Part shown: positions 1-64,000 of the stretch, piece by piece | Position numbering within the stretch: position 1 is the first letter of the stretch | Layout of the letters: every line of letters starts with the position of its first letter | NCBI GenBank assembly: GCA_944384855.1 | Contig: CALWUY010000066.1 | Location: 1-64,000, forward strand | Length of the DNA stretch: 64,000 bases | Origin: an uncultured Clostridia bacterium | Lineage (GTDB): Bacteria; Bacillota; Clostridia; Oscillospirales; Acutalibacteraceae | Direction of reading: 5' to 3' | Position numbers and translations under genes: made by a program | The notes under the pieces: model-generated | Database searches by the model: none | What the model was told of the DNA's origin: nothing | The model's input: only the letters and a program-made list of their open reading frames with translations

Positions 1-1
1 C

Positions 2-20
2 CAATGTCATTAAGTTAAGA
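2..20 (+). repeat. Left terminal inverted repeat of IS4-family element
   Basis: CAATGTCATTAAGTTAAGA here is the exact reverse complement of 1662-1680; the match stops at the next base, giving 19 bp. It is presumably the transposase binding and cleavage site. Confidence 0.93.
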
Positions 21-48
21 TATTGCGAATAGGGAGAAACAAAGAAAT

Positions 49-89
49 AAAACACACTTAGGACTGAGAAACAGTTTTAAGTGTGTTTT
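49..89 (-). terminator. Terminator of the IS transposase gene
   Basis: A 12-bp perfect stem (49-60 with 78-89, core AACACACTTA/TAAGTGTGTT) lies about 70 bases beyond the transposase stop on the leftward strand, followed in that direction by a T-rich stretch. It lies inside the IS, between the gene and the left inverted repeat. Confidence 0.7.
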
Positions 90-158
90 ATGTAAAAAAG
101 GCATAAGGAAAAAGCCGATTAAAAAAATCAGCAAAAAGTACTGTACAAAATAGAAAAC

Positions 159-1490
159 TTATGCTACTCTGTAAAGGAAGCTAACCGCATATTTTGTGGT
201 TAAATTTCGAGGTCTGCTTCTGCCAGGTCGAACGGGTGAAACATTCTTTCGGATAAGAGCTTCTAAATTAGGTGGAGATATATTTCCAAGAAATAGTTGT
301 CTGCAAAGATGTACCGCAACTGTAAAATTAGCTTTGTATATATATTTAGTATTAAGCTTTTGAACAATTACGTGCGAGGTAATGAGTTCGGTGAAGTTGT
401 ACATAATGAGCTTTGCATAGATTTCTTGGCAAATAAACTCCACCTTTTTTGAATGAAAATGTAATAAACCTATGGTGTATTTAAGTTTTCTGAAAGAAGT
501 TTCAATACCCCAACGCATAGCATAAAGCTTTTTGAGTTCTGTGGCAGGAAAATGTATTGAATCCAAATTGGTAACAACTGTTTCGTAAGTAGAGTCGGTA
601 ATTTTAAAACGAACAATACGAAAAGGAAGCTTGTAAAACACAGTCGGCGCAAATTTACGGTTGGTTTTCGGCAAAAAATCAAAGGTTACGGCAGAAGGAA
701 TAAAACGAAATTCATTTGAGTTTTCACATAACTCCTTGATTTCGTTAGTTTGTTTTGTAGTTAAAGATAAATTAATAACGGTATCAAATTCGGTAAAATC
801 AGGCAAGTTTAATCCCGAAGCAATACCACCCACGCTATGAATATCTTTAATTCTAATAAGAAATTTCCAACCTTTTTCCTGTATATGAGCCATTAGATTG
901 TAGTTTTCGTAGCCCCTATCAGCAATTACAATAGCATTTTGTGTATTAGAACGGTCAACCATAGAACAAAGAGATCTTCTTTCATTCATTTCCCTATCAC
1001 CACCTAAAGCAACATCTTGGTATGTATGCTGAAGAAGGTCATACATAGCATCAAAATGAAATACATTGTACGGGGACTGACCGTTTGTGCCATCGTAATG
1101 AGATTCAATATGAGCGGGATTATGAGGTATTTTAAAGTCAGAACCGTCTGCTGCAAATAAACGAAAACCTTTGTAAAGCTTAGCGGAATTGGTTTTCTTT
1201 ACAAATAAATCAAAAAGTGTAGGAAAAGCAAAAGAATTAATTTTATTTCTTTGCTGTACAAAGGCGGACGATGAAGCGATATCCAGAGAACAATTAAAAT
1301 ATTTTAGTAATTCCGTTGTCAAAGTACCGCCTTGCACAGAAAGTAAAATTGAAATAACTTTTTTAAGAGGAAGTTTTCTGTCTCTTGAAAAATCCTTTTC
1401 GGGATTAGACGAAAACATCCAAGAAACATCGCAAAGTTGCGAGATAGAATCATCAAGTTTTCTCTTAATTGTGCGAATCTTATTTTTCAT
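159..1490 (-). CDS. IS4-family DDE transposase
   Basis: This 443-residue protein should catalyse cut-and-paste transposition of the surrounding element. The RNase H-like catalytic core is visible: first Asp in AADGSD (about residue 117), second Asp in VIADRGY (about 190), and a YREK signature Y-2-R-3-E-6-K in YAMRWGIETSFRKLK (about 321-335) that supplies the catalytic Glu. The frame is intact and full length, so the element may be active. The ATG at 1490 has an AAGGAG Shine-Dalgarno. That site abuts the foot of the hairpin at 1502-1536, so transcripts entering from outside could fold and reduce transposase translation, as known for IS10 and IS50. Confidence 0.95.
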   Translation of the reverse strand: MKNKIRTIKRKLDDSISQLCDVSWMFSSNPEKDFSRDRKLPLKKVISILLSVQGGTLTTELLKYFNCSLDIASSSAFVQQRNKINSFAFPTLFDLFVKKTNSAKLYKGFRLFAADGSDFKIPHNPAHIESHYDGTNGQSPYNVFHFDAMYDLLQHTYQDVALGGDREMNERRSLCSMVDRSNTQNAIVIADRGYENYNLMAHIQEKGWKFLIRIKDIHSVGGIASGLNLPDFTEFDTVINLSLTTKQTNEIKELCENSNEFRFIPSAVTFDFLPKTNRKFAPTVFYKLPFRIVRFKITDSTYETVVTNLDSIHFPATELKKLYAMRWGIETSFRKLKYTIGLLHFHSKKVEFICQEIYAKLIMYNFTELITSHVIVQKLNTKYIYKANFTVAVHLCRQLFLGNISPPNLEALIRKNVSPVRPGRSRPRNLTTKYAVSFLYRVA

Positions 1491-1501
1491 AAATGTGTCT
1501 C

Positions 1502-1536
1502 CTTGTAAGTAGATTTGAGATACTTCTATTTACAAG
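1502..1536 (-). promoter_or_regulatory. Hairpin abutting the transposase ribosome-binding site
   Basis: Arms 1502-1513 and 1525-1536 form a 12-bp stem with one wobble pair. In the transposase mRNA the 3' arm ends in ACAAG, directly joined to the GAG of the Shine-Dalgarno, so read-through transcripts could partly mask the start. This role is inferred from other IS elements. Confidence 0.55.
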
Positions 1537-1568
1537 GGATTTTTATCGTGCGAAGCCGATAAAAATCC
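1537..1568. other. Perfect 12-bp hairpin in the IS 5' region
   Basis: GGATTTTTATCG (1537-1548) pairs exactly with CGATAAAAATCC (1557-1568) around an 8-base loop. It lies immediately upstream of the 1502-1536 hairpin and is part of the non-coding end of the IS. It may help insulate the transposase from outside transcription. Confidence 0.6.
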
Positions 1569-1630
1569 GCACATTTCGTTCCATTTGTCAAGTGTTTTTT
1601 CAAAAAACTTTAAAAATTGTTACAAAAAAA

Positions 1631-1657
1631 TCGAACCTCACATTTTGTGAAGTTCGA
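1631..1657 (+). terminator. Hairpin with T-run near the right IS end
   Basis: An 11-bp stem with one C-A mismatch and a 3-base loop (TCGAAC...GTTCGA) is followed on the + strand by TTTTTC. It is terminator-like for rightward transcription leaving the element; on the other strand it may hinder transcription entering from the glycosidase gene. Confidence 0.5.
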
Positions 1658-1661
1658 TTTT

Positions 1662-1680
1662 TCTTAACTTAATGACATTG
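1662..1680 (-). repeat. Right terminal inverted repeat of IS4-family element
   Basis: Exact reverse complement of 2-20. The adjoining host sequence, read leftward, is AAAAAAGGCTCCCATCCGGG, which resembles the 5' half of an intrinsic terminator for the gene ending at 1710. Confidence 0.93.
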
Positions 1681-1709
1681 CCCGGATGGGAGCCTTTTTT
1701 GTATCTTAT

Positions 1710-3566
1710 CTAAACATTTTTGATTTCACCGTCGGGCATAAGTGCGTAAACCTGTCCGTCAATCTCGCCCCGGACTACTTCTCCGTCTGCTATTCTCAAA
1801 TCCTTAGCATAATTCGCCAGAACATCATCAAGCAGATATTTGAAATCGCCGGTTTTGAATATACCCTGCGGGTCATTTTCAAAATCAACAGGTCCGAAAT
1901 AGGAAATAGCCATACCTTTTCCGTGCTTGCGGTAGAAAGCGCTGTAAACATCGCTCGTTTCCAAATTTTCATATTCGGTAAACTTGCGTCCTTTGGACAC
2001 CGCAATAACTTTTGCATCATCGGAAATATTGCTGTATCCCCATTCAGAAAATGTATTTTTCAGAGCGGCATACGATTTAAAAGGAATATCCTGCATAATT
2101 TCAGAAGTTGAAATTCCCTCACAATATTCGGTATCTTCAGTGATACCCAACATTTCGTTGAATTTCTTATTGCAGTTAAGCTCCAAATCCGTAACCCTGC
2201 CGACTGCAAACAGTATTCCGCCGTTTTCGACCCATTTACACAGATACTCAAGCGTAGCATTGTCGGTATATAAGTCGCACGGCAGAATAAGCAGGCTTAT
2301 ATCATCCAACGCGCCGTCAGCTATCATATTTTCATTTACAAAGCGATAATCGGTACGCTCACGGATAAATTTCGCTGTTTTACGGATTCTTTCCGGAATT
2401 CCGCCTTCCATAATTCCCACATATTTCGGCCACAGGACCGCAAACTTATTATCACTTTTACGTTCCTGTATAAGATGTATGTATTTACTGAATATCCTGG
2501 AACATTCTCCGTCCATTTCCGTATTCGGGTAAATATTTGAAAAATAAAAGAATATCTGGCGGTTTCCGTAAATCGCTGAACCTAAAATCCTTGAGCCTAT
2601 TCCCTCTTTTGTCATAGGACCTACCGGTTCAAGCCCGAGATATGCACCGTAAAGTTCACAGGCGTTATGCATATAAGCGTTGCAGTCAAAGAAATTCGAA
2701 AAGAAATTATTTCTTTCGTTTGTAAGGCGTATACCGCCGCCGTATTTGGCCGCTGTTTTTGCCTGATCGCTGAAAAGCGAGGCATGTTCAGGTGTTTCTA
2801 TGCCGCCGGTACATAAATATATCGGCGTGTCCGGAAAATGCTTGCGCGAGGTTTTCATCCAAAACTCAGCGTACTCGGTCATAGAATTACGGTACCATTC
2901 AATCAAATCAAACCATGCGGTTCTTGACGGCGCCATATGCTGAAGGAATGTGGATATTTCTCCGAATGAATTATAGTGCGAACGCCATGTCTTATTAAGG
3001 GTATCGATGTCTCCGTATTTTTCTTTTACCGCATTGCGGAAGGATTCTTTCGCGTCCTCTCCGCCGCACCACATGCCTTTATGAGAATGATAGGCTCCCG
3101 GCCAGTTTCCGTGAACCGGCATTATTGCTTCGCCGTAGTCTCCGCATATACCGGGCTGGAATGATTCGAGTATATCCATTGGCAGATAATGCTCAGCAAA
3201 CACTCCCATTACTCTGTCAACTTCATCGCGGAAATCCTGACTCCATATAGAATCTATCGGACTTTCAGTGCCGTGTTCAAGACATACCAATCCTCTTTGC
3301 TTTGCGTCATTCAGCCACCAGTCAGGAGCGGCATATCTCGGTCCCATAAGGAAAAAAGGCACAAACTTCAAACCTGCTTCTCTGAGAAGCTCGACATCCT
3401 TATCATAATAGGAAAAATCAAACTGTCCTCTGCCTTTTCCCTCAAACCTGTTCCAATGCATATAAATCTGAACAGCGGTAAAACCGTCTTCTTTTATCTT
3501 TTTAAGTATTTCCCTGATATTCGGAGCGCCGAACGGAACCCCGCAGGTTACGATTTCATGTTTCAT
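1710..3566 (-). CDS. Clan GH-A glycoside hydrolase, GH42/GH14-like
   Basis: This 618-residue protein is probably a retaining or inverting glycosidase acting on oligosaccharides in the cytoplasm; no signal peptide is seen. The N-terminal 400 residues read as a TIM barrel with the GH42-like opening pattern (IREILKKIKEDGFTAVQIYM, then HWNRFEGKG). An acidic candidate for the general acid lies in GDYGEA (about 143-148), and FRNAVKEKYGDIDTLN resembles the segment after the acid residue in GH42 enzymes. The C-terminal part (about 420-600, LLILPCD and ENGGILFAVG) resembles the amidotransferase-like trimerisation domain of GH42. Database entries for such proteins are often labelled family 14. The substrate is unknown. 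The start has a strong GGAGAGGTG site and its own promoter. It follows another glycosidase gene on the same strand. Confidence 0.75.
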   Translation of the reverse strand: MKHEIVTCGVPFGAPNIREILKKIKEDGFTAVQIYMHWNRFEGKGRGQFDFSYYDKDVELLREAGLKFVPFFLMGPRYAAPDWWLNDAKQRGLVCLEHGTESPIDSIWSQDFRDEVDRVMGVFAEHYLPMDILESFQPGICGDYGEAIMPVHGNWPGAYHSHKGMWCGGEDAKESFRNAVKEKYGDIDTLNKTWRSHYNSFGEISTFLQHMAPSRTAWFDLIEWYRNSMTEYAEFWMKTSRKHFPDTPIYLCTGGIETPEHASLFSDQAKTAAKYGGGIRLTNERNNFFSNFFDCNAYMHNACELYGAYLGLEPVGPMTKEGIGSRILGSAIYGNRQIFFYFSNIYPNTEMDGECSRIFSKYIHLIQERKSDNKFAVLWPKYVGIMEGGIPERIRKTAKFIRERTDYRFVNENMIADGALDDISLLILPCDLYTDNATLEYLCKWVENGGILFAVGRVTDLELNCNKKFNEMLGITEDTEYCEGISTSEIMQDIPFKSYAALKNTFSEWGYSNISDDAKVIAVSKGRKFTEYENLETSDVYSAFYRKHGKGMAISYFGPVDFENDPQGIFKTGDFKYLLDDVLANYAKDLRIADGEVVRGEIDGQVYALMPDGEIKNV

Positions 3567-3640
3567 AAAGACACCTCTCCAAACTTAAAATCCAATATAC
3601 ACGAACCGATTTTCAGCTTATCTGCCGATAGTTCAAATGC

Positions 3641-3669
3641 ATATTATCACATTAAAACTTTAAAAGCAA
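3641..3669 (-). promoter_or_regulatory. Promoter for the GH42/GH14-like gene
   Basis: On the leftward strand TTGCTT (3669-3664) and TAATAT (3646-3641) are separated by 17 bp, about 75 bases before the start at 3566. It lies between the two glycosidase genes, so the downstream one can be transcribed on its own. Confidence 0.5.
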
Positions 3670-3738
3670 GACTAAATTTATCGGTTTGAAAAATACAGCC
3701 TTTTTCATAAAATATCAGATTGTTTTTAGCGATTATCA

Positions 3739-5688
3739 CTAATAAACCTCTATAATGTTATACAGTTCCAGCTTTTCAAGCTTTAGCTTAGCAACACTAT
3801 TTTCATATTCGAATTCCAAAGGCGTATTTTCCGGCCGAAGCATAATTTTTTCGGGTTTCTTGACGCATCTGATATCGACTTCAATGTTATTAAGCGGTAA
3901 TATTTCGTCAAAAGTTATAGTGTTGGGATTGTTATGCGGCCCTGAGCCGTTTATAAGGTTTATATGCAGCCTGCCGTCTATTTCCCGCAGAACCGTTTCT
4001 ATATATCTGCTGCCCCTTATATTAACCAAAGGTTCACTTATAAGATTTTGCGTAATATCTTTGATAAACTGTACGGCTCCTATGCTTCTGCCGTTCAGAT
4101 ACTGTTTGCCGATATCGAAATAAATACCCGCTATTTTTCCTCTGCCGTAATCATTGACAGTAGCGGCAATAAATTTTTCACCCGTACGCGAAGGTGAGTA
4201 ATACTGTTCTTCCGTCACACACGCCGTTTTTACAGATACCTTATTAATGTCAGTAACCATTCCGAAGGCGGACATTAAACCGCATTTGTCAATATATACC
4301 GTTTGATTTTCAAGAGTTTTTTCAATATTGACGCCAAGCTCTTTTTGGAAAAACGCTGTTGCCTTTGCTCCTATAATAAGCAGGCTGCCTCCGTTCCGGG
4401 CAAAATCAAGCAGCTGCTCTTTATTATTTAAGTCTGCCCATTCAGCTACTACCACGAGCCTGTAGTTATCTATATTTTTATCCAAATGGTGCTCAGACAC
4501 AATATCTACCGACTGCTGTGCGTTTATCAAACATTCTGTTATGCCTTTTAATCCGTTCAAATCCCCGTCCCAGAAGCCGAACGCATGCGGATTTATTTTT
4601 ACAGACGCGTATCTGCTGAGAAACACTGCTATTTGGGATCTTGACTTTCCGCCGAAGCAGTACGGTTTTCTCGCTTTGCAAAACTCTGACAATCCGCGTA
4701 TAGCCTCCACTTTTCTCATATCTACGCTTCCGTCTCTGTTCTGCTGTATATACGGCTGGACTCCTCCGCCCTGCGCTATTATGACCGCTGCCTCCTGCAT
4801 AAGCTGTACCGCGCTTTTATCAGACATATAAAAACCGCCGTCATTCGAGGTCGAAGCAAATGCCCACGGCATCAAATCCCACGGTTTGCCCTGCTGTGAA
4901 ATATATCTTGCCTCTATTCTTGCCTCGTTGACGGTATTATTTCCCCAGACATCACCTGAAATAAAATCTATATCAGCATCAACCCTCACCGGATTATATG
5001 TCGTATAATCCCATGCGGCGCAGATTTCAAAATCAGGATATCTTTTATGCACTTCTTCGGTTATATGCTTTAAGAGTTTTGTATAACGCATACGGGTAAA
5101 ATCCAGCCATTTGCAATAATCCGGATCACCCTTGTCCTTTGGCGCGTGATCTGTTCCGTATATATTTTTAAATTCCTCTACTATCTCAGGTCTGTAATCT
5201 CCTATGCACTCGGCCACCATACAGTCAAGCCATACTCCGTCCAAACCGTAATCTCCCGCCAATTCGCAAAGCTGAGGTATGACTACACTGTCAGCATAAG
5301 GCGAATCGTATGTAACATGAGGCTTCGGATTTCCGAGCCTTTTAGTACCGTCCGCATTCTGCTGGGCAAATTCGGGATGCCGGTCGATATACTCCTGATT
5401 AAACCACACCGCATAATGACCGTAAAGTCCTATTTTGTGCTGTGACGTGGCTTCACGCCAAATTTTCAGCGTATCTTTCTTTAAGTTTTCAAAACTTTTG
5501 CCTATTTTAGTATAATAAGTTGTATATCCTACACCATGCTTGGTATTATACTGAATAAAATCCGGTTTTAAAATATTGATTACTTGCTCGGCCTCCTGTT
5601 TTGTACAGTGTTCTCCGACCGTATCGTATTTTTCCGCGGGGCAGTCGAAATGCACCCCGAAAAAAGCCTCTTTTCTGCTGAATCCCAT
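3739..5688 (-). CDS. GH29-like putative alpha-L-fucosidase
   Basis: This 649-residue protein is probably a glycosidase with a TIM barrel of the GH29 (alpha-L-fucosidase) type. Supporting signs are GVHFDCPA near the N-terminus, KIGLYGHYAVWFN, and YGLDGVWLDCM (about 147-157), where the Asp after WL sits where GH29 enzymes carry the nucleophile. From about residue 350 a Rossmann-like amidotransferase-like domain follows (YRLVVVAEW, ARNGGSLLIIG), then a beta-rich tail. No signal peptide is seen, so it should be cytoplasmic. The assignment to GH29 is by motif only; the general acid cannot be fixed and the true specificity could differ. The start has an AGGAGG site, preceded by a 12-bp palindrome in the leader. 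Confidence 0.7.
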   Translation of the reverse strand: MGFSRKEAFFGVHFDCPAEKYDTVGEHCTKQEAEQVINILKPDFIQYNTKHGVGYTTYYTKIGKSFENLKKDTLKIWREATSQHKIGLYGHYAVWFNQEYIDRHPEFAQQNADGTKRLGNPKPHVTYDSPYADSVVIPQLCELAGDYGLDGVWLDCMVAECIGDYRPEIVEEFKNIYGTDHAPKDKGDPDYCKWLDFTRMRYTKLLKHITEEVHKRYPDFEICAAWDYTTYNPVRVDADIDFISGDVWGNNTVNEARIEARYISQQGKPWDLMPWAFASTSNDGGFYMSDKSAVQLMQEAAVIIAQGGGVQPYIQQNRDGSVDMRKVEAIRGLSEFCKARKPYCFGGKSRSQIAVFLSRYASVKINPHAFGFWDGDLNGLKGITECLINAQQSVDIVSEHHLDKNIDNYRLVVVAEWADLNNKEQLLDFARNGGSLLIIGAKATAFFQKELGVNIEKTLENQTVYIDKCGLMSAFGMVTDINKVSVKTACVTEEQYYSPSRTGEKFIAATVNDYGRGKIAGIYFDIGKQYLNGRSIGAVQFIKDITQNLISEPLVNIRGSRYIETVLREIDGRLHINLINGSGPHNNPNTITFDEILPLNNIEVDIRCVKKPEKIMLRPENTPLEFEYENSVAKLKLEKLELYNIIEVY

Positions 5689-5705
5689 ATATTATCCTCC
5701 TTTGT

Positions 5706-5717
5706 CCGATATATCGG
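5706..5717. promoter_or_regulatory. 12-bp palindrome, possible operator
   Basis: CCGATATATCGG is a perfect palindrome in the 5' leader of the GH29-like gene, between its probable -10 (TATAAT, 5737-5732) and its Shine-Dalgarno. Position and symmetry suit a repressor operator, but no cognate regulator is adjacent. Confidence 0.4.
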
Positions 5718-5731
5718 CCGCCGTCGCGTTC

Positions 5732-5737
5732 ATTATA
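5732..5737 (-). promoter_or_regulatory. Probable -10 box of the GH29-like gene
   Basis: TATAAT on the leftward strand, about 45 bases before the start at 5688. The -35 is weak (TAACAA-like), which would fit a gene needing an activator. Confidence 0.4.
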
Positions 5738-5811
5738 CCATATTACCGCTTGATTTGTTATAATAATATATTTTAAAATTTGTCGCATTTTCACTTTAAA
5801 ATTATAAAACC

Positions 5812-5839
5812 TTTACTTTTTTGTAAAATATGGTATACT
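5812..5839 (+). promoter_or_regulatory. Promoter for sugar transferase and epimerase genes
   Basis: TTTACT (5812-5817) and TATACT (5834-5839) lie 16 bp apart, about 40 bases before the TTG start at 5879. The promoter is divergent from that of the GH29-like gene. Confidence 0.5.
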
Positions 5840-5878
5840 AATGTTATATTATACCGCCGCCGAGCAGGAGTGATATTT

Positions 5879-7252
5879 TTGAAAAAAGGGCTTCAGCAAT
5901 ATAAACGCCTGATAAGGTACTCGTTTATATTGCTTTTAATATTAGGGCAAACCGCGGTATTCTATTACTGCTGGATGTCTGAATACAATTCTCTGATAAT
6001 TCTGCCGTTTGTGCAGAAGGGAAATATGCTTATGGCATTATATTACTTTTTAATGCAGCTGATGTTTCTGTACAATTTCGACGGTCTTAAATTCGGATAT
6101 TTTAAAAAACTTCACATTTTCATATCGCAGATTCTTTCGGTGATATGCACGAATATAATGATTTATCTGCCTATATGCTTGCTTTCTGCGAGATTTGTAA
6201 CGGTAACTCCGATTATACTGCTGACAATTTTCGACATAATTTTTTCGATTTGCGTAACTTCTTTAATCGAGTTCATATTCAGTAAATGTTTTCCTGCAAA
6301 AAGGCTGCTTGTGATATATGACGAATATCAGCCGGACAGTATTGTGGAAAAACTCAATTCCAGAAAAGATAAGTTCGCGGTGGAAAAAACCGCAAGTATC
6401 TCTTTGGGGCTCGATGAAATCTGTAAACTGATCAATACCGTTGAAGGCGTGGTCATATTCGATGTTCACTCTGAAATGAGGAATAAACTGATTAAAATCT
6501 GCTACGAAAAAAATATACGCGCGTATTCCACCTCAAAGGTTTCAGACATTCTTATAAGAGGTGCGGAAAGTCTGCATTTATTTGATACTCCGCTTCTTTT
6601 ATTCAGAAATCAGGGAGGCCTTTCTTTTGAACAGCGATTTATCAAACGCACTATGGATATCATAATATCGCTGATTCTTATAGTAATTCTTTCGCCCTTT
6701 ATGCTGCTGTCCGCTATAGCGGTAAAACTGTATGACGGGGGTCCCGTATTTTTCAGGCAAAAACGGTCAACAATCGGCGGCCGGACGTTTATGATTCATA
6801 AATTCAGAAGCATGATAGTCGATGCCGAAAAGGACGGAAATCCCATTCCCGCAACCGAAGCGGATCCGAGAATTACACCGGTCGGCAAGGTTTTGCGTTT
6901 TACGAGAATGGACGAGCTTCCTCAGCTTTTCGATATTCTTAAAGGCGATATGAGTCTTGTAGGACCGAGACCGGAGCGGGTGGAACACACCAGAAAGTAT
7001 ACAAAAGATATCCCGGAATTCCCGTACAGGCTCAAGGTCCGAGCCGGTCTTACAGGTTTAGCACAGCTTTACGGCAAATACAACACTTCTGCATACGATA
7101 AACTGCAGCTTGATCTTATGTATATACAGAATTACTCGCTGCTGCTTGATATACGGCTTTTATTTATGACGCTTAAGGTAATATTTATTAAAGAGAGCAC
7201 CGAAGGCTTCAGCAAAGAAAAAAGCCTTGATATTAAAAACTGTGAAAAATAA
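5879..7252 (+). CDS. Polyprenyl-phosphate sugar-1-phosphate transferase
   Basis: The 457-residue membrane enzyme should transfer a sugar-1-phosphate from a UDP-sugar to undecaprenyl phosphate, the first step of a surface polysaccharide or glycan. The N-terminal part (1-130) holds several hydrophobic helices. A CoA-binding-like Rossmann region follows (about 140-235). After one more helix (about 255-280) comes the bacterial sugar transferase domain: KFRSM (about 307), RMDELPQL (about 343) and VGPRPE (about 362). This is the WcaJ/EpsL-type architecture. I chose TTG at 5879 because GCAGGAG lies 8 bases upstream; an in-frame ATG at 5780 precedes the promoter and has no such site. The 2-epimerase gene follows after 18 bases. 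Confidence 0.9.
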   Translation: MKKGLQQYKRLIRYSFILLLILGQTAVFYYCWMSEYNSLIILPFVQKGNMLMALYYFLMQLMFLYNFDGLKFGYFKKLHIFISQILSVICTNIMIYLPICLLSARFVTVTPIILLTIFDIIFSICVTSLIEFIFSKCFPAKRLLVIYDEYQPDSIVEKLNSRKDKFAVEKTASISLGLDEICKLINTVEGVVIFDVHSEMRNKLIKICYEKNIRAYSTSKVSDILIRGAESLHLFDTPLLLFRNQGGLSFEQRFIKRTMDIIISLILIVILSPFMLLSAIAVKLYDGGPVFFRQKRSTIGGRTFMIHKFRSMIVDAEKDGNPIPATEADPRITPVGKVLRFTRMDELPQLFDILKGDMSLVGPRPERVEHTRKYTKDIPEFPYRLKVRAGLTGLAQLYGKYNTSAYDKLQLDLMYIQNYSLLLDIRLLFMTLKVIFIKESTEGFSKEKSLDIKNCEK

Positions 7253-7270
7253 ATTACAGGAGATTTTCAA

Positions 7271-8392
7271 ATGAGAAAAATTAAGGTTATGAGCATATTT
7301 GGCACAAGGCCGGAGGCAATAAAAATGGCGCCGCTTGTAAAGGAGCTTGAAAAGCGGGAAGAAATAGAAAGTATTTTATGTGTAACTGCTCAGCACAGGG
7401 AAATGCTTGACCAGGTACTTGAAACCTTCAAGATAACTCCCGACTATGACCTTGACATTATGAAGCAGGGTCAGACACTGAGCGACATTACAACGCGCGC
7501 TCTTTTAGGGGTTGACGCAGTCTTAAAGGAAGCGAAGCCTGATATTGTGCTGGTACACGGAGATACTACCACAACCTTTGCGGGAGGGCTGGCGGCATTT
7601 TACAATCAAACAGCGATAGGTCACGTTGAAGCAGGTCTCCGCACATATAATAAGTATTCACCGTACCCGGAAGAAATGAACCGCCAGATGGTAGACTGTA
7701 TGACCGATATGTATTTTGCTCCCACACAGCTCAGCCGTCAGAATCTGCTTAAACAAAATATTGACGACGATAAAATTTATGTTACCGGAAATACCGCGAT
7801 AGACGCTATGAGTACTACGGTGGAAAGCAACTATAAACACGAAGTCTTTGATTGGGTAGGAAATGACAAAATGATACTTCTGACTGCGCACAGGCGGGAA
7901 AATCTGGGCGAGCCTATGAGGAATATTTTCAGGGGCATACGCAAAGTGCTTGACGATATACCCGGCATAAAGGTAGTATATCCTATCCATAAAAATCCGT
8001 TGGTACGCCAGGCGGCAGACGAAATATTCGGCAATGATGACAGGGTTAAATTAATTGAGCCCTTAGAAGTATTTGATTTTCACAACTTCCAGAACTTATC
8101 CCATATAATACTCACTGACAGCGGCGGAATTCAGGAAGAAGCTCCGTCATTGGGAAAGCCGGTTCTGGTACTGAGGGATACCACCGAGCGCCCGGAAGGC
8201 ATTGAAGCCGGCACATTAAAGCTTGTAGGAACGGACAGCGAAACCATTTATAAGGAAACAGTCCGCCTGCTTACAGACAAGCAGGAGTATGACCGCATGA
8301 GTAAAGCTTCCAACCCTTACGGCGACGGTCACGCGAGCGAACGTATCGCGGACGCTATCATTGAAAAATTTAAAAATATATTAGAAGCCTGA
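7271..8392 (+). CDS. wecB: UDP-N-acetylglucosamine 2-epimerase, non-hydrolysing
   Basis: The 373-residue cytosolic enzyme interconverts UDP-GlcNAc and UDP-ManNAc, supplying ManNAc for teichoic acid, capsule or linkage units. Length and motifs are typical: FGTRPEAIKMAPL at the N-terminus (10-22), HGDTTTT (about 95), HVEAGLRTYNK (about 117), AHRRENLGEP (about 205) and TDSGGIQEEAPSLGKP (about 281). An AGGAG site precedes the ATG. It forms a two-gene unit with the upstream sugar transferase, but the rest of a polysaccharide cluster (glycosyltransferases, flippase, polymerase) is absent nearby, so these two probably serve a pathway encoded elsewhere. Confidence 0.95.
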   Translation: MRKIKVMSIFGTRPEAIKMAPLVKELEKREEIESILCVTAQHREMLDQVLETFKITPDYDLDIMKQGQTLSDITTRALLGVDAVLKEAKPDIVLVHGDTTTTFAGGLAAFYNQTAIGHVEAGLRTYNKYSPYPEEMNRQMVDCMTDMYFAPTQLSRQNLLKQNIDDDKIYVTGNTAIDAMSTTVESNYKHEVFDWVGNDKMILLTAHRRENLGEPMRNIFRGIRKVLDDIPGIKVVYPIHKNPLVRQAADEIFGNDDRVKLIEPLEVFDFHNFQNLSHIILTDSGGIQEEAPSLGKPVLVLRDTTERPEGIEAGTLKLVGTDSETIYKETVRLLTDKQEYDRMSKASNPYGDGHASERIADAIIEKFKNILEA

Positions 8393-8430
8393 TTAAAATT
8401 TAAAATGTAATATATAACTTAAGGCAAAAT

Positions 8431-8589
8431 ATCCCCCGCCGTTAAAACGGCGAGGAACATTTTCACAATAAGCGTGGGGATACAAAATCCCCCCCGCTTA
8501 TTGAGAGGTTGGCAGCGCCAACCCTTACCGCGTAATGGCAAGTCAAGCCCTTATTGAAACAGCGGCAGACGCTTTTGCCTGCCGCTGTT
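8431..8589. other. Spacer with four successive hairpins
   Basis: Between the epimerase gene and the XRE regulator gene lie four stem-loops: CGCCGT/ACGGCG (about 8437-8452), CAATAAGCG/CGCTTATTG with extra G-C pairs (8466-8503), GTTGGC/GCCAAC (8508-8522) and AACAGCGGCAG/CTGCCGCTGTT (8558-8589). Only the last is a conventional terminator. The G+C-rich structured stretch differs from the surrounding A/T-rich DNA and could be a small RNA, a repeat of a mobile element, or a relic. No reading frame of note is present. Confidence 0.6.
8558..8589. terminator. Bidirectional terminator
   Basis: Perfect 11-bp stem (8558-8568 with 8579-8589) between two convergent genes. Its right arm overlaps the stop codon of the XRE regulator. 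T-rich DNA follows on the + strand. Confidence 0.65.
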
Positions 8590-8866
8590 ATTTGATTTCT
8601 TGTTCAAGATTATTAAATTCATCACAGTCGAAAAAATCTTTAAGAGAAATATTCAGCCCGTCACAAATAATTTTAATTGTTGCGATTTTAGGGTTTTGGC
8701 TTTTGCCGTAAAGAATGTTTTTTATTGAAGACGGCGGAAGGCCGGCGGTTGTCGCTAATGCATTAATAGTTAAATCATTTTCATCGTATAACTTTAAAAT
8801 TCTGTTTTTAACAGCTCTGCACAGCGGCGAACGTTGGTCTGACATATCATTCCCATCCCTACTCAA
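8588..8866 (-). CDS. XRE-family helix-turn-helix regulator
   Basis: A 92-residue DNA-binding protein consisting almost entirely of one Cro/CI-type HTH. The fold covers about residues 17-77: VKNRILKLYDENDLTINALA (helices 1-2), TTAGLPPSSIKNILYG (turn and recognition helix) and KIATIKIICDGLNISLKDFF (helices 4-5). There is no extra sensing domain. The track start at 8866 and an internal ATG at 8845 (MSDQRSP) are both possible; purine-rich DNA lies before each, and the later start removes seven residues that are not part of the fold. It is divergent from a SLOG-family gene across a spacer carrying two direct repeats, a likely operator. Confidence 0.85.
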   Translation of the reverse strand: MSRDGNDMSDQRSPLCRAVKNRILKLYDENDLTINALATTAGLPPSSIKNILYGKSQNPKIATIKIICDGLNISLKDFFDCDEFNNLEQEIK

Positions 8867-8906
8867 ACTTATATAAAATAATATAACTTATTTTTTTAAG
8901 TTTTAT

Positions 8907-8938
8907 AGGCTACACATACCACTTTCAGGCTATACATA
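8907..8938. repeat. Direct repeat pair, possible XRE operator
   Basis: AGGCTACACATA (8907-8918) and AGGCTATACATA (8927-8938) match at 11 of 12 bases and start exactly 20 bp apart, about two DNA turns. They sit between the divergent XRE and SLOG genes, where one regulator could bind the same face twice. Function is inferred from position. Confidence 0.5.
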
Positions 8939-8958
8939 GCCCAATGAGGTGATTCTAC

Positions 8959-9201
8959 ATGAATAAAACAGCAATTTTTATCGGACACAGAGAATGCCTA
9001 CAAGTAAAAGAATCAATACTCGAATCCATAATAATTGATTTAATTGAAAACGGTATTGAAACATTTTTATCAGGCGGTATGGGTAATTTTGATTGGTTAT
9101 CTGCAAATATTTTATACCACCTAAAAGAAAAATATCCTAAAATAAATAATATACTTGTTATACCGTACCTTAACTTTAACATCGGAAATTATTCATATTG
9201 A
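8959..9201 (+). pseudogene. SLOG-family (DUF1273/YpsA-like) protein, C-terminally truncated
   Basis: The 80-residue product opens like DUF1273/YpsA-type SLOG proteins: TAIFIGHR (4-11), then IDLIENGIETFLSGG and GNFDWLSANILYHLKEKYP, ending in NNILVIPYLN. Full-length members are about twice as long and continue with a second half of the Rossmann-like nucleotide-binding fold, which is absent here. The frame stops with TGA at 9201, only five bases before a strong terminator stem. It is therefore either a decayed gene or a minimal form. A GAGGTGAT site precedes the ATG, so it is still translatable. SLOG domains are thought to sense nucleotides or sugars and often occur in conflict systems. Confidence 0.6.
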
Positions 9202-9205
9202 ATTT

Positions 9206-9249
9206 AACCCCCGGTGAAGCAGGATGTTTGCCCTGCTTCACCGGGGGTT
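9206..9249. terminator. Strong bidirectional terminator
   Basis: A perfect 18-bp stem (9206-9223 with 9232-9249, core CCCCCGGTGAAGCAGG) with an 8-base loop. It separates the rightward SLOG remnant from the leftward GH4 gene and has A/T-rich tails on both sides. Confidence 0.9.
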
Positions 9250-9273
9250 ATTATTAAACTTATCAATACAGGC

Positions 9274-10593
9274 TTAATTGTACTTCGGCAGATAATCTCC
9301 GTGAGCCTCGATCAATTCATCAACCATTTTCTTGATAGTATCGATATCAAGCTCACTTCCTGTATGCGGGTCAAGCATTGCCGCCTGATAAATATGCTCT
9401 TTCTTACGCGTAACGGCAGCCTCTATCGTCAAAAGCTGAACATTTATATTTGTCATATTCATAGCCGCGCACTGTACCGGCAGCTCGCCAACATAGCAGG
9501 GATGTATTCCCTGTCCGTTTACAAGACACGGTACCTCTACGCAGGCATTCTCCGGAAGATTTGAAATAAGATGCCCGGTATTAAGAACATTTCCGCCTAT
9601 CTGATACGGTTTTCCGGTAACTATTGATTCCAATATGTATGACGCGTACTCATGAGAACGGTTATGCTCTTTGGCTCCGGTCTCGCGCAGCTGCTCATAT
9701 TCTTTCTTCCAGCCCTCGATCTGCTCAATGCATCTGCGGGGATATTCGTCTATCGGAATATTGTATTTTTCTATAAGCTCAGGATACTTTGACTTAATAT
9801 AAAACATATTATATTCGGCGTTATGCTCGCTCGATTCCGTGCAGTAATAGCCGAAATTCTTGATATATTCAAGCCTTACTTTATTTTTACATTCAGGATC
9901 ATTGATACGCGCGTCTATCTTTGTTTTAATTTCAGGATACAGATCGACTCCGTTTTTATCGCGTATCTCTAAAAGCCATGCCATGTGATTTATGCCTGCT
10001 ATAAGCTCTTTGCGGCCTTCAAGACGGTCCTGCATTCCCACTTCGTTCAGCAACGATTCTGAGCATACCTGAACGCTGTGGCATAATCCCACAGTCTTAA
10101 TCGGAGTATATCTCTGCATATATCCGCTGAGTATTGCCATAGGATTGGTATAATTGATAAACAGGGCATCAGGACAAACCTCTTCCATATCTTTCGCAAA
10201 GTCGTCCATTACCGGAATAGTGCGCAACGCGCGCATTATTCCGCCTATTCCCAAAGTATCTCCTATAGTCTGCTGTAACCCGTATTTTTTCGGTATTTCA
10301 AAATCAATAACTGTAGAAGGCTCATATCCTCCGACCTGAATCGCGTTTACGACAAAATCCGCTCCCGCAAGAGCATTTTTCCGCTGTTCTACTCCGCAGT
10401 AACACTCAATTTTGCCGAAGTGTCCCTTTGAGGCGCGTATAGATTCCAAAATCACACGGCTTTCCTCAAGTCTTGAGCCGTCAATATCATATAACGCAAA
10501 CGTACCGTTCTTTAATTCATCACAGCACATGCAGTCGCCTATAACATTTCTGGCAAAAATAGTGCTTCCTGCTCCCATAAAGGTCAGTTTCAT
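9274..10593 (-). CDS. GH4-family alpha-galactosidase-type glycosidase
   Basis: The 439-residue NAD- and metal-dependent glycosidase should hydrolyse alpha-galactosides or related glycosides in the cytoplasm by the GH4 redox-elimination mechanism. The Rossmann nucleotide loop is FMGAGSTIFARN (5-16). NYTNPMAI (about 148) and GLCHSVQ (about 170) carry the metal-binding region; CHSV is the signature usually linked to the alpha-galactosidase/glucuronidase branch of GH4, and GINHMAWL follows at about 200. I chose ATG at 10593 because GGGGTGG lies 8 bases before it; the frame extends upstream only through a GTG inside that site. The AraC regulator gene is divergent and is the probable controller. 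Confidence 0.88.
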   Translation of the reverse strand: MKLTFMGAGSTIFARNVIGDCMCCDELKNGTFALYDIDGSRLEESRVILESIRASKGHFGKIECYCGVEQRKNALAGADFVVNAIQVGGYEPSTVIDFEIPKKYGLQQTIGDTLGIGGIMRALRTIPVMDDFAKDMEEVCPDALFINYTNPMAILSGYMQRYTPIKTVGLCHSVQVCSESLLNEVGMQDRLEGRKELIAGINHMAWLLEIRDKNGVDLYPEIKTKIDARINDPECKNKVRLEYIKNFGYYCTESSEHNAEYNMFYIKSKYPELIEKYNIPIDEYPRRCIEQIEGWKKEYEQLRETGAKEHNRSHEYASYILESIVTGKPYQIGGNVLNTGHLISNLPENACVEVPCLVNGQGIHPCYVGELPVQCAAMNMTNINVQLLTIEAAVTRKKEHIYQAAMLDPHTGSELDIDTIKKMVDELIEAHGDYLPKYN

Positions 10594-10619
10594 AAAAAAT
10601 ACCACCCCGTTTTTTTTGC

Positions 10620-10625
10620 ATTATA
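10620..10625 (-). promoter_or_regulatory. -10 box of the GH4 gene
   Basis: TATAAT on the leftward strand, 26 bases before the ATG at 10593. No good -35 lies 17 bp upstream, as expected for a promoter that depends on an activator such as the divergent AraC protein. Confidence 0.45.
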
Positions 10626-10658
10626 ACATTGCATATTAAAAAAATAAATGTTTTAATG

Positions 10659-10688
10659 TTGAAAAAACTTGTCATTTTGTGGTATAGT
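10659..10688 (+). promoter_or_regulatory. Promoter of the AraC regulator gene
   Basis: TTGAAA (10659-10664) and TATAGT (10683-10688) are 18 bp apart, followed 37 bases later by the ATG at 10726. AACATT and AATGTT copies lie between this promoter and that of the GH4 gene. Confidence 0.5.
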
Positions 10689-10725
10689 AAGAGAAATCTA
10701 CCGCCCAAGGAAAAGGGGAATTTAT

Positions 10726-11508
10726 ATGATAGACATTTTGATTCCCAATATGGGATACAAAGAACTCAATCCGCTGATTTTCGGTTATGAAGACTGCAAT
10801 CCCGGTCACTCATACGGTCCGGCTCTTCGTTCTTACTGGCTGATTCATTTTGTTACCGGCGGGAAAGGCTGTTTTATCAATGAGACCGGCAAATACAATA
10901 TAGAAAAAAACGACCTGTTTGTGATAAAACCTTTTGAAAAAATATTTTACCAGGCAGACAGTAAAGCTCCGTGGAGTTATATCTGGATAGGCTTTGAATG
11001 CTATGAGACGCCGCCGGTAAAATTGGATACGGTAATAAATCTTCCCGAAGGCGCAAAAATTTTTGAAAAGATGAAACAATGCGTCAATATGGAAGGCGGA
11101 AGAAGCGCATATCTTGCGGGAAAACTATGGGAACTTATTAGCATAATAATAGAGCGCAGGAATCCTCCGCTTGATTATGTTGATAATGCAATAAGCTATA
11201 TTGAGGCTGAATATATGCATACTTTATCGGTTCAGGATATTGCGAAAAGAGTAAATATTGACCGCAGTTATTTAACCAACATTTTTAAAAACAAAACAGG
11301 TCTTACACCTAAACAGTATATTATTAAGACCAGAATGGAACGTGCGGCCCAGCTTATGGTCGTATACAACCAATCACCTACCATTGCCGCAGGGTCGGTT
11401 GGCTATGATGATTTTTATAATTTTTCCAAAATGTTCAAAAAATATTTCGGTGTTTCACCCAGAGAATACAAACGAGTCAACTCAAACACTAAGAAACAGG
11501 TTTTTTAA
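10726..11508 (+). CDS. AraC-family transcriptional regulator
   Basis: A 260-residue regulator with an N-terminal cupin-like sugar-sensing half (about 20-95: SYWLIHFVTGGKGCF, NDLFVIKPFEKIFYQ, WSYIWIGFE) and a C-terminal double helix-turn-helix (about 160-255). The HTH hallmarks are LSVQDIAKRVNIDRSYLTNIFKN and the closing GYDDFYNFSKMFKKYFGVSPREYK. The divergent GH4 glycosidase gene is the obvious target. ATG 10726 was chosen for its AAAGGGGAA site; 19 further in-frame residues upstream run into the promoter. The stop overlaps the 3' end of the convergent amidase gene by four bases. Confidence 0.92.
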   Translation: MIDILIPNMGYKELNPLIFGYEDCNPGHSYGPALRSYWLIHFVTGGKGCFINETGKYNIEKNDLFVIKPFEKIFYQADSKAPWSYIWIGFECYETPPVKLDTVINLPEGAKIFEKMKQCVNMEGGRSAYLAGKLWELISIIIERRNPPLDYVDNAISYIEAEYMHTLSVQDIAKRVNIDRSYLTNIFKNKTGLTPKQYIIKTRMERAAQLMVVYNQSPTIAAGSVGYDDFYNFSKMFKKYFGVSPREYKRVNSNTKKQVF

Positions 11509-12239
11509 TACTGCAGATACTGGGAACTCACATAACCGACCTTACCGTTATATCCTACCAGACTCCAATCCGGCAAAACAGCGTATACTACAACCTCCGA
11601 CCCGTTCGGAATGCTGCTGATTACCGGCGCTTCCAAAGACGGATTATACCTGATATTAAGATTTGAACCTCTTGTGGCCACACTTGCCGTAAAAATCGGC
11701 TGCGGGGCGTTAAACGGTATCCCGAAATACTCTGTAAGCGACAATACTATATTTGCCGCTATTGTCTGTATATTATCCCTTATCCACTGGGCATCCTGGG
11801 CGTTGTCATGGTAAGCTATTTCAATAAGCGCAGCAGGCGCCTTTACCCTTCGTACCTCTCCTAAACTTGTTGTGGGGATTGTTCGCACTTTCCCCGGCAG
11901 AGGGTAAATCATCTGAAGATTTTCAGCAGCAATGCCGGCGAAACGCTTTCCCTTTTCGCTTGTAGGATAATAATATATTTCCGAGCCCCGCACGGAACCG
12001 TCTCCGCTTCCCGTAGCGTTAGAGTGCAGGGCTAAATGGAAATCATAATTTCCGCTGTTTGATGCCGCTATCGAAGTGGCAGCCGTCATATCGGGAGTAT
12101 TTCTTACATACTGTATTCCGCTTGCGGCAAGATACGGCTCCATAGCATCTGCGATTAAATTCATATACTGTTCTTCGTTGCCCCCGCCGTTATAGGGATT
12201 GAATTCCTGGGTGGACGGACTTAAATATATAGTCGGCAT
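11505..12239 (-). CDS. N-acetylmuramoyl-L-alanine amidase with SH3 domain
   Basis: A 244-residue cell-wall hydrolase: an amidase-3 domain (about 1-175) and a bacterial SH3 domain (about 183-244, ATRGSNLNIRYNPS, WSLVGYNGKVGYVSSQYLQY). Conserved metal and catalytic positions appear as NEEQYMNLIADAM (Glu about 22), FHLALHSNA (His) and ALIEIAYHDN (Glu). The first strand reads YLSPSTQE, where canonical members have a DPGHGG-type His, so the first zinc ligand looks substituted. There is no signal peptide, which is also true of some amidases that lyse the mother cell after sporulation. Its ribosome site GGAGG lies in the 3' arm of the hairpin at 12247-12284. Confidence 0.85.
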   Translation of the reverse strand: MPTIYLSPSTQEFNPYNGGGNEEQYMNLIADAMEPYLAASGIQYVRNTPDMTAATSIAASNSGNYDFHLALHSNATGSGDGSVRGSEIYYYPTSEKGKRFAGIAAENLQMIYPLPGKVRTIPTTSLGEVRRVKAPAALIEIAYHDNAQDAQWIRDNIQTIAANIVLSLTEYFGIPFNAPQPIFTASVATRGSNLNIRYNPSLEAPVISSIPNGSEVVVYAVLPDWSLVGYNGKVGYVSSQYLQY

Positions 12240-12246
12240 AAAAAAA

Positions 12247-12284
12247 CCTCCAAAACATATCTAAAATAAGATATGTTTCAGAGG
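12247..12284 (-). terminator. Terminator whose 3' arm contains the amidase Shine-Dalgarno
   Basis: Read leftward, a 16-bp stem (12284-12269 with 12262-12247, two wobble pairs) ends in GGAGG followed by seven T's and the amidase ATG. It is a good terminator for the gene ending at 12300, and the same GGAGG is the only ribosome-binding site of the amidase. Confidence 0.8.
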
Positions 12285-12299
12285 CTTTTTTTATGTTAA

Positions 12300-12851
12300 T
12301 CATCTCAGTCCGAGCTGAGACGCGGTATCCTTTACTACCGACAAAAACCAACAGTAAAGCGCTTCGCCCAACTCCTGATAAACAGGATCTCCGTCATGCG
12401 AACAAAGCATGGCGAAAGTCTGTCCAATGCGGCGGTCTACTTCTCCTCCGCGGCGGAATGCAAGATAATAAAATGAAAACGCACCTGTATCCCCGGTAGC
12501 ATTATAAAGCTCAGGGTCGGCATTTCTCACAGTGTCGATAAAACTCTTTTGAGCAATTCCGCTTATTGTGTCGTCCGGGGCAAACTGCTCAAATCCTACC
12601 GTAGCAGTAAATGAAAGCAGCATTCTTCTCTGAACCAGCATTTCACAGTCAAGCGTTTCTTCTCCTGCACCGACAGTATCCGCATCTTCCAAAAATTTGG
12701 TCGCTACGGTTTTTCCCCATTCACGCGCTTTTTTTACGGCGGCTTTATCAGGTCCTGTCTGGTTTGCTTCCGCTTCCCTGATACGTCTTATTTCCCGCGA
12801 AGGCTTGTCACCTGCTATCTTAATATCATTATCAGAATACAATTCAATCAC
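12300..12851 (-). CDS. Conserved-looking protein of unknown function
   Basis: I do not recognise this 183-residue protein. It has no signal peptide, membrane helix or obvious catalytic motif. It is mostly helical and charged, with an Arg/Lys-rich first third (DKPSREIRRIREAEAN) and a more hydrophobic C-terminal half (GAFSFYYLAFRRGG, LGEALYCWFLSVV). Its start overlaps the end of the upstream TSCPD gene by eight bases, which indicates translational coupling and joint expression with the dnaG-rpoD unit. The terminator at 12247-12284 closes the operon. Confidence 0.7.
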   Translation of the reverse strand: MIELYSDNDIKIAGDKPSREIRRIREAEANQTGPDKAAVKKAREWGKTVATKFLEDADTVGAGEETLDCEMLVQRRMLLSFTATVGFEQFAPDDTISGIAQKSFIDTVRNADPELYNATGDTGAFSFYYLAFRRGGEVDRRIGQTFAMLCSHDGDPVYQELGEALYCWFLSVVKDTASQLGLR

Positions 12852-13101
12852 CCTTTTCGGATAAATACTCCTTTAACGCCTGTGACAGCTGATCAGGACA
12901 CGAAGTGTTTTTAAACCCGCATTTTATACCCTGCAGCTTTTCGACAACATCTTCCGCTTTCATACCTTCCGCTAAAGCGGATATGCCTTTTGTATTGCCG
13001 TTGCAGCCGCCTTCAAAGCGTACTTTTTTTACTACATTTCCTTCCATTTCCAGGAATATGCGTCTTGAACATACTCCCTTAGTTATATATGATATTTCCA
13101 T
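12844..13101 (-). CDS. TSCPD-domain protein (TIGR03905-type)
   Basis: An 85-residue protein matching the small stand-alone TSCPD family. The signature NTSCPDQLSQAL stands at about residues 65-76. FEGGCNGNTKGI and IKCGFKN supply further Cys residues, so a metal or cofactor site is plausible. Related domains occur in class II ribonucleotide reductases, but the free-standing family has no established role that I know of. I chose ATG 13101, ten bases after GAGG; a TTG at 13107 is too close. It lies 28 bases after rpoD and overlaps the next gene. Confidence 0.85.
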   Translation of the reverse strand: MEISYITKGVCSRRIFLEMEGNVVKKVRFEGGCNGNTKGISALAEGMKAEDVVEKLQGIKCGFKNTSCPDQLSQALKEYLSEKGD

Positions 13102-13129
13102 TTTCAATATTCCTCTTGTTTGCTTTTAA

Positions 13130-14206
13130 TTATCTGTCTTTGAACCTGTTGCTGCGTACAGGATGACGCAGCTTTCTGAGGGCTTTTGCCTCTATCTGCC
13201 TTATTCGTTCACGGGTTACATTAAATTCACTGCCGACTTCTTCAAGTGTATGGCATCTGCCGTCTTTGAGTCCGAAACGCAGCCTTATAACTGCTTCTTC
13301 TCTTGGCGTCAGTGTTCTTAAAACACCGTCAATATCTTCGTTTGTTATAGTCTTGAGCGCCGCCTCGTCCGGTGCCAGAGCCTCTTCATCACGTATGAAA
13401 TCCATAAGGCGCGAATCCTCTTCCGGCCCTATCGGCGTTTCCATTGAAACCGGTTCCTGAGCGACACGCATTATCTCCCTTACTCTTTCCACGGGCAAAT
13501 CCATCTTTTCGGCTATAAGTTCCTCGCTCGGTTCAAAACCGTTTTCATGCAGCAGCTGACTCTGTATTTTCTTTAACCGGTTTATGGTTTCAACCATGTG
13601 AACCGGTATGCGTATAGTCCTTGCCTGATCTGCGATTGCCCGCGTTATTGCCTGGCGTATCCACCAGGTTGCGTAAGTGGAAAACTTAAATCCTTTAGTA
13701 TAATCAAACTTGTCTACCGCTTTTATAAGTCCCACATTGCCTTCCTGTATGAGATCAAGGAAATACATCCCTCTGCCGACATACTTTTTCGCGATACTGA
13801 CAACAAGTCTCAGGTTTGCTTCCGTAAGACGCTGCTTAGCGTATTCATCTCCGTCGTTTATCCTGATTGCCAGCTCAATTTCTTCATCCGAAGAAAGCAG
13901 CGGTACTCTGCCGATTTCACGCAGATATACCTTTACAGGATCGTCCAGGGAAATATTATCAAACGATATATCCTCTTCGCTGAGCTTATCTACATCCATT
14001 TCCTCGAGTTTGAGTTCGTCGTCGGTAGGCTCCTCGTCAAAATCAAGATCAAGTATGGGTGGCTCCGAAAAAAGCTCATCAGGATCGTCTGGCGCATTTT
14101 CTATATCATCTATAGAAAGGTCCTTTTCTTCCTCTTCATAATAATCCTGTTCAATATTTGCGTTTGTTTTTGGCTCTTTTGTCATATCCTTATCTTTATT
14201 TTCCAT
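13130..14206 (-). CDS. rpoD: RNA polymerase primary sigma factor RpoD (SigA)
   Basis: The 358-residue housekeeping sigma factor. After a Glu/Asp-rich N-terminus come region 1.2 ([17 protein letters not shown]), region 2 with core binding and -10 recognition ([31 protein letters not shown]), region 3 ([13 protein letters not shown]) and region 4 ([38 protein letters not shown]), which binds the -35. Region 1.1 is short, as is usual in Firmicutes. ATG 14206 was chosen because GAAAGGAA precedes it; the upstream in-frame extension lies within dnaG. It follows dnaG with six bases between its start and the dnaG stop, in the classical macromolecular-synthesis operon. Confidence 0.97.
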
Positions 14207-14211
14207 AGCAT

Positions 14212-15984
14212 TCAGTTTCCTTTCGCTTTTTTCGCAATGATATTTTGAAGATTTGAGGCCCATTCATCCACCGAGATGTCTTTATTTCCCGATGCATTAA
14301 GCCTTATATCTTCCTCTAATATTACCTCAATACAGTCTTTTAATACGGTTTTAGCGTTTTTATCCGCTTTATTGCTGTTTTGCAGTGAGACCACTACCCC
14401 TAATTCCGCCGGTAAAAGTTTTTCGGAAAAAACGGATAAATCAAGTGTTCTGCCGCTTTTTACCGTATCTGTGATTATCTCATAAATTCTGCGGTTCAGA
14501 GATGTTATCATTTTTTCCGCAGGCAGCTTGTCTATAGCATATTCGCAAAAATCCGGATGATTCAAAAGCACTGCTATGAGCGTTTCCTCTGCCGCCGCGC
14601 CCTTCGGCGAACGCCTTCTTTCCGAATTTATACCGTCACCTGCATACTTGGGACGCACTATATCGGTAATTTCACGTTTTTTCGCCTGACGGTAATTCTT
14701 TTTTCGCAAATCTTCCACTTTGGAAGTGAGCGCCGTACGTGAAACTCCGTATTTATCGCTGAGTCTGCCTATATAAATGTCTCTCGTCATTATATCTTCG
14801 CTCGACGCTATAACTTCGGCCGCCTTAGCTAAATACTTGAGCTTTCCGTCATCAGCATCAAGGTCAATTCCGTCTGCGGCTGTAAGCAGTTTGTATTCTA
14901 TATCGCTTACCGCACCTTCAAGCAGGGCGCTGAATCTTTCTGCTCCGTTCTTTTTTATATACTCATCCGGGTCTTTGCCGTCGGGTATTATTACTACCCT
15001 GACATTAAGCCCTGTATTTTTAAGCAGTTCGGATGCCCGTTTTACTGCCTTCTGGCCTGCCGCGTCAGCATCAAGCATCAGCACTATTTCATTCGTATAC
15101 CTCGCTATTAAATTGGCTTGTTCCGAGGTAAAAGCCGTTCCCAACGGAGCCACCGCATTACAGAACCCAGCCTGGTGCAGAGATATGACATCCATATTGC
15201 CCTCTACCAGTATTATACGCTGCACGCAATGGTTTTTGGCAAAATTTATTCCGAAAAGATTTTCGCTTTTTTTGTAAACCGGAGTGTCCGCCGTGTTTAC
15301 ATACTTGCCTGATTTTTTATCTTCTCCGGGCATTGCCCGTCCGCTGAACCCTATAACATTTCCCCGTATATTTATAATAGGAAACATAACCCGTCTTCTG
15401 AACCGGTCGTAATATGATCCTCTCTGACTTTTACCGATCACATTAGCCGTAAGCATATCCGCTGCCGAATAACCTTTTGACTTAAGATGATTCATAAGAC
15501 TGTCCCATGAATCAGGCGCTGCTCCCAGGCCGAAATGCTTTATCGTATGAACGGTAAGCCCTCTTGAAAGCAGATAATCAAGCGCCCACCTGCCGTTTTC
15601 AGACATCAGGTATCCGTGAAAAAATTTAGCAGTCTCACGGTTTATATCATATACTGTATTCTTCTGTTTTTGTAAAGAATCATCATACCCGTCCTGCGGC
15701 AGTGTGATCCCCGAACGCTCCGCCAGCAGCTTCACCGATTCTATATAATCAAGATTTTCAATCAGTCCGGTAAACGTGAATATGTCTCCGCCTACACCGC
15801 AGCCGAAACAGTAAAACGAACCCGATTCGGGATATACCGTAAAAGATGGGGTCTTTTCGCTGTGAAACGGACAAAGTCCCACCAGATTTTTTCCCCTGCG
15901 CTTTAAGTTCACATACTGTGAAATAACAGGTTCTATTTCATTTCTGTATTTAATTTCGTTTATAACGTCCTCAGGAATAGCCAT
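14212..15984 (-). CDS. dnaG: DNA primase
   Basis: The 590-residue primase makes RNA primers for replication. The N-terminal CHC2 zinc finger is complete (Cys38, His41, Cys59, Cys62). The TOPRIM core follows (about 255-345) with [15 protein letters not shown], the metal-binding [11 protein letters not shown] and DGKDPDEY. The C-terminal 150 residues form the DnaB-binding helical domain. The ATG is preceded by GAGGTGGGG. It lies 49 bases after dgt and directly before rpoD. Confidence 0.97.
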
Positions 15985-16033
15985 AACCCCACCTCGCTTT
16001 CTTAATTATGTACACCAAGATAATTATTTGTTT

Positions 16034-17029
16034 TTATATTGACCAGGCTTTTGGAATGTATATATCCGAATAAACGCTGATAGCATAGTGATCTGTCATC
16101 CCCGCAATGTAATCAGCCACAGCACGACCGGCGCCTTCCTCCCTGCAAATAACCAGATACTCCTCCGGCATTTTATCGGGATTTTTCATATAATATCCGA
16201 ATAATCCCTCTACTATCCCGAAAACCTTTGTTTCCTCCGATTTAGCGACCGGATTTTTATAAACCGACTCAAACAAAAAATCATGCAGTTTATCATAGTA
16301 TCCTTTAATATCGGAGTCCATCATAATATCCTTGCCGCTGTTTGATATCACGGATTTTACAAGCGTGTCTATTCTCTCGCTTTTGCTGCGCCCCAATGCG
16401 CTTACTATATCGTCGGGCAAATCACTTTCACATATAACTCCGGCGCGGACAGCGTCGTCTATATCGTGGTTTATATATGCTATCCTGTCGGACATACGAA
16501 CTATTCTTCCTTCTAAGGTTTCAGGCTGCTCTCCGCATGTATGCCGTTCTATCCCATTTAAAACTTCGTATGTAAGATTGAGTCCCCTGCCGTTCTTTTC
16601 AAGCTTTTCACATACCCTCACACTTTGCTCGTAATGCGTGAATGTAAAATCTGTCAATCCGTTAATTGCCCTCTCACCGGCATGTCCGAAGGGGGTATGA
16701 CCCAAATCGTGTCCCAAAGCTATTGCCTCTGTCAAATCCTCATTGAGCCTAAGCGCCCTGGCTATCGTTCTGGCAATCTGCGAAACCTCCAAAGTGTGTG
16801 TAAGACGGGTCCGGTAATGATCCGACTCAGGAGATAGAAAAACCTGTGTTTTATGCTTGAGCCTCCTGAACGCTTTACTGTGAATTATTCTGTCGCGGTC
16901 ACGCTGAAAATCAGTCCTGATTTCACAGGGAGTTTCCTCTTTTCTCCTCCCGCGGCTCTGAGAAGATAAACACGCCTCATCGGACAAAATAAGCCTTTCA
17001 TTTTTCTCGGTCATCTCACGCACACTCAT
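16034..17029 (-). CDS. dgt: dGTP triphosphohydrolase
   Basis: A 331-residue HD-superfamily enzyme that hydrolyses dGTP to deoxyguanosine and triphosphate. The HD metal site is clear: RLTHTLEVSQIARTIAR (His about 77), ALGHDLGHTPFGHAGE (His-Asp about 106) and a later Asp in YINHDIDDAVRAG. RIIHSKAFRRLKHKTQVF is the family's N-terminal motif. It is the short type found beside dnaG in many Clostridia. GGAGGGA precedes the ATG. It is read toward dnaG. Confidence 0.95.
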   Translation of the reverse strand: MSVREMTEKNERLILSDEACLSSQSRGRRKEETPCEIRTDFQRDRDRIIHSKAFRRLKHKTQVFLSPESDHYRTRLTHTLEVSQIARTIARALRLNEDLTEAIALGHDLGHTPFGHAGERAINGLTDFTFTHYEQSVRVCEKLEKNGRGLNLTYEVLNGIERHTCGEQPETLEGRIVRMSDRIAYINHDIDDAVRAGVICESDLPDDIVSALGRSKSERIDTLVKSVISNSGKDIMMDSDIKGYYDKLHDFLFESVYKNPVAKSEETKVFGIVEGLFGYYMKNPDKMPEEYLVICREEGAGRAVADYIAGMTDHYAISVYSDIYIPKAWSI

Positions 17030-17101
17030 TCGATTCCCTCCCCCCCATATTCTATTTATTAGCCGAAAAATTTTAAATTCCTCTTTTTAATACGGTTTTT
17101 T

Positions 17102-17737
17102 TCAAAATTTTTCTGTTTTTAACTCAAATACACCTTTTTCGCATTCTTCTGCCGTTAATCTCGCCGAAAAAGTTTCCCGCAAAGTATCACAAAATTCATC
17201 CTTATCTCGGTCCCTTAAAGCGTATTTTATCCTGACGCGGTCGGTAAACTCAGTTCCCTTTATCGTCCCACCGCAGCTTTCTATTAACGAAACAAGACGG
17301 GTATGATCCGTATATGCACATTCGGTTTCATAAACCGTACACAGCACCATCTCAGCTTTTACCGCGTTTTCTACTGCAAGCTTCGCTGCGGTAGAATATG
17401 CTCTTACAAGGCCTCCTGTGCCTAATAAAATACCTCCGAAGTACCTTGTCACGACAATGACTACATCATTTATCTTGTTTCCGGTTATAACGTCCAAGAT
17501 AGGCTTGCCTGCGGTACCGTGAGGTTCACCGTCATCTGAAAACCGGCTGAATCTGCCTCCCTCTACCGAGTATGCAAAGCAGTTGTGACGGGCATCCCAA
17601 TATTCAGAACGAATGCTGCTGATAAAACTCATCGCCTGTTCTTCACTTTCGGCATGGCACAGACTGGCTATAAACCTTGATTTTTTTTCTTCGTACTCTG
17701 CACCGGCGCTGCCTGAAACAGTCAGATATTTCTCCAT
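17102..17737 (-). CDS. yigZ: YigZ/IMPACT-family protein
   Basis: A 211-residue protein of the UPF0029 family. The N-terminal domain carries EEKKSRFIASL, ARHNCFAYS, SDDGEPHGTAGKPIL and VTRYFGGILLGTGGLVRAYS, all hallmarks of the family. The C-terminal ferredoxin-like DUF1949 domain covers about 135-205. In eukaryotes IMPACT modulates translation stress signalling; the bacterial role is unsettled. A CGGAG site precedes the ATG. It lies between dgt and rpmE and is separated from rpmE by a terminator. Confidence 0.93.
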   Translation of the reverse strand: MEKYLTVSGSAGAEYEEKKSRFIASLCHAESEEQAMSFISSIRSEYWDARHNCFAYSVEGGRFSRFSDDGEPHGTAGKPILDVITGNKINDVVIVVTRYFGGILLGTGGLVRAYSTAAKLAVENAVKAEMVLCTVYETECAYTDHTRLVSLIESCGGTIKGTEFTDRVRIKYALRDRDKDEFCDTLRETFSARLTAEECEKGVFELKTEKF

Positions 17738-17772
17738 AAAATACTCCGATAAAAATTATTATAAATAAAAAA

Positions 17773-17799
17773 CCGCAGCTGCCAAAATGACTGCTGCGG
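17773..17799 (-). terminator. Terminator of rpmE
   Basis: A 7-bp G+C-rich stem (CCGCAGC/GCTGCGG, 17799-17793 with 17779-17773) with further pairing inside the loop is followed on the leftward strand by TTTTTTAT. It lies just beyond the L31 stop. Confidence 0.8.
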
Positions 17800-17807
17800 A
17801 ATAAAGG

Positions 17808-18011
17808 TTATTCGCTGATATTGAAACGCTTCTTAAATCTGTCAACGCGACCGCCGGTGTCAACCAACTTCTGCTTACCTGTAAAAAACGGATGACATTT
17901 AGAACAAATATCCAAACGGATATCCTTTTTTGTTGAGCGTGTCTCAAATTCCGCACCGCAAGCGCACTTAACGGTTACCTTTTCATACTGCGGATGAATA
18001 CCTTCCTTCAT
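17808..18011 (-). CDS. rpmE: 50S ribosomal protein L31, zinc-type
   Basis: A 67-residue large-subunit protein. The opening [12 protein letters not shown] and the paired CACG and CSKCHPFF cysteines mark the zinc-binding (C+) paralogue, which is normally used when zinc is sufficient. [19 protein letters not shown] is the conserved C-terminus. I chose ATG 18011 for its GGGGTG site and because it gives the family N-terminus. It has its own promoter and terminator. The leader carries the 10-bp palindrome TAACTAGTTA (18028-18037). Confidence 0.96.
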
Positions 18012-18045
18012 TATGGTCACCCCTTTCTAACTAGTTAACATATGA

Positions 18046-18074
18046 ATAATATCACATATAAAGCAAAAATGCAA
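18046..18074 (-). promoter_or_regulatory. rpmE promoter
   Basis: TTGCAT (18074-18069) and TATTAT (18051-18046) on the leftward strand, spaced 17 bp, 34 bases before the ATG. Confidence 0.65.
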
Positions 18075-18138
18075 GTATTTTTTTTATAATCTTGATATTT
18101 TTATTCGCAGCGTAACAATATCCGCTGATTTACGGCAG

Positions 18139-18753
18139 TCATGAAAATTTCTTCTTGATGTCCTCATATACTTCAATTATCTTAAACCGCATTTCATATT
18201 TCGGTTTATTTTCGGCTATCTGTGCCGAACTCTCACTCACTGTATCTGAAAGTGACGCGTCGCCTGCCGCCGGCAGACATATTTCAGGGAAAATCACGCA
18301 CCACCAATTTTTACCCTGCGCTTTCCCCACATTTATCACAAGCGATTTATAAGTACCTGCCGGCAGAGTAAAGTCATCATACTCCCGCGTTTCAAAATAG
18401 CTGTCCTTTACAGCAGCTTCGGCTGTATACCCGAAACCGTTTTGTGATATTACTTCATTCGCGACATCTTGAATAAAGTTCAAAGATTTTTCCGCCGCAT
18501 CAACCGCTTCATCTATATTATGAGATTCAGTAAATATCTCTTCGCTGCGTGCCAGAATACCGTCCCTTATTTTAAGTTTAAGTTCCTGATCCGCCTGAGA
18601 ATCCGAATTTGCGATAATATGTAACCGCAAAACGTTAGTCCGCAGGTCTTCACACGCCGTATTAAAACTTGCAAATGACATAAATACTGCACAAATCAAT
18701 CCGCATAAAAGTGAATAATTAATAATTCTTCCAGAAATTTTATTTTTTTTCAA
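18139..18753 (-). CDS. spoIIR: Stage II sporulation protein R
   Basis: A 204-residue secreted signalling protein made in the forespore. It activates SpoIIGA, which then processes pro-sigma-E in the mother cell. A signal/anchor helix is at about 11-31. The family motif follows: LRLHIIANSDSQADQELKLKIRDG, then NFIQDVANEVISQNGFGY and DFTLPAGTYKSLVINVG with the closing GKNWWCVIFPE. The TTG start at 18753 has GGGAGG upstream. It shows that the organism sporulates or descends from spore formers. The ispE part of the upstream fusion ends 52 bases before it. Confidence 0.95.
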   Translation of the reverse strand: MKKNKISGRIINYSLLCGLICAVFMSFASFNTACEDLRTNVLRLHIIANSDSQADQELKLKIRDGILARSEEIFTESHNIDEAVDAAEKSLNFIQDVANEVISQNGFGYTAEAAVKDSYFETREYDDFTLPAGTYKSLVINVGKAQGKNWWCVIFPEICLPAAGDASLSDTVSESSAQIAENKPKYEMRFKIIEVYEDIKKKFS

Positions 18754-18805
18754 ACCGGTATCCTCCCTTTCGTTTACAAAAGGAATATTGACCGATTTTT
18801 AACTT

Positions 18806-20515
18806 TTAATCACATTTTATTGCGAAATTACAGGGTTTCGCTATAAAACATTCAATATTTTCATTTTCAAGGCACCTGCAAGCCTTAACTGCTTCTCTTT
18901 TAGAGGTAAAATATGCAAACCATGTCGGTCCGCTGCCCGTCAAAGAAACATTGTCCGCAGTTTCCCTCAGCTTTTCATAAGTTTTGCTGTTTTCCCATGC
19001 CGCCGTAAACGAGTTATAAAAAAACTTTGCAGCCTTATCGTAGTTTCCCGAAGTATACGCTTTTATGAAACCGTCAGTTTCCGGCAGAACATATTTTTTA
19101 CTGTCAAGGACTGCATACATTTGCGCGGTTGAAGGCTTGCTTTCCCCTTTTGCAAGCACAAACCATCCTTTTTCAAAATTATCAAGCGGCGACAGCAGTT
19201 CCCCGGTCCCCTGCGCCCTTTGGGTTCCTCCTTCTATAAAGAACGGTACATCCGCTCCCAGTTTTGCCGCAATTTCTTTCCGCTTTTCTTCAGTTAATCC
19301 GGCGTCATAAAGTATATTTAATGCTGTGATTACCGCCGCCGCGTCCGCGCTGCCTCCGCCCATTCCCGACGCGGCAGGTATTTTCTTATAAATCCTGATT
19401 TTTGCGCCGCCATTAATTCCGGTTTCCTCAAAAAATACCTTTGCAGCCTTATAAGCGATATTTTCATTTTCTTCGAGTTTAAGCCCTCTGCATTCAACTT
19501 TGATCCTGCCCGATTTTGTTATTATCAGCCTGTCGCTCAGTGTTACCGACTGCATTACGGTATCTATATCATGATAACCGTTCTCCCGTTTGCCTGTAAC
19601 CGCAAGGGTCAGATTTATTTTGGCGTTTGCCCTGACGCTCATTCTTTTTATATTGAGAACGGCAACCGAAATCAAAACCAAAAATACACCCGCAACTCCC
19701 AAGATACTGATAGGTTCTTTATAAATCACGCTGACCAGTGTGGCTACAACCGGTTCTACAGTAGCAATAATCGGAGCGGCAGACGGACTCACTCCTTTTA
19801 ACCCCGCAGTATAAAGAATATAAGGCAGAACCGTGTTGAAAACCGCCATCAGCAGTACCGTAACAAATACCTTAGGTCCTGAGGTGAGACCATTAATCAC
19901 AGCGCCGGTATTTACAAACGGCAGAGACGATAGCGCGGCAAACAAAAAAACATAAAATGTTATAGTCAGGGTTTTGTAACCCCGCTTCAAAAGAAGCTCG
20001 CTGAATATCGTGTACAGAGCATAACCGAACCCCGTAAGCAAACCGTAAAATACAGCTTTGCCTCCCACCTTATGAGATGAGTCAAATATACCCGTTACCA
20101 AACAGCATCCTATAAAAGCAGAAATACAGGCAACAATTTTATTTAAAGTCAGCCTCTCCTTAAAAAGTATCAACGACATTATTACAACGAAAAACGGTGC
20201 GGTATAAAGCAATACCGCGGCCACCGACAAGGATGTGAGAGACATAGCGGTGTAATACGAATAATTGAAAAGCACTATGCTGAACAGCCCGGCCGATATA
20301 AAAATCCACAGATGCCGAAGTCTGATTTTAAAAAGTGATTTATCCCTGAAAAAAATCACAGCTCCGAAAAACAAGGCTGAAAATACCGCGCGGCACAGCA
20401 CAAGCTGCATTTCTTTTATATCGTTCTGTACCGTACGCACAAAAATTCCGGCCGTTCCCCAAAGCATCGCGGCCGACAAAACATAAATAAAATGTATGTT
20501 TGATTTCCTCACCAT
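18806..20515 (-). CDS. ispE: In-frame fusion: EamA transporter and IspE kinase
   Basis: One 569-residue frame encodes two complete proteins. Residues 1-291 form a ten-helix EamA (drug/metabolite) transporter, with the tandem EamA pattern (MLWGTAGIFVR near the start, LKGVSPSAAPIIATVEPVVA late). Residue 292 is a Met that opens a full IspE, 4-diphosphocytidyl-2-C-methylerythritol kinase of the MEP pathway: ANAKINLTLAVTGKRENGYH, then the ATP loop AASGMGGGSADAAA and LGADVPFF, ending at normal length (278 residues). No linker or stop lies between the halves. Before the internal ATG (19642-19640) there is only AAAAAGA, a poor ribosome site, so a true fusion is likely. The C-terminal half would face the cytoplasm. 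An assembly error that removes a stop is the main alternative. Confidence 0.88.
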   Translation of the reverse strand: MVRKSNIHFIYVLSAAMLWGTAGIFVRTVQNDIKEMQLVLCRAVFSALFFGAVIFFRDKSLFKIRLRHLWIFISAGLFSIVLFNYSYYTAMSLTSLSVAAVLLYTAPFFVVIMSLILFKERLTLNKIVACISAFIGCCLVTGIFDSSHKVGGKAVFYGLLTGFGYALYTIFSELLLKRGYKTLTITFYVFLFAALSSLPFVNTGAVINGLTSGPKVFVTVLLMAVFNTVLPYILYTAGLKGVSPSAAPIIATVEPVVATLVSVIYKEPISILGVAGVFLVLISVAVLNIKRMSVRANAKINLTLAVTGKRENGYHDIDTVMQSVTLSDRLIITKSGRIKVECRGLKLEENENIAYKAAKVFFEETGINGGAKIRIYKKIPAASGMGGGSADAAAVITALNILYDAGLTEEKRKEIAAKLGADVPFFIEGGTQRAQGTGELLSPLDNFEKGWFVLAKGESKPSTAQMYAVLDSKKYVLPETDGFIKAYTSGNYDKAAKFFYNSFTAAWENSKTYEKLRETADNVSLTGSGPTWFAYFTSKREAVKACRCLENENIECFIAKPCNFAIKCD

Positions 20516-20535
20516 AACTGAACTCCGAAAATAAA

Positions 20536-20564
20536 ATGAGTAACCTTTTCATAAGGTTACTCAT
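20536..20564. terminator. Bidirectional terminator between deacetylase and EamA-IspE genes
   Basis: Perfect 12-bp stem ATGAGTAACCTT/AAGGTTACTCAT with a 5-base loop and A/T-rich flanks. It ends the leftward deacetylase gene just before the leader of the transporter-kinase gene. Confidence 0.8.
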
Positions 20565-20599
20565 TAATTTTACAAATACTTACAAAATAAGTCAAGCAT

Positions 20600-21622
20600 T
20601 TAATTGTTTACTCCATGATGAAAACCTGTAACCTTGCTGGTAAGCAGTTCAAACCTGAATCCCCTTGCCGCCAGACCCTCTATGATTTTAGGAAGTGCCT
20701 GTACCGTTGAGGTTTTGGATTCCGCATCATGCATAAGAACACATATCGAGTTTTTTCCGTCCGATCCTTTCAGCACATTGTTGACAATCCGCGTATAGCT
20801 TGAATGACTGCTTCCCGCATCGTCGGAATCAACGTTCCAGTCGAAATATGCATATCCCTTTTCGGATACCTCTTTGGTAAGCTGTGTCATTATTCCTCTG
20901 CAATACTTTTTGCTCACAAGATTACTGCTTCCGCCCGGAAAGCGCATTATATCAGATCTTACTCCGATAATCGAATAAACTTTATCGGATATTGACTGAA
21001 GATCTTTCATATATGCAGAAACATTTTTATAAATACCGGCATAATTATGGCTGTATGAGTGAAGTCCTATCGCATGCCCTTCATCATAAGCCTGCTTTAT
21101 GTAATTGATATTTGATGTATTGATAACAAAGAATGTGGCTTTGACATTGTATTTTTTAAGTATTTTTAATATTTCAGGCGTTCTTGATGTGGGACCGTCG
21201 TCAAAAGTCAGGTAGCACACTTTTTTCCCTGATGACGGGTTGACGGGATTCTGAGTTGACGTCTGACCGTTCTGCGCAGAATTTTCCAATGTATTCTGCG
21301 CAGAATTATTCTTTTTGGCTTTTAAAGTTTCAATCTGTTTTTTAAGACTGTCGTTTTCCTTCTGCAGTTTATCCTTTTCATTTTTTGCCGTATCAAGTTC
21401 GGATTTTATCTTTTCATTTTCAGACTTTGCTCCATCCAGTTCTTGCTGCAGTCCGGATATTTTTTCCTCATTTTGAGTTATTGTTTGTTCAGCCTGATTC
21501 ATTTCCTTTTCAACTTTTGAAATATCTTTACTTTTTTTGTAAATCGTAAATCCTGAAAATGCAAGCGCCAGTACCAGTACAGCAATAATCGCAATAAAGA
21601 TTTTATCTGCCAGTTTTCTCAT
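20600..21622 (-). CDS. Membrane-anchored polysaccharide deacetylase
   Basis: A 340-residue NodB-family esterase that should remove acetyl groups from peptidoglycan or another glycan outside the cell. A signal-anchor helix (7-29) is followed by a long coiled coil (about 34-105, KVEKEMNQAEQTITQNEEK onward) and a Ser/Asn/Gln-rich linker. The NodB domain (134-335) has TFDDGPTSRT with the catalytic Asp pair (about 140), HSYSHNY carrying the two metal His (about 187) and RFPGGSSN. The coiled coil may hold the catalytic domain away from the membrane or mediate assembly. GGGAGGTGGGA precedes the ATG. The divergent neighbour encodes a class A penicillin-binding protein, which fits a cell-wall role. 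Confidence 0.93.
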   Translation of the reverse strand: MRKLADKIFIAIIAVLVLALAFSGFTIYKKSKDISKVEKEMNQAEQTITQNEEKISGLQQELDGAKSENEKIKSELDTAKNEKDKLQKENDSLKKQIETLKAKKNNSAQNTLENSAQNGQTSTQNPVNPSSGKKVCYLTFDDGPTSRTPEILKILKKYNVKATFFVINTSNINYIKQAYDEGHAIGLHSYSHNYAGIYKNVSAYMKDLQSISDKVYSIIGVRSDIMRFPGGSSNLVSKKYCRGIMTQLTKEVSEKGYAYFDWNVDSDDAGSSHSSYTRIVNNVLKGSDGKNSICVLMHDAESKTSTVQALPKIIEGLAARGFRFELLTSKVTGFHHGVNN

Positions 21623-21784
21623 ATTCCCACCTCCCTATCAACTATTAAAAATTTAATTTTCACCTTTAAAATATTATTATCAGGCGCAAAAACATTATAA
21701 CATTTTTATAAAGAAAAAAACATTACAAATTATTACAAAAATTGTTACAAAATTTCTTTTTTCGGCACAGAGAATAGCCTAAAG

Positions 21785-21813
21785 TTGATTTTTGGGAATA
21801 ATTGTGGTAGAAT
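21785..21813 (+). promoter_or_regulatory. Promoter of the class A PBP operon
   Basis: TTGATT (21785-21790), 17-bp spacer, TAGAAT (21808-21813), 50 bases before the ATG. It lies in the 240-bp divergent spacer, whose remaining DNA is A/T-rich without other recognised elements. Confidence 0.6.
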
Positions 21814-21863
21814 AATTTTGTATACGGATTTTTTGATTCGTTTCCCTATACGGAGGTGTACTT

Positions 21864-24227
21864 ATGGATAATAATTACAATGATATAAACAGCAATTCCG
21901 GAAACTATGATGATAAAGAAGATAACGAGCTTTTCAGCTATGACACGTCAGACAATCTTGAATCAATGACTGAAAGCAGTTTTGACCTCAACAGCTTTTC
22001 TTCAAATAAAGGAACAGCAAAACCCGAAAAGAAAAAGAAAGCAAAGAAAAAGAAAAATTTAAAGCAGCGTATTTTAAAATTTACCCTCACTGTCTTTCTT
22101 ATCGGACTTATTACAGTAAGCCTTGTGGTCGGGAGCTTTCTGTTTTATGCTTTCACCATGGTTGACGGCACAATGGACGAGGATCTTGAAAATTCACTTA
22201 ATTACACTACCACGATATTTGTAGACGACGGCTCGGGAAATTATACCGAATACCGCCGTCTGCACGAGGAATTCAACCGTATTTGGGTCGATTATGACAA
22301 GGTTGCAATAGATAATAATGACCCGGATTACGACGGAATACCCCAAATGCTTGCGAATGCGTTTGTGGCTATTGAGGATAAACGCTTTTTTGAACATGAA
22401 GGCGTCGACTGGAAACGTACTATGGCTGCATTTATAAATGAGTTTATTCCTATTTCCTCCTCACGTTTCGGCGGTTCAACAATAACTCAGCAGTTAGTTA
22501 AAAATCTCACCGATGACCGTTCTCAGAAAGCCAGCCGAAAAGTCAGGGAAATCATGCGTGCACGGTATCTTGAAGGAAAATATTCAAAAGATACCATACT
22601 TGAAGCTTATCTCAATACCATACCCATGGGACATGGCACTTACGGTGTAGAAGTGGCAGCGAACTATTATTTCGGGAAATCCGTAAACGATTTAACCATC
22701 GCCGAATGCGCATGCCTTGCAGCCATAACCCAAAGGCCGACATACTACGCACCTGATGATAACCCTGAGAACAATAAGGAACGCCGTGAAAACGTCCTTT
22801 ATGAGATGCACGATCAGGGTTACATTACAGAAGAAGAATATAACGAGGCTATGGAAGCCGAACTGAAAATAGTCGCAGATAAAAGTGTGCTGAGTCAGGA
22901 TACTGTAAATTCTTATTTTGTAGACGCACTTATAACCGAAGTTTCCGAAGACCTTGCGGAAAAATACGGTTATGACCAGGCTCATGCCAATAAGCTTTTT
23001 TACACCGGCGGATACAAAATATATGCTACACTTGATACCGAGATACAATCAGTTGCCGAAAAAGTTTTCAGTGACTCTGAAACCTATGCCATAAAAAGCA
23101 GCGACGGCAAATATATGACCGGCGGCATTACTATAATGGATTATGCCGGAAATGTAAAAGCACTTGTCGGAGGTATAGGCGAAAAAACCACAAACCGCGG
23201 TTTTAACTGTGCCACCGACGCTGTAAGACAGCCCGGTTCAACTATGAAACCTATTGCCGCTTACGCCCCCGCAATAGAACAGGATTTAATAACCTATTCA
23301 AGCATTGTGAACGATACAAAAACAAATTATAACGGATGGACTCCTAAAAACTGGTATAACTCTTATTGGGGAAATATTACTGTCCAGTACGCTTTGGAGC
23401 GGTCTGTAAACACTATACCGGTTTATCTGGTAAATAAGTTAACTCCCCAGACATCCTATGATTTTCTGACGCAGAAACTGGGAATAACCACTCTCAACGA
23501 AGAAGATATAAATTTGTCTCCTCTGGGAATGGGAGGTACCAACGGCGGTCTTACCACCCTTGAATCGGCGGCCGCATTCGCCATTTTCGGGAACGGCGGA
23601 AATTATTATGAGCCTTCCCTTTACACCAAAGTTACCGATCAGAAAGGTAAAGTTATATTAGAACACAATACCCAGCCTCAGATGGCAATAAGCGAAGATA
23701 CCGCAACCGTTATGAATCATCTTCTGCAAAACGTAGTTTACGGTTCAAACGGAACCGGTGCAGGTGCGCGGTCATATATTCCGAATATGAAAATATATGC
23801 CAAAACAGGTACTTCAAACGACCAGAATGACCTTTGGTTTGTAGGAGGATCTCCATATTATATAGCATCCTGCTGGTGCGGTTACGAAGTTATGCAGCCG
23901 ATACCTCAGAAGCACAGCGGTATCGCCATGAAAATGTGGGGAGCGGTAATGTCTGAAATACACAAAGGACTCGAAGCAAAGGAATTCACAGACAGTTCGT
24001 ATGCCGTACAAAGATATTACTGTACCTCTACCGGTATGCTTGCAACCGAATCCTGTCCGAACAAAGCAATAGGCTGGTACAGAAAAAGCAATATACCCTC
24101 CGCATGTACTTCTCACGCAGGAGAACTTTCCGCAGCACCCGGAAGCGAAAAAGCCGAGAGCAGTTCTTCGGATTCTTCCGATTCGTCATCAGAACAGTCA
24201 ACATCCGAGCAGACGCAGTCAGAATAG
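21864..24227 (+). CDS. Class A penicillin-binding protein (PBP1A-type)
   Basis: A 787-residue bifunctional peptidoglycan synthase at the outer face of the membrane. A cytoplasmic tail ending in a Lys-rich cluster (about 52-70) precedes the single TM helix (about 76-98). The GT51 glycosyltransferase has IEDKRFFEHEGVD with catalytic Glu (about 170) and GGSTITQQLVKN (about 202). The transpeptidase has the active serine in STMK (about 458), SVN (about 513) and KTGTS (about 646). The C-terminus is a Ser/Glu-rich low-complexity tail. It heads a five-gene unit. GGAGGTG precedes the ATG. Confidence 0.97.
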   Translation: MDNNYNDINSNSGNYDDKEDNELFSYDTSDNLESMTESSFDLNSFSSNKGTAKPEKKKKAKKKKNLKQRILKFTLTVFLIGLITVSLVVGSFLFYAFTMVDGTMDEDLENSLNYTTTIFVDDGSGNYTEYRRLHEEFNRIWVDYDKVAIDNNDPDYDGIPQMLANAFVAIEDKRFFEHEGVDWKRTMAAFINEFIPISSSRFGGSTITQQLVKNLTDDRSQKASRKVREIMRARYLEGKYSKDTILEAYLNTIPMGHGTYGVEVAANYYFGKSVNDLTIAECACLAAITQRPTYYAPDDNPENNKERRENVLYEMHDQGYITEEEYNEAMEAELKIVADKSVLSQDTVNSYFVDALITEVSEDLAEKYGYDQAHANKLFYTGGYKIYATLDTEIQSVAEKVFSDSETYAIKSSDGKYMTGGITIMDYAGNVKALVGGIGEKTTNRGFNCATDAVRQPGSTMKPIAAYAPAIEQDLITYSSIVNDTKTNYNGWTPKNWYNSYWGNITVQYALERSVNTIPVYLVNKLTPQTSYDFLTQKLGITTLNEEDINLSPLGMGGTNGGLTTLESAAAFAIFGNGGNYYEPSLYTKVTDQKGKVILEHNTQPQMAISEDTATVMNHLLQNVVYGSNGTGAGARSYIPNMKIYAKTGTSNDQNDLWFVGGSPYYIASCWCGYEVMQPIPQKHSGIAMKMWGAVMSEIHKGLEAKEFTDSSYAVQRYYCTSTGMLATESCPNKAIGWYRKSNIPSACTSHAGELSAAPGSEKAESSSSDSSDSSSEQSTSEQTQSE

Positions 24228-24273
24228 CGGCGGCAAACTTATATATTTAAAATTTCCGGACAAAATAACAACT

Positions 24274-25152
24274 ATGCTGAATTTTAAAAAAATAGAAATA
24301 GACGATATAGAAACTTATAAAAAATACACTTCAGACAATTCAGAGCTTTCATGTGAAAATTCTTTTGTAAATCTGATTGTCTGGCAGTGTACTTACAACA
24401 ATATGTTGGCTGTAAGCGACGGTCAGCTTTATATTAAATCCGGCTCCGGAGACAGAGAGACCTTCCGCCTTCCGTTCGGCGCTGATTTTGAGAAAGGATT
24501 TTTTGAGATACAGAAATACTGCGGAGATAAATCTCCTGTATTCTGGGCTCAGGAAGGTCCGGCATTTGAACTGCTCAAAAAAAATCATCCACAGTACAGA
24601 TTTTACGAAAACCGCGACGCTTTTGATTATATTTATCTGCAAAGTGATTTATCCACACTTTCAGGAAAAAAATATCATTCCAAAAGAAATCATATAAACG
24701 CATTTTCAAACAAATTTGACTGGCGGTATGAAAAAATAAACGCTTCAAATATTGAAGCGGTCAGAAGCTGCGCGGAACAATGGTACCGCGAAAACACTGA
24801 GCGTGCCGATTCTTATATGATGTGTGAGAAACGCGGAGTGGAAACCATACTTTCAAATATGGAAAAATTGGAAGTTTCCGGCGGTGCTGTTATAACCGGT
24901 GGAAAGGTCGTAGCATTTACATTAGGCTCGCAAATTAACTCTCAGGTTTTTGACATTCATATTGAAAAGGCGCTTAAAGACTATGCGGAAGCTTACACAG
25001 TAATAAACCAGCAGTTTGCGCAGAACGAACTGTCTTCATATAAATATATCAACCGTGAAGATGATATGGGACTGGAAGGGCTCAGAAAGGCAAAACTTTC
25101 GCTGAAACCCTGCATTCTTTTAAAAAAGTACCGCTGCTGTACAGAGGAATGA
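24274..25152 (+). CDS. DUF2156-domain protein
   Basis: A 292-residue soluble protein of the DUF2156 family, which shares the tandem GNAT-like fold of the C-terminal domain of phosphatidylglycerol lysyltransferases. Signs are the N-terminal DIETYKKYTSDN, SENSFVNLIVWQ-like segment, KKYHSKRNHINAFSNKF (about 131-147) and HIEKALKDYAEAYTVINQQFA with NREDDMGLEGLRKAKLS near the end. It may move an acyl or aminoacyl group, but no substrate can be inferred. No clear Shine-Dalgarno precedes the ATG, so translation may depend on coupling or a later start. It overlaps the next gene. Confidence 0.85.
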   Translation: MLNFKKIEIDDIETYKKYTSDNSELSCENSFVNLIVWQCTYNNMLAVSDGQLYIKSGSGDRETFRLPFGADFEKGFFEIQKYCGDKSPVFWAQEGPAFELLKKNHPQYRFYENRDAFDYIYLQSDLSTLSGKKYHSKRNHINAFSNKFDWRYEKINASNIEAVRSCAEQWYRENTERADSYMMCEKRGVETILSNMEKLEVSGGAVITGGKVVAFTLGSQINSQVFDIHIEKALKDYAEAYTVINQQFAQNELSSYKYINREDDMGLEGLRKAKLSLKPCILLKKYRCCTEE

Positions 25153-25154
25153 AT

Positions 25155-25670
25155 ATGGGAACAAAAGAACAATGCATTGAAATTTACAGGCAAGCGTTCG
25201 GCGAAGAGGACGCAGAATTCCGGGAAAAGTTGTTTGATATTTGCTTTGATGACTGTATCTATATTGAAATTGACGGAAGTGCGGCAGCCATGTTTTTTGC
25301 ATTGCCATGCGAGATTAATGCCGGTCAAAAACTTCCGGCAGTTTATATTTATGCCGTTGCAACCCGTAAAGATCTGCGTTCAAAAGGATACATGACACAG
25401 CTTCTTAAAGATTATATTTCAAAATGCGGCCGCGTAGTTTTCCTGAGACCCGCCGGGGAAAGCCTTACCGAATTTTACGGCAGAATAGGATTCAAAAAAA
25501 TAACAGCCGTAAACAGCAATACCGGTATTCCCCGAGTAATTCCGGCAGGCTGCTTTTCTGAGCTTACGGAAAATATACGCGAAGGCGACGGAAAAGAATT
25601 TACCCTTATGTATTACAGCGAAAATCTCCAAAATATAGATAATCTTAAATTTATTTACAGTATGGAGTGA
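25155..25670 (+). CDS. GNAT-family N-acetyltransferase
   Basis: A 171-residue protein with the acetyl-CoA-binding GNAT core: VYIYAVATRKDLRSKGYMTQLL (about 58-79), where RSKGYM is the pyrophosphate loop, and AGESLTEFYGRIGFKKI (about 95-111). The substrate is unknown. ATG 25155 is preferred over the ATG at 25149 because GAGG lies seven bases before it; the stop of the upstream gene overlaps this leader, indicating coupling. Confidence 0.88.
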   Translation: MGTKEQCIEIYRQAFGEEDAEFREKLFDICFDDCIYIEIDGSAAAMFFALPCEINAGQKLPAVYIYAVATRKDLRSKGYMTQLLKDYISKCGRVVFLRPAGESLTEFYGRIGFKKITAVNSNTGIPRVIPAGCFSELTENIREGDGKEFTLMYYSENLQNIDNLKFIYSME

Positions 25671-25677
25671 AAACTGT

Positions 25678-25902
25678 ATGTCCGAAATCAAATTGGGAAA
25701 ATACCGCCATTTCAAAGGTAACGAATACCAGGTTATCGGGATTGCCAAAAATTCAGAAACACTGGAAGATACTGTTGTTTACCGTGCGCTCTACGGGGAC
25801 GGAGATTTATGGGTAAGACCCGCATATATGTGGAACGAAACTGTCGAGCGCGACGGCAAAAAATACAAAAGATTTACCTTTATAGGTGAAGAGGGAGAGT
25901 AA
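25678..25902 (+). CDS. DUF1653-domain protein
   Basis: A 74-residue protein matching the small DUF1653 family: KLGKYRHFKGNEYQVIGIAK, SETLEDTVVYRALYGDGDLWVRP and a C-terminal YKRFTFIGE. The family forms a small SH3-like beta barrel and has no firm function. It lies between the acetyltransferase and esterase genes, seven bases from each. Confidence 0.9.
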   Translation: MSEIKLGKYRHFKGNEYQVIGIAKNSETLEDTVVYRALYGDGDLWVRPAYMWNETVERDGKKYKRFTFIGEEGE

Positions 25903-25908
25903 AGTTTT

Positions 25909-26745
25909 ATGAGGTACGAAAAGATCGAGCTTAAAAGCTGCTTTGATTTTCTGGGAGAAGACGGAAAAAATCCTACGCTGGAAATTTATCTTCCGGATAA
26001 TTTAGGAGAACTGGGACGTCAAAACAATAAAAGACCCTGCATTGTAATCTGCCCGGGCGGCGGATATGAATTCTGCAGTCAGCGCGAGGCTGAGCCGATA
26101 GCGCTGAAATTTCTGCCTTGGGGATTCAATGCCTTTGTTCTTACATATTCGACAAAACCCCACCGGTATCCGACTCAGCTGCGGGAAGTCGCGGCGGTAA
26201 TGGAGCTTATATATAAAAACTCTGAAAGCTGGCACTGTGATGTATCAAAAACGGCAATAATGGGATTTTCTGCCGGAGGGCATCTGGCGGCGCATTACTC
26301 TACATCATTTGACTGTCCCCAGATAAAAGAGGTATTCCCCGACAGCAAACCGGTCAGCGCCTCAGTTCTGTGTTACCCTGTAATTTCCTGCAAACCTGAC
26401 ACAGCGCACATGGGCAGCTTTGAAAATCTGTTGGGTCACAGACCGCAGACGAAAGAGGAAGAAAATTCCTATTCATGTGAATGTCTTATAAGAGCCAATA
26501 CTCCGCCGGCATTTCTCTGGCATACCTCAGAAGACGGCTGTGTACCTGTTCATAACAGCCTGCTGTACGCGGCAGGACTTGCAGATAAAAAAATACCCTT
26601 TGAGCTTCACATTTATCCGTACGGTGACCACGGCCTTTCCACAAGTGACCGGGAAACCATTAATGATATTTCAGCTGTAACCGAATACGCTTCAGACTGG
26701 CTTTCAAACCTGAAGAAATGGCTTGACCTTACCTTAAAGTTATAA
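25909..26745 (+). CDS. Alpha/beta-hydrolase, acetylesterase-like
   Basis: A 278-residue cytoplasmic hydrolase of the BD-FAE/acetyl-xylan-esterase-like type. The oxyanion-hole segment is CPGGGYEFCSQREAEP (about 46-61). The nucleophile elbow is GFSAGGHLAAHY (Ser about 123). The acid Asp lies in HTSEDGCVPVHNS (about 208) and the His in YGDHGLS (about 244). Together with the deacetylase gene of the divergent unit it suggests handling of acetylated glycans, but this is inference. The gene ends the PBP operon before a terminator. Confidence 0.9.
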   Translation: MRYEKIELKSCFDFLGEDGKNPTLEIYLPDNLGELGRQNNKRPCIVICPGGGYEFCSQREAEPIALKFLPWGFNAFVLTYSTKPHRYPTQLREVAAVMELIYKNSESWHCDVSKTAIMGFSAGGHLAAHYSTSFDCPQIKEVFPDSKPVSASVLCYPVISCKPDTAHMGSFENLLGHRPQTKEEENSYSCECLIRANTPPAFLWHTSEDGCVPVHNSLLYAAGLADKKIPFELHIYPYGDHGLSTSDRETINDISAVTEYASDWLSNLKKWLDLTLKL

Positions 26746-26754
26746 ATATATAAA

Positions 26755-26782
26755 AACCGGAGATTCTAATAAATCTCCGGTT
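26755..26782. terminator. Bidirectional terminator
   Basis: Perfect 11-bp stem AACCGGAGATT/AATCTCCGGTT between the convergent esterase and HAD genes, with A- and T-rich flanks. Its right arm reaches the HAD stop codon. Confidence 0.85.
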
Positions 26783-27423
26783 TATTTTCCCATCATTTCT
26801 TCAAATGAAGTTATATATTTATCACATATTTTCCTGATTTCATATTCGGGCGTGCGATTATAGCCGTCATATACCCCCACCGTGCGGAATCCGGCAGATT
26901 TCGCCGCCTTCAACGCAAAAATATTATCATCGTAAAATTCTATATCCTTTGCCTCAAGACCTATACTTTCGCAAAGGATATTATATATTTTGTCTTCATC
27001 CTTGGACAATCCGCCAAAATCATCGGCAGACCATACCTTGTCAAACAAGTCATATACCAGATTGTTTTTAAGAAATATATCGGCAGTGATGTGCGGGCTG
27101 GCCGTAAGCAAATATAAATGTTCGCCCTCGTTTTTGAGCTTCTTAAGGTAATCGTACGCGAACGGTTTTAACTTTACGCATTCGCTGTAAATTTTTATCA
27201 TACCGTCAGAAATTTTTCTGCCTATCTCCTCACAGCTTCCCTTTACTCCCAGCTTTGACAGCAGTTCTATTACCTTATCGTTCCCCAAAGCAGCCGCAAT
27301 ACTGAGTATATCTTCCGGATAATCAATATCTTCCTCATCGAGTATCCGGGTTAAAGCTTTATCAAAATATCCCATAGAATCGGCAATTGTGCCGTCCATA
27401 TCAAAAATATATGCCTTTGCCAT
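26782..27423 (-). CDS. HAD-superfamily hydrolase
   Basis: A 213-residue phosphatase-like enzyme of the beta-phosphoglucomutase/phosphoglycolate branch. Motif I is FDMDGTIAD (Asp8, Asp10), motif II LLTASPH (about 101), the Lys of motif III lies near GGLSKDEDK and motif IV is EFYDDNIFALKAAKSAG (about 158). A helical cap lies between motifs I and II. The substrate is unknown. It is ten bases downstream of a lipoprotein gene. Confidence 0.9.
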   Translation of the reverse strand: MAKAYIFDMDGTIADSMGYFDKALTRILDEEDIDYPEDILSIAAALGNDKVIELLSKLGVKGSCEEIGRKISDGMIKIYSECVKLKPFAYDYLKKLKNEGEHLYLLTASPHITADIFLKNNLVYDLFDKVWSADDFGGLSKDEDKIYNILCESIGLEAKDIEFYDDNIFALKAAKSAGFRTVGVYDGYNRTPEYEIRKICDKYITSFEEMMGK

Positions 27424-27433
27424 CCGGTTTTAC

Positions 27434-27832
27434 CTATGGATTACAATTCTGACACGGGGTATAACCGTTTTCCACCGCTTGCTGTCTGTCGTCAAAATAC
27501 AATCTGTTTTCCTCTTTCATTATACTTACGGATTTACAGTCCGACTTATGAAATACCTTTGAGTTTTTATTGAAGCAATATGTTCCCGTTCCCGTAACAG
27601 CCGATCTCGTTTTTGATTCATAGCTCACTCCGGTATCAACTTCAACAGAATCCGCGCTCACTACAGTATTGTCAGAACCGGAAGGCGTTTCGGTCCGGTA
27701 TCCGTTAACCGAATCATCCCGAGGCATATTTATCTCCACATCGGCTTTGGCGGATGTATTGTCCCGGCTGTTACAAGCCGACATCAATACCGCGGCAAAA
27801 ATACAGACCATTAAAATAAAAATTTTTTTCAT
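27434..27832 (-). CDS. Small lipoprotein with Ada-like metal-binding motif
   Basis: A 132-residue lipoprotein: signal peptide with lipobox LMSAC (lipidated Cys20), then a Ser/Thr/Asp-rich linker (21-83). The C-terminal 48 residues run Cys-Phe-Asn-Lys, VFHKSDCKSV, LYFDDRQQAVENGYTPC and QNCNP. That Cys/His spacing closely resembles the zinc-binding domain of Ada-type DNA repair proteins, also found attached to secreted nucleases. Here it would sit outside the cell with no enzyme domain. The role may be metal or nucleic-acid binding; this is inference. A TTGACA at 27886-27881 is the probable -35. Confidence 0.8.
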   Translation of the reverse strand: MKKIFILMVCIFAAVLMSACNSRDNTSAKADVEINMPRDDSVNGYRTETPSGSDNTVVSADSVEVDTGVSYESKTRSAVTGTGTYCFNKNSKVFHKSDCKSVSIMKEENRLYFDDRQQAVENGYTPCQNCNP

Positions 27833-27928
27833 ATTTTCACGCTTTCAAAAAATACTAATAAAAGTATACCTGATTTTAGCTGTCAATGCAACAACTAAGC
27901 TCTAAAAGATACTAAATTAACTTTCAGG

Positions 27929-27957
27929 TTGAATATTCAGCATATTTGTGTTATAAT
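27929..27957 (+). promoter_or_regulatory. Promoter of the phoH-mutS2 operon
   Basis: TTGAAT (27929-27934), 17 bp, TATAAT (27952-27957), 45 bases before the TTG start of phoH. Confidence 0.7.
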
Positions 27958-28002
27958 ATTCAAATAATTACAGGAAAGATTATCCGGTGGGGAGATACAG
28001 TT

Positions 28003-28974
28003 TTGTTTGAACAAACGGTTAAAATTGAGTGTATTGAACAGCTTGCCGCGCTGTTCGGCAATTTTGATGAAAACATTAAACGCATTGAAAAACGATGCGG
28101 TGTCTCGATCACTTCACACGGCAGCGAGATCCGTGTAAAAGGCGATCAGGCAAATGTACTGCTCGCAAAGGGCACTATTGAGGGTCTCATTACCATGATA
28201 AAAAAAGGCGAGCAGATTACCGGGCAGAATATAGACTATACGGCGAGTCTTGCAGAAGACGGTGACTTGGAAAAAATTTCAGATATCGCCGATTCAGACT
28301 GTATATGTATAACTTCAAAAGGGAAACCCGTAAAGCCCAAAACCTTAGGCCAGAAAAAATATACAGACGCTATCAGGAACAACACCATTACAATCGGCGT
28401 AGGACCTGCCGGTACAGGAAAAACCTACCTGGCAGTAGCCTTGGCGGTAAAAGCGCTTAAGGCTAAAGAGGTTAACAGAATCATACTTACCCGCCCTGCA
28501 GTCGAAGCCGGTGAGCGTCTCGGATTCCTGCCGGGAGATCTGCAGCAGAAAATAGATCCGTATTTACGGCCTTTGTATGATGCCCTCTTCGATATGATGG
28601 GAGCCGAAAATTTTCAGAAATATCAGGAACGCGGCGATATAGAGGTGGCACCTTTAGCATATATGCGCGGCCGGACTCTTGACGACAGTTTCATAATACT
28701 TGACGAAGCGCAGAACACTACCCGCGAACAGATGAAAATGTTTTTAACCAGGCTCGGATTCAATTCAAAAGCGGTTGTCACAGGAGATATAACCCAGATT
28801 GATTTGCCCGACGGAAAACAATCCGGCCTTAAAGACGCAGTAAAAATATTGAAAAACATTGATGACATTGCAATCTCAAGACTTACCGGCAAAGACGTTG
28901 TACGTCACAGGCTGGTTCAGGAAATTATTAAAGCTTACGAAAGAAGTGCTGAAAGAAATGAGCGTAAAAGTTAA
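28003..28974 (+). CDS. phoH: PhoH-family ATPase
   Basis: A 323-residue cytosolic ATPase with an N-terminal KH-like part and a P-loop core: GPAGTGKTYLAVALAVKAL (about 133), LTRPAVEAGERLGFLPGDL, and the Walker B FIILDEAQNTT (about 230). PhoH proteins are linked to RNA metabolism and are normally encoded next to ybeY, as here. I chose TTG 28003 because GGGGAG lies eight bases upstream; the in-frame ATG at 27946 lies before the promoter's -10. It overlaps ybeY by 17 bases. Confidence 0.95.
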   Translation: MFEQTVKIECIEQLAALFGNFDENIKRIEKRCGVSITSHGSEIRVKGDQANVLLAKGTIEGLITMIKKGEQITGQNIDYTASLAEDGDLEKISDIADSDCICITSKGKPVKPKTLGQKKYTDAIRNNTITIGVGPAGTGKTYLAVALAVKALKAKEVNRIILTRPAVEAGERLGFLPGDLQQKIDPYLRPLYDALFDMMGAENFQKYQERGDIEVAPLAYMRGRTLDDSFIILDEAQNTTREQMKMFLTRLGFNSKAVVTGDITQIDLPDGKQSGLKDAVKILKNIDDIAISRLTGKDVVRHRLVQEIIKAYERSAERNERKS

Positions 28975-29440
28975 TATCGTATCTAATTACAAAAATGTGA
29001 AATTACCCACAGGCACAAAGCTTCTTATCAGAAAATCCTGCAACGCGACGCTGAAACTTGAAGGAATTGAATCCCAGGCCGAAGTCGACGTTACCCTTGT
29101 AAATGACGAGGAAATCAAAGAGATGAATTCTAAATACCGAAATATTGACTCTGCGACAGACGTGCTGTCATTTCCGCTTTCGGAAAACGGAAAATTTGAC
29201 AAGAATCCCGAAACGGGAGCCTTAATGCTCGGAGATATAGTGATTTCAGTCGATCACGCGTTGACACAGTCTAATCTGTACGGTCATTCAATCGAGCGCG
29301 AGATAGCTTTCCTCACAATTCACTCAATGCTTCATCTTTTGGGATATGACCATGAACAGGGCGGACTGCAGCAGATGACAATGCGTGAAAAGGAAGAAAA
29401 CGTGCTTGATGCGTTAGGACTTGCCATCAATAAGATTTGA
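28958..29440 (+). CDS. ybeY: rRNA maturation endoribonuclease YbeY
   Basis: A 160-residue metal-dependent RNase for 16S rRNA 3' maturation and ribosome quality control. The zinc motif is HSMLHLLGYDH (about 121-131). NSKYRNIDSATDVLSFPL (about 49-66) and LGDIVISVDHA are the other conserved segments. ATG 28958 gives the normal length; 33 further upstream in-frame residues are inside phoH. Unlike many Firmicutes, no diacylglycerol kinase or cytidine deaminase gene lies between ybeY and era. Confidence 0.95.
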   Translation: MSVKVNIVSNYKNVKLPTGTKLLIRKSCNATLKLEGIESQAEVDVTLVNDEEIKEMNSKYRNIDSATDVLSFPLSENGKFDKNPETGALMLGDIVISVDHALTQSNLYGHSIEREIAFLTIHSMLHLLGYDHEQGGLQQMTMREKEENVLDALGLAINKI

Positions 29441-29447
29441 GGAGAAT

Positions 29448-30368
29448 ATGGAACAAAAATCCGCTTTTATCACAATAATAGGAAGGCCTAATGTCGGCAA
29501 ATCATCGCTGATGAACCGTATTTTGGGTCAAAAGATAGCCATCGTATCAAACAAACCGCAGACCACCCGTACCAGAATAATGGGTATTCATACTTTAGCG
29601 GAAACCCAGCTGGTTTTTATCGATACACCGGGATTTCACAAACCAAAAAACGAACTTGACCGCAGTATGAACAAAGCGGTAGGAGACGGAATGTCTGATG
29701 TGGACGCCGCAGTGTTGGTTATTGAAGCCGTTACACCGTTCAAACTCGGTGAAGGAGAAATTCCTCCTGCCGAAGCAGAACTTATGCGTGAGCTTAAAAA
29801 AAGAAATCTCAAAGCAGTGCTTGCGATAAATAAAACAGATATGCTGACTCAAAAAGAAAAACTGCTGAAAATAATTTCTCTTTACTGCGGGCATTTTGAT
29901 TTTGACGCCGTAGTTCCGGTTTCGGCCAAGACCGGTGACGGAACAGACAGTCTTATCTCAGAACTCAAAAAATTCGCAAAACCGTCGCCGCATTATTTCG
30001 GCGACGACGATATTACCGACCAGCCAGAAAAGGTTATGGTCGCCGAAATGATACGCGAAAAGCTGCTGCGTCTGCTTGACAAGGAGGTCCCGCACGGAAC
30101 AGCGGTGGATATCGAACGTTTTGTCGAACGGGACACGGTATCCGGAGAGCCTATAATAGAAATAGAAGCTACCATAATTTGCGAAAAAGATTCGCACAAA
30201 CGGATAATTATCGGGAAAAACGGTACAATGCTCAAAAAAGCAGGCACATTAGCGCGCAGGGACATAGAAAACTTTTTCGGAATAAAAGCAAATCTGAAAC
30301 TATGGGTAAAGGTTAAGGAAGACTGGCGAAACCGCCAGGGTCTCATTCATACTCTCGGACTTGACTGA
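29448..30368 (+). CDS. era: GTPase Era
   Basis: A 306-residue GTPase that binds the 3' end of 16S rRNA during 30S assembly. G-motifs are visible: GRPNVGKSSL (G1), TTRTRIMGI (G2), DTPGFH (G3), NKTD (G4) and SAK (G5). The C-terminal KH domain (about 205-300) has IIIGKNGTMLKKAG. ATG 29448 follows a GAGGAG site that overlaps the ybeY stop. Confidence 0.97.
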   Translation: MEQKSAFITIIGRPNVGKSSLMNRILGQKIAIVSNKPQTTRTRIMGIHTLAETQLVFIDTPGFHKPKNELDRSMNKAVGDGMSDVDAAVLVIEAVTPFKLGEGEIPPAEAELMRELKKRNLKAVLAINKTDMLTQKEKLLKIISLYCGHFDFDAVVPVSAKTGDGTDSLISELKKFAKPSPHYFGDDDITDQPEKVMVAEMIREKLLRLLDKEVPHGTAVDIERFVERDTVSGEPIIEIEATIICEKDSHKRIIIGKNGTMLKKAGTLARRDIENFFGIKANLKLWVKVKEDWRNRQGLIHTLGLD

Positions 30369-30456
30369 TTTTTCCTATCATAATTTCACTTAAAAGCAAA
30401 ACACTTATTAATGTCGGACGGTTCTCTATATCATTCCGGCTTTAAGGAGCGGCTTT

Positions 30457-30618
30457 ATGGAAAGTGAATCATTATGGAACAATTTTATAAAAAGCGGCAG
30501 CGTTGCCGATTATCTCACATATCTTAACTCTAAGGAGAGCAGGAAAAGTGACACAATCGCAGACAAGATTTACCGTGGAGGGTTTAGTAATAAAAGAGAT
30601 GGACGTGGGAGAGAGTGA
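30457..30618 (+). CDS. yqzL: YqzL-like small protein
   Basis: A 53-residue open frame between era and recO, read with AAGGAG before its ATG. Its N-terminal half (SLWNNFIKSGSVADYLTYLN, residues 5-24) resembles the Bacillus YqzL family, which occupies the same place (era-yqzL-recO) and has a Trp-x2-Phe...Gly-x-Val/Ile-x2-Tyr-Leu pattern. The C-terminal part runs over the first 71 bases of recO in another frame, so the extra tail may be an accident of the overlap. Its function is unknown; overlap suggests coupling to recO. Confidence 0.72.
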   Translation: MESESLWNNFIKSGSVADYLTYLNSKESRKSDTIADKIYRGGFSNKRDGRGRE

Positions 30619-31303
30619 CCGTTTGGTTACTCTCTTTACGCGTGAAGCGGGAATAATCAAAGCCTTCGCCGCCGGCGCAAAAAACATTAAATCAAAAAAA
30701 GCGGCCGCAACAAACCTTCTTACATATTCGAGCTTTACAATACTCAATAAAAAAGGCACCTACCGCATTTACGAAGCAACCCCTAAAGCATCCTTTTTTA
30801 CAGTCGGAAGTAATATTGAAATGCTTGCCCTTGAACAGTATTTTTGTGAACTGGCGCTGGTTTTCGGGGAAAATGAGAACCCAAACGAAGAACTTTTACG
30901 CCTGATTTTGAATTCACTGCATTTTCTGACGAAGGAAAAGCGTTATCCTCCCATGATAAAAGCCATCACCGAACTGCGCACAGCCGCAGTATGCGGCTAT
31001 ATGCCGAATCTCGTCGCCTGCCAGGGCTGCGGAAAATTCGAAGACAGCATAATGTTTTTCAGCATGGAAAACGGAGCTTTATACTGCGGGGAATGCAGAC
31101 ATGCTGCGGATTCTTTACCGGTCAGCAAAACCGTACTTTCGGCTTTAAGGCATATTGTTTTTTCAGAATTCAAAAATCTTTATTCCTTTAATATCCCGGA
31201 ATCCGATGCCGATTATCTGTCCGGCATAACCGAAAAATATATTACCGTCCAGACAGATTACGATTTCCAAGCCTTAAAGTTTTTCAACAGCATAAAGGAG
31301 TAA
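30548..31303 (+). CDS. recO: DNA repair protein RecO
   Basis: A 251-residue recombination mediator that helps load RecA with RecR. The N-terminal OB fold begins RFTVEGLVIKEMDVGESDRLVTLFT and continues GIIKAFAAGAKN. A zinc module CxxC...CxxC lies in the C-terminal half (CQGCGKFED, YCGECRH, about 157-185). I chose GTG 30548, preceded by AAGGAG and AGGA; the ATG-like extension upstream lies inside yqzL. mutS2 starts three bases after its stop. Confidence 0.93.
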   Translation: MTQSQTRFTVEGLVIKEMDVGESDRLVTLFTREAGIIKAFAAGAKNIKSKKAAATNLLTYSSFTILNKKGTYRIYEATPKASFFTVGSNIEMLALEQYFCELALVFGENENPNEELLRLILNSLHFLTKEKRYPPMIKAITELRTAAVCGYMPNLVACQGCGKFEDSIMFFSMENGALYCGECRHAADSLPVSKTVLSALRHIVFSEFKNLYSFNIPESDADYLSGITEKYITVQTDYDFQALKFFNSIKE

Positions 31304-31305
31304 TT

Positions 31306-33693
31306 ATGAGTTACAGTATCGAAAGATATTTAAAAACGCTTGAACTTGACAAAATATTGGATCTGCTTGCCGAGGAAACCACTGTTGAGGATGCTTTACT
31401 GCTTGCAAAATCCACAGTTCCGAAAACCGATATAAACGAAGTAAACGAACTGCTCGCGCAAACGTCGGCTGCGCATACCTTTATGTCGCGTTATTCAGCG
31501 CCTTCATTCGGTTCGGCCTCAAATATAACGCCGTATCTTCTTATGGCCCAATCGGGCGGAGTTCTGTCTATTCCCGAGCTTATCGCCGTTGCCGAAACCC
31601 TTCGGGTGATACGTTCGCTCAAAGAATGGCGGGAAGACTGCACCGCCGTTGATAAAACCCCGATTGATTTTCTGTTTAACTCTCTCGTACCAAACAGATT
31701 TCTGGAAGATAAAATAAATTTTGCGATAAAGAACAACGAAGAGCTTAATGACAACGCCTCAGATACTCTCTTCGGTATCCGCCGGAAAATAATAGCGAAA
31801 TCAAATAAAATCAGGGATATTCTTGATAAAATAGTACACGGCGCAAACGCCAAATATCTTCAGGAAGCGATTATAACTCAGCGGGACGGAAGATTTGTCG
31901 TACCGCTGAAAATCGAGCATAAAGGCCAGATAAACGGCATAGTTCACGATACCTCTTCCACCGGCTCGACCGTATTTATAGAGCCGATGAGCGTTGTTGA
32001 AACCAATAATGAAATCCGGGTTCTGAAACTTAACGAGCAGGAAGAAATCGAGCGCATTCTCGCAGAACTGTCAGCTGAATGCGGGAATTTTGCCGACAGC
32101 ATAACGGCCTCCTACAAAGCGGTTGTAAGTCTCAACCTTATATTTGCAAAAGCAAAACTCGCTTACAAGATGAAAGCCGTTGTACCCGAAACCAACGATC
32201 AGGGCAGAATTTATCTGAAAAACGCAAGACACCCGCTTATAAACTACAAATCCGTAGTTCCCATAACCGTAAGTTTGGGAGAAGAATACAATTCTCTGAT
32301 AATAACCGGTCCTAACACAGGAGGCAAGACCGTATCCCTGAAAACCATAGGACTTTTGACCCTTATGGCTATGTGCGGGCTTATGATACCGGCAGATGAC
32401 GGAAGCAGGATAGCGGTTTTCGGCAAAGTTTTTGCCGATATAGGCGACGAACAGAGTATTGAACAGTCGCTTTCCACATTTTCCTCCCATATGACCAATA
32501 TAATTCACATAATTAAAAATGCCGACGACAATTCCCTCGCTCTGTTTGATGAGCTCTGCGCCGGTACTGATCCGGTAGAAGGCGCCGCGCTTGCCAAAGC
32601 AATTTTAATCCGTCTTTCCGCGTACGGAGTAAAAACCGTTGCCACCACGCATTATCCCGAGCTTAAAGCCTATGCCATAGATACCGACTTTGTTGAAAAT
32701 GCGTCCTGCGAATTTGATGTGACTACCCTTAAGCCTACCTACCGCCTTATAATAGGTATGCCCGGACGATCAAACGCTTTCGCGATTTCAAAACGCTTGG
32801 GACTTGACCCGGAAATAATAGATAACGCAAAAGAACAGGTATCCGAAGAGGATACACGGTTTGAAAGGGTTGTGGCCGCTCTGGAGGGAGCACGCAGAGC
32901 TGCCGACAGAGAACACAGCAAAGTACTGACTCTCAGGCGCGAGCTTGAAGAATCCAAGAAAAAAGCCGATCAGAGAGAGCATGAATTTGAGGTTTCAAAG
33001 CAAAAGCTTATGGAAAAGACCAGAGAAACCGCAAACGGTATTATAGAGTCGGCAAGATACAAATCCTCTCTGCTGTTAAACGAGCTTGAAGAACTCAAAA
33101 AAAATATCAATGCCGAAAACGCCGCTCAAACTGCCGAAAAAGCAAGACTTGCATACAGATCCTCATTAAAGGAACTTGAGGAAACCGCAGATCCGGTAAT
33201 TGAAAAAAATGTGTCCGGCGATGCGGTTACCAAAGTGGAAAAAGGCGACATAGTGCTTATTGCCGACATAGGAAGAGACGCAACGGTCGTCGATGTGCGG
33301 CCGGATAAGAAGCAGGCTTATGTAATGTCCGGCTCGATAAAAATGTGGGTGGACTTTAAAAATCTGCGCCCGAAATCCAAGAACGCGCAATCCACCGAAC
33401 TTAAAAAAACACGGCGCGTAACCGGACTTCAGTCCCGCGCTCTTAGAGAAGTGTCGGGCGAGATAGACATACGAGGTATGGCGTCTGACGAAGCGCTTCT
33501 GGAACTTGACAGATATATTGACAACGCGGTTATGTCAGGACTTGAAACAATCAGGATAATACACGGCAAAGGCACCGGCGTGCTGAGAAAAAGCGTACAG
33601 GAACATCTGAAAACACACCGAAATATCAAAAGCTTCCGTCTGGGAACTTTCGGAGAAGGCGAAAACGGAGTTACAATTGCAGAACTAAAATAG
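31306..33693 (+). CDS. mutS2: MutS2 endonuclease/ATPase
   Basis: A 795-residue MutS-family protein with core and lever helices, an ABC-type ATPase (GPNTGGKTVSLKTIGL about 335, STFSSHMTNI, LFDELCAGTDP, ATTHYPELK), a long coiled coil (about 515-630) and a C-terminal Smr nuclease domain (about 718-795: IDIRGMASDEAL, IRIIHGKGTGVL). There is no mismatch-recognition domain. In Firmicutes MutS2 suppresses recombination and also acts in rescue of collided ribosomes. It is the last gene of the phoH operon. Confidence 0.97.
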   Translation: MSYSIERYLKTLELDKILDLLAEETTVEDALLLAKSTVPKTDINEVNELLAQTSAAHTFMSRYSAPSFGSASNITPYLLMAQSGGVLSIPELIAVAETLRVIRSLKEWREDCTAVDKTPIDFLFNSLVPNRFLEDKINFAIKNNEELNDNASDTLFGIRRKIIAKSNKIRDILDKIVHGANAKYLQEAIITQRDGRFVVPLKIEHKGQINGIVHDTSSTGSTVFIEPMSVVETNNEIRVLKLNEQEEIERILAELSAECGNFADSITASYKAVVSLNLIFAKAKLAYKMKAVVPETNDQGRIYLKNARHPLINYKSVVPITVSLGEEYNSLIITGPNTGGKTVSLKTIGLLTLMAMCGLMIPADDGSRIAVFGKVFADIGDEQSIEQSLSTFSSHMTNIIHIIKNADDNSLALFDELCAGTDPVEGAALAKAILIRLSAYGVKTVATTHYPELKAYAIDTDFVENASCEFDVTTLKPTYRLIIGMPGRSNAFAISKRLGLDPEIIDNAKEQVSEEDTRFERVVAALEGARRAADREHSKVLTLRRELEESKKKADQREHEFEVSKQKLMEKTRETANGIIESARYKSSLLLNELEELKKNINAENAAQTAEKARLAYRSSLKELEETADPVIEKNVSGDAVTKVEKGDIVLIADIGRDATVVDVRPDKKQAYVMSGSIKMWVDFKNLRPKSKNAQSTELKKTRRVTGLQSRALREVSGEIDIRGMASDEALLELDRYIDNAVMSGLETIRIIHGKGTGVLRKSVQEHLKTHRNIKSFRLGTFGEGENGVTIAELK

Positions 33694-33759
33694 CATTAAT
33701 TTCATCCACGAATTTTTTCAACTGTTTTATCGGCGGATTGAATTTTTTAACAAATGAAA

Positions 33760-33800
33760 GCCTGATATCTTCCTTTTTGATGTTAAGGAAGACATCAGGC
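33760..33800 (+). terminator. Terminator of the phoH-mutS2 operon
   Basis: A 16-bp stem with one mismatch (33760-33775 with 33785-33800) is followed on the + strand by TTCTGATTTTTTG. It separates mutS2 from the convergent mgtC-like gene. Confidence 0.75.
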
Positions 33801-33822
33801 TTCTGATTTTTTGTTTTGATTT

Positions 33823-34497
33823 TCATTCTTTTTCTATATAAACAATTTGTTCCGATTCACAGAGTTTCAATTCATCAAACTCTGTTGATTTTTTCAATAA
33901 AATATTTATCCCCAGATTACCCTGAAAGCAGCTTTTGGGCGGAACGATTGTATATGAAAATTCCGCTCCGATTTTTTCTTTCAAATCGTTTATTATTTTG
34001 TTGGCTGCGTACATATCATCTATTTCAATATATACATTTTCCGTCTTGCGCTTAAATCTCTCGAACTTGGAAAAAAGAACTATTGTCACCAAGAACAGCG
34101 CCGCTGCAATTATCGCTCCGAAATAAAATCCGTACCCTACCGCAACCCCTATTATACCTGTAGTCCATACGCCTGCCGCAGTGGTAAGCCCCGTAATAAC
34201 ATTATTGTCTTTAAGAATTATCATTCCGGCTCCCAAAAATCCTATGCCGGAAATTACCTGAGCTGATATTCTGAAAACATCTCCCTGATCACCTGTAAAT
34301 TCACTTACAAAAACACTTGTGACAGAGGTCAGCGCCGCTCCCATACACACCAGAATATGGGTGCGCATTCCCGCCGCTCTGCCGTGCCGCGCGCGTTCGC
34401 TTCCTATCAACGCACCTATCGCGACCGACATAATTAGCCTGATAACAACCTCGGCCAAAAAAGTGACATCCGTATGGAAAATATCGCTTAATTTCAT
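33823..34497 (-). CDS. MgtC/SapB-family membrane protein
   Basis: A 224-residue protein with four to five membrane helices in the first 145 residues and a small cytoplasmic C-terminal domain. RLIMSVAIGALIGSERARHGRAAGMRTH (about 20-47) and GIGFLGAGMII...GLTTAAGVWTTGIIGVAVG match the family core. MgtC relatives are linked to magnesium homeostasis and, in pathogens, to control of ATP synthase. It starts three bases after the activase gene, so the two are co-transcribed. Confidence 0.93.
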   Translation of the reverse strand: MKLSDIFHTDVTFLAEVVIRLIMSVAIGALIGSERARHGRAAGMRTHILVCMGAALTSVTSVFVSEFTGDQGDVFRISAQVISGIGFLGAGMIILKDNNVITGLTTAAGVWTTGIIGVAVGYGFYFGAIIAAALFLVTIVLFSKFERFKRKTENVYIEIDDMYAANKIINDLKEKIGAEFSYTIVPPKSCFQGNLGINILLKKSTEFDELKLCESEQIVYIEKE

Positions 34498-34500
34498 AAG

Positions 34501-35406
34501 TTATGCCTTCTTTACAGGTACTTTTGTTTTAGAAGATATTATTTCAATCCACCTGTTTACCGTTTCATTATCCGGAAAGCTTAAATCTTCCAAAACATAT
34601 TTCTTACCTAAAAACATTGCCTTAGAACTTCCCAACGGATGATAAGGCTCTATATTTACTTCTATTATATTATTTAAACTTTCCGCCAATTCGGCAATTG
34701 CCTCAAAGTGATCCTGCCGGTCATTAAGGGTAGGAATTATGGGACATCTCAATATTATTTTGCTGCCCATTTCATCCAGCATTTTTATATTTTCCTTAAT
34801 ACTTTCATTCGGCACTCCCGTATACTCCTTATGCCTGCGGCTGTCTGTTTCCTTGCAGTCGAAAAGAAAAATATCTACATACTGAGCTAATTTTTTAAAA
34901 TTTTCTTTGGGGGCAAAACCGCAGGTTTCAATGCAGGTATGCAGCCCCGCTTCCTTTGCAGCCTTAAACAGTGAATATGTAAAATCAAACTGCATCATAG
35001 GTTCTCCACCGGAAACTGTCATCCCGCCGCCTGAATTTTCATAGAAATCCCTGTCTTTCAAAACTTCGGTAATAATCTCTTCTACCGTGCGGACATATCC
35101 CACCGTTTCCAGCGCTCCGGTGTAGCATTCTTCGGCGCATTTGCCGCACACAATGCATTTTTCCCGGTTAAATATATGTCTGCCGTCCTCAAAAGTATGA
35201 CACTTCTGCGGACATACAGCGGCACATCTGCCGCAGCCTATACATTTTTCAAAATTATAGAAAAGCTCTTCTTCAGCTGATTTCGACTCGGGATTATGAC
35301 ACCAAATACAATTCAGCGGACATCCCTTTAAAAATACCGTGGTTCTGATTCCCGGGCCGTCATTTATACTGAATTTCTGAATATTAAAGACTGTACCCCT
35401 TACCAA
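34501..35406 (-). CDS. Glycyl-radical enzyme activase (radical SAM)
   Basis: A 301-residue radical-SAM enzyme that should install the glycyl radical on a partner enzyme. The SAM cluster motif is CPLNCIWC (Cys29, Cys33, Cys36). Two ferredoxin-type [4Fe-4S] motifs follow (CIGCGRCAAVCPQKC about 54-68 and CIVCGKCAEEC about 84-94), as in activases of glycerol dehydratase- or benzylsuccinate-type enzymes. SGGEPMMQ binds SAM. The start appears to be TTG, with GAGGCGAT upstream and no ATG available. No glycyl-radical enzyme gene is in the window, so the partner is encoded elsewhere or is lost. Confidence 0.92.
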   Translation of the reverse strand: MVRGTVFNIQKFSINDGPGIRTTVFLKGCPLNCIWCHNPESKSAEEELFYNFEKCIGCGRCAAVCPQKCHTFEDGRHIFNREKCIVCGKCAEECYTGALETVGYVRTVEEIITEVLKDRDFYENSGGGMTVSGGEPMMQFDFTYSLFKAAKEAGLHTCIETCGFAPKENFKKLAQYVDIFLFDCKETDSRRHKEYTGVPNESIKENIKMLDEMGSKIILRCPIIPTLNDRQDHFEAIAELAESLNNIIEVNIEPYHPLGSSKAMFLGKKYVLEDLSFPDNETVNRWIEIISSKTKVPVKKA

Positions 35407-35454
35407 TCAAATCGCCTCTTTCATTTATATACCGATAATACCGCTTAAAAATTT

Positions 35455-36576
35455 TTACTCAAGCGAATTAAATACATCCGATTCAAAATTTTCCGAAGTC
35501 ACCGCGCCGCTGCCTCCGTCAAAACGGGAATTTTTAAGGTATACCGCCGTTATCATATTTTTCGGATCCACCCAAAAATGCGTTCCGTATGCACCGCTCC
35601 ATCCGAATGTACCTACAGGAAGCTTATAATTTTCCTGTGTAATTACCCTGACTCCGAGCCCCCACCGCTCCCGCATATCCATTATCTCCCGCGGGACATG
35701 CGCCTGTGATATCAGCTTTACCGAATCTTCACTTAAAATCCGGGTTCCCGACAGCTCTCCTTCTCCCAACAGCATATTAGCGAAAGCAGAATAATCCTCC
35801 AGAGAAGATATGAGGCCTGCGCCTCCCAGATAATGCGTAACCGGGGTTTTTTCAAACACACATCCTTTATAGGTAATCCCTTCGGCATTATGACCGTTTA
35901 TCCGGTCATGCATAGGAATAATTCTGTTCCACTGATCTTGTGACGGGACAAATGTGGTATCCTTCATATTGAGCGGTCGGAATATATACTGCTGTAAATA
36001 TTCATTGTAATCCTGACCGCTCACTGTTTCGACAATCTTTGCCAGCACGTCAAAAGCCGCAGTTGCACTGTACTCCTGCTTTGAAAAAGGTTCAAAATCA
36101 AGACCGCATTCAGAATAAAACTTAACTGCGGAACTTAAGGTTCTGTCATCTTCAGGGGTCATTTTTTCAAGATAAACCGCTCCGCTCCTGCCTGCCAATA
36201 TTCCCGAAGTATGGGTAAGAAGATGCTTTATTGTAGGAATGTTTTTTACGTATGAAGATTTGATTATATGGTTGTTATCATCGGCTTCAACAATGCATAA
36301 ATCCGAAAACTCAGGCAGATATTTCTCCACCGGATCCTCAATGCTCAAAAGCTTTTTATCATATAATGTCATAACAGCCACAGCAGTTACAGGCTTAGTC
36401 ATTGATGCCATTCTGTATAATGAGTCATTTGAAGCCAAACCGAAAATATTTCTGTAAACCGTTTTCCCATTCTGCATTACTAAAACGGAGGCACCGTTTA
36501 CATTGCATTCCGCCAAATCTTTAGCCATACGCTTTTCTATATTTTCTCTGAGTTTTTCACAATTTATATTTTTCAA
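35455..36576 (-). CDS. Serine hydrolase, class C beta-lactamase-like
   Basis: A 373-residue protein of the beta-lactamase/transpeptidase-like family. The SxxK motif is SMTK (about 58-61), a Tyr-x-x motif is in EYSATAAFDVLAKIVE (about 170), and HLLTHTSGIL is the family's helix motif. There is no signal peptide, so it is probably a cytoplasmic esterase or peptidase rather than a resistance enzyme. The start is uncertain: GTG 36585, TTG 36582 and TTG 36576 are in frame near GGGGTG, and TTG 36576 has the best spacing. The activase gene follows after 48 bases. Confidence 0.87.
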   Translation of the reverse strand: MKNINCEKLRENIEKRMAKDLAECNVNGASVLVMQNGKTVYRNIFGLASNDSLYRMASMTKPVTAVAVMTLYDKKLLSIEDPVEKYLPEFSDLCIVEADDNNHIIKSSYVKNIPTIKHLLTHTSGILAGRSGAVYLEKMTPEDDRTLSSAVKFYSECGLDFEPFSKQEYSATAAFDVLAKIVETVSGQDYNEYLQQYIFRPLNMKDTTFVPSQDQWNRIIPMHDRINGHNAEGITYKGCVFEKTPVTHYLGGAGLISSLEDYSAFANMLLGEGELSGTRILSEDSVKLISQAHVPREIMDMRERWGLGVRVITQENYKLPVGTFGWSGAYGTHFWVDPKNMITAVYLKNSRFDGGSGAVTSENFESDVFNSLE

Positions 36577-36602
36577 ACACAACACCCCGAACTAACAGTA
36601 TA

Positions 36603-36631
36603 ATAATATCACCGCCGCCGACTTTTTTCAA
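36603..36631 (-). promoter_or_regulatory. Promoter of serine hydrolase-activase-mgtC unit
   Basis: TTGAAA (36631-36626), 17 bp, TATTAT (36608-36603) on the leftward strand, about 27 bases before the start region. Confidence 0.6.
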
Positions 36632-36741
36632 TAAAAATATACGGTTTTATTTCTGTTTTTAATTTATAGGAAACATCATCATATACCTTTTCCCTTAAAA
36701 TATGTTATAATAGATAAAAATCAAATTTTAGGAGTGATTGA

Positions 36742-38520
36742 ATGAAAGTAAGCGGATTTAAAGGAGACCATTCAAATATAAACTATATTAAAAAGACAGA
36801 TTTTAAATTAAATAAGCCGGATCTAAATTCTATGGCGGAAAAAGCGCTTAAATATCTGTATACCAATCCTGTTAAGGAGCATGACTACGAATGCAGATTT
36901 TCCTTTGCCCCAAGCGAGTGTCCTCCTTTTGACCCTCTTATAAAAGTTGACGGTTATATTGACGCTATCATGGAAGGCGATACCGAAAGCCGAAACGACA
37001 TAGCATTCCGCATGATGCGGGAAATGACGGGAGACTTTTCTTCAGGAAAGGTTCCCGAAGAAAAAGTACATGAGCGGCTTATAAGCTATCTGACACCTGA
37101 AGGCTATGCCAAGGATGTATGCCGCACTCATGAATACAGCAATTCTACCGACAATCCGGATGTTTTCATAAACCTGTGGGCAACCTGTATGCTGCTTCAG
37201 AGCGAATGTATGCGCTGCCGCCAGGGTGAAGGCGATTCAGCCCTTGCAAAGCGCATTTTTGAAGGTATGGAATCGCTTGCGACAAGAGAAAACGGCAGGG
37301 CGTTTTACCGCTACGGCAATGCTTTTTACAACGAGGAAAAGGTAAGCGAGGGATATAAGGGTCATTATCCTATGGTATTCAGCGGTTTATGCGAATATTG
37401 GCTGACTTCAGGAGATAAAAGATGCTATGAGTTTATGACAGAACTTGCCGAAGGCTTTGTGCTTGACCTTATGCCTGACAACCTGCATCTCGGAAACGGT
37501 GAATTAAAGGGACATAACCACGTGCAGCTGCACGCCATACGCGGATTTGCCCAATTCGCCTATATTTCGGGTGAAGTAAGATATTTAAGCTGGGTAAAGG
37601 CCGTTTATGACTATTACAGAAAATGGGCGCTGGATACCGGATGGCTTCCGGAGGCGCGTGATTTATATGAACACTGCACTCATTCGGAAACCTGCTTGAA
37701 CGCGGATATGTTTGAAACTGAGCTGTGGCTTGCGCTTGCGGGATATGATGAGCTTTGGGACCAGATAGAAAGAGACCTCAGAAACTATTTCGGCATTATG
37801 CAGTTTGAGCTTACAGACAGACTGCTTGATTGGTTTAAAAATCTTCACTCCGATAAAACCGAAGAGGAAATAAATGACTCTGTAAAAATACTCAAGGAGC
37901 TCGAAGGCGGTTTTATATCGGCTATTACGCCAAACGATTATGTTTTCGAGGTAGATGAAGGCCACAGCCATTTCGGTATGGCAGACTGCAACGGTAAAAA
38001 AATAGTGTTCGATATGATGGGATGCTGTCCGCCCGAGGGTATGCGGGCAATATACTACGCCTGGAAATACGCACAGAAAGCTGATAAAAATACCGTTACC
38101 GTCTATCTTCCGATTGGCAGTGAATCTGACATTGCTAAGGTAAGCTCATCGCTGCCTGAAGAAGGTAAAATCACCGTCTATATGAAAAGAGCCGCCGATT
38201 TAAAGGTACGGATTCCCGCATGGGCGGACAGAAATTCGGTAAAGCTTTCGGTAAACGGTGTGGAAAAAGAGTTTTCATTCTCAGGAACCGCCAACAATTA
38301 TGTCCGCGTATCAGGCGCAAATGCAGGAGATATAATCTCGGTCGAATACACTCTTGTTGATTTTTATCAAAAAGTGACCGTAAACTATTATGAACAACAG
38401 TCCAAAGAATACACATATCACTGGGTCGGTAATAGTGTAGCCGGAGTCGAGCCTGTGGGCAAATATTTACCTATATATCTGTATAAGAAAAGTGACGCAA
38501 ACGGAAACAAGGGCGCCTGA
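36742..38520 (+). CDS. GH127-like beta-L-arabinofuranosidase family protein
   Basis: A 592-residue protein with an alpha/alpha-barrel pattern. HSETCLNADMFETELWLAL (about 312-330) and MGCCPPEGMRAIYYAW (about 426-441) mirror the Glu-x-Cys and Cys-Cys segments that bind zinc and supply the nucleophilic Cys in the GH127 enzyme HypBA1, at similar positions. The C-terminal 130 residues are beta-rich (LKVRIPAWADRNSVKLSVNG), as in that family. It probably releases L-arabinofuranose or a related sugar in the cytoplasm; no signal peptide is seen. GGAGTGAT precedes the ATG and a TATAAT lies at 36706-36711. The last codons and the stop lie inside a terminator stem-loop. Confidence 0.78.
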   Translation: MKVSGFKGDHSNINYIKKTDFKLNKPDLNSMAEKALKYLYTNPVKEHDYECRFSFAPSECPPFDPLIKVDGYIDAIMEGDTESRNDIAFRMMREMTGDFSSGKVPEEKVHERLISYLTPEGYAKDVCRTHEYSNSTDNPDVFINLWATCMLLQSECMRCRQGEGDSALAKRIFEGMESLATRENGRAFYRYGNAFYNEEKVSEGYKGHYPMVFSGLCEYWLTSGDKRCYEFMTELAEGFVLDLMPDNLHLGNGELKGHNHVQLHAIRGFAQFAYISGEVRYLSWVKAVYDYYRKWALDTGWLPEARDLYEHCTHSETCLNADMFETELWLALAGYDELWDQIERDLRNYFGIMQFELTDRLLDWFKNLHSDKTEEEINDSVKILKELEGGFISAITPNDYVFEVDEGHSHFGMADCNGKKIVFDMMGCCPPEGMRAIYYAWKYAQKADKNTVTVYLPIGSESDIAKVSSSLPEEGKITVYMKRAADLKVRIPAWADRNSVKLSVNGVEKEFSFSGTANNYVRVSGANAGDIISVEYTLVDFYQKVTVNYYEQQSKEYTYHWVGNSVAGVEPVGKYLPIYLYKKSDANGNKGA

Positions 38521-38537
38521 GCGCCCTTGTTTCCGTT
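38500..38537. terminator. Terminator overlapping the GH127-like stop codon
   Basis: A perfect 17-bp stem (38500-38516 with 38521-38537) whose 4-base loop CTGA contains the stop TGA. The last residues Asn-Gly-Asn-Lys-Gly-Ala are encoded by the 5' arm. T-rich DNA follows on the + strand; it also faces the end of the convergent GH106-like gene. Confidence 0.8.
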
Positions 38538-38579
38538 TATTTATGAAACTTAATTTTTCTGCGGCTCTCAGTCCGCTGT

Positions 38580-41522
38580 TTATACCTCGGCGCCGAACAG
38601 TACGAAACTGTAATTATCCGTCCAGGTGTTATCTTTATTAAAATCGCCCCAGCCTGCTCCCCAGTCTTGCTTATCCGTAAAGCTCAGCGGACATACATAA
38701 TAGCTTTCACCGTAAATTCTGTGATGAGGTCCCAAAAGATTGCGGTTTCCCGAAAGCAGACGGATTTCTATCTTATTGTCTCCGTTATTTATAAACTCCG
38801 TGACATCAACGGTATATGGAGCAAAATTGAAATCACCGGCTTTCTTCCCGTTTACAAAAAGCTCTGCCGCCGGACTGTACAGCTTTTTAAGTGAAACAGT
38901 GTATTTTTCGCCGGGCTTTTTGTCTACCTTTACATTCTGGCTCAGCGTCATTTTTCCGGCAAAGAACCAATATCCCGTAACCGTAATGTTATTTATATCC
39001 ACCTTTTTGACCGGCGAAGTTATGCTGAACGATTTTTGCGTGAAAATACTTTTCTTTTCGCCTAATGTGAACCCGTCATTGCTCTTCGTGCCGAAATCTC
39101 CCACAATATAAATGCTTTCAAGCTCGGTATCGTAGGTAAGCTTGTTTATTTCAACCTCGTGAACATTAGGAAGGAACAGCACATCGTATACCTTCTGCCG
39201 CTGATAAAAATTACAGTTTATAATAATTTCATTTTCACCCTCGACCACAAGCTCAGATATATCGGTTCTTCTGATGGACTTATCTATAAAATACCCCATA
39301 TCGGCAAATTTCATTTGCCTGCCGTTTATAATGAACTCCATTTTCTCGGGATTTTCTATACAAAGCGCCGCATTTCCTACTTTTGCTCCCTTTTCAACAT
39401 AGAAATGAAATCTAAGAGAAATATCACACGCTTTTTGCAGCGCCAACAGCTCGCTCTGTATGCGTATGACCGCTTTTTCACTCTGCCATTCCCCGCCGTT
39501 TATACGGTATTCGCAGGAATCAAGCGTAATAGCGTTTTCGCTGCACTCGGTGACATCAAACGCTTTATCTAGCTTTACAGTATTACTTTTAACCTCGGTT
39601 TCAGCGGTATATCCCCCGTCCTCAGCTGAAATAAGTAAACTTCCGTATTCCGCAAAGTTTAATTTCGCTTTTGTAATGCCATGACCGTATTCGCAGCCGA
39701 TTTTTTCCTCAGTCCCGCTTACAGCGTCCACATAACTCAGCATACGGCTCCCGTCAACCTCGAATGTGACCTCCTGCGGCTCATCAGAAAGATTTACGAG
39801 GTAATATAAAATACTGCCGTCGGGCATTTTCTTCTGACAGTAATGTATATTTTGGTTTTCTCTGCCAAAAGTATTAATATGGGCGAATTCAAAATCTATT
39901 TTTTCCTTAAGCTCGGAAAAATCTTTTACCTTCTCCGCTTTTGTGAGCAAACTGTCAAGCTGCAGGTTGTGTCTGCCGTTGACATACTGCGGTTCACTTC
40001 CGTAAATATACAGACTGCCGCCCTGGGATACAAAATCAATCAGAATGTTTAATGTTGTATCCTTGATACCGATAAGCGAAGGCAGTAATACCGCCGTGTA
40101 TTCACAGTTGCCGACCTTCAATACACCGTTTTTAACCTCTGATAATTCCGCTATCAGCACTTCGTCTCCGTAATGGTGAAGTATGTGTTCCCCCGAAAGA
40201 CCGGAAGTTATCTGCGCAAAACCATCATCCATTCTTTCTGTCTCAGCGGTATCCTCGGGATTATATAAGATATATGCCGACTGTATAGGATGTATCACAA
40301 GCAGCGGAGCCGTATCCTTACCCGAATCCAAAAGCTCACCGAGTTTCACCCAATACTCCGCAAATGCCGGATATCCTTCCTCAAACCACGGAAGCTGCCT
40401 GAAAAGCGAAGCGGGATAATCTCTTTTACGCTCTCCCCTGAGCGAATATCCCTCAAGATGAGGACAAAGCATCGTAACGCCGTTTACCGCCTGCCACTGA
40501 GCGATCCACTTCAGTTCGTTAAGGCTTACATCCCAGCCGCACAGCGCAAAGGATTCCGTAAGAGTTTTTCTGCCGAGCTGATACGCTGCGCTTCCTAACT
40601 GCTTCGGAACTAAAGGAGTGCTTATGAATCTTCCCAGCCAGTCAATTCCCGGCTCGTGAAAATACTTATAACACGACATAACCCCGCCTGTGCTTCTCAT
40701 TTGCACCAAAATACTGTCTTCATTCATCATATGGCCTGTGAGCCTGCAGTTATGCTCTGTACACCAGTCATACATCTTTTTTATAAAAGTTTCCCTGAAA
40801 TCGTCAGAAACCATATTGTAAAAATCCGAACGCAGCGCGGCGCTGTCATCGGTATCAACAAAAAGTTTCAGAAGCTGAGGAATCAAATCATATCCGTACC
40901 GCTCTTTAAATGATTTTTCAAATACAACTGACCAGGGTGCATGACCGTTGTTAAGATACTGCGGTTCATCGGTAAAAAATCCTTTAAGCGAACTGCCGAA
41001 CCTGTTGCCGAAACGCTCGAAATACTTTTCATGAGTGTTTTCAATAAAACAGTCGATTGCATCGGGATTAAATGTATCAATATAGTAAACATTACTGCTG
41101 TAATATATTACATAACAGTCTTGCTTCGCTTTTTCAAGCATTTCTACCCTGTTTCCGCTCAATATGTAATAGCCTAAAACATTTTCAGGTAAACTGTTTA
41201 CGTCTTTCACAATATCCAGACAAAGCCATTTCTGCCTGTATGCCTCGCCCTTCGCCGGCACTTTTCCGTTGGCAAAGCCGCTCGGCCATCCGTTTTCATC
41301 GTATGCCCACGCGTCCATTCCAAGCGTATCGGCTTTATCCAGACACGCACCTATCATATCAAACCATTCGTCACTCATATATTCAGTGATCAGTCCGCCT
41401 CTGGCATGCATAAAAAAGCCGTCTATCCCGACTTTTTTCATAGCTTCTATTTGACTTTCAAGTTCTTGTTTACAGAGCTTGTCATTCCAGCTCCAAAACG
41501 GTTTTATCGGATTTCTGCTCAT
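38580..41522 (-). CDS. GH106-like putative alpha-L-rhamnosidase
   Basis: A 980-residue cytoplasmic glycosidase. The N-terminal segment PFWSWNDKLCKQELESQI, GIDGFFMHARGGL and AYDENGWPSGFANGKVP (10-90) is typical of GH106-type catalytic barrels. A Rossmann-like amidotransferase-like domain lies at about 440-520 (YTAVLLPSLIG, SQGGSLYIYGSEP), and two beta-sandwich, GH2-like sugar-binding domains make up the C-terminal third (KKLYSPAAELFVNGKKAGDF). Members remove rhamnose from rhamnogalacturonan or flavonoid glycosides; the exact substrate here is inferred only. AGGAGGAAG precedes the ATG and a good promoter lies upstream. Confidence 0.82.
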   Translation of the reverse strand: MSRNPIKPFWSWNDKLCKQELESQIEAMKKVGIDGFFMHARGGLITEYMSDEWFDMIGACLDKADTLGMDAWAYDENGWPSGFANGKVPAKGEAYRQKWLCLDIVKDVNSLPENVLGYYILSGNRVEMLEKAKQDCYVIYYSSNVYYIDTFNPDAIDCFIENTHEKYFERFGNRFGSSLKGFFTDEPQYLNNGHAPWSVVFEKSFKERYGYDLIPQLLKLFVDTDDSAALRSDFYNMVSDDFRETFIKKMYDWCTEHNCRLTGHMMNEDSILVQMRSTGGVMSCYKYFHEPGIDWLGRFISTPLVPKQLGSAAYQLGRKTLTESFALCGWDVSLNELKWIAQWQAVNGVTMLCPHLEGYSLRGERKRDYPASLFRQLPWFEEGYPAFAEYWVKLGELLDSGKDTAPLLVIHPIQSAYILYNPEDTAETERMDDGFAQITSGLSGEHILHHYGDEVLIAELSEVKNGVLKVGNCEYTAVLLPSLIGIKDTTLNILIDFVSQGGSLYIYGSEPQYVNGRHNLQLDSLLTKAEKVKDFSELKEKIDFEFAHINTFGRENQNIHYCQKKMPDGSILYYLVNLSDEPQEVTFEVDGSRMLSYVDAVSGTEEKIGCEYGHGITKAKLNFAEYGSLLISAEDGGYTAETEVKSNTVKLDKAFDVTECSENAITLDSCEYRINGGEWQSEKAVIRIQSELLALQKACDISLRFHFYVEKGAKVGNAALCIENPEKMEFIINGRQMKFADMGYFIDKSIRRTDISELVVEGENEIIINCNFYQRQKVYDVLFLPNVHEVEINKLTYDTELESIYIVGDFGTKSNDGFTLGEKKSIFTQKSFSITSPVKKVDINNITVTGYWFFAGKMTLSQNVKVDKKPGEKYTVSLKKLYSPAAELFVNGKKAGDFNFAPYTVDVTEFINNGDNKIEIRLLSGNRNLLGPHHRIYGESYYVCPLSFTDKQDWGAGWGDFNKDNTWTDNYSFVLFGAEV

Positions 41523-41548
41523 AACTTCCTCCTCTAATTTTATAATTA

Positions 41549-41577
41549 TTTATAACATTCGTATATACAAAAGTCAA
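41549..41577 (-). promoter_or_regulatory. Promoter of the GH106-like gene
   Basis: TTGACT (41577-41572), 17 bp, TATAAA (41554-41549) on the leftward strand, 27 bases before the ATG. The rest of the divergent spacer to 41691 is A/T-rich. Confidence 0.65.
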
Positions 41578-41691
41578 TATAAAAACTTTCGGTTATGGAA
41601 AATTTTTCTTTATTTTTTAAAATTCATAATTTATTATTAATTATGTGCTAATATACTTAATAAAAATATACTTGCGAAAGGATCTGCCGCT

Positions 41692-44310
41692 TTGCTTAAA
41701 CTCCAAAACATTGTAAAAAAATACAAAACCGGTGATACTTATGTGGATGCCCTCAAAGGCGTAAGCCTTGAGTTCAGAGAAAACGAATTTGTCGCCATAT
41801 TAGGACAGTCGGGATGCGGAAAAACCACCCTGCTTAATATTATAGGAGGTCTGGACAGGTACACCTCTGGTGATCTTTTTATAAACGGAAAATCAACCAA
41901 ACTTTATAAAGACAGGGATTGGGACAATTACCGCAATCATACAATAGGTTTCATATTTCAAAGTTATAATCTTATTCCTCATCAGACAGTTTTATCAAAT
42001 GTGGAGCTGGCGCTCACTCTTTCCGGCATTTCAAAATCAGAACGCAGAAAACGTGCGCTTGAAGTTTTAGATAAAGTGGGACTTTCCGACCAGATTTACA
42101 AAAAACCGAATCAGATGTCAGGCGGTCAGATGCAGAGGGTTGCCATTGCCCGCGCGCTTATAAATAATCCGGATATACTTCTCGCAGACGAACCTACCGG
42201 AGCGCTTGACAGTGAGACCTCAACGCAGATAATGGAACTGTTAAAAGAAATCGCTAAAGATAAATTAGTAATAATGGTGACCCATAACCCTGAAATTGCC
42301 GAAAAATATTCCACACGCATTATAAGACTGTTTGACGGTACTGTTACGGATGACTCGATGCCATATACCGCAAAGGAAACCGGAACTTCGGAAAATGCCG
42401 TAATCAGCAAAAAGCAAAAAAAGCCTTCAATGTCTTTTTTTACTGCCCTTTCATTATCTTTAAATAATCTTCTTACCAAAAAGGCCCGAACTCTGCTGAC
42501 ATCATTTGCCGGTTCAATAGGGATTATAGGAATCGCTCTTATACTTTCGCTTTCAAACGGCGTAAACGCTTATATCAATCAGGTTGAAGAAGAAACCCTC
42601 TCAAGCTATCCTATAGTTATAGAGGAAGCCGGCATTGATATGAGCAGTCTCGCCGCTGATTTAATGGAAGACCACACGGTAGAATCGGACAGAAACGCAG
42701 AAAAAATATATTCAAACAATATTATGACCGAAATGATGTCTACCATGATAAACGGTCTCTCAGCCAATAATCTGGAATTGTTCAAAACCTATATTGACAA
42801 TACAGACGCCTTCAGCGAATACACTACCGATATAGAGTATGTATACTCTACCGAAATGAATATCTATACCGAAGACGGAGAGCATATAAATCCCAATCAG
42901 GTTTTAAATACTATTTACAGCAGTATGGGAATGAGCGAAGGTTCCGGCCAGATGAGTTCACCCATGATGAACACTGAAACCTGGCATCAGCTTTTAGACA
43001 ACAAAGAACTGATCGAAAGCCAGTACGATGTAATTGCAGGGCGCATGCCGGAAGAATACAATGAAGTTATACTGGTTGTTGATAAAAACAATCAGATAAG
43101 CGACTTTACCCTTTATTCACTGGGGCTTAAAGACTCAAAAGAACTTGAAGAAATGATAGAAAAAGCAAAGAAAGGCGAGAAAATCGAACCTACCGAACAA
43201 ACCTCTTACAGCTTTGACGATATAGTAGGTTTAAAATTCAAGCTGCTTCTTAACAGCGATTACTTTGAAAAAAACGAGAACGGAACCTGGACTGACAAAA
43301 CAAATGACGATTTGTATATACATACAAAGCTCGATTCAGCTCAGACCATTGAGATAGTAGGAATAATGAGACCTTCCGAAAACGCGGTAAACGACAGCAC
43401 AAGCGGATACATCGGATACCGCAAAGAATTAATGGAAAAGCTTATCAACGATGTAAACGGCAGCGAAATAGTTAAAGCTCAAAAAGAAAACCCGGAAATA
43501 AATGTTTTTACAGGCCTTCCGTTTGCAAATAATTTCGATAATATGACTTATGACTCACTCGCACAGTATATCTCCTCTCTTCCCCAATCCGAACAGCAGC
43601 AGTACAATATGTATATCGAACAGTTTAAATCACAGGGCATGAGCGAAGATGAGATTGCTCAGCGGTTCGGCGAAGCATTGAAATCCCAAAGCAACGAAGC
43701 AACATTTGAAGATAATTTGAGCCTTATGGGTGTATCAGATCTGAACAAACCCAAAACAATAAATATTTATCCTAAAGATTTTGAAGCAAAAGACCAGATT
43801 TCCTCGCTCATAAGTGATTACAATAACAGTGTTGAAAAAGATGAAAAAATAACCTATACCGACTATATAGGCCTTTTGATGTCCTCAGTCACAACTATAA
43901 TAAACGCTATAAGCTATATACTCATAGCATTTGTAAGCATATCGCTTATAGTTTCATCCATTATGATAGGAGTTATAACCTACATTTCTGTTCTCGAAAG
44001 AACAAAGGAAATCGGTATATTGCGCGCCATGGGGGCTTCAAAAAAGGATATCTCCCGTGTATTCAACGCTGAAACTCTTATTATAGGATTCACAGCAGGA
44101 GCTCTCGGCATACTGGTTACGCTGCTGCTTCTGATTCCAATAAACTCAATAATAAAGTCCCTTACGAGTATCGGCGGACTTGCGGCACTTCCGGCAGCGG
44201 CCGCAGTAACACTTGTTGTGATAAGTATGCTGCTTACCTTTATCGCAGGTCTTATACCGTCGCGTTTGGCCGCTAAAAAAGACCCCGTAACTTCTCTGCG
44301 TACAGAGTAA
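41692..44310 (+). CDS. ABC transporter, ATPase fused to FtsX-type permease
   Basis: An 872-residue protein joining a MacB-like ATPase (1-225) to an FtsX-type permease. The ATPase has GQSGCGKTTLLN (about 38), MSGGQMQRVAIARAL (about 142) and LLADEPTGALD. The permease has one helix at about 270-290, a large extracellular domain (about 295-730, Met/Ser/Glu-rich) and three C-terminal helices (about 735-865) with the FtsX signature VLERTKEIGILRAMGASKKDI. Such transporters usually act mechanically on envelope targets, or export or sense peptides, rather than import sugars. The start is TTG with AAAGGA upstream. No partner membrane-fusion protein or two-component system is adjacent. Confidence 0.93.
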   Translation: MLKLQNIVKKYKTGDTYVDALKGVSLEFRENEFVAILGQSGCGKTTLLNIIGGLDRYTSGDLFINGKSTKLYKDRDWDNYRNHTIGFIFQSYNLIPHQTVLSNVELALTLSGISKSERRKRALEVLDKVGLSDQIYKKPNQMSGGQMQRVAIARALINNPDILLADEPTGALDSETSTQIMELLKEIAKDKLVIMVTHNPEIAEKYSTRIIRLFDGTVTDDSMPYTAKETGTSENAVISKKQKKPSMSFFTALSLSLNNLLTKKARTLLTSFAGSIGIIGIALILSLSNGVNAYINQVEEETLSSYPIVIEEAGIDMSSLAADLMEDHTVESDRNAEKIYSNNIMTEMMSTMINGLSANNLELFKTYIDNTDAFSEYTTDIEYVYSTEMNIYTEDGEHINPNQVLNTIYSSMGMSEGSGQMSSPMMNTETWHQLLDNKELIESQYDVIAGRMPEEYNEVILVVDKNNQISDFTLYSLGLKDSKELEEMIEKAKKGEKIEPTEQTSYSFDDIVGLKFKLLLNSDYFEKNENGTWTDKTNDDLYIHTKLDSAQTIEIVGIMRPSENAVNDSTSGYIGYRKELMEKLINDVNGSEIVKAQKENPEINVFTGLPFANNFDNMTYDSLAQYISSLPQSEQQQYNMYIEQFKSQGMSEDEIAQRFGEALKSQSNEATFEDNLSLMGVSDLNKPKTINIYPKDFEAKDQISSLISDYNNSVEKDEKITYTDYIGLLMSSVTTIINAISYILIAFVSISLIVSSIMIGVITYISVLERTKEIGILRAMGASKKDISRVFNAETLIIGFTAGALGILVTLLLLIPINSIIKSLTSIGGLAALPAAAAVTLVVISMLLTFIAGLIPSRLAAKKDPVTSLRTE

Positions 44311-44345
44311 ATTTCCCGAAGACCAATGTCTTAAAATAAAATATA

Positions 44346-44389
44346 AAAAAACAGCTCCAAAGCATAGATAAGCTTTGGAGCTGTTTTTT
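44346..44389. terminator. Bidirectional terminator
   Basis: Stem of 18 bp including the A/T ends (44346-44363 with 44372-44389; core ACAGCTCCAAAGC). It lies between the rightward ABC gene and the leftward small-protein gene. Confidence 0.88.
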
Positions 44390-44436
44390 CTCTCTTACTG
44401 TATCAGACTGACTGTTTATAAGACTCAGAATGTCTG

Positions 44437-44616
44437 TTAATGAAACATTGTCTGAACGCCGTCCACAAATTCCCCTACTGCTTTTACAAGCTTTGTAGAG
44501 CCTTTAGAAATATTTTTATGGTCCTGAAGCATTACCTTGCCTACCATAAGTGCGGCTGCTCCTGCAACCATGCCTGCTCCCAAGCCTTTGATAAATGACA
44601 TTGAATTATTTTGCAT
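44437..44616 (-). CDS. Small Gly/Ala-rich helical protein, unknown
   Basis: A 59-residue protein with one weakly hydrophobic helix (about residues 6-26, FIKGLGAGMVAGAAALMVGK) and a charged tail (QDHKNISKGSTKLVKAVGEF). It resembles the short YtxH-like membrane proteins seen in Firmicutes, but I cannot assign a function. ATG 44616 follows a strong AGGGAGG site; upstream in-frame residues lie within the hairpin that holds this site. Confidence 0.75.
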   Translation of the reverse strand: MQNNSMSFIKGLGAGMVAGAAALMVGKVMLQDHKNISKGSTKLVKAVGEFVDGVQTMFH

Positions 44617-44625
44617 ATTAAAAAC

Positions 44626-44660
44626 CTCCCTTTGCAAAAATATTATTTGCATTAAGGGAG
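44626..44660 (-). promoter_or_regulatory. Hairpin holding the Shine-Dalgarno of the small gene
   Basis: Read leftward, CTCCCTT (44660-44654) pairs with AAGGGAG (44632-44626) and TGCAAA pairs with TTTGCA inside, separated by a 2-base bulge. The 3' arm is the AGGGAGG ribosome site of the small gene, followed by GTTTTTAAT and ATG. It may also act as the terminator of the long operon that ends with asnB. Confidence 0.65.
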
Positions 44661-44698
44661 ATTTTATTTATTCCGGAATAATATTAATACTGTAAATT

Positions 44699-46540
44699 TT
44701 AATTTTCATTCACAAAAAACTGCCTGTACCACACAATAAAGGTATAAACTGTCCAGATTTTACGGCTCATATCGGCTTTGCCGGACTTATGTGTATCAAG
44801 CAGTTCCATCAGTTTTTCGGTTTTGAAATATTTTTCTGCCACATCGGATGTAAACGCTTCTTCTACTTTGTTATAATACCTATCTTCCTTAAGCCATACC
44901 CGAATAGGTACCGGAAAGCCGAGCTTGTCCTTAGTAGCAGTCCGGCGGGGAAGCGTCTTTTCAGCCGCTTTTCTGAGCGCCAGTTTCGTGGTAACTGTAT
45001 TAACACGGCATTTGAGCGGAAGAGTCTGCGCAAATTCCATAACTTTCTTATCCAAAAACGGTACTCGCAGTTCAAGAGAATTTGCCATACTGGTTTTATC
45101 GGCTTTCAGAAGAATATCGCCCATAAGCCACATATTAATGTCAAGATACTGCATTTTTGTGACAGCATCCTTATCCTTTACCTCATTGTAAAACTTATCG
45201 CAGAGCACCTTCGGCTCAACGGCATTTTTTGCCATTTCACACTTGAGTATTTCATTGCGTTCTTTGCGTGAAAAAATATTGGCGTTGCCTATAAACCGTT
45301 CTTCTATAGTCTTGCCGCGCCGCACAAGATAATTGATCCCGTGCTTCTGCGGCAAATGGGAGCAAATCCTGCTTATTATCCTTCTTACCGCAAATGGCAG
45401 CCTGTCATAAGCCGTAAGGGTAATCGGTTCCTGATAAATTCTGTAACCGCCGAAAAGCTCATCGGCTCCTTCTCCCGACATTACGACCTTTACATGTTCG
45501 CTTGCCGTCTTGCTGACAAAGTATAAGGCTATAGCGGCGGGATCCGCCAAAGGCTCGTCCATATGATACTGTATCAAAGGGAATGTGTTCCAATATTCCT
45601 CCGGAGTTATTACTTTTGAAATATTTTCAACGCCTATGGTATCGGCAAATTCCTTTGCAAAATGTATTTCGTTGTATCGGTCTCCGTCAGGGCTTTCAAA
45701 ACCTACCGTAAAGGTTTTGTCTACCTTAGCCGCCTCGGCGATATAGCTTGAGTCTATACCGCTTGAAAGAAACGATCCGACCTCAACATCAGCTATTTTA
45801 TGAGCTTCTACTGATTCGCGTACGGTAGTATCGGCAATATCGGCAAAATACTCTAACACCCCGTCGGTCTCATTAAACTCAGGACGCCAATATCTTACTT
45901 TTTTCATTTCTCCGTTTTTGAAGGTGAAATAATGAGCCGGCGGAAGCTTATACACATTTTTGAAAAAGGTTTCCTCCGTAGGAGAATACTGGAAGGAAAG
46001 ATAGTGTCCCAAAGCATCCTCATTAAGCTCTTTTTTAAAGTCAGGATGCTCTAAAAATGATTTTATTTCCGAGCCGAATATAAAACTTTCACCCATAAAA
46101 GTATAATAAAACGGCTTTATTCCGAACATATCGCGCGCGGCAAAAATAGTCTTGTCAATACGGTTGAATATTACAAAAGCAAACATTCCTCGCAGCTTCT
46201 GCACCATTTCCTCGCCCCACTCTTCGTATCCGTGCAGTAAAACCTCGCTGTCTGAGTTATTCGCGAATTTATGGCCCGCAGATATAAGCTGTCCGCGCAG
46301 GTCTTTGAAATTGTATATCTCACCGTTGAAAACCAGCACCAGCGATTTGTCTTCATTGAACATCGGCTGGTTTCCCTCAGCCAAATCTATAATACTCAGC
46401 CGGCGAAAGCCCAATGCTACATCTTTGTCAACGAATTTTCCCGCCGAATCAGGTCCCCGGTGAACTATACGGTCCATCATTTTTTCAAGTACCGTACCGT
46501 CATCGTTAATATAATTTGTAAAGCCTGTAAATCCGCACAC
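44699..46540 (-). CDS. asnB: Asparagine synthase (glutamine-hydrolysing)
   Basis: A 613-residue enzyme that makes Asn from Asp, ATP and glutamine. The class II amidotransferase domain starts with the nucleophile Cys2 (MCGFTGFTNY) and includes RGPDSAG and FNGEIYNF. The synthetase domain has the PP-loop SSGIDSSYIAEAAK (about 260), SGEGADELFGGYRIY and LLKADKTSMANSLELRVPFLD. The start is GTG at 46540 with ACGGAGG. It lies 27 bases after a small transporter gene at the far end of the rimP-nusA run. Confidence 0.95.
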   Translation of the reverse strand: MCGFTGFTNYINDDGTVLEKMMDRIVHRGPDSAGKFVDKDVALGFRRLSIIDLAEGNQPMFNEDKSLVLVFNGEIYNFKDLRGQLISAGHKFANNSDSEVLLHGYEEWGEEMVQKLRGMFAFVIFNRIDKTIFAARDMFGIKPFYYTFMGESFIFGSEIKSFLEHPDFKKELNEDALGHYLSFQYSPTEETFFKNVYKLPPAHYFTFKNGEMKKVRYWRPEFNETDGVLEYFADIADTTVRESVEAHKIADVEVGSFLSSGIDSSYIAEAAKVDKTFTVGFESPDGDRYNEIHFAKEFADTIGVENISKVITPEEYWNTFPLIQYHMDEPLADPAAIALYFVSKTASEHVKVVMSGEGADELFGGYRIYQEPITLTAYDRLPFAVRRIISRICSHLPQKHGINYLVRRGKTIEERFIGNANIFSRKERNEILKCEMAKNAVEPKVLCDKFYNEVKDKDAVTKMQYLDINMWLMGDILLKADKTSMANSLELRVPFLDKKVMEFAQTLPLKCRVNTVTTKLALRKAAEKTLPRRTATKDKLGFPVPIRVWLKEDRYYNKVEEAFTSDVAEKYFKTEKLMELLDTHKSGKADMSRKIWTVYTFIVWYRQFFVNEN

Positions 46541-46567
46541 AGATTTTTCCTCCGTTAATTGTTGATT

Positions 46568-47059
46568 TTATAATAATATGTCCGTTTTAAATTTTTTTAA
46601 CAGCAGCTTTGAAACTGCAGCCGTAAGAATACCGCACAATAAAGCCGCTGTTATAAGTATTCCCGAATAATACCAGATTCCCGCTCCTAAAAATATTGAG
46701 CCGCATACAAGCTGAGCTAAATTATGAGCCTCGGCGCCCAAAATGCTCATACCGTAAATGCTCACACTCTTAATCTTTGAAACCGGAGCCATAACTGCAA
46801 GGGACAGCAAGCCTCCTGATAAGGAATATACAAGCGCCAACGGTGTGGAAAACAGCAGTGCCGACAGTATTATCCGAACAGTATTTACCGCAAAAGCTCC
46901 CTTTATGTCTCCTAAAACTATAAGCATCATCGCGACGGAATTCGCAAGTCCCAGTTTTATGCCCGGAGCAATGAAATCAAAATTCACCAGATGCTCGATA
47001 TATCCCGCTGTAATGCACAAAGCGGCAAAAATACCGTAGAGGCATATTTTCTTAGCCAT
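46568..47059 (-). CDS. Gx transporter-family membrane protein
   Basis: A 163-residue membrane protein with about five helices, of the Gx_transp family (PF07456), often annotated as heptaprenyl diphosphate synthase component I but related to small-substrate S components. GIFAALCITAGYIEHLV and IKLGLANSVAMMLIVLGD match the family. Its substrate is unknown. It lies 16 bases after the MBL-fold gene and 27 before asnB. Confidence 0.85.
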   Translation of the reverse strand: MAKKICLYGIFAALCITAGYIEHLVNFDFIAPGIKLGLANSVAMMLIVLGDIKGAFAVNTVRIILSALLFSTPLALVYSLSGGLLSLAVMAPVSKIKSVSIYGMSILGAEAHNLAQLVCGSIFLGAGIWYYSGILITAALLCGILTAAVSKLLLKKFKTDILL

Positions 47060-47075
47060 GACTCAGCCTTTCCTT

Positions 47076-47969
47076 TTACTGTTTTTCAGTATCCACGCTT
47101 ATCCTGCCGTTTTCAATGCTGAAGGTTATGTTTCCGTCATAATCCGTGCGGTATATTTCTGTTGAGTAATATTCAAAATTTGCCAGAACCTCGTTGTTCG
47201 GATGACCGTACATATTATCTCTGCCGCAGGATATTGCAGTATAACGCGGTCTCATTTCCGCGAGCAACTCCTTTGTATTAGAGGTGCTGCTTCCGTGATG
47301 AGCCGCTTTAAAGAATTCGCATTTGAGATCCAAACCTTCGCTCAGCAGCTTTTCCTCGGCTTCGGCCTCAGCATCGCCCGAGAAAATAAACTTGAGTCCG
47401 TCAATTTCAGCTGCGGCGATAACCGACCGGTTATTTTCATCTTTCATATCGTTATACGCTGCAAGTACGGTGACCTCAAATTCGCCTATTTTGAAATTCA
47501 TTCCCTGCTCGGCACTGTAAACTCCGCCGCCGCTTTCGGTTACACAGTTGATCAGAAGTTCGGCGGAATACAGCCCTTCGCTTTGGGTTGAAATCTCGGG
47601 TAAAATAACATTTCCTATTTCAAAAATTTCCGAAATCCGCTCTGCACCGCCTGAATGGTCATCGTGCAGATGCGTGATTAATACCACATCAATTTTTGAA
47701 ATATTATATTTCTGCAGTTCTATGCATACGTCCGGTGCCGCGTCCGCAGTACCGGTATCGATCAGCGCACAGTAACCGTTACTGTAAATCAAAGTACAGT
47801 CTCCCTGACCGACATCCAAAACTTTTACAAAATCCTGATTTGTGGCAAAATCGGCAAACCGTGAATCGCTGTGCGTGATGAAAAATGCACACAGCAGTAT
47901 GCATACAAGACCCAGCGTCACCGAAACTGAAGATATTTTACGCTTTACGGATGCTTTACTGCGCATCAC
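47076..47969 (-). CDS. ComEC-like MBL-fold hydrolase, membrane-anchored
   Basis: A 297-residue protein with an N-terminal signal/anchor helix (about 15-34) and a metallo-beta-lactamase domain like that of ComEC: LDVGQGDCTLI (about 51), LITHLHDDHSGG (about 98-109, metal ligands), FSGDAEAEAE and KAAHHGSSTS. The competence membrane domain is absent, so it is not a full ComEC. The active site would face outside, where it may act on nucleic acids or phosphodiesters. The start overlaps the ftsK stop (GTG 47969 or ATG 47966), so the two are coupled. Confidence 0.9.
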   Translation of the reverse strand: MMRSKASVKRKISSVSVTLGLVCILLCAFFITHSDSRFADFATNQDFVKVLDVGQGDCTLIYSNGYCALIDTGTADAAPDVCIELQKYNISKIDVVLITHLHDDHSGGAERISEIFEIGNVILPEISTQSEGLYSAELLINCVTESGGGVYSAEQGMNFKIGEFEVTVLAAYNDMKDENNRSVIAAAEIDGLKFIFSGDAEAEAEEKLLSEGLDLKCEFFKAAHHGSSTSNTKELLAEMRPRYTAISCGRDNMYGHPNNEVLANFEYYSTEIYRTDYDGNITFSIENGRISVDTEKQ

Positions 47970-50362
47970 TCATCACTTCCGGCCTCTTTCTCCATCAACT
48001 GCTGGGGTGTTATAAGCACCTTTCTCGGTTTTGAACCTTCATAAGGTCCTACTACTCCCCTCTGTTCCATTTCATCGACAATACGTGCCGCTCTCGCGTA
48101 TCCCAATTTCAGCTTTCGCTGCAGCAGCGAAGTTGAAGCCATTCCGTTTTCAACTACAACTTTTATAGCCTCTTTCAGCATCGGATCTTCATCAGGACCG
48201 TCCTCTTCCAGACCGGTTTTCTGTTTTTTCTCCACTGCCGCCTGTCTCTCTATCTCTACCATTATGTTATCGTCATAAGATACCGTATGATCGCCTTTTA
48301 TAAATTCTACAACCTTTTCGACTTCTTCGTCACTTACAAAACAGCCCTGAATACGGTTAGGCTTATTAGAACCTACAGGACTGAAAAGCATATCTCCTCT
48401 GCCTATAAGCTTTTCCGCTCCGGCAGAATCAAGTATGGTACGGCTGTCAACCTGACTTGATACCGCAAAAGCAATACGCGTTGGGATATTCGCCTTTATA
48501 ACTCCGGTTACAACATCAACAGACGGACGCTGCGTCGCAATAATAAGATGCATGCCTGCCGCTCTCGCCTTGGCGGCTATACGGTTTATTGAATCCTCAA
48601 CCTCGTGGGATGCGGTCATCATGAGATCTGCAAGCTCGTCCACGATTATTACTATATGCGGCATCTTTTCAACTTCCGGTTCATCCTTCAAAGCGTCCAC
48701 AAACCTGTTGTATCCCGCTATATCGCGTACTCCCCTGTCGGCAAACATTCTGTAACGCTTTTCCATTTCGCTTACCGCCCACCCGAGCGCTCCCGACGCT
48801 TTCCTCGGATCGGTCACAACAGGCACCAATAAATGCGGTATTCCGTTATATATTCCCAGTTCCACAACCTTAGGGTCTATCATTAAAAGCTTTACTTCCT
48901 CAGGCGTAGCCTTGTAGAGGATACTCATAATTATAGAGTTTATGCACACAGATTTACCTGAACCCGTGGCGCCAGCTATAAGACAGTGTGGCATTTTTGC
49001 GATATCTGCGACAACCTCATTGCCTCCGATATCCCTTCCCAGCGCTATTGTAAGCTTGCTTTTTGCCGAAGAAAAAACCGGAGACTCAATTATTCCGCGT
49101 ATATCCACAACATCACTTGACTTATTCGGAACCTCTATTCCCACCGCCGCTTTGTTAGGGATAGGAGCTTCAATCCTTACTCCTGCCGTAGCAAGATTCA
49201 ATGCTATATCATCAGCCAAATTAGTAATTTTGCTGATTTTCACTCCGGCGCACGGCTGAAGCTCATATCTGGTAACGGTCGGTCCGTGGCTTACATTTAC
49301 TATCCTGGTTTCCACACCGAAAGAGCGCAGGGTCTTGACCAAATGCTCAGCCATAGCCTCTGTGCCCGCGGTATTTAATCCTTTGCTCTGCGAAACCTTA
49401 AGCAGCGACAGCGGAGGGAATACATATCCTTCGTCAGAATGCGCTCCTGTCGGCTCATTATCAAGTTCTTCCTTGAATTTAATCGTTTCCGCGTTTACAT
49501 CTATTTTTTCCTCAGGCTCTTGTGCGGCTTCCTTAACTGTAGTATTGAGCGCCTGCTGCATTATTTCCTTGTCGTCTGAACCTTCAGGAACTTCGGGATC
49601 ACCCGATTCCTCGACGTCCAGATAAGAATTCACAAGCTTTTTCTTTTTTTCCTCAAGGGTTGTCTTTTCAGGCTTCTGAATGTCATCGTCTACCGCAACG
49701 TCCGGGTTGAACCCTTTTATCACTTTGAGTTTCCTGCCGCCCTGCTGTGCCCGTTCAATACTTTCCTGATATGCATTCCCTGCCTGCTCCGATATTGTCT
49801 TAACCGGATTGGACACCGTTTTCAAGAGTGCTATCAAAGTAGTTCCCGTAAGCAGCATAACAAGTACAAAAATCAGTAAAATAACCGTTATTGCCGCTCC
49901 TGTTTTACCGAATGCCAGATATACAGGCTGTCCTATAAGCGCTCCCATAAAGCCTCCGCCGCTGAACTCAGAGCCCTTCCGGAAAGCCGCTGCCAAATGT
50001 TCGCCGAAGTTCAGGTCGTCCGCATGCGAAGAAAAAATATCTATCGCGCCTGATATTAACAGCACAAGAGCGCTTACCTCGACCGTCTTTGCGATAACCG
50101 AACCTTTAACTTTATCCATTGCAAGAATAACAGCAATAAATCCGAGCAAAAACGGATAAAAATATGCCGTTACCCCGAATATTCCGAACACGGTGTTATG
50201 CAGCCACTGCCAGACATTCTGTCCTTTTATAAACACAACACAAAGGAAAAATACCGCTATTGCAAACAGAATTACCGCTTTAAGCTGTTTTCCGGCGGCC
50301 GTATTTGCCGATTTCTGTTTCTGGCTGTTCTTCTTGGTATTTGTACCTTTTTTTGTTGCCAT
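47966..50362 (-). CDS. ftsK: DNA translocase FtsK/SpoIIIE
   Basis: A 798-residue chromosome-segregation motor. Four hydrophobic helices (about 25-185) anchor it at the septum; a Glu/Asp-rich linker follows to about 320. The motor has GVRIEAPIPNKAAVGIEVPN, Walker A GATGSGKSVC (about 467) and Walker B IVIIVDELADLMM. The C-terminal gamma winged helix (about 715-795: LLQRKLKLGYARAARIVDEME) reads polar DNA motifs. In spore formers this family also pumps the chromosome into the forespore. The start is one base after the ribF stop. Confidence 0.96.
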   Translation of the reverse strand: MATKKGTNTKKNSQKQKSANTAAGKQLKAVILFAIAVFFLCVVFIKGQNVWQWLHNTVFGIFGVTAYFYPFLLGFIAVILAMDKVKGSVIAKTVEVSALVLLISGAIDIFSSHADDLNFGEHLAAAFRKGSEFSGGGFMGALIGQPVYLAFGKTGAAITVILLIFVLVMLLTGTTLIALLKTVSNPVKTISEQAGNAYQESIERAQQGGRKLKVIKGFNPDVAVDDDIQKPEKTTLEEKKKKLVNSYLDVEESGDPEVPEGSDDKEIMQQALNTTVKEAAQEPEEKIDVNAETIKFKEELDNEPTGAHSDEGYVFPPLSLLKVSQSKGLNTAGTEAMAEHLVKTLRSFGVETRIVNVSHGPTVTRYELQPCAGVKISKITNLADDIALNLATAGVRIEAPIPNKAAVGIEVPNKSSDVVDIRGIIESPVFSSAKSKLTIALGRDIGGNEVVADIAKMPHCLIAGATGSGKSVCINSIIMSILYKATPEEVKLLMIDPKVVELGIYNGIPHLLVPVVTDPRKASGALGWAVSEMEKRYRMFADRGVRDIAGYNRFVDALKDEPEVEKMPHIVIIVDELADLMMTASHEVEDSINRIAAKARAAGMHLIIATQRPSVDVVTGVIKANIPTRIAFAVSSQVDSRTILDSAGAEKLIGRGDMLFSPVGSNKPNRIQGCFVSDEEVEKVVEFIKGDHTVSYDDNIMVEIERQAAVEKKQKTGLEEDGPDEDPMLKEAIKVVVENGMASTSLLQRKLKLGYARAARIVDEMEQRGVVGPYEGSKPRKVLITPQQLMEKEAGSDE

Positions 50363-50363
50363 T

Positions 50364-51218
50364 TTACTTCTCCTTTATATATTTATAATCCTCGGCTATC
50401 TGGGATTTGAGTTCCTCCGCAGAAGAAAATCGTCTTTCCTCACGTATAAATTCGACCGGTATTATCCTTAGTTTTTTGCCGTATAAATCCCCTGAAAACC
50501 CAAGTATATTTGTTTCACTTATAATAAAATCCGATCTGTATGTAGGACGGATACCTATATTGGTTATTCCGGTATACCGGCGTCCGTCTATCATCACATT
50601 TGTTTTATAAACACCGAATTTTATCTTGACAAGCTCATCCGGATATCTCTGATTTACCGTCGGAAATCCGATCGTCCTTCCCCGCCTGTCACCTGATATG
50701 ACCTCAGCTTCAAATGAAAAAGGTTTGCAAAGCAGTCTGTCAGCACACTCTATCAAACCTTTTGACAGCATATCCCTTATAGAAGTGGAAGATACCGCCT
50801 GCCCTTCTTCATAAACGCACTCGGCATATCTGAATCCTATTCCGTTTTTTTTGCAGAAACCGTCTATTGTCTGCGTACCGCCCTCGCCGCCCCTGCCGAA
50901 CCTGTAGTTAAATCCGCAGGATATCAGAGAAGGACCGTATTTATTTTTAAGGAAATCCAAAAACTCAGCGGCGCGCATATCTCTTACCTTGCCGAAATCA
51001 AGCAGACATACTTCGCTGAACCCCAGCGATTTAAGTATATCACATTTATCCTTTACCGTGGTGATTAGTCCCACCTTGCCGGTTATATCTGACTTAGGAG
51101 GTGACTCAAAGGTTACCGCCACTCTGTTTTCATATCCCAGGGATAAATCCAAAACCGCACGGTGTCCTTTATGCACGCCGTCAAAGGTACCGAGAGCTAC
51201 TGCAGTTTTGTTTTGCAT
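50364..51218 (-). CDS. ribF: Riboflavin kinase/FAD synthetase
   Basis: A 284-residue bifunctional enzyme converting riboflavin to FMN and FAD. The N-terminal nucleotidyltransferase shows LGTFDGVHKGHRAVL (8-22) and a late SSTSIRDMLSKG (about 144). The C-terminal kinase shows GDRRGRTIGFPTVNQ, GVYKTNVMIDGRRYTGITNIGIRPT and ETNILGFSGDLYG. It is encoded between truB and ftsK. Confidence 0.96.
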   Translation of the reverse strand: MQNKTAVALGTFDGVHKGHRAVLDLSLGYENRVAVTFESPPKSDITGKVGLITTVKDKCDILKSLGFSEVCLLDFGKVRDMRAAEFLDFLKNKYGPSLISCGFNYRFGRGGEGGTQTIDGFCKKNGIGFRYAECVYEEGQAVSSTSIRDMLSKGLIECADRLLCKPFSFEAEVISGDRRGRTIGFPTVNQRYPDELVKIKFGVYKTNVMIDGRRYTGITNIGIRPTYRSDFIISETNILGFSGDLYGKKLRIIPVEFIREERRFSSAEELKSQIAEDYKYIKEK

Positions 51219-51242
51219 AACTTTCTGCCTTTCATCCGTAAT

Positions 51243-52130
51243 TTATACATAATTTAAAATACACTTAATTCCGATCTGCCTTCTCTCGCAGTCGGCAAAT
51301 CCGATTCCTATAAGCTCCCGGCCGTACTTGATTCTGAACAGTTCGTTTTCGGAAATGTCGGACGCGCTTATTCGGTCAAATCCTAACTGCCCCCCGTGAC
51401 AGAACCGCTCAGCCTGTTTATAAGTAACATTTATCGGACGAAAATGCAATACCGCGTTTTCTTCACTTATAATGAAGTCCGAAACCGTCGAGCTTTGAAT
51501 TTCTTCAAGTGAACAGCACTGGGATATATCAAATCCCGAAGCGTATGTGCGCCTCAGTCCGCTCAATGCGGCACCGGTACCCAAAAATTCACCGATATCC
51601 CGTGCCAGCGACCTTATATATGTTCCTTTCGAAACATGGGCATTTATTTCAAACTCAAAATTGCTGTCCAAATCAGACAGCAAGTCTATACTGAATATCT
51701 CGACCTGCCTTGCAGGTATATCGGCCTTTTTGCCTTCTCTTGCAAGCTTATACATTCTTACTCCGTCTTTTTTTACGGCGCAATACATCGGCGGAGTCTG
51801 CATCAATTTTCCCGTAAACCTTTGCAGAGCCGTCTGCAATTCCCCGCTTTTTATGTTTACATCCCTGCGATTTTCCACCTCACCGGTAATATCATCGGTG
51901 CTTGTGGTGATGCCCAGCCTTATTTTAGCTTTATACCGCTTGTCCGCGTCCGTCATAAGTCCCGAAAGCGCAGTGGCACGGCCTATCAGAACCGGCAGTA
52001 CACCTGTCGCCATCGGATCAAGCGTACCGGTATGCCCGACTCTTTTTTCACCGGCTGCCCTTTTTACCGCCGAAACCGCTCCGTAAGATGTGATACCTTC
52101 AGGTTTATCAAGCAGTAACAGTCCCTGCAT
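51243..52130 (-). CDS. truB: tRNA pseudouridine-55 synthase
   Basis: A 295-residue enzyme that modifies U55 of tRNAs. Signatures are LLDKPEGITSYGAV (6-19), RVGHTGTLDPMATGVLP with catalytic Asp38, TDDITGEV and SKGTYIRSLARDIGEFLG (about 170). A C-terminal PUA-like part is present. GAGGAAG precedes the ATG, which lies within the end of nrnA (23-base overlap). Confidence 0.96.
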   Translation of the reverse strand: MQGLLLLDKPEGITSYGAVSAVKRAAGEKRVGHTGTLDPMATGVLPVLIGRATALSGLMTDADKRYKAKIRLGITTSTDDITGEVENRRDVNIKSGELQTALQRFTGKLMQTPPMYCAVKKDGVRMYKLAREGKKADIPARQVEIFSIDLLSDLDSNFEFEINAHVSKGTYIRSLARDIGEFLGTGAALSGLRRTYASGFDISQCCSLEEIQSSTVSDFIISEENAVLHFRPINVTYKQAERFCHGGQLGFDRISASDISENELFRIKYGRELIGIGFADCERRQIGIKCILNYV

Positions 52131-53109
52131 TTTCTTCCTCCAGAGCCTTTTCTACAACATCCAGTACTTTTTTCTTGACTTCTTCAAGGGTCCCTTTCAC
52201 CGTAGCTCCGGCTGCGGCAACATGACCGCCTCCGCCTAACGCTTTACAGATCGCGCTGGCGTCAAGCGGCGGATATGTTCTCAGTGATACCTTGAACTCA
52301 TCATCATCTGTCTGCTTTATGGTTATTCCTGCCTTTATTCCCTCAAGACTGCGCGAAATTACGGCTATCCCCTCAAGCTCTGTACCGCTGCAGCCCGTCT
52401 TTTCCTGCATATCGGCGGTAACAGTAAGCAGAAAACACTTATCGTCAAAATGATATTCGGCATTTTCAAGCACCATTTTCTCAAGCTCTATCAAATTTTT
52501 AGACTTTGTGTCAAACATAAGACGGTTTATCTCAGTAGCATCAATGTTGTAACTGTACAGCTCCGCCGCTATAATATGTGTCTTAGCCGTTACATTTGAA
52601 TACTTAAAACATCCGGTATCGGTAGTAAGTCCCGTATAAAGAGCCTTAGCGGTGATATCATTGATATTGACCTTCATCTGCTCTATAAGCTCATACATAC
52701 ATTCAGCCGTGGCTGCGGCGTCATCGTCAAGATACAGGTTCTGCGCATACTTTGTATTTGAAATATGATGGTCTATACAAAGATTAACCTTTCCCGCAAA
52801 TTCTTCGCGCAAGGCTCCCAGCAGACTCTCCGACGCAACATCTACTGCAATAACAGTAGCGTTTTCAAATGACACATGATCTGTTTTGCGGGCAAAATAA
52901 TCATACTTTTTAGGTATTACATCCGGACATAACACACATGCGGTTTTACCTATTTCATTAAGCGCATAATACAGCGCATATGCCGATCCTAATGTATCAC
53001 CGTCGGGCGAAGCATGTGTCAGTATTATATAATTGTTGTGCTTTTTTAAATACAACGCCGTTTGTCTGAGCGTAAGCTCCCTGCAGGAACCGTTTTTATT
53101 ATCATTCAT
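52108..53109 (-). CDS. nrnA: NrnA-type DHH phosphodiesterase
   Basis: A 333-residue DHH/DHHA1 protein that degrades nano-RNA and may dephosphorylate pAp or cleave cyclic dinucleotide products. Motifs are THASPDGDTLGSA (metal, about 35), IAVDVAS, CIDHHISNTKYA (the DHH itself) and TDTGCFKYSN. The DHHA1 domain ends in the Gly-rich LGGGGHVAAAGATVKG. ATG 53109 is chosen because GAGG lies nine bases upstream; it overlaps the end of rbfA by eight bases. Confidence 0.94.
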   Translation of the reverse strand: MNDNKNGSCRELTLRQTALYLKKHNNYIILTHASPDGDTLGSAYALYYALNEIGKTACVLCPDVIPKKYDYFARKTDHVSFENATVIAVDVASESLLGALREEFAGKVNLCIDHHISNTKYAQNLYLDDDAAATAECMYELIEQMKVNINDITAKALYTGLTTDTGCFKYSNVTAKTHIIAAELYSYNIDATEINRLMFDTKSKNLIELEKMVLENAEYHFDDKCFLLTVTADMQEKTGCSGTELEGIAVISRSLEGIKAGITIKQTDDDEFKVSLRTYPPLDASAICKALGGGGHVAAAGATVKGTLEEVKKKVLDVVEKALEEENAGTVTA

Positions 53110-53458
53110 TTTCATTTTCCTCTTTGAACGAGTGAATAATTCTCGATATATTCGCACTTTGTTCTATTGAATCGTCAGCAATAAAGCGGAGTTCAGGCAC
53201 TTTTCTCAGCTTTAGCTTGGAACCCAATTCCCGGCGCAGAAAACCTGACGCTCCCTTTAAAGCCTTCACTGAACTTACAGTGACTTCAAATCCCTCTATC
53301 GCGCTTACATAAACAGTGGCGTACGAAAGATCTGACGACACATCAACTTTTACAATGCTCAGCAGCTTGCTGATACGCGGATCCTTAACCTCTCGCAAAA
53401 GTTCTGACAGCGCCGATTTTATATCTGATGTAATCCGACCAATTTTATATCCGGCCAT
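53102..53458 (-). CDS. rbfA: Ribosome-binding factor A
   Basis: A 118-residue KH-domain protein for late 30S maturation. SALSELLREVKDPRISKLLSIVKVDVSSDLSYATVYVS and the family pattern RRELGSKLKLRKVPELRF are present in sequence order (segments at about 16-53 and 74-91). Its ATG overlaps the infB stop as TAATG, so translation is coupled. Confidence 0.95.
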   Translation of the reverse strand: MAGYKIGRITSDIKSALSELLREVKDPRISKLLSIVKVDVSSDLSYATVYVSAIEGFEVTVSSVKALKGASGFLRRELGSKLKLRKVPELRFIADDSIEQSANISRIIHSFKEENENE

Positions 53459-56109
53459 TAATCTCTGTACTCCTCCATAATAAAGGCTTCAAATATGTCG
53501 CCTTCCTTAATATCCGCAAATTTTTCAAGGCTTATTCCGCATTCGTAGCCCTGCGCCACTTCCTTTACATCATCCTTGAACCGCCTCAAAGAATCAACTT
53601 TATCCTCACATATTACAATTCCGTCACGCACTACACGTATCTGGCAGGTACGCGTAACCTTGCCGTTCGTAACATAACATCCGGCGACAGTGCCCACGCT
53701 CGATATCTTGTAAACATTCCGCACCTCTGCGGTACCGAGCATATTTTCGCGGAACTTCGGTGCAAGCATTCCTTTCATCGCGGTTTCTATTTCCTCTATG
53801 CAGTCATATATTACACGGTACATGCGCATATCAATGCCGTCGCGTTCCGCCGCCGCCTGGGCAACTGCATCCGGACGCACATTAAATCCGACAATAATGG
53901 CGTTTGATGTCTGAGCCAGCATAACATCCGACTCATTGATTGCTCCTACGCCTCCGTGTATAACATTTACTCGCACCTCATCATTCGAAAGCTTCAAAAG
54001 ATTTTCCCGAACCGCTTCAACCGAACCCTGTACATCAGCCTTAACAATAATGTTGAGTTCCTTAAGTTCACCTTCGGAAAGATTCTGGAAAAGATTATCA
54101 AGTGTGACTTTCTTCTTTGAATTGAAGATTTCTTCCTTGATCTTCTGTTTGCGCTGTTCAACCAGCTGGCGCGCAAGTCTTTCATCCGAAACAGCATCGA
54201 AAACATCTCCTGCGTTCGGTGTTTCGGCCAAACCGGTTATCTCAACCGGTACAGACGGCCCTGCGCTGTTGACCTCTATACCGTTCTCGTTAGTCATAAC
54301 GCGAACGCGTCCTACTGATGTTCCGGCAACTATTATATCTCCTAAATGAAGAGTTCCGTTCTGTACCAGAAGTGAAGCTACCGGACCTCTGCCCTTATCA
54401 AGACGCGCCTCAAGCACAACGCCCTTCGCCCTTCTGTCCGGATTGGCTTTGAGCTCCATCATTTCCGCCACAAGCAGAATGCTTTCAAGCAGTTTATCTA
54501 TTCCGCTGTGCGTCTTCGCGGAAACCGGAACACAGATAATGTCTCCGCCCCATTCTTCAGGAACCAGCTCATGCTCGGTCAGCTGCTGCATGATACGGTC
54601 GGGATTCGCTTCAGGTTTATCCATTTTATTGATCGCTACAATTATCTGAACCTTTGCGACCTTGGCGTGATTTATTGCCTCTATCGTCTGAGGCATAATA
54701 CCGTCGTCAGCGGCGACTACGAGCACCGCTATATCGGTAGCCATAGCTCCTCTCTGCCTCATTGACGTAAATGCCGCATGGCCGGGAGTATCAAGAAAAG
54801 TTATATCGCTTCCGTTGCAGTTTACTCTGTAAGCGCCTATATGCTGTGTAATTCCTCCGGCTTCGGTATCGGTAACCGCTGTATGCCTTATAGCGTCGAG
54901 CAATGAGGTCTTTCCGTGGTCAACGTGTCCCATAACAACCACAACCGGACTTCTCGGTTTCAGATTCTCGGCGTTGTCCTCCGTATCGTCCATTATCTGC
55001 TCTTCAATAGTTACCACAACCGCTCTCTGAATCTTAGCTCCCATCTCGGTTACGACTATCTCGGCAGTATCATAATCTATTACCTGGTTGACTGTCGCCA
55101 TCATCCCCAGTTTGAGCAGTTCCTTGATAACTTCGGCTGCGGTTTTCTTCATGGCGGCGGCAAGCTCACCCACAGTGATTTCGTCTCCGACCGTAACCGT
55201 GATAGGTGTCTTTTTGATGCGCTCAAGCTGAATACGTCGCATCTTGTCTGCTTCGGTCTCCCGTTTTGCGCCCTGCGGACGTCTGTAATCCTGAGACTTC
55301 TGCTTAATCTTCTGCTTTCTCGAATAATTGTCCTTCATAGAGTTTGCAGGAGCAATAGTTTCATACTTTTCATTGTATTTATCGATATTTACATTTGAAG
55401 TACGGGTATCAACGCGGCGTATTTCAGCCGGTCCCCTGTTAGGCGCCGCTCCGGGTTTCTTGTCTTTTTTCTGAGATGTAAAGGGTTTGAGATTTACCGG
55501 CTTATTTTCTTTTTCTGCCGGTTCTTCCTGTTTTTCTTCCGATTTTACATCAGTCTTTTTCGGATTCTGCTTTTTGTCCTCCGATTTGATTTCCTCGGAT
55601 ACCTCAGGTTTATTTGACGGCTTTTCTTCGGGTTTCTCATTATCCGCGTTCTCGGATTTCTTTTTTGATTCAACCTCTGCCTTTTTAATTTTCGGCTGTT
55701 CTGCCTTTTTCTGAGAATTATCTTCAGGCTGCTTTTTCTGTTTTTCCGGTTCCTGCTTTTTAGCGGGCTTTGCTTCCGGTTTTTCCGCTTTTTCGCCGTT
55801 CTGAGCGGCAGCAGCGGCCTTGAGCTGTTCAAGAATAGCCATCTGCTCGGCAAGCTTCTTGTTTTTCTCTTCTTCTCTCGCCTTTTGAGCCTTTTGGCGC
55901 GATTCCTCTCCGGTAGCAAAATACTCCTTGAAATTTTTAACAGCATTATCGGATGTTATTTTTTCAAACACCATCCCTATTTCTTCTTCATTCAATGCCG
56001 CTCCGGATTTTTTCTCACTGCCGGTAACTTCAGCAATAATCACTATCAGATCCTTGGATTTCATATTGAAATCTTTGGCAAGATCGCTGATCTTATATTT
56101 ATTCGTCAT
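53458..56109 (-). CDS. infB: Translation initiation factor IF-2
   Basis: An 883-residue initiation GTPase. It starts with the IF2N domain ([13 protein letters not shown]), then an unusually Lys/Glu/Pro-rich low-complexity stretch (about 95-280), a second IF2N (about 305-360) and the G domain: [15 protein letters not shown] (about 393), [12 protein letters not shown] and SAKT. Domains II to IV follow, with [19 protein letters not shown] in domain III. I chose ATG 56109 for its AAGGAGG site; the 16 extra upstream residues overlap ylxQ. Confidence 0.96.
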
Positions 56110-56143
56110 TAGCAAATCCTCCTTAATTGTAAGGCAATACAGA

Positions 56144-56449
56144 TTACCTTTGCTCAAGCGCCTTTATCAAGGCATCGGCAAAACCGCTGTCATTAACGGA
56201 TATTATGCCGCATTTGCGCCCCACCGCGTCAGAGACGTCTTTTATGGATATTCCTTCAAGTACAAGGCTTTTTATGTCAGCCTTCCCGCAAAAAAATACA
56301 ATTTCTTTCCTGCTCTTTTGCGAAATGTCTTCAGCCGTCACCACAAGACAGGATTTCCGGCTTTTTACCGATGAAACAGCCGCCCCGTATCCGAAGGAAA
56401 GCCTTCCGGCCTTTGCCGCAAAGCCGAGTAAAGAAAGTATTTTATTCAA
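56144..56449 (-). CDS. ylxQ: YlxQ, L7Ae-like RNA-binding protein
   Basis: A 101-residue K-turn RNA-binding protein of the L7Ae/L30e fold: [18 protein letters not shown] near the start, [16 protein letters not shown] and [13 protein letters not shown]. The normal place in the operon is between ylxR and infB, as found. The start is probably TTG 56449, ten bases after GGAG and overlapping the ylxR stop; longer in-frame extensions lie within ylxR. Confidence 0.9.
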
Positions 56450-56711
56450 TATCTTTAAGCTCCGTTTCAAGCTGATCGTATATTTCCTGTGTAACATTGG
56501 TTTCCAATGCTCTGGACAGCGTATTCATTTTTGCGGCTTTCGCAAAGCATTCCCGGCTTTTGCATATATACGCTCCCCGGCCGTTCAGCTTGCCTGTGAT
56601 ATCAAGCTTTATCTCGTTACCGGGAGTTTTTACCACCCTGATAAGATCTCTCTTAGGCTTTCTCTCACGGCATACCGTACACATACGCATCGGAACTTTT
56701 CTTACTACCAT
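56442..56711 (-). CDS. ylxR: YlxR/RnpM (DUF448)
   Basis: An 89-residue RNA-binding protein, family DUF448. RMCTVCRERKPKRDLIRVV (about 9-27) and GRGAYICKSRECFAKA (about 45-60) are the conserved core. In Bacillus the protein (RnpM) binds RNase P RNA. It is followed by ylxQ with an eight-base overlap. Confidence 0.95.
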   Translation of the reverse strand: MVVRKVPMRMCTVCRERKPKRDLIRVVKTPGNEIKLDITGKLNGRGAYICKSRECFAKAAKMNTLSRALETNVTQEIYDQLETELKDIE

Positions 56712-56752
56712 AACAAATACTCCTTTTTATGACAGGATCTTCCGATAATTTA

Positions 56753-57838
56753 TTATTCGCCGAAAAATCCGCTCTCAGGATGAATATCTATCTTCCAGCC
56801 GGTAAGTTTTGCAGCCAGCCTTACATTCTGTCCTTTATTTCCTATCGCAAGCGAAAGCTGTGATTCCGGTACGCTCGCCTTGCATACCCTCGGGTCCTCG
56901 CTTATTATCTCTACCGATGTTACTTTCGCAGGAGAAAGCGCCTCCGAAACAAATTCTACCGGATTATCACTGTATTTTACAATGTCTATCTTTTCTCCCG
57001 ACAGCTCTTCTACTATCTTGTTGACCCGCGCGCCCTTTATTCCTATGCATGAGCCCACGGCGTCAATTTCCGGGTCAGGCGACCAGACCGCTATTTTGGT
57101 TCTGCTTCCGGCCTGACGCGAAATCGCCTTGATTTCTATAGTGCCGTCAAATATTTCCGGAACCTCGGTTTCAAACAGCCTTTTTACCAATCCCGGATGG
57201 GTACGTGAAAGCATTATACGCGCGCCTTTTTCGGTATCCTTGACATCTACTACATACACCTTTATATGATCTCCCTCAGAGAGTACCTCGTCCGGAACCT
57301 GCTCAAGCTTCGGAAGTGTGGCGTCGTTATGTCCGATAGTAAGTATTGCGTTTCCTGTTTTAGGATCTATTTTCTGCACTACCGCCGTCACAAGCTCACG
57401 GTTGTAACTGCGGAATTCCGCCAAAGTCTGACCCTTTTCGGCCTCCCTTACTCCCTGCCGGAAATTATTCTTTGAATTCTGCGCTACTACCCTTCCGAAC
57501 TTTCTGGGATCGAGTCTTATGTCAATAAATCCGGCCTCAACACTTGAAGGGTCTATTGACGCCGCTTCTTCGCGGGATATCTGCGTATAAGGATCCTCAA
57601 CCTCGTCAACCACGGTTTTACGAGCAGTTACCGTAAATATCTTGTTTTCGGGGTCTATGACACATGATACTATATCGTTGCCGCCGTAATCTTTGCGCGC
57701 CGCTACCGTTATTGCCTCGGCAAATTTATCCGCAATGAACTTCTGAGGTATACCTCTTTCTTCCTCCATAAGCCTCAAAGCTTCAAAAAATTCGCTATTG
57801 TCAATCTCTTTCTTTGCGGTCTTTTTTGCTCTTGCCAT
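56753..57838 (-). CDS. nusA: Transcription factor NusA
   Basis: A 361-residue elongation and termination factor: N-terminal RNA-polymerase-binding domain (1-125), S1 domain (about 130-195, VREAEKGQTLAEF, GDHIKVYVVDV) and two KH domains (about 205-345, RTKIAVWSPDPEIDAVGSCIG with IKGARVNKIVEELSGEKIDI, AIGNKGQNVRLAAKLTGWKIDI). It lacks the C-terminal acidic repeats found in proteobacteria, as is usual in Firmicutes. ATG 57838 follows GGAGGAA. The leader terminator upstream of rimP offers a route for autoregulation. Confidence 0.96.
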   Translation of the reverse strand: MARAKKTAKKEIDNSEFFEALRLMEEERGIPQKFIADKFAEAITVAARKDYGGNDIVSCVIDPENKIFTVTARKTVVDEVEDPYTQISREEAASIDPSSVEAGFIDIRLDPRKFGRVVAQNSKNNFRQGVREAEKGQTLAEFRSYNRELVTAVVQKIDPKTGNAILTIGHNDATLPKLEQVPDEVLSEGDHIKVYVVDVKDTEKGARIMLSRTHPGLVKRLFETEVPEIFDGTIEIKAISRQAGSRTKIAVWSPDPEIDAVGSCIGIKGARVNKIVEELSGEKIDIVKYSDNPVEFVSEALSPAKVTSVEIISEDPRVCKASVPESQLSLAIGNKGQNVRLAAKLTGWKIDIHPESGFFGE

Positions 57839-57887
57839 TTTTATTAATTCCTCCAAACAATTATCAGATATAAAAGTGTTCTGTTTA

Positions 57888-58337
57888 TTATAAGTCGCAC
57901 AAAACCGATTTGGATATTTCTTTCAGTTCAAATTCAATTTCTCCGGTTTCGGTTTCAAGCACAATATTTTCTCCGCTGCTTTTAAGAATACCTTCAAATT
58001 CTTTTTTCCCTTCAGATGCCTTATATAATTTTATCCTGATTTTTTTACCTGCCATTTTTGCGTAATGCTCAGGCCTGGTCAGCTCACGCTCAATTCCCGG
58101 AGAACATACCTCCAGATAATATGCTCCGTCTATCGGGTCGGACGCATCTATAACAGGATCTATAGCGTGTGAGACATTTGTACAGTCGTCAATTGTTATC
58201 CCGTCAGGCTTATCAATATAAATTCTAAGATACCATGACGCTCCCTCTTTTAAATACCTTACATCCCACAGCTCAACTCCGCAGTCCTCCACAGTCCGCT
58301 TAACAAGACCGTAAACCTTTTCGGCGGCATTTGCCAT
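57888..58337 (-). CDS. rimP: Ribosome maturation factor RimP
   Basis: A 149-residue factor for 30S assembly. VELWDVRYLKEGASWYLRIYID and YYLEVCSPGIERELTRPEHY are the conserved segments; an SH3-like C-terminal domain follows. ATG 58337 has GGGAGATG upstream. The longer frame to 58391 runs through the leader hairpin. It is the first gene of the long leftward operon, 49 bases before nusA. Confidence 0.95.
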   Translation of the reverse strand: MANAAEKVYGLVKRTVEDCGVELWDVRYLKEGASWYLRIYIDKPDGITIDDCTNVSHAIDPVIDASDPIDGAYYLEVCSPGIERELTRPEHYAKMAGKKIRIKLYKASEGKKEFEGILKSSGENIVLETETGEIEFELKEISKSVLCDL

Positions 58338-58373
58338 TGCTTCATCTCCCAAACATATAATTCCAAAACAAAA

Positions 58374-58395
58374 GTGAGCGGGTTGCCCCACTCAC
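58374..58395 (-). terminator. Leader attenuator of the rimP-nusA operon
   Basis: On the leftward strand a 9-bp stem (58395-58387 with 58382-58374, one wobble) is capped by the stable tetraloop GCAA and followed by TTTTGTTTTGG. It sits between the promoter and rimP, with the gene start 37 bases later, so it must be bypassed for expression. In Bacillus NusA is known to feed back on its own operon at such a leader terminator. Confidence 0.75.
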
Positions 58396-58415
58396 CTTTC
58401 TGAAGTCTTTTGTAT

Positions 58416-58444
58416 ATTGTATCACAGTCTTCTAAAAAAATCAA
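58416..58444 (-). promoter_or_regulatory. Promoter of the rimP-nusA-infB operon
   Basis: TTGATT (58444-58439), 17 bp, TACAAT (58421-58416) on the leftward strand. The expected transcription start lies about 14 bases before the leader hairpin. Confidence 0.75.
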
Positions 58445-58477
58445 GTAAAATTTAATTTTTGGTATTTCTGATATAAC

Positions 58478-58506
58478 TTGACATAATTTTTCACTGATAT
58501 TATAAT
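58478..58506 (+). promoter_or_regulatory. Perfect consensus promoter of the ene-reductase operon
   Basis: TTGACA (58478-58483), 17 bp, TATAAT (58501-58506), exactly the sigma-A consensus, 33 bases before the ATG at 58540. No operator-like symmetry stands out, so expression may be strong and constitutive. Confidence 0.85.
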
Positions 58507-58539
58507 ATTTTTATAATATTGAAGAAAAGGAGCTTATGT

Positions 58540-60600
58540 ATGGATTCTAAATATGAAGCGCTGTTTACTCCTTGGAAAATAGGCAATGTCGAAATCAAAA
58601 ACCGCATTGTACTTTGCCCTATGGGCGGAACATCTCTGTTCGGCTGGATGGAAAAAACCGGGAATCATTTTGATAAGGAAGCCGCCGGTTTTTTTCTTGA
58701 AAAAGCGCGCAACAACGTAGGTCTTATCATTCCCGGTATCGCTCCTATACGCAGTACGTTTATGGGACAGTGGCTGTACCAGAATAAAAAAATGTTTATA
58801 CAGCTTAAAAGTTTCATGGACGAAATACATAAAACAGGCGCGAAACTGTTTATCCAGATAACCGCCGGCATGGGCAGAAGCTGGGCGGTCCCTACTCCGC
58901 TTGTGGCGCTGCACAATATGCCGGTAGTGCGTGATATTATAAAACCCATAATCAATATCCCATACCAGAGCGCGAGCCCAAGCGAACTCCCCTCGCGATG
59001 GTCGGATAAAATGACCTGCCGCGAAATTACGGTCAAAGAAATAGAAGAAATTGTTGACGCTTTCGCAAAGACCGCGCTGATGTGCAAGGAAGCCGGCGTT
59101 GACGGAATCGAAGTACACGCTGTTCATGAGGGTTATCTGCTTGATCAGTTTACAACCAAATATACAAACAAGCGTACAGACAAATACGGCGGATCGTTTG
59201 AAAACCGTTACCGCTTTGCCACAGATATCGTAAAAGCTATCAAGAAAAAATGCGGTCAGGATTTCCCGGTATCTTTAAGGTATTCTGTGCAGTCGAAGGT
59301 AAAAGACTTCTGTTCAGGCGCGGTACCGGGTGAAGAATATACCGAAATAGGAAGAGATATGCAGGAAAGCGAAAAAGCGGCCAAATATCTTGAGGACGCC
59401 GGGTATGATATGCTCAATGCAGACAACGGCTCTTACGATTCATGGTACTGGGCGCATCCGCCGATGTACATGCCTCAAAACTGCAATCTTGAAGATGTTG
59501 CGCATATCAAAAAATTCGTAAATATTCCGGTTGTATGTGCCGGACGTATGGAACCGGATGTCGGCGCCGCGGCCGTAGCCGAAGGAAAAATCGACGGTGT
59601 AGGGATCGCGCGTCAGTTCCTCGCCGATTCCGAATGGGTGACAAAGCTTATTGAGGACAGGATTGAGGACATACGTCCCTGTATATGCTGTCATAACGGC
59701 TGCTTCAATATGTCCCACTATAAAGGGGTAGCCAACGCTCAGAGCATTTACGACGCGAGTCATATTGCCCGCTGCGCTTTAGATCCCAGAGTAATGCAGT
59801 CAGACAAATATAAGATCAAGCCCGCTAAGGCAAAAAAGAAAATCGCTGTCATAGGCGGCGGAATAGGCGGAATGGAAGCGGCAATTTTGGCGGCTAAACG
59901 GGGTCATGAAGTTGTTTTGTACGAAAAGAGCGATAAACTAGGCGGGGTATTTATCGCCGCGGCAGCCCTTTCGTTCAAGGAGAAGGACCGAGAACTTATA
60001 GCCTGGTACAACAGAGAAATAAAAAAATATCCTGTAGAAATAAAACTTAATACCAAAATCAACGATGTAAACGCTCTTAATGCCGACGAAATCATAGTAG
60101 CGACCGGAGCTAAACCTAACCGGCTTAATGTCGAAGGAATCGAAAACAGCATTGAGGCAATTGAATACCTGCTCAAAGAAAAAGAACCCGGTGAAAAAGT
60201 CGTGATCGTAGGAGGCGGTCTTACAGGTTGTGAGATTGCTTACGAGTTATACCTGCAGGGCAAAAAACCTGTAATTGTGGAAATGAAGGACGACCTGATT
60301 GTTTCGGACAAGGTTTGTCTGGCAAACTCAAGCTTTCTGCGTGATTTCTTTAAAGCAAACAAGGTACCGGTACATCTCAATACCAAACTCTGCGAAATAA
60401 AGCAGGGCGCCGTGACCGTTTCAGAAGAAGACGGCAAGCCGTTTGACATAGATTGTGATGACGTCATAATCTCGGTAGGCTATACTCCTGCTCCACTCGC
60501 CAAAAAAGGCAGGAATGTGCATATTATCGGAGACGCGAACCGTGTAGGCAGCCTGAGGACTGTTATCTGGCAGGCATGGGATGCAGTAATGAAGTTGTAA
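58540..60600 (+). CDS. OYE-type NADH:flavin oxidoreductase (ene-reductase), BaiCD-like
   Basis: A 686-residue FMN, [4Fe-4S] and FAD enzyme like 2,4-dienoyl-CoA reductase. The TIM barrel (1-375) has IVLCPMGGTSL, VHAVHEGYLLDQF (about 190) and NKRTDKYGGSFENRYRF. The cluster Cys residues lie in RPCICCHNGCF and ARCALDPR (about 383-418). The FAD domain has GGGIGGMEAAILAAKRGHEVVLYEK (in segments at about 435-459) and the NAD domain GGGLTGCEIAYELY. The HEGYLLDQF form recalls the BaiCD/BaiH bile-acid reductases and cinnamate-type enoate reductases. It should reduce an activated C=C bond. ATG 58540 follows AAGGAG. Aconitase X genes follow in one operon, suggesting a dehydrate-then-reduce pathway. Confidence 0.92.
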   Translation: MDSKYEALFTPWKIGNVEIKNRIVLCPMGGTSLFGWMEKTGNHFDKEAAGFFLEKARNNVGLIIPGIAPIRSTFMGQWLYQNKKMFIQLKSFMDEIHKTGAKLFIQITAGMGRSWAVPTPLVALHNMPVVRDIIKPIINIPYQSASPSELPSRWSDKMTCREITVKEIEEIVDAFAKTALMCKEAGVDGIEVHAVHEGYLLDQFTTKYTNKRTDKYGGSFENRYRFATDIVKAIKKKCGQDFPVSLRYSVQSKVKDFCSGAVPGEEYTEIGRDMQESEKAAKYLEDAGYDMLNADNGSYDSWYWAHPPMYMPQNCNLEDVAHIKKFVNIPVVCAGRMEPDVGAAAVAEGKIDGVGIARQFLADSEWVTKLIEDRIEDIRPCICCHNGCFNMSHYKGVANAQSIYDASHIARCALDPRVMQSDKYKIKPAKAKKKIAVIGGGIGGMEAAILAAKRGHEVVLYEKSDKLGGVFIAAAALSFKEKDRELIAWYNREIKKYPVEIKLNTKINDVNALNADEIIVATGAKPNRLNVEGIENSIEAIEYLLKEKEPGEKVVIVGGGLTGCEIAYELYLQGKKPVIVEMKDDLIVSDKVCLANSSFLRDFFKANKVPVHLNTKLCEIKQGAVTVSEEDGKPFDIDCDDVIISVGYTPAPLAKKGRNVHIIGDANRVGSLRTVIWQAWDAVMKL

Positions 60601-60616
60601 TGGAGGATTGAAAATT

Positions 60617-61894
60617 ATGCAATTGACCGCTGAACAGCAGCAGATTTTAGACGGAGCCAAGGGTGAAACCCTTGCAAAAGTAATGAAAACCATGGTAATG
60701 TACGGTGATGCTTTCGAGGCAGAAAAACTTGTACCCATAACATCACAGTACAATCACCTTGTAACTTCTTTCGGACTTAAAGTTATGTCGCCTGTTTACG
60801 ATCTTATGCAGCAGATTTTAGACGCCGGTGTAACATCTGGTCAAAAATTTTCGGTAGACCCGAGACCGATAGATAAAAATGTTCCCGCAAATTTTCTGCA
60901 GAATATCGTATTTAATAAGCTTATGTACTCAAAGCAGGATTTTTACGAAGATCAGCTGAAAAAGCTGGGGCTTATGGATGATGACGCCTTTACCTGTACC
61001 TGTTATATGGATGAAGTCGGCAACAAGCCTAAAAAAGGCGATGTATTAAGCTGGGCGGAATCAAGCGCGGTAGTATATGCAAATTCAGTTTTAGGCGCCA
61101 GATGCAACCGTAATTCAGGAATAATAGATATAATGGGTTCAATAGTAGGATATGTTCCCTATTTCGGACTGCTGACAGATGAGGGAAGAAAAGCCACATG
61201 GATAGTTAAAATTGAGACAACCGAAAAACCGGAAGCCCAGCTTTTAGGTTCGGCAATCGGGATGAAGGTTATGGAGGATGTACCGTATGTAGTAGGTCTT
61301 GACAAATGGATAGGCTCTGAGCTTAATGACGAGGCATGCACATATCTAAAGGATTTCGGAGCCGCCACGGCCTCTAACGGAGCAGTAGGACTTTATCATA
61401 TAGAAAACCTTACCCCCGAAGCCAGGGAACAGGGCAGAAGCTTAATTTGCGAGGGTGCGCGCGAGTATGTGATTGATGACGCCGAGCTTGAGCGGGTCAA
61501 GGCAAATTACCCGGTTGTATGGAAGAATGCCGATGCTGTTCCGAAGCTCTGCTTTATGGGATGTCCGCATATGAGCTTACAGCAGCTTAAAGACTGGACC
61601 GATAAGATAGAAGCGGCTCTTAAAGAATACGGCAATAAAAAGGTAGTTATCCCCACCGTATTCACAGCCGCTCCCAAGATTTTGGAACAATTCGGCAAGA
61701 CAGAATACGCAGCAAGGCTTAAAAATTGCGGAGTTATAACCTCTTATATCTGTCCGCTTATGTATATGAACAATCCTTTGTGCAAAAAGATGCCGGTTAT
61801 AACCTCTTCAAATAAACTGCGCACTTACACAAGTGCCAGATACTATACGGACGACGAAATACTTAAAGCTATCACAAAGGGAGGTAAACAGTAA
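60617..61894 (+). CDS. Aconitase X catalytic (large) subunit
   Basis: A 425-residue protein of the DUF521/AcnX family. Known members are dehydratases: cis-3-hydroxy-L-proline dehydratase in bacteria and phosphomevalonate dehydratase in archaea. Family segments seen are QQQILDGAKGETLAKVMKTM, LVPITSQYNHL, WAESSAVVYANSVLGARCNRNSG (about 144-166) and CFMGCPHMSLQQL (about 315-327), whose Cys residues with the later ICP/LCKK Cys could hold the iron-sulfur cluster. It needs the small subunit, whose ATG overlaps its stop. ATG 60617 is ten bases after GGAGG. Substrate here is unknown; the partner ene-reductase suggests further reduction of the dehydrated product. Confidence 0.9.
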   Translation: MQLTAEQQQILDGAKGETLAKVMKTMVMYGDAFEAEKLVPITSQYNHLVTSFGLKVMSPVYDLMQQILDAGVTSGQKFSVDPRPIDKNVPANFLQNIVFNKLMYSKQDFYEDQLKKLGLMDDDAFTCTCYMDEVGNKPKKGDVLSWAESSAVVYANSVLGARCNRNSGIIDIMGSIVGYVPYFGLLTDEGRKATWIVKIETTEKPEAQLLGSAIGMKVMEDVPYVVGLDKWIGSELNDEACTYLKDFGAATASNGAVGLYHIENLTPEAREQGRSLICEGAREYVIDDAELERVKANYPVVWKNADAVPKLCFMGCPHMSLQQLKDWTDKIEAALKEYGNKKVVIPTVFTAAPKILEQFGKTEYAARLKNCGVITSYICPLMYMNNPLCKKMPVITSSNKLRTYTSARYYTDDEILKAITKGGKQ

Positions 61895-62337
61895 TGAAAA
61901 AGTTTAAGGGCAGAATTGTTACTCCCGGTACCGTCACCGCCGATGCGGTAGTAACCAAAGACGGTTTCAACACACTCGCATCCATGCAGATGGCGCTTCA
62001 GTTCGGAGATAAAGCAGTAAAATGCGGTGACCAGAACAACCCGTATCTTCACGGAAAACCGCTTGCAGGCAAGGCGCTGTGCCTTCCTCAGACCATAGGG
62101 TCCACTACCGGAGGACTGGTGCTTTACTGCGCCTGCGCTATGAAAACGTATCCGGCATGCATGCTTTTTGCAAATCATATAGATTCCCTCGCCGCCGCAG
62201 GAGCAGTCCTTGCTGACGTTTGGGTAGACGGCGTCACGATGCCTGTAATCGACTGTTTAGGCGATGAATTTTTGGATTATGTCAAAGACGGCATGAAGAT
62301 TACGGTCGAAACCGACGGCACCGTGACTGTTGAATAA
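61894..62337 (+). CDS. Aconitase X swivel (small) subunit
   Basis: A 147-residue DUF126 protein, the swivelling domain that completes the AcnX active site. It begins KKFKGRIVTPGTVTADAVV and carries CLPQTIGSTTGGLVLYCAC (about 64-82), where the Ser/Thr-rich loop corresponds to the substrate-binding loop of the family, and LFANHIDSLAAAGAVLADVWVDG. The ATG overlaps the large subunit's stop (TAATG) and is preceded by AAGGGAGG, so the two are made in step. Being separate from the large subunit, this is the two-subunit type. Confidence 0.92.
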   Translation: MKKFKGRIVTPGTVTADAVVTKDGFNTLASMQMALQFGDKAVKCGDQNNPYLHGKPLAGKALCLPQTIGSTTGGLVLYCACAMKTYPACMLFANHIDSLAAAGAVLADVWVDGVTMPVIDCLGDEFLDYVKDGMKITVETDGTVTVE

Positions 62338-62351
62338 TTTAATCAATTTTT

Positions 62352-62380
62352 AAAAGAGCTGCCCCAAAGGCGGCTCTTTT
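62352..62380 (+). terminator. Terminator of the ene-reductase-aconitase X operon
   Basis: A 12-bp stem with one wobble (62352-62363 with 62369-62380) ends in AAAAGAGC/GCTCTTTT, 14 bases after the small-subunit stop, followed by a T-rich run. Confidence 0.8.
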
Positions 62381-62394
62381 GTTTATAATATCAC

Positions 62395-62423
62395 TTGACA
62401 AATCAGACAAATTGTGCTAAATT
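62395..62423 (+). promoter_or_regulatory. Promoter of the dapA transcription unit
   Basis: TTGACA (62395-62400), 17 bp, TAAATT (62418-62423), placing the start of transcription at the beginning of the lysine aptamer. Confidence 0.7.
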
Positions 62424-62432
62424 GTATATGTA

Positions 62433-62664
62433 TGATAGAGGCGCGGTATGTTATCAGTAACAGATGAATGTTAATTTTGGCAAAAAAATGTCATCTGCGA
62501 AAGGAACAGCCGCCGAAGTTGTATATCGGCAGATATACTGCTGGTAAAACGGAATAACATCTGTTTTACTGTCGCTTATGCGGAGAGCTATCAAAAACAG
62601 ACGCACAGGCGCATATATGTGCTTTTTTCTGATTTTTGATAGCCGAATCATCGGCTATTTTTTA
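62433..62664 (+). promoter_or_regulatory. Lysine (L-box) riboswitch with terminator
   Basis: The 360-bp spacer before dapA holds a lysine riboswitch. P1 pairs TGATAG (62433-62438) with CTATCA (62588-62593). The core has the family's AGAGGCGC after P1, GAAAGGA (62499-62505), GCCGAAG (62512-62518) and GGAGAGCTATC at the end. The expression platform is a terminator ATAGCCGA/TCGGCTAT (62639-62646, 62651-62658) with a T-run. Bases 62586-62600 can instead pair with 62629-62643 to form an antiterminator that uses the P1 strand. Lysine binding stabilises P1, frees the terminator and shuts off dapA. Confidence 0.93.
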
Positions 62665-62698
62665 TTGTCTGAAATAACAAAAAAGGATGGAACAAAAA

Positions 62699-63586
62699 AT
62701 GAAAAAACCTATTTTCAAAGGTATGGCTACCGCTATTATCACCCCGATTGCAGAAAAGGGTATAGATTATGAAGCATTTAAAAAACTTATAGACTGGCAG
62801 ATATCAGAAGGCATTGACGCCATTGTAGTCTGCGGAACAACAGGCGAGTCATCTACACTTACAGACGAGGAACACCGTGAGGCTATCGCATTTGCAGTAG
62901 AGCATGTAAACGGCAGAATACCTGTAATCGCGGGCACCGGTTCAAACGACACCGCATACGCTTTAGATCTTACAAAATTTTCCTGCGAGGTAGGTGTCGA
63001 CGGAGTACTGGTAGTAACTCCATATTACAACAAAGCTACTCAGAACGGACTTATAAAAATGTTTACGAAAATAGCGGACGTCTCCACCGTTCCGGTTATT
63101 CTTTATAATGTTCCGTCACGCACAGGCGTAAATATTGAACCGGCGACCGTCGCAGCGCTTGCCGAACATCCCAACATAAATGCGATAAAAGAAGCAAGCG
63201 GAAACATATCAAAAATAGCAGAAATCGCTCATCTGTGCGGCGATAAAATCAATATTTACTCAGGCAATGACGATCAGGTTATACCTATTATGTCACTCGG
63301 GGGCAAAGGCTGTATCTCGGTACTGTCAAATCTTCTTCCTAAGGAAGCCTCTTTAATGTGCCGTAAATTTTTCGACGGCGACGTCAGTGGAGCCGCGAAA
63401 ATGCAGCTTGACTATCTGCCTCTTATCAACGCTCTTTTCAGTGAGGTAAACCCCATTCCCGTAAAGGCCGCGATGGCTGAAATGGGATTTTGTGAAGATT
63501 ATCTGAGGCTGCCGCTCACACCTATGGAAGAAAAACACAGGCAGATACTTTTTAATGAAATGCGAAAAGCCGGAATAAATATATAA
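62699..63586 (+). CDS. dapA: 4-hydroxy-tetrahydrodipicolinate synthase
   Basis: A 295-residue aldolase condensing pyruvate with aspartate semialdehyde, the first committed step to diaminopimelate and lysine; in spore formers it also leads to dipicolinate. FKGMATAIITP, CGTTGESSTL (pyruvate carboxylate binding, about 43-52), ILYNVPSRTG with Tyr about 134 and AIKEASGN with the Schiff-base Lys (about 163) are typical. ATG 62699 follows AAAGGA at suitable distance; the in-frame ATG at 62687 lies within that site. The lysine riboswitch upstream confirms the lysine role. Confidence 0.96.
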   Translation: MKKPIFKGMATAIITPIAEKGIDYEAFKKLIDWQISEGIDAIVVCGTTGESSTLTDEEHREAIAFAVEHVNGRIPVIAGTGSNDTAYALDLTKFSCEVGVDGVLVVTPYYNKATQNGLIKMFTKIADVSTVPVILYNVPSRTGVNIEPATVAALAEHPNINAIKEASGNISKIAEIAHLCGDKINIYSGNDDQVIPIMSLGGKGCISVLSNLLPKEASLMCRKFFDGDVSGAAKMQLDYLPLINALFSEVNPIPVKAAMAEMGFCEDYLRLPLTPMEEKHRQILFNEMRKAGINI

Positions 63587-63622
63587 AAACCGATTTTTTT
63601 GCGGAAAAAGGCGGTGAATTGG

Positions 63623-64000
63623 ATGGTACATATCGGAAATGACTGGGATGAAATTTTAGCGGATGAATGGCAGAAACCATACTACCGAAAACTGAGGGAA
63701 TTTTTAAAAAATGAGTATTCGACGTGGCGGATTTATCCGAATATGCATGATATTTTCAATGCTCTGAAATACACTTCCTTTGAAAATACAAAGGTTGTTA
63801 TAATAGGACAGGATCCGTATCACGGCCAAGGTCAGGCTCACGGTCTGTGCTTCTCGGTAAAAAAGGGAGTTACGCCGCCGCCTTCGCTCAAAAATATATT
63901 CAAAGAACTGCACGATGATGTAGGCAGAGAAATAACTTCCGACGGTGATCTTACAGACTGGGCTGAACAGGGTGTCCTGCTGCTTAATGCGGTGCTTACA
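63623..64000 (+). CDS. ung: Uracil-DNA glycosylase, cut by window end
   Basis: The first 126 residues of a family 1 uracil-DNA glycosylase, which removes uracil from [22 protein letters not shown] opens the protein, [20 protein letters not shown] (about 59-78) is the catalytic water-activating motif with its Asp, [12 protein letters not shown] follows, and [14 protein letters not shown] is the next conserved segment. The frame is open at base 64000. AAGGCGGTGA precedes the ATG, 36 bases after the dapA stop. Confidence 0.95.

Follow-up and report, generated by a model that had tools for sequence, protein, structure and literature searches.

Within the window (the whole 64,000-nucleotide stretch of DNA analysed here), one uninterrupted reading frame joins an EamA-family transporter to IspE, and the same in-frame architecture is found in 10 of the 70 genus genomes, the window's own included. 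We hold it to be highly probable that eamA and ispE, an overlapping pair at a conserved locus, fused into a single frame on at least two occasions in one genus: the unfused pair would probably have been translationally coupled before the merger, the internal ribosome site and usually the ispE start codon too would have decayed, and IspE would now be made mainly or only as the cytoplasmic C-terminal domain of the transporter. The kinase would in that case be active on the inner membrane face, in a fixed 1:1 ratio with a working carrier whose own C-terminus is cytoplasmic, and the gain may lie in co-translation, stoichiometry or tethering. A housekeeping enzyme that usually moves freely in the cell would have turned into part of a membrane carrier, and the case raises a testable question, namely whether cells can organise the synthesis of isoprenoid precursors at the membrane. 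The features of the locus are collected in Table 1.

Table 1. Features of the eamA-ispE locus, with coordinates in the window
Feature	Position	Strand	Basis
Polysaccharide deacetylase (PgdA label), upstream neighbour	20600..21622	(-)	
Ribosome site cggag ahead of the EamA ATG	20523..20527	(-)	sequence reading; duplex -6.1 kcal/mol
eamA-ispE fusion gene, 569 codons plus stop	18806..20515	(-)	single open frame, family matches
EamA (DMT) transporter part, residues 1-291	19643..20515	(-)	PF00892, model, Foldseek 5i20
Last transmembrane helix, residues 271-288	19652..19705	(-)	model
Link of two residues (289-290) joining helix and kinase strand	19646..19651	(-)	model
IspE (CDP-ME kinase) part, residues 292-569	18809..19642	(-)	TIGR00154, PDB IspE matches
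Met292, ATG in frame where ispE usually starts; no ribosome site	19640..19642	(-)	
Lys299, aligned with E. coli IspE Lys10	19619..19621	(-)	alignment; K in 10/10 fusions
Asp422, aligned with E. coli IspE Asp141	19250..19252	(-)	alignment; D in 10/10 fusions
spoIIR, downstream neighbour	18139..18753	(-)	

The frame opens with an ATG, closes with a TAA and encodes 569 residues with no internal stop. Its first part matches the EamA family in two stretches (residues 10-141 and a second one; E 4e-41 against Pfam) and does not reach the cut-offs of TIGR00950 and NF050091, two specific NCBIfam models; its second part exceeds the ispE cut-off of TIGR00154 over residues 291-560 (190.7 bits vs. 138.7), keeps the glycine-rich motif and carries counterparts of E. 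coli IspE Lys10 and Asp141, which we take to be the catalytic residues. A structure model built on 100 aligned sequences, namely nine of the ten fusions (without G021) and 91 single-domain rows, has a mean pLDDT of 95.2 and a pTM of 0.88. Its fifteen helix segments up to residue 288 make up ten transmembrane helices by our grouping; the first strand of IspE starts at residue 291. By Foldseek, the transporter half resembles 5i20, which we take to be YddG, with a TM-score of 0.77 by target length, and the IspE half resembles solved IspE structures such as 4emd and 1oj4. A sequence-only reading of this DNA had described a single uninterrupted frame, a ten-helix EamA transporter over residues 1-291, a full-length IspE from Met292 attached with no linker, and a poor ribosome site at the internal ATG; each of these points is borne out, the absence of a linker to within two residues and the poor site by the lack of Shine-Dalgarno pairing in front of Met292 (+1.6 kcal/mol vs. 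-6.1 at the EamA start).

YddG-type carriers have both termini in the cytoplasm, and the positively charged loops of the fusion, judged by eye, fit the same placement; with both termini cytoplasmic, the kinase would sit on the inner membrane face almost without a link. That an enzyme of isoprenoid precursor synthesis would be tethered to a membrane carrier, as had been proposed before the structure was modelled, follows from the architecture and the predicted fold.

The other nine fusions are about 42-61% identical to that of the window (eight at 52-61%, the one in G477 at 43%) and come from public metagenome-assembled genomes whose sources include roe deer, sheep, goat, water buffalo and horse. 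In 22 of the 70 genus genomes eamA and ispE are separate neighbours that overlap by 4-41 nt, with ispE in the same relative frame to eamA in 21 of the 22 pairs, and the pairing, separate or fused, is thus present in 32 genomes. Relatives with two genes of their own, named beforehand as grounds for doubting the fusion, therefore do exist, but the separate pair looks like the ancestral state and leaves the fusion unrefuted. The two genes lie on different contigs in several genus members (e.g., G125, G034 and G029), and ispE stands without a carrier beside it in 16 genus genomes read; the 18 lone ispE loci read comprise those of these 16 genomes, all without the fusion (G022 twice), and a second ispE of G031. 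Of the 70 genomes, the 32 with the pairing were classed individually. Outside the genus, a search for EamA-IspE architectures drew on a family sample of 398 genomes, 6 of which belong to the genus, and an order sample of 394, 4 of which do; at most three candidates were scored per genome, and the best matches listed include no fusion from outside the genus. The class sample (148 genomes) and the phylum sample (149), both searched at E 1e-60, yielded none either; the four samples overlap, each contains the window's own genome, and distant fusions could be missed in all of them. Where contigs reach, the locus order is largely conserved as deacetylase, eamA, ispE, spoIIR, L31, YigZ and Dgt, the ORFs labelled L31 and Dgt beyond spoIIR being presumably these genes. 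The window's spoIIR may itself begin at a TTG, which follows a strong ribosome site (-12.0 kcal/mol).

The junction is where fused and unfused genes differ most tellingly, taking ATG, GTG or TTG as a start codon throughout. Ribosome-site pairing is present at the ispE start in all 22 unfused pairs (-4.3 to -10.6 kcal/mol) and weak or absent at the junction in all ten fusions (-3.1 to +1.6 kcal/mol); the two ranges are disjoint (Mann-Whitney p 8e-6; n = 22 and n = 10), with 10 of the 22 paired ispE starts set by eye (five to fix a late BLAST match, five three codons upstream) and the EamA starts of the fusions also chosen by eye. Eight of the ten fusions have no start codon at the ispE Met place, where GTT, ATA or TTA is found, and one is kept in the window (ATG) and in G007 (GTG). 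Such a missing codon at this exact place is not special to the fusions: CTT also stands there in five of the 22 unfused pairs (G032, G023, G030, G479 and G482), whose ispE begins three codons further upstream, at an ATG that has a ribosome site. An assembly or frameshift artefact hiding a stop between two genes, which the draft state of the window's source genome (96 contigs) and the separate genes of relatives might otherwise suggest, deserves next to no credence: the same in-frame junction stands in nine other assemblies at 43-61% identity, a conservation of the frame that neither chance nor one sequencing indel can explain, and an indel error could not produce the lost ribosome site together with the mostly lost start codon. 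Assembly error is thus rejected, and for the group of fusions the artefact reading is refuted. We consider it unlikely, too, that free or nearly free IspE is produced, whether translation starts internally or the chain is cleaved after TM10, with the long frame being near-neutral. The ATG or GTG kept at two junctions is compatible with such free IspE, as are the TTG or GTG codons that lie in frame within the last helix, at -39/-42, which have moderate SD-like pairing (-5.5 to -6.8 kcal/mol) in four of the ten fusions, the window's included, and from which a short, hydrophobic-tailed IspE could possibly be made; G457 and G031 show SD-like pairing of -4.0 elsewhere, and in G018 an ATG lies three codons upstream of the junction, the place used in the five unfused pairs, with pairing of only -1.1. 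Against it stand the disjoint pairing ranges, the absence in G477 of any in-frame ATG, GTG or TTG between -60 and +30 nt, and the link from the LN at the helix end to the kinase strand, which measures 3-8 residues and is in frame in all ten fusions. With the junction ribosome site weak or absent throughout and the start codon mostly lost, IspE is probably synthesised only as a tail of the transporter, with weaker internal starts in some fusions, and an obligate fusion is the likeliest reading; the claim of a genuine fusion polypeptide, made before relatives were compared, is strongly supported by the same junction counts and by the recurrence of the gene in ten genomes.

As to what the carrier contributes, it most likely transports some small metabolite with no relation to CDP-ME, and the fusion most likely began as a tightening of a translational coupling that already existed. 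Beyond the genus, ispE is absent from the flanks (about 1.5 kb, some shortened by contig ends) of 19 transporter homologues. A scan with two EamA peptides as queries, in which 80 of 88 matches were kept and distant fusions could be missed, showed a 42% identical homologue beside unrelated genes in Methanocorpusculum, a genus of archaea, which are not known to have the MEP pathway. Together with the 16 genus genomes in which ispE has no adjacent carrier, these observations weigh against an EamA that carries an MEP-pathway metabolite or the IspE substrate, with the fusion channelling or trapping it by vectorial phosphorylation or as an overflow valve. That reading is quite unlikely in our judgement, and it is equally doubtful that carrier and kinase form one working unit in which EamA moves an MEP metabolite or another alcohol that IspE phosphorylates. 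Both draw some support from the pairing in 32 of the 70 genomes, from a fusion that arose more than once, from the transporter-enzyme precedent of LplT-Aas (PMC11416262), and from the efflux of the MEP intermediate MEC/MEcPP reported for E. coli in PMC3487848, where the fsr pump is a preliminary candidate. If true, the working-unit reading would mean membrane-coupled control of isoprenoid precursor flux in gut bacteria, evolved at least twice. By association, the fusion also gives a first hint of what such an uncharacterised EamA carrier may be connected to.

The surroundings of the lone EamA homologues follow no pattern among ten ORFs scanned at seven loci; one of these ORFs, at L142, may be no gene at all, since its frame differs from that of the EamA match and it has no Pfam match. 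The Methanocorpusculum homologues (L139, 3001-3852; L140, 3001-3864) possibly reflect transfer between gut bacteria and archaea, and at L139 the gene is flanked on one side by an F420 hydrogenase beta-like protein and on the other by an ABC ATPase that has a CBS domain. In Ohessyouella blattaphilus (L163, 3001-4732) two EamA genes stand in tandem, the match spanning 1.7 kb.

Sequence constraint is visible in both halves of the fusion. All ten exceed the TIGR00154 cut-off and keep the predicted catalytic Lys and Asp; no other ispE was found in nine of the ten fusion genomes, the window's own among them, and ispF, the next pathway gene, was found in nine, with none found in G031, a genome 81% complete. 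Among the nine fusions without G477, mean identity is 60.1% in the EamA part vs. 53.1% in the IspE part, and the EamA part is the more alike in 33 of 36 pairs, so that the carrier does not have the appearance of a decaying passenger; invariant columns over all ten fusions number 57 in EamA and 62 in IspE. The second, unfused ispE of G031 lies on another contig (L110, G031:C36:16900-19986, 1837-2697, plus strand) and forms a long branch beside the IspE of other genera. It was possibly acquired by transfer, and the fused copy of that genome may be free to specialise.

Among the papers listed from the open-licence literature searched, none treats an EamA-IspE architecture, and the one that contains both words, IspE and EamA, deals with Pseudomonas mobile elements; the fusion is thus not described in the literature searched, both of its parts are from known families, and transporter-enzyme fusions are already known. 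With known IspE enzymes it shares the full domain over cut-off, the predicted catalytic Lys and Asp, the glycine-rich motif and the fold, but IspE is generally monofunctional according to PMC5821942, whereas here it would be the tail of a membrane protein. With EamA/DMT transporters (PF00892; 5i20) it has in common the two EamA stretches and the ten helices, and it differs from them by the enzyme at its C-terminus. The bifunctional IspDF proteins, well known from PMC5821942, PMC10663253 and PMC13001223, are likewise in-frame fusions of the MEP pathway and cover non-consecutive steps (PMC5821942, PMC13001223), but they join two enzymes, IspD and IspF, rather than EamA and IspE. According to PMC5821942, no IspD/E/F complex was found in B. 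subtilis and E. coli, and an earlier claim of IspDF-IspE association, cited there, was later disputed. The closest parallel in kind is LplT-Aas, also a transporter with a cytoplasmic-face enzyme, which PMC11416262 describes as bicistronic in many gram-negatives and apparently one ORF in certain other bacteria; Aas acts on what LplT delivers, however, a link not known for EamA and IspE, and Aas artificially fused to the LplT C-terminus disrupted LplT expression.

The history of the fusion was read from trees of 58 IspE and 55 EamA rows, from which rows with identical cores had been dropped. The IspE tree calls for at least five gains or losses of the fused label on well-supported branches. AU tests reject a shared origin of the ten fusions with either half (p 5e-45 for IspE, 5e-4 for EamA). 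Grouping the ten with four lone-ispE rows of the main clade as one clade is likewise rejected on IspE (AU p 1.6e-5), and one origin for the nine fusions without G477 plus the same four rows gives AU p 0.043 on IspE, both tests being weaker than they look because the lone rows were picked after seeing the tree; one origin for these nine fusions alone is not rejected on EamA (AU p 0.247). The nearest relatives of G477 carry a separate pair, and on these trees there are at least two fusion events, an independent one in G477 and that of the main group. Two fusions are placed differently by their two halves: G031 falls inside a fused clade on EamA (98/95) and outside it on IspE, and G018 falls inside on IspE and just outside on EamA, on branches short of full support.

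Four relatives with a lone ispE and no adjacent eamA (G239, G001, G028 and G464) are nested in the main fused clade of the IspE tree, which suggests that the fusion is dispensable. The lone ispE of G028 and G464 (L094, 2090-2929; L095, 2103-2942) carries TTA or TTG in place of the usual Met and is preceded by a short leader ending in IKR, like the carrier's tail; this non-standard Met and the leader together suggest descent from a fused ancestor by loss of the carrier part, and some relatives thus seem to have lost the transporter again. One genus would then display overlapping genes, fusion with lost start signals and apparent carrier loss as successive stages, a clean natural case of overlapping genes becoming a protein fusion. 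G022 has two ispE genes (L099 and L107), which lie on different contigs and fall in different parts of the IspE tree.
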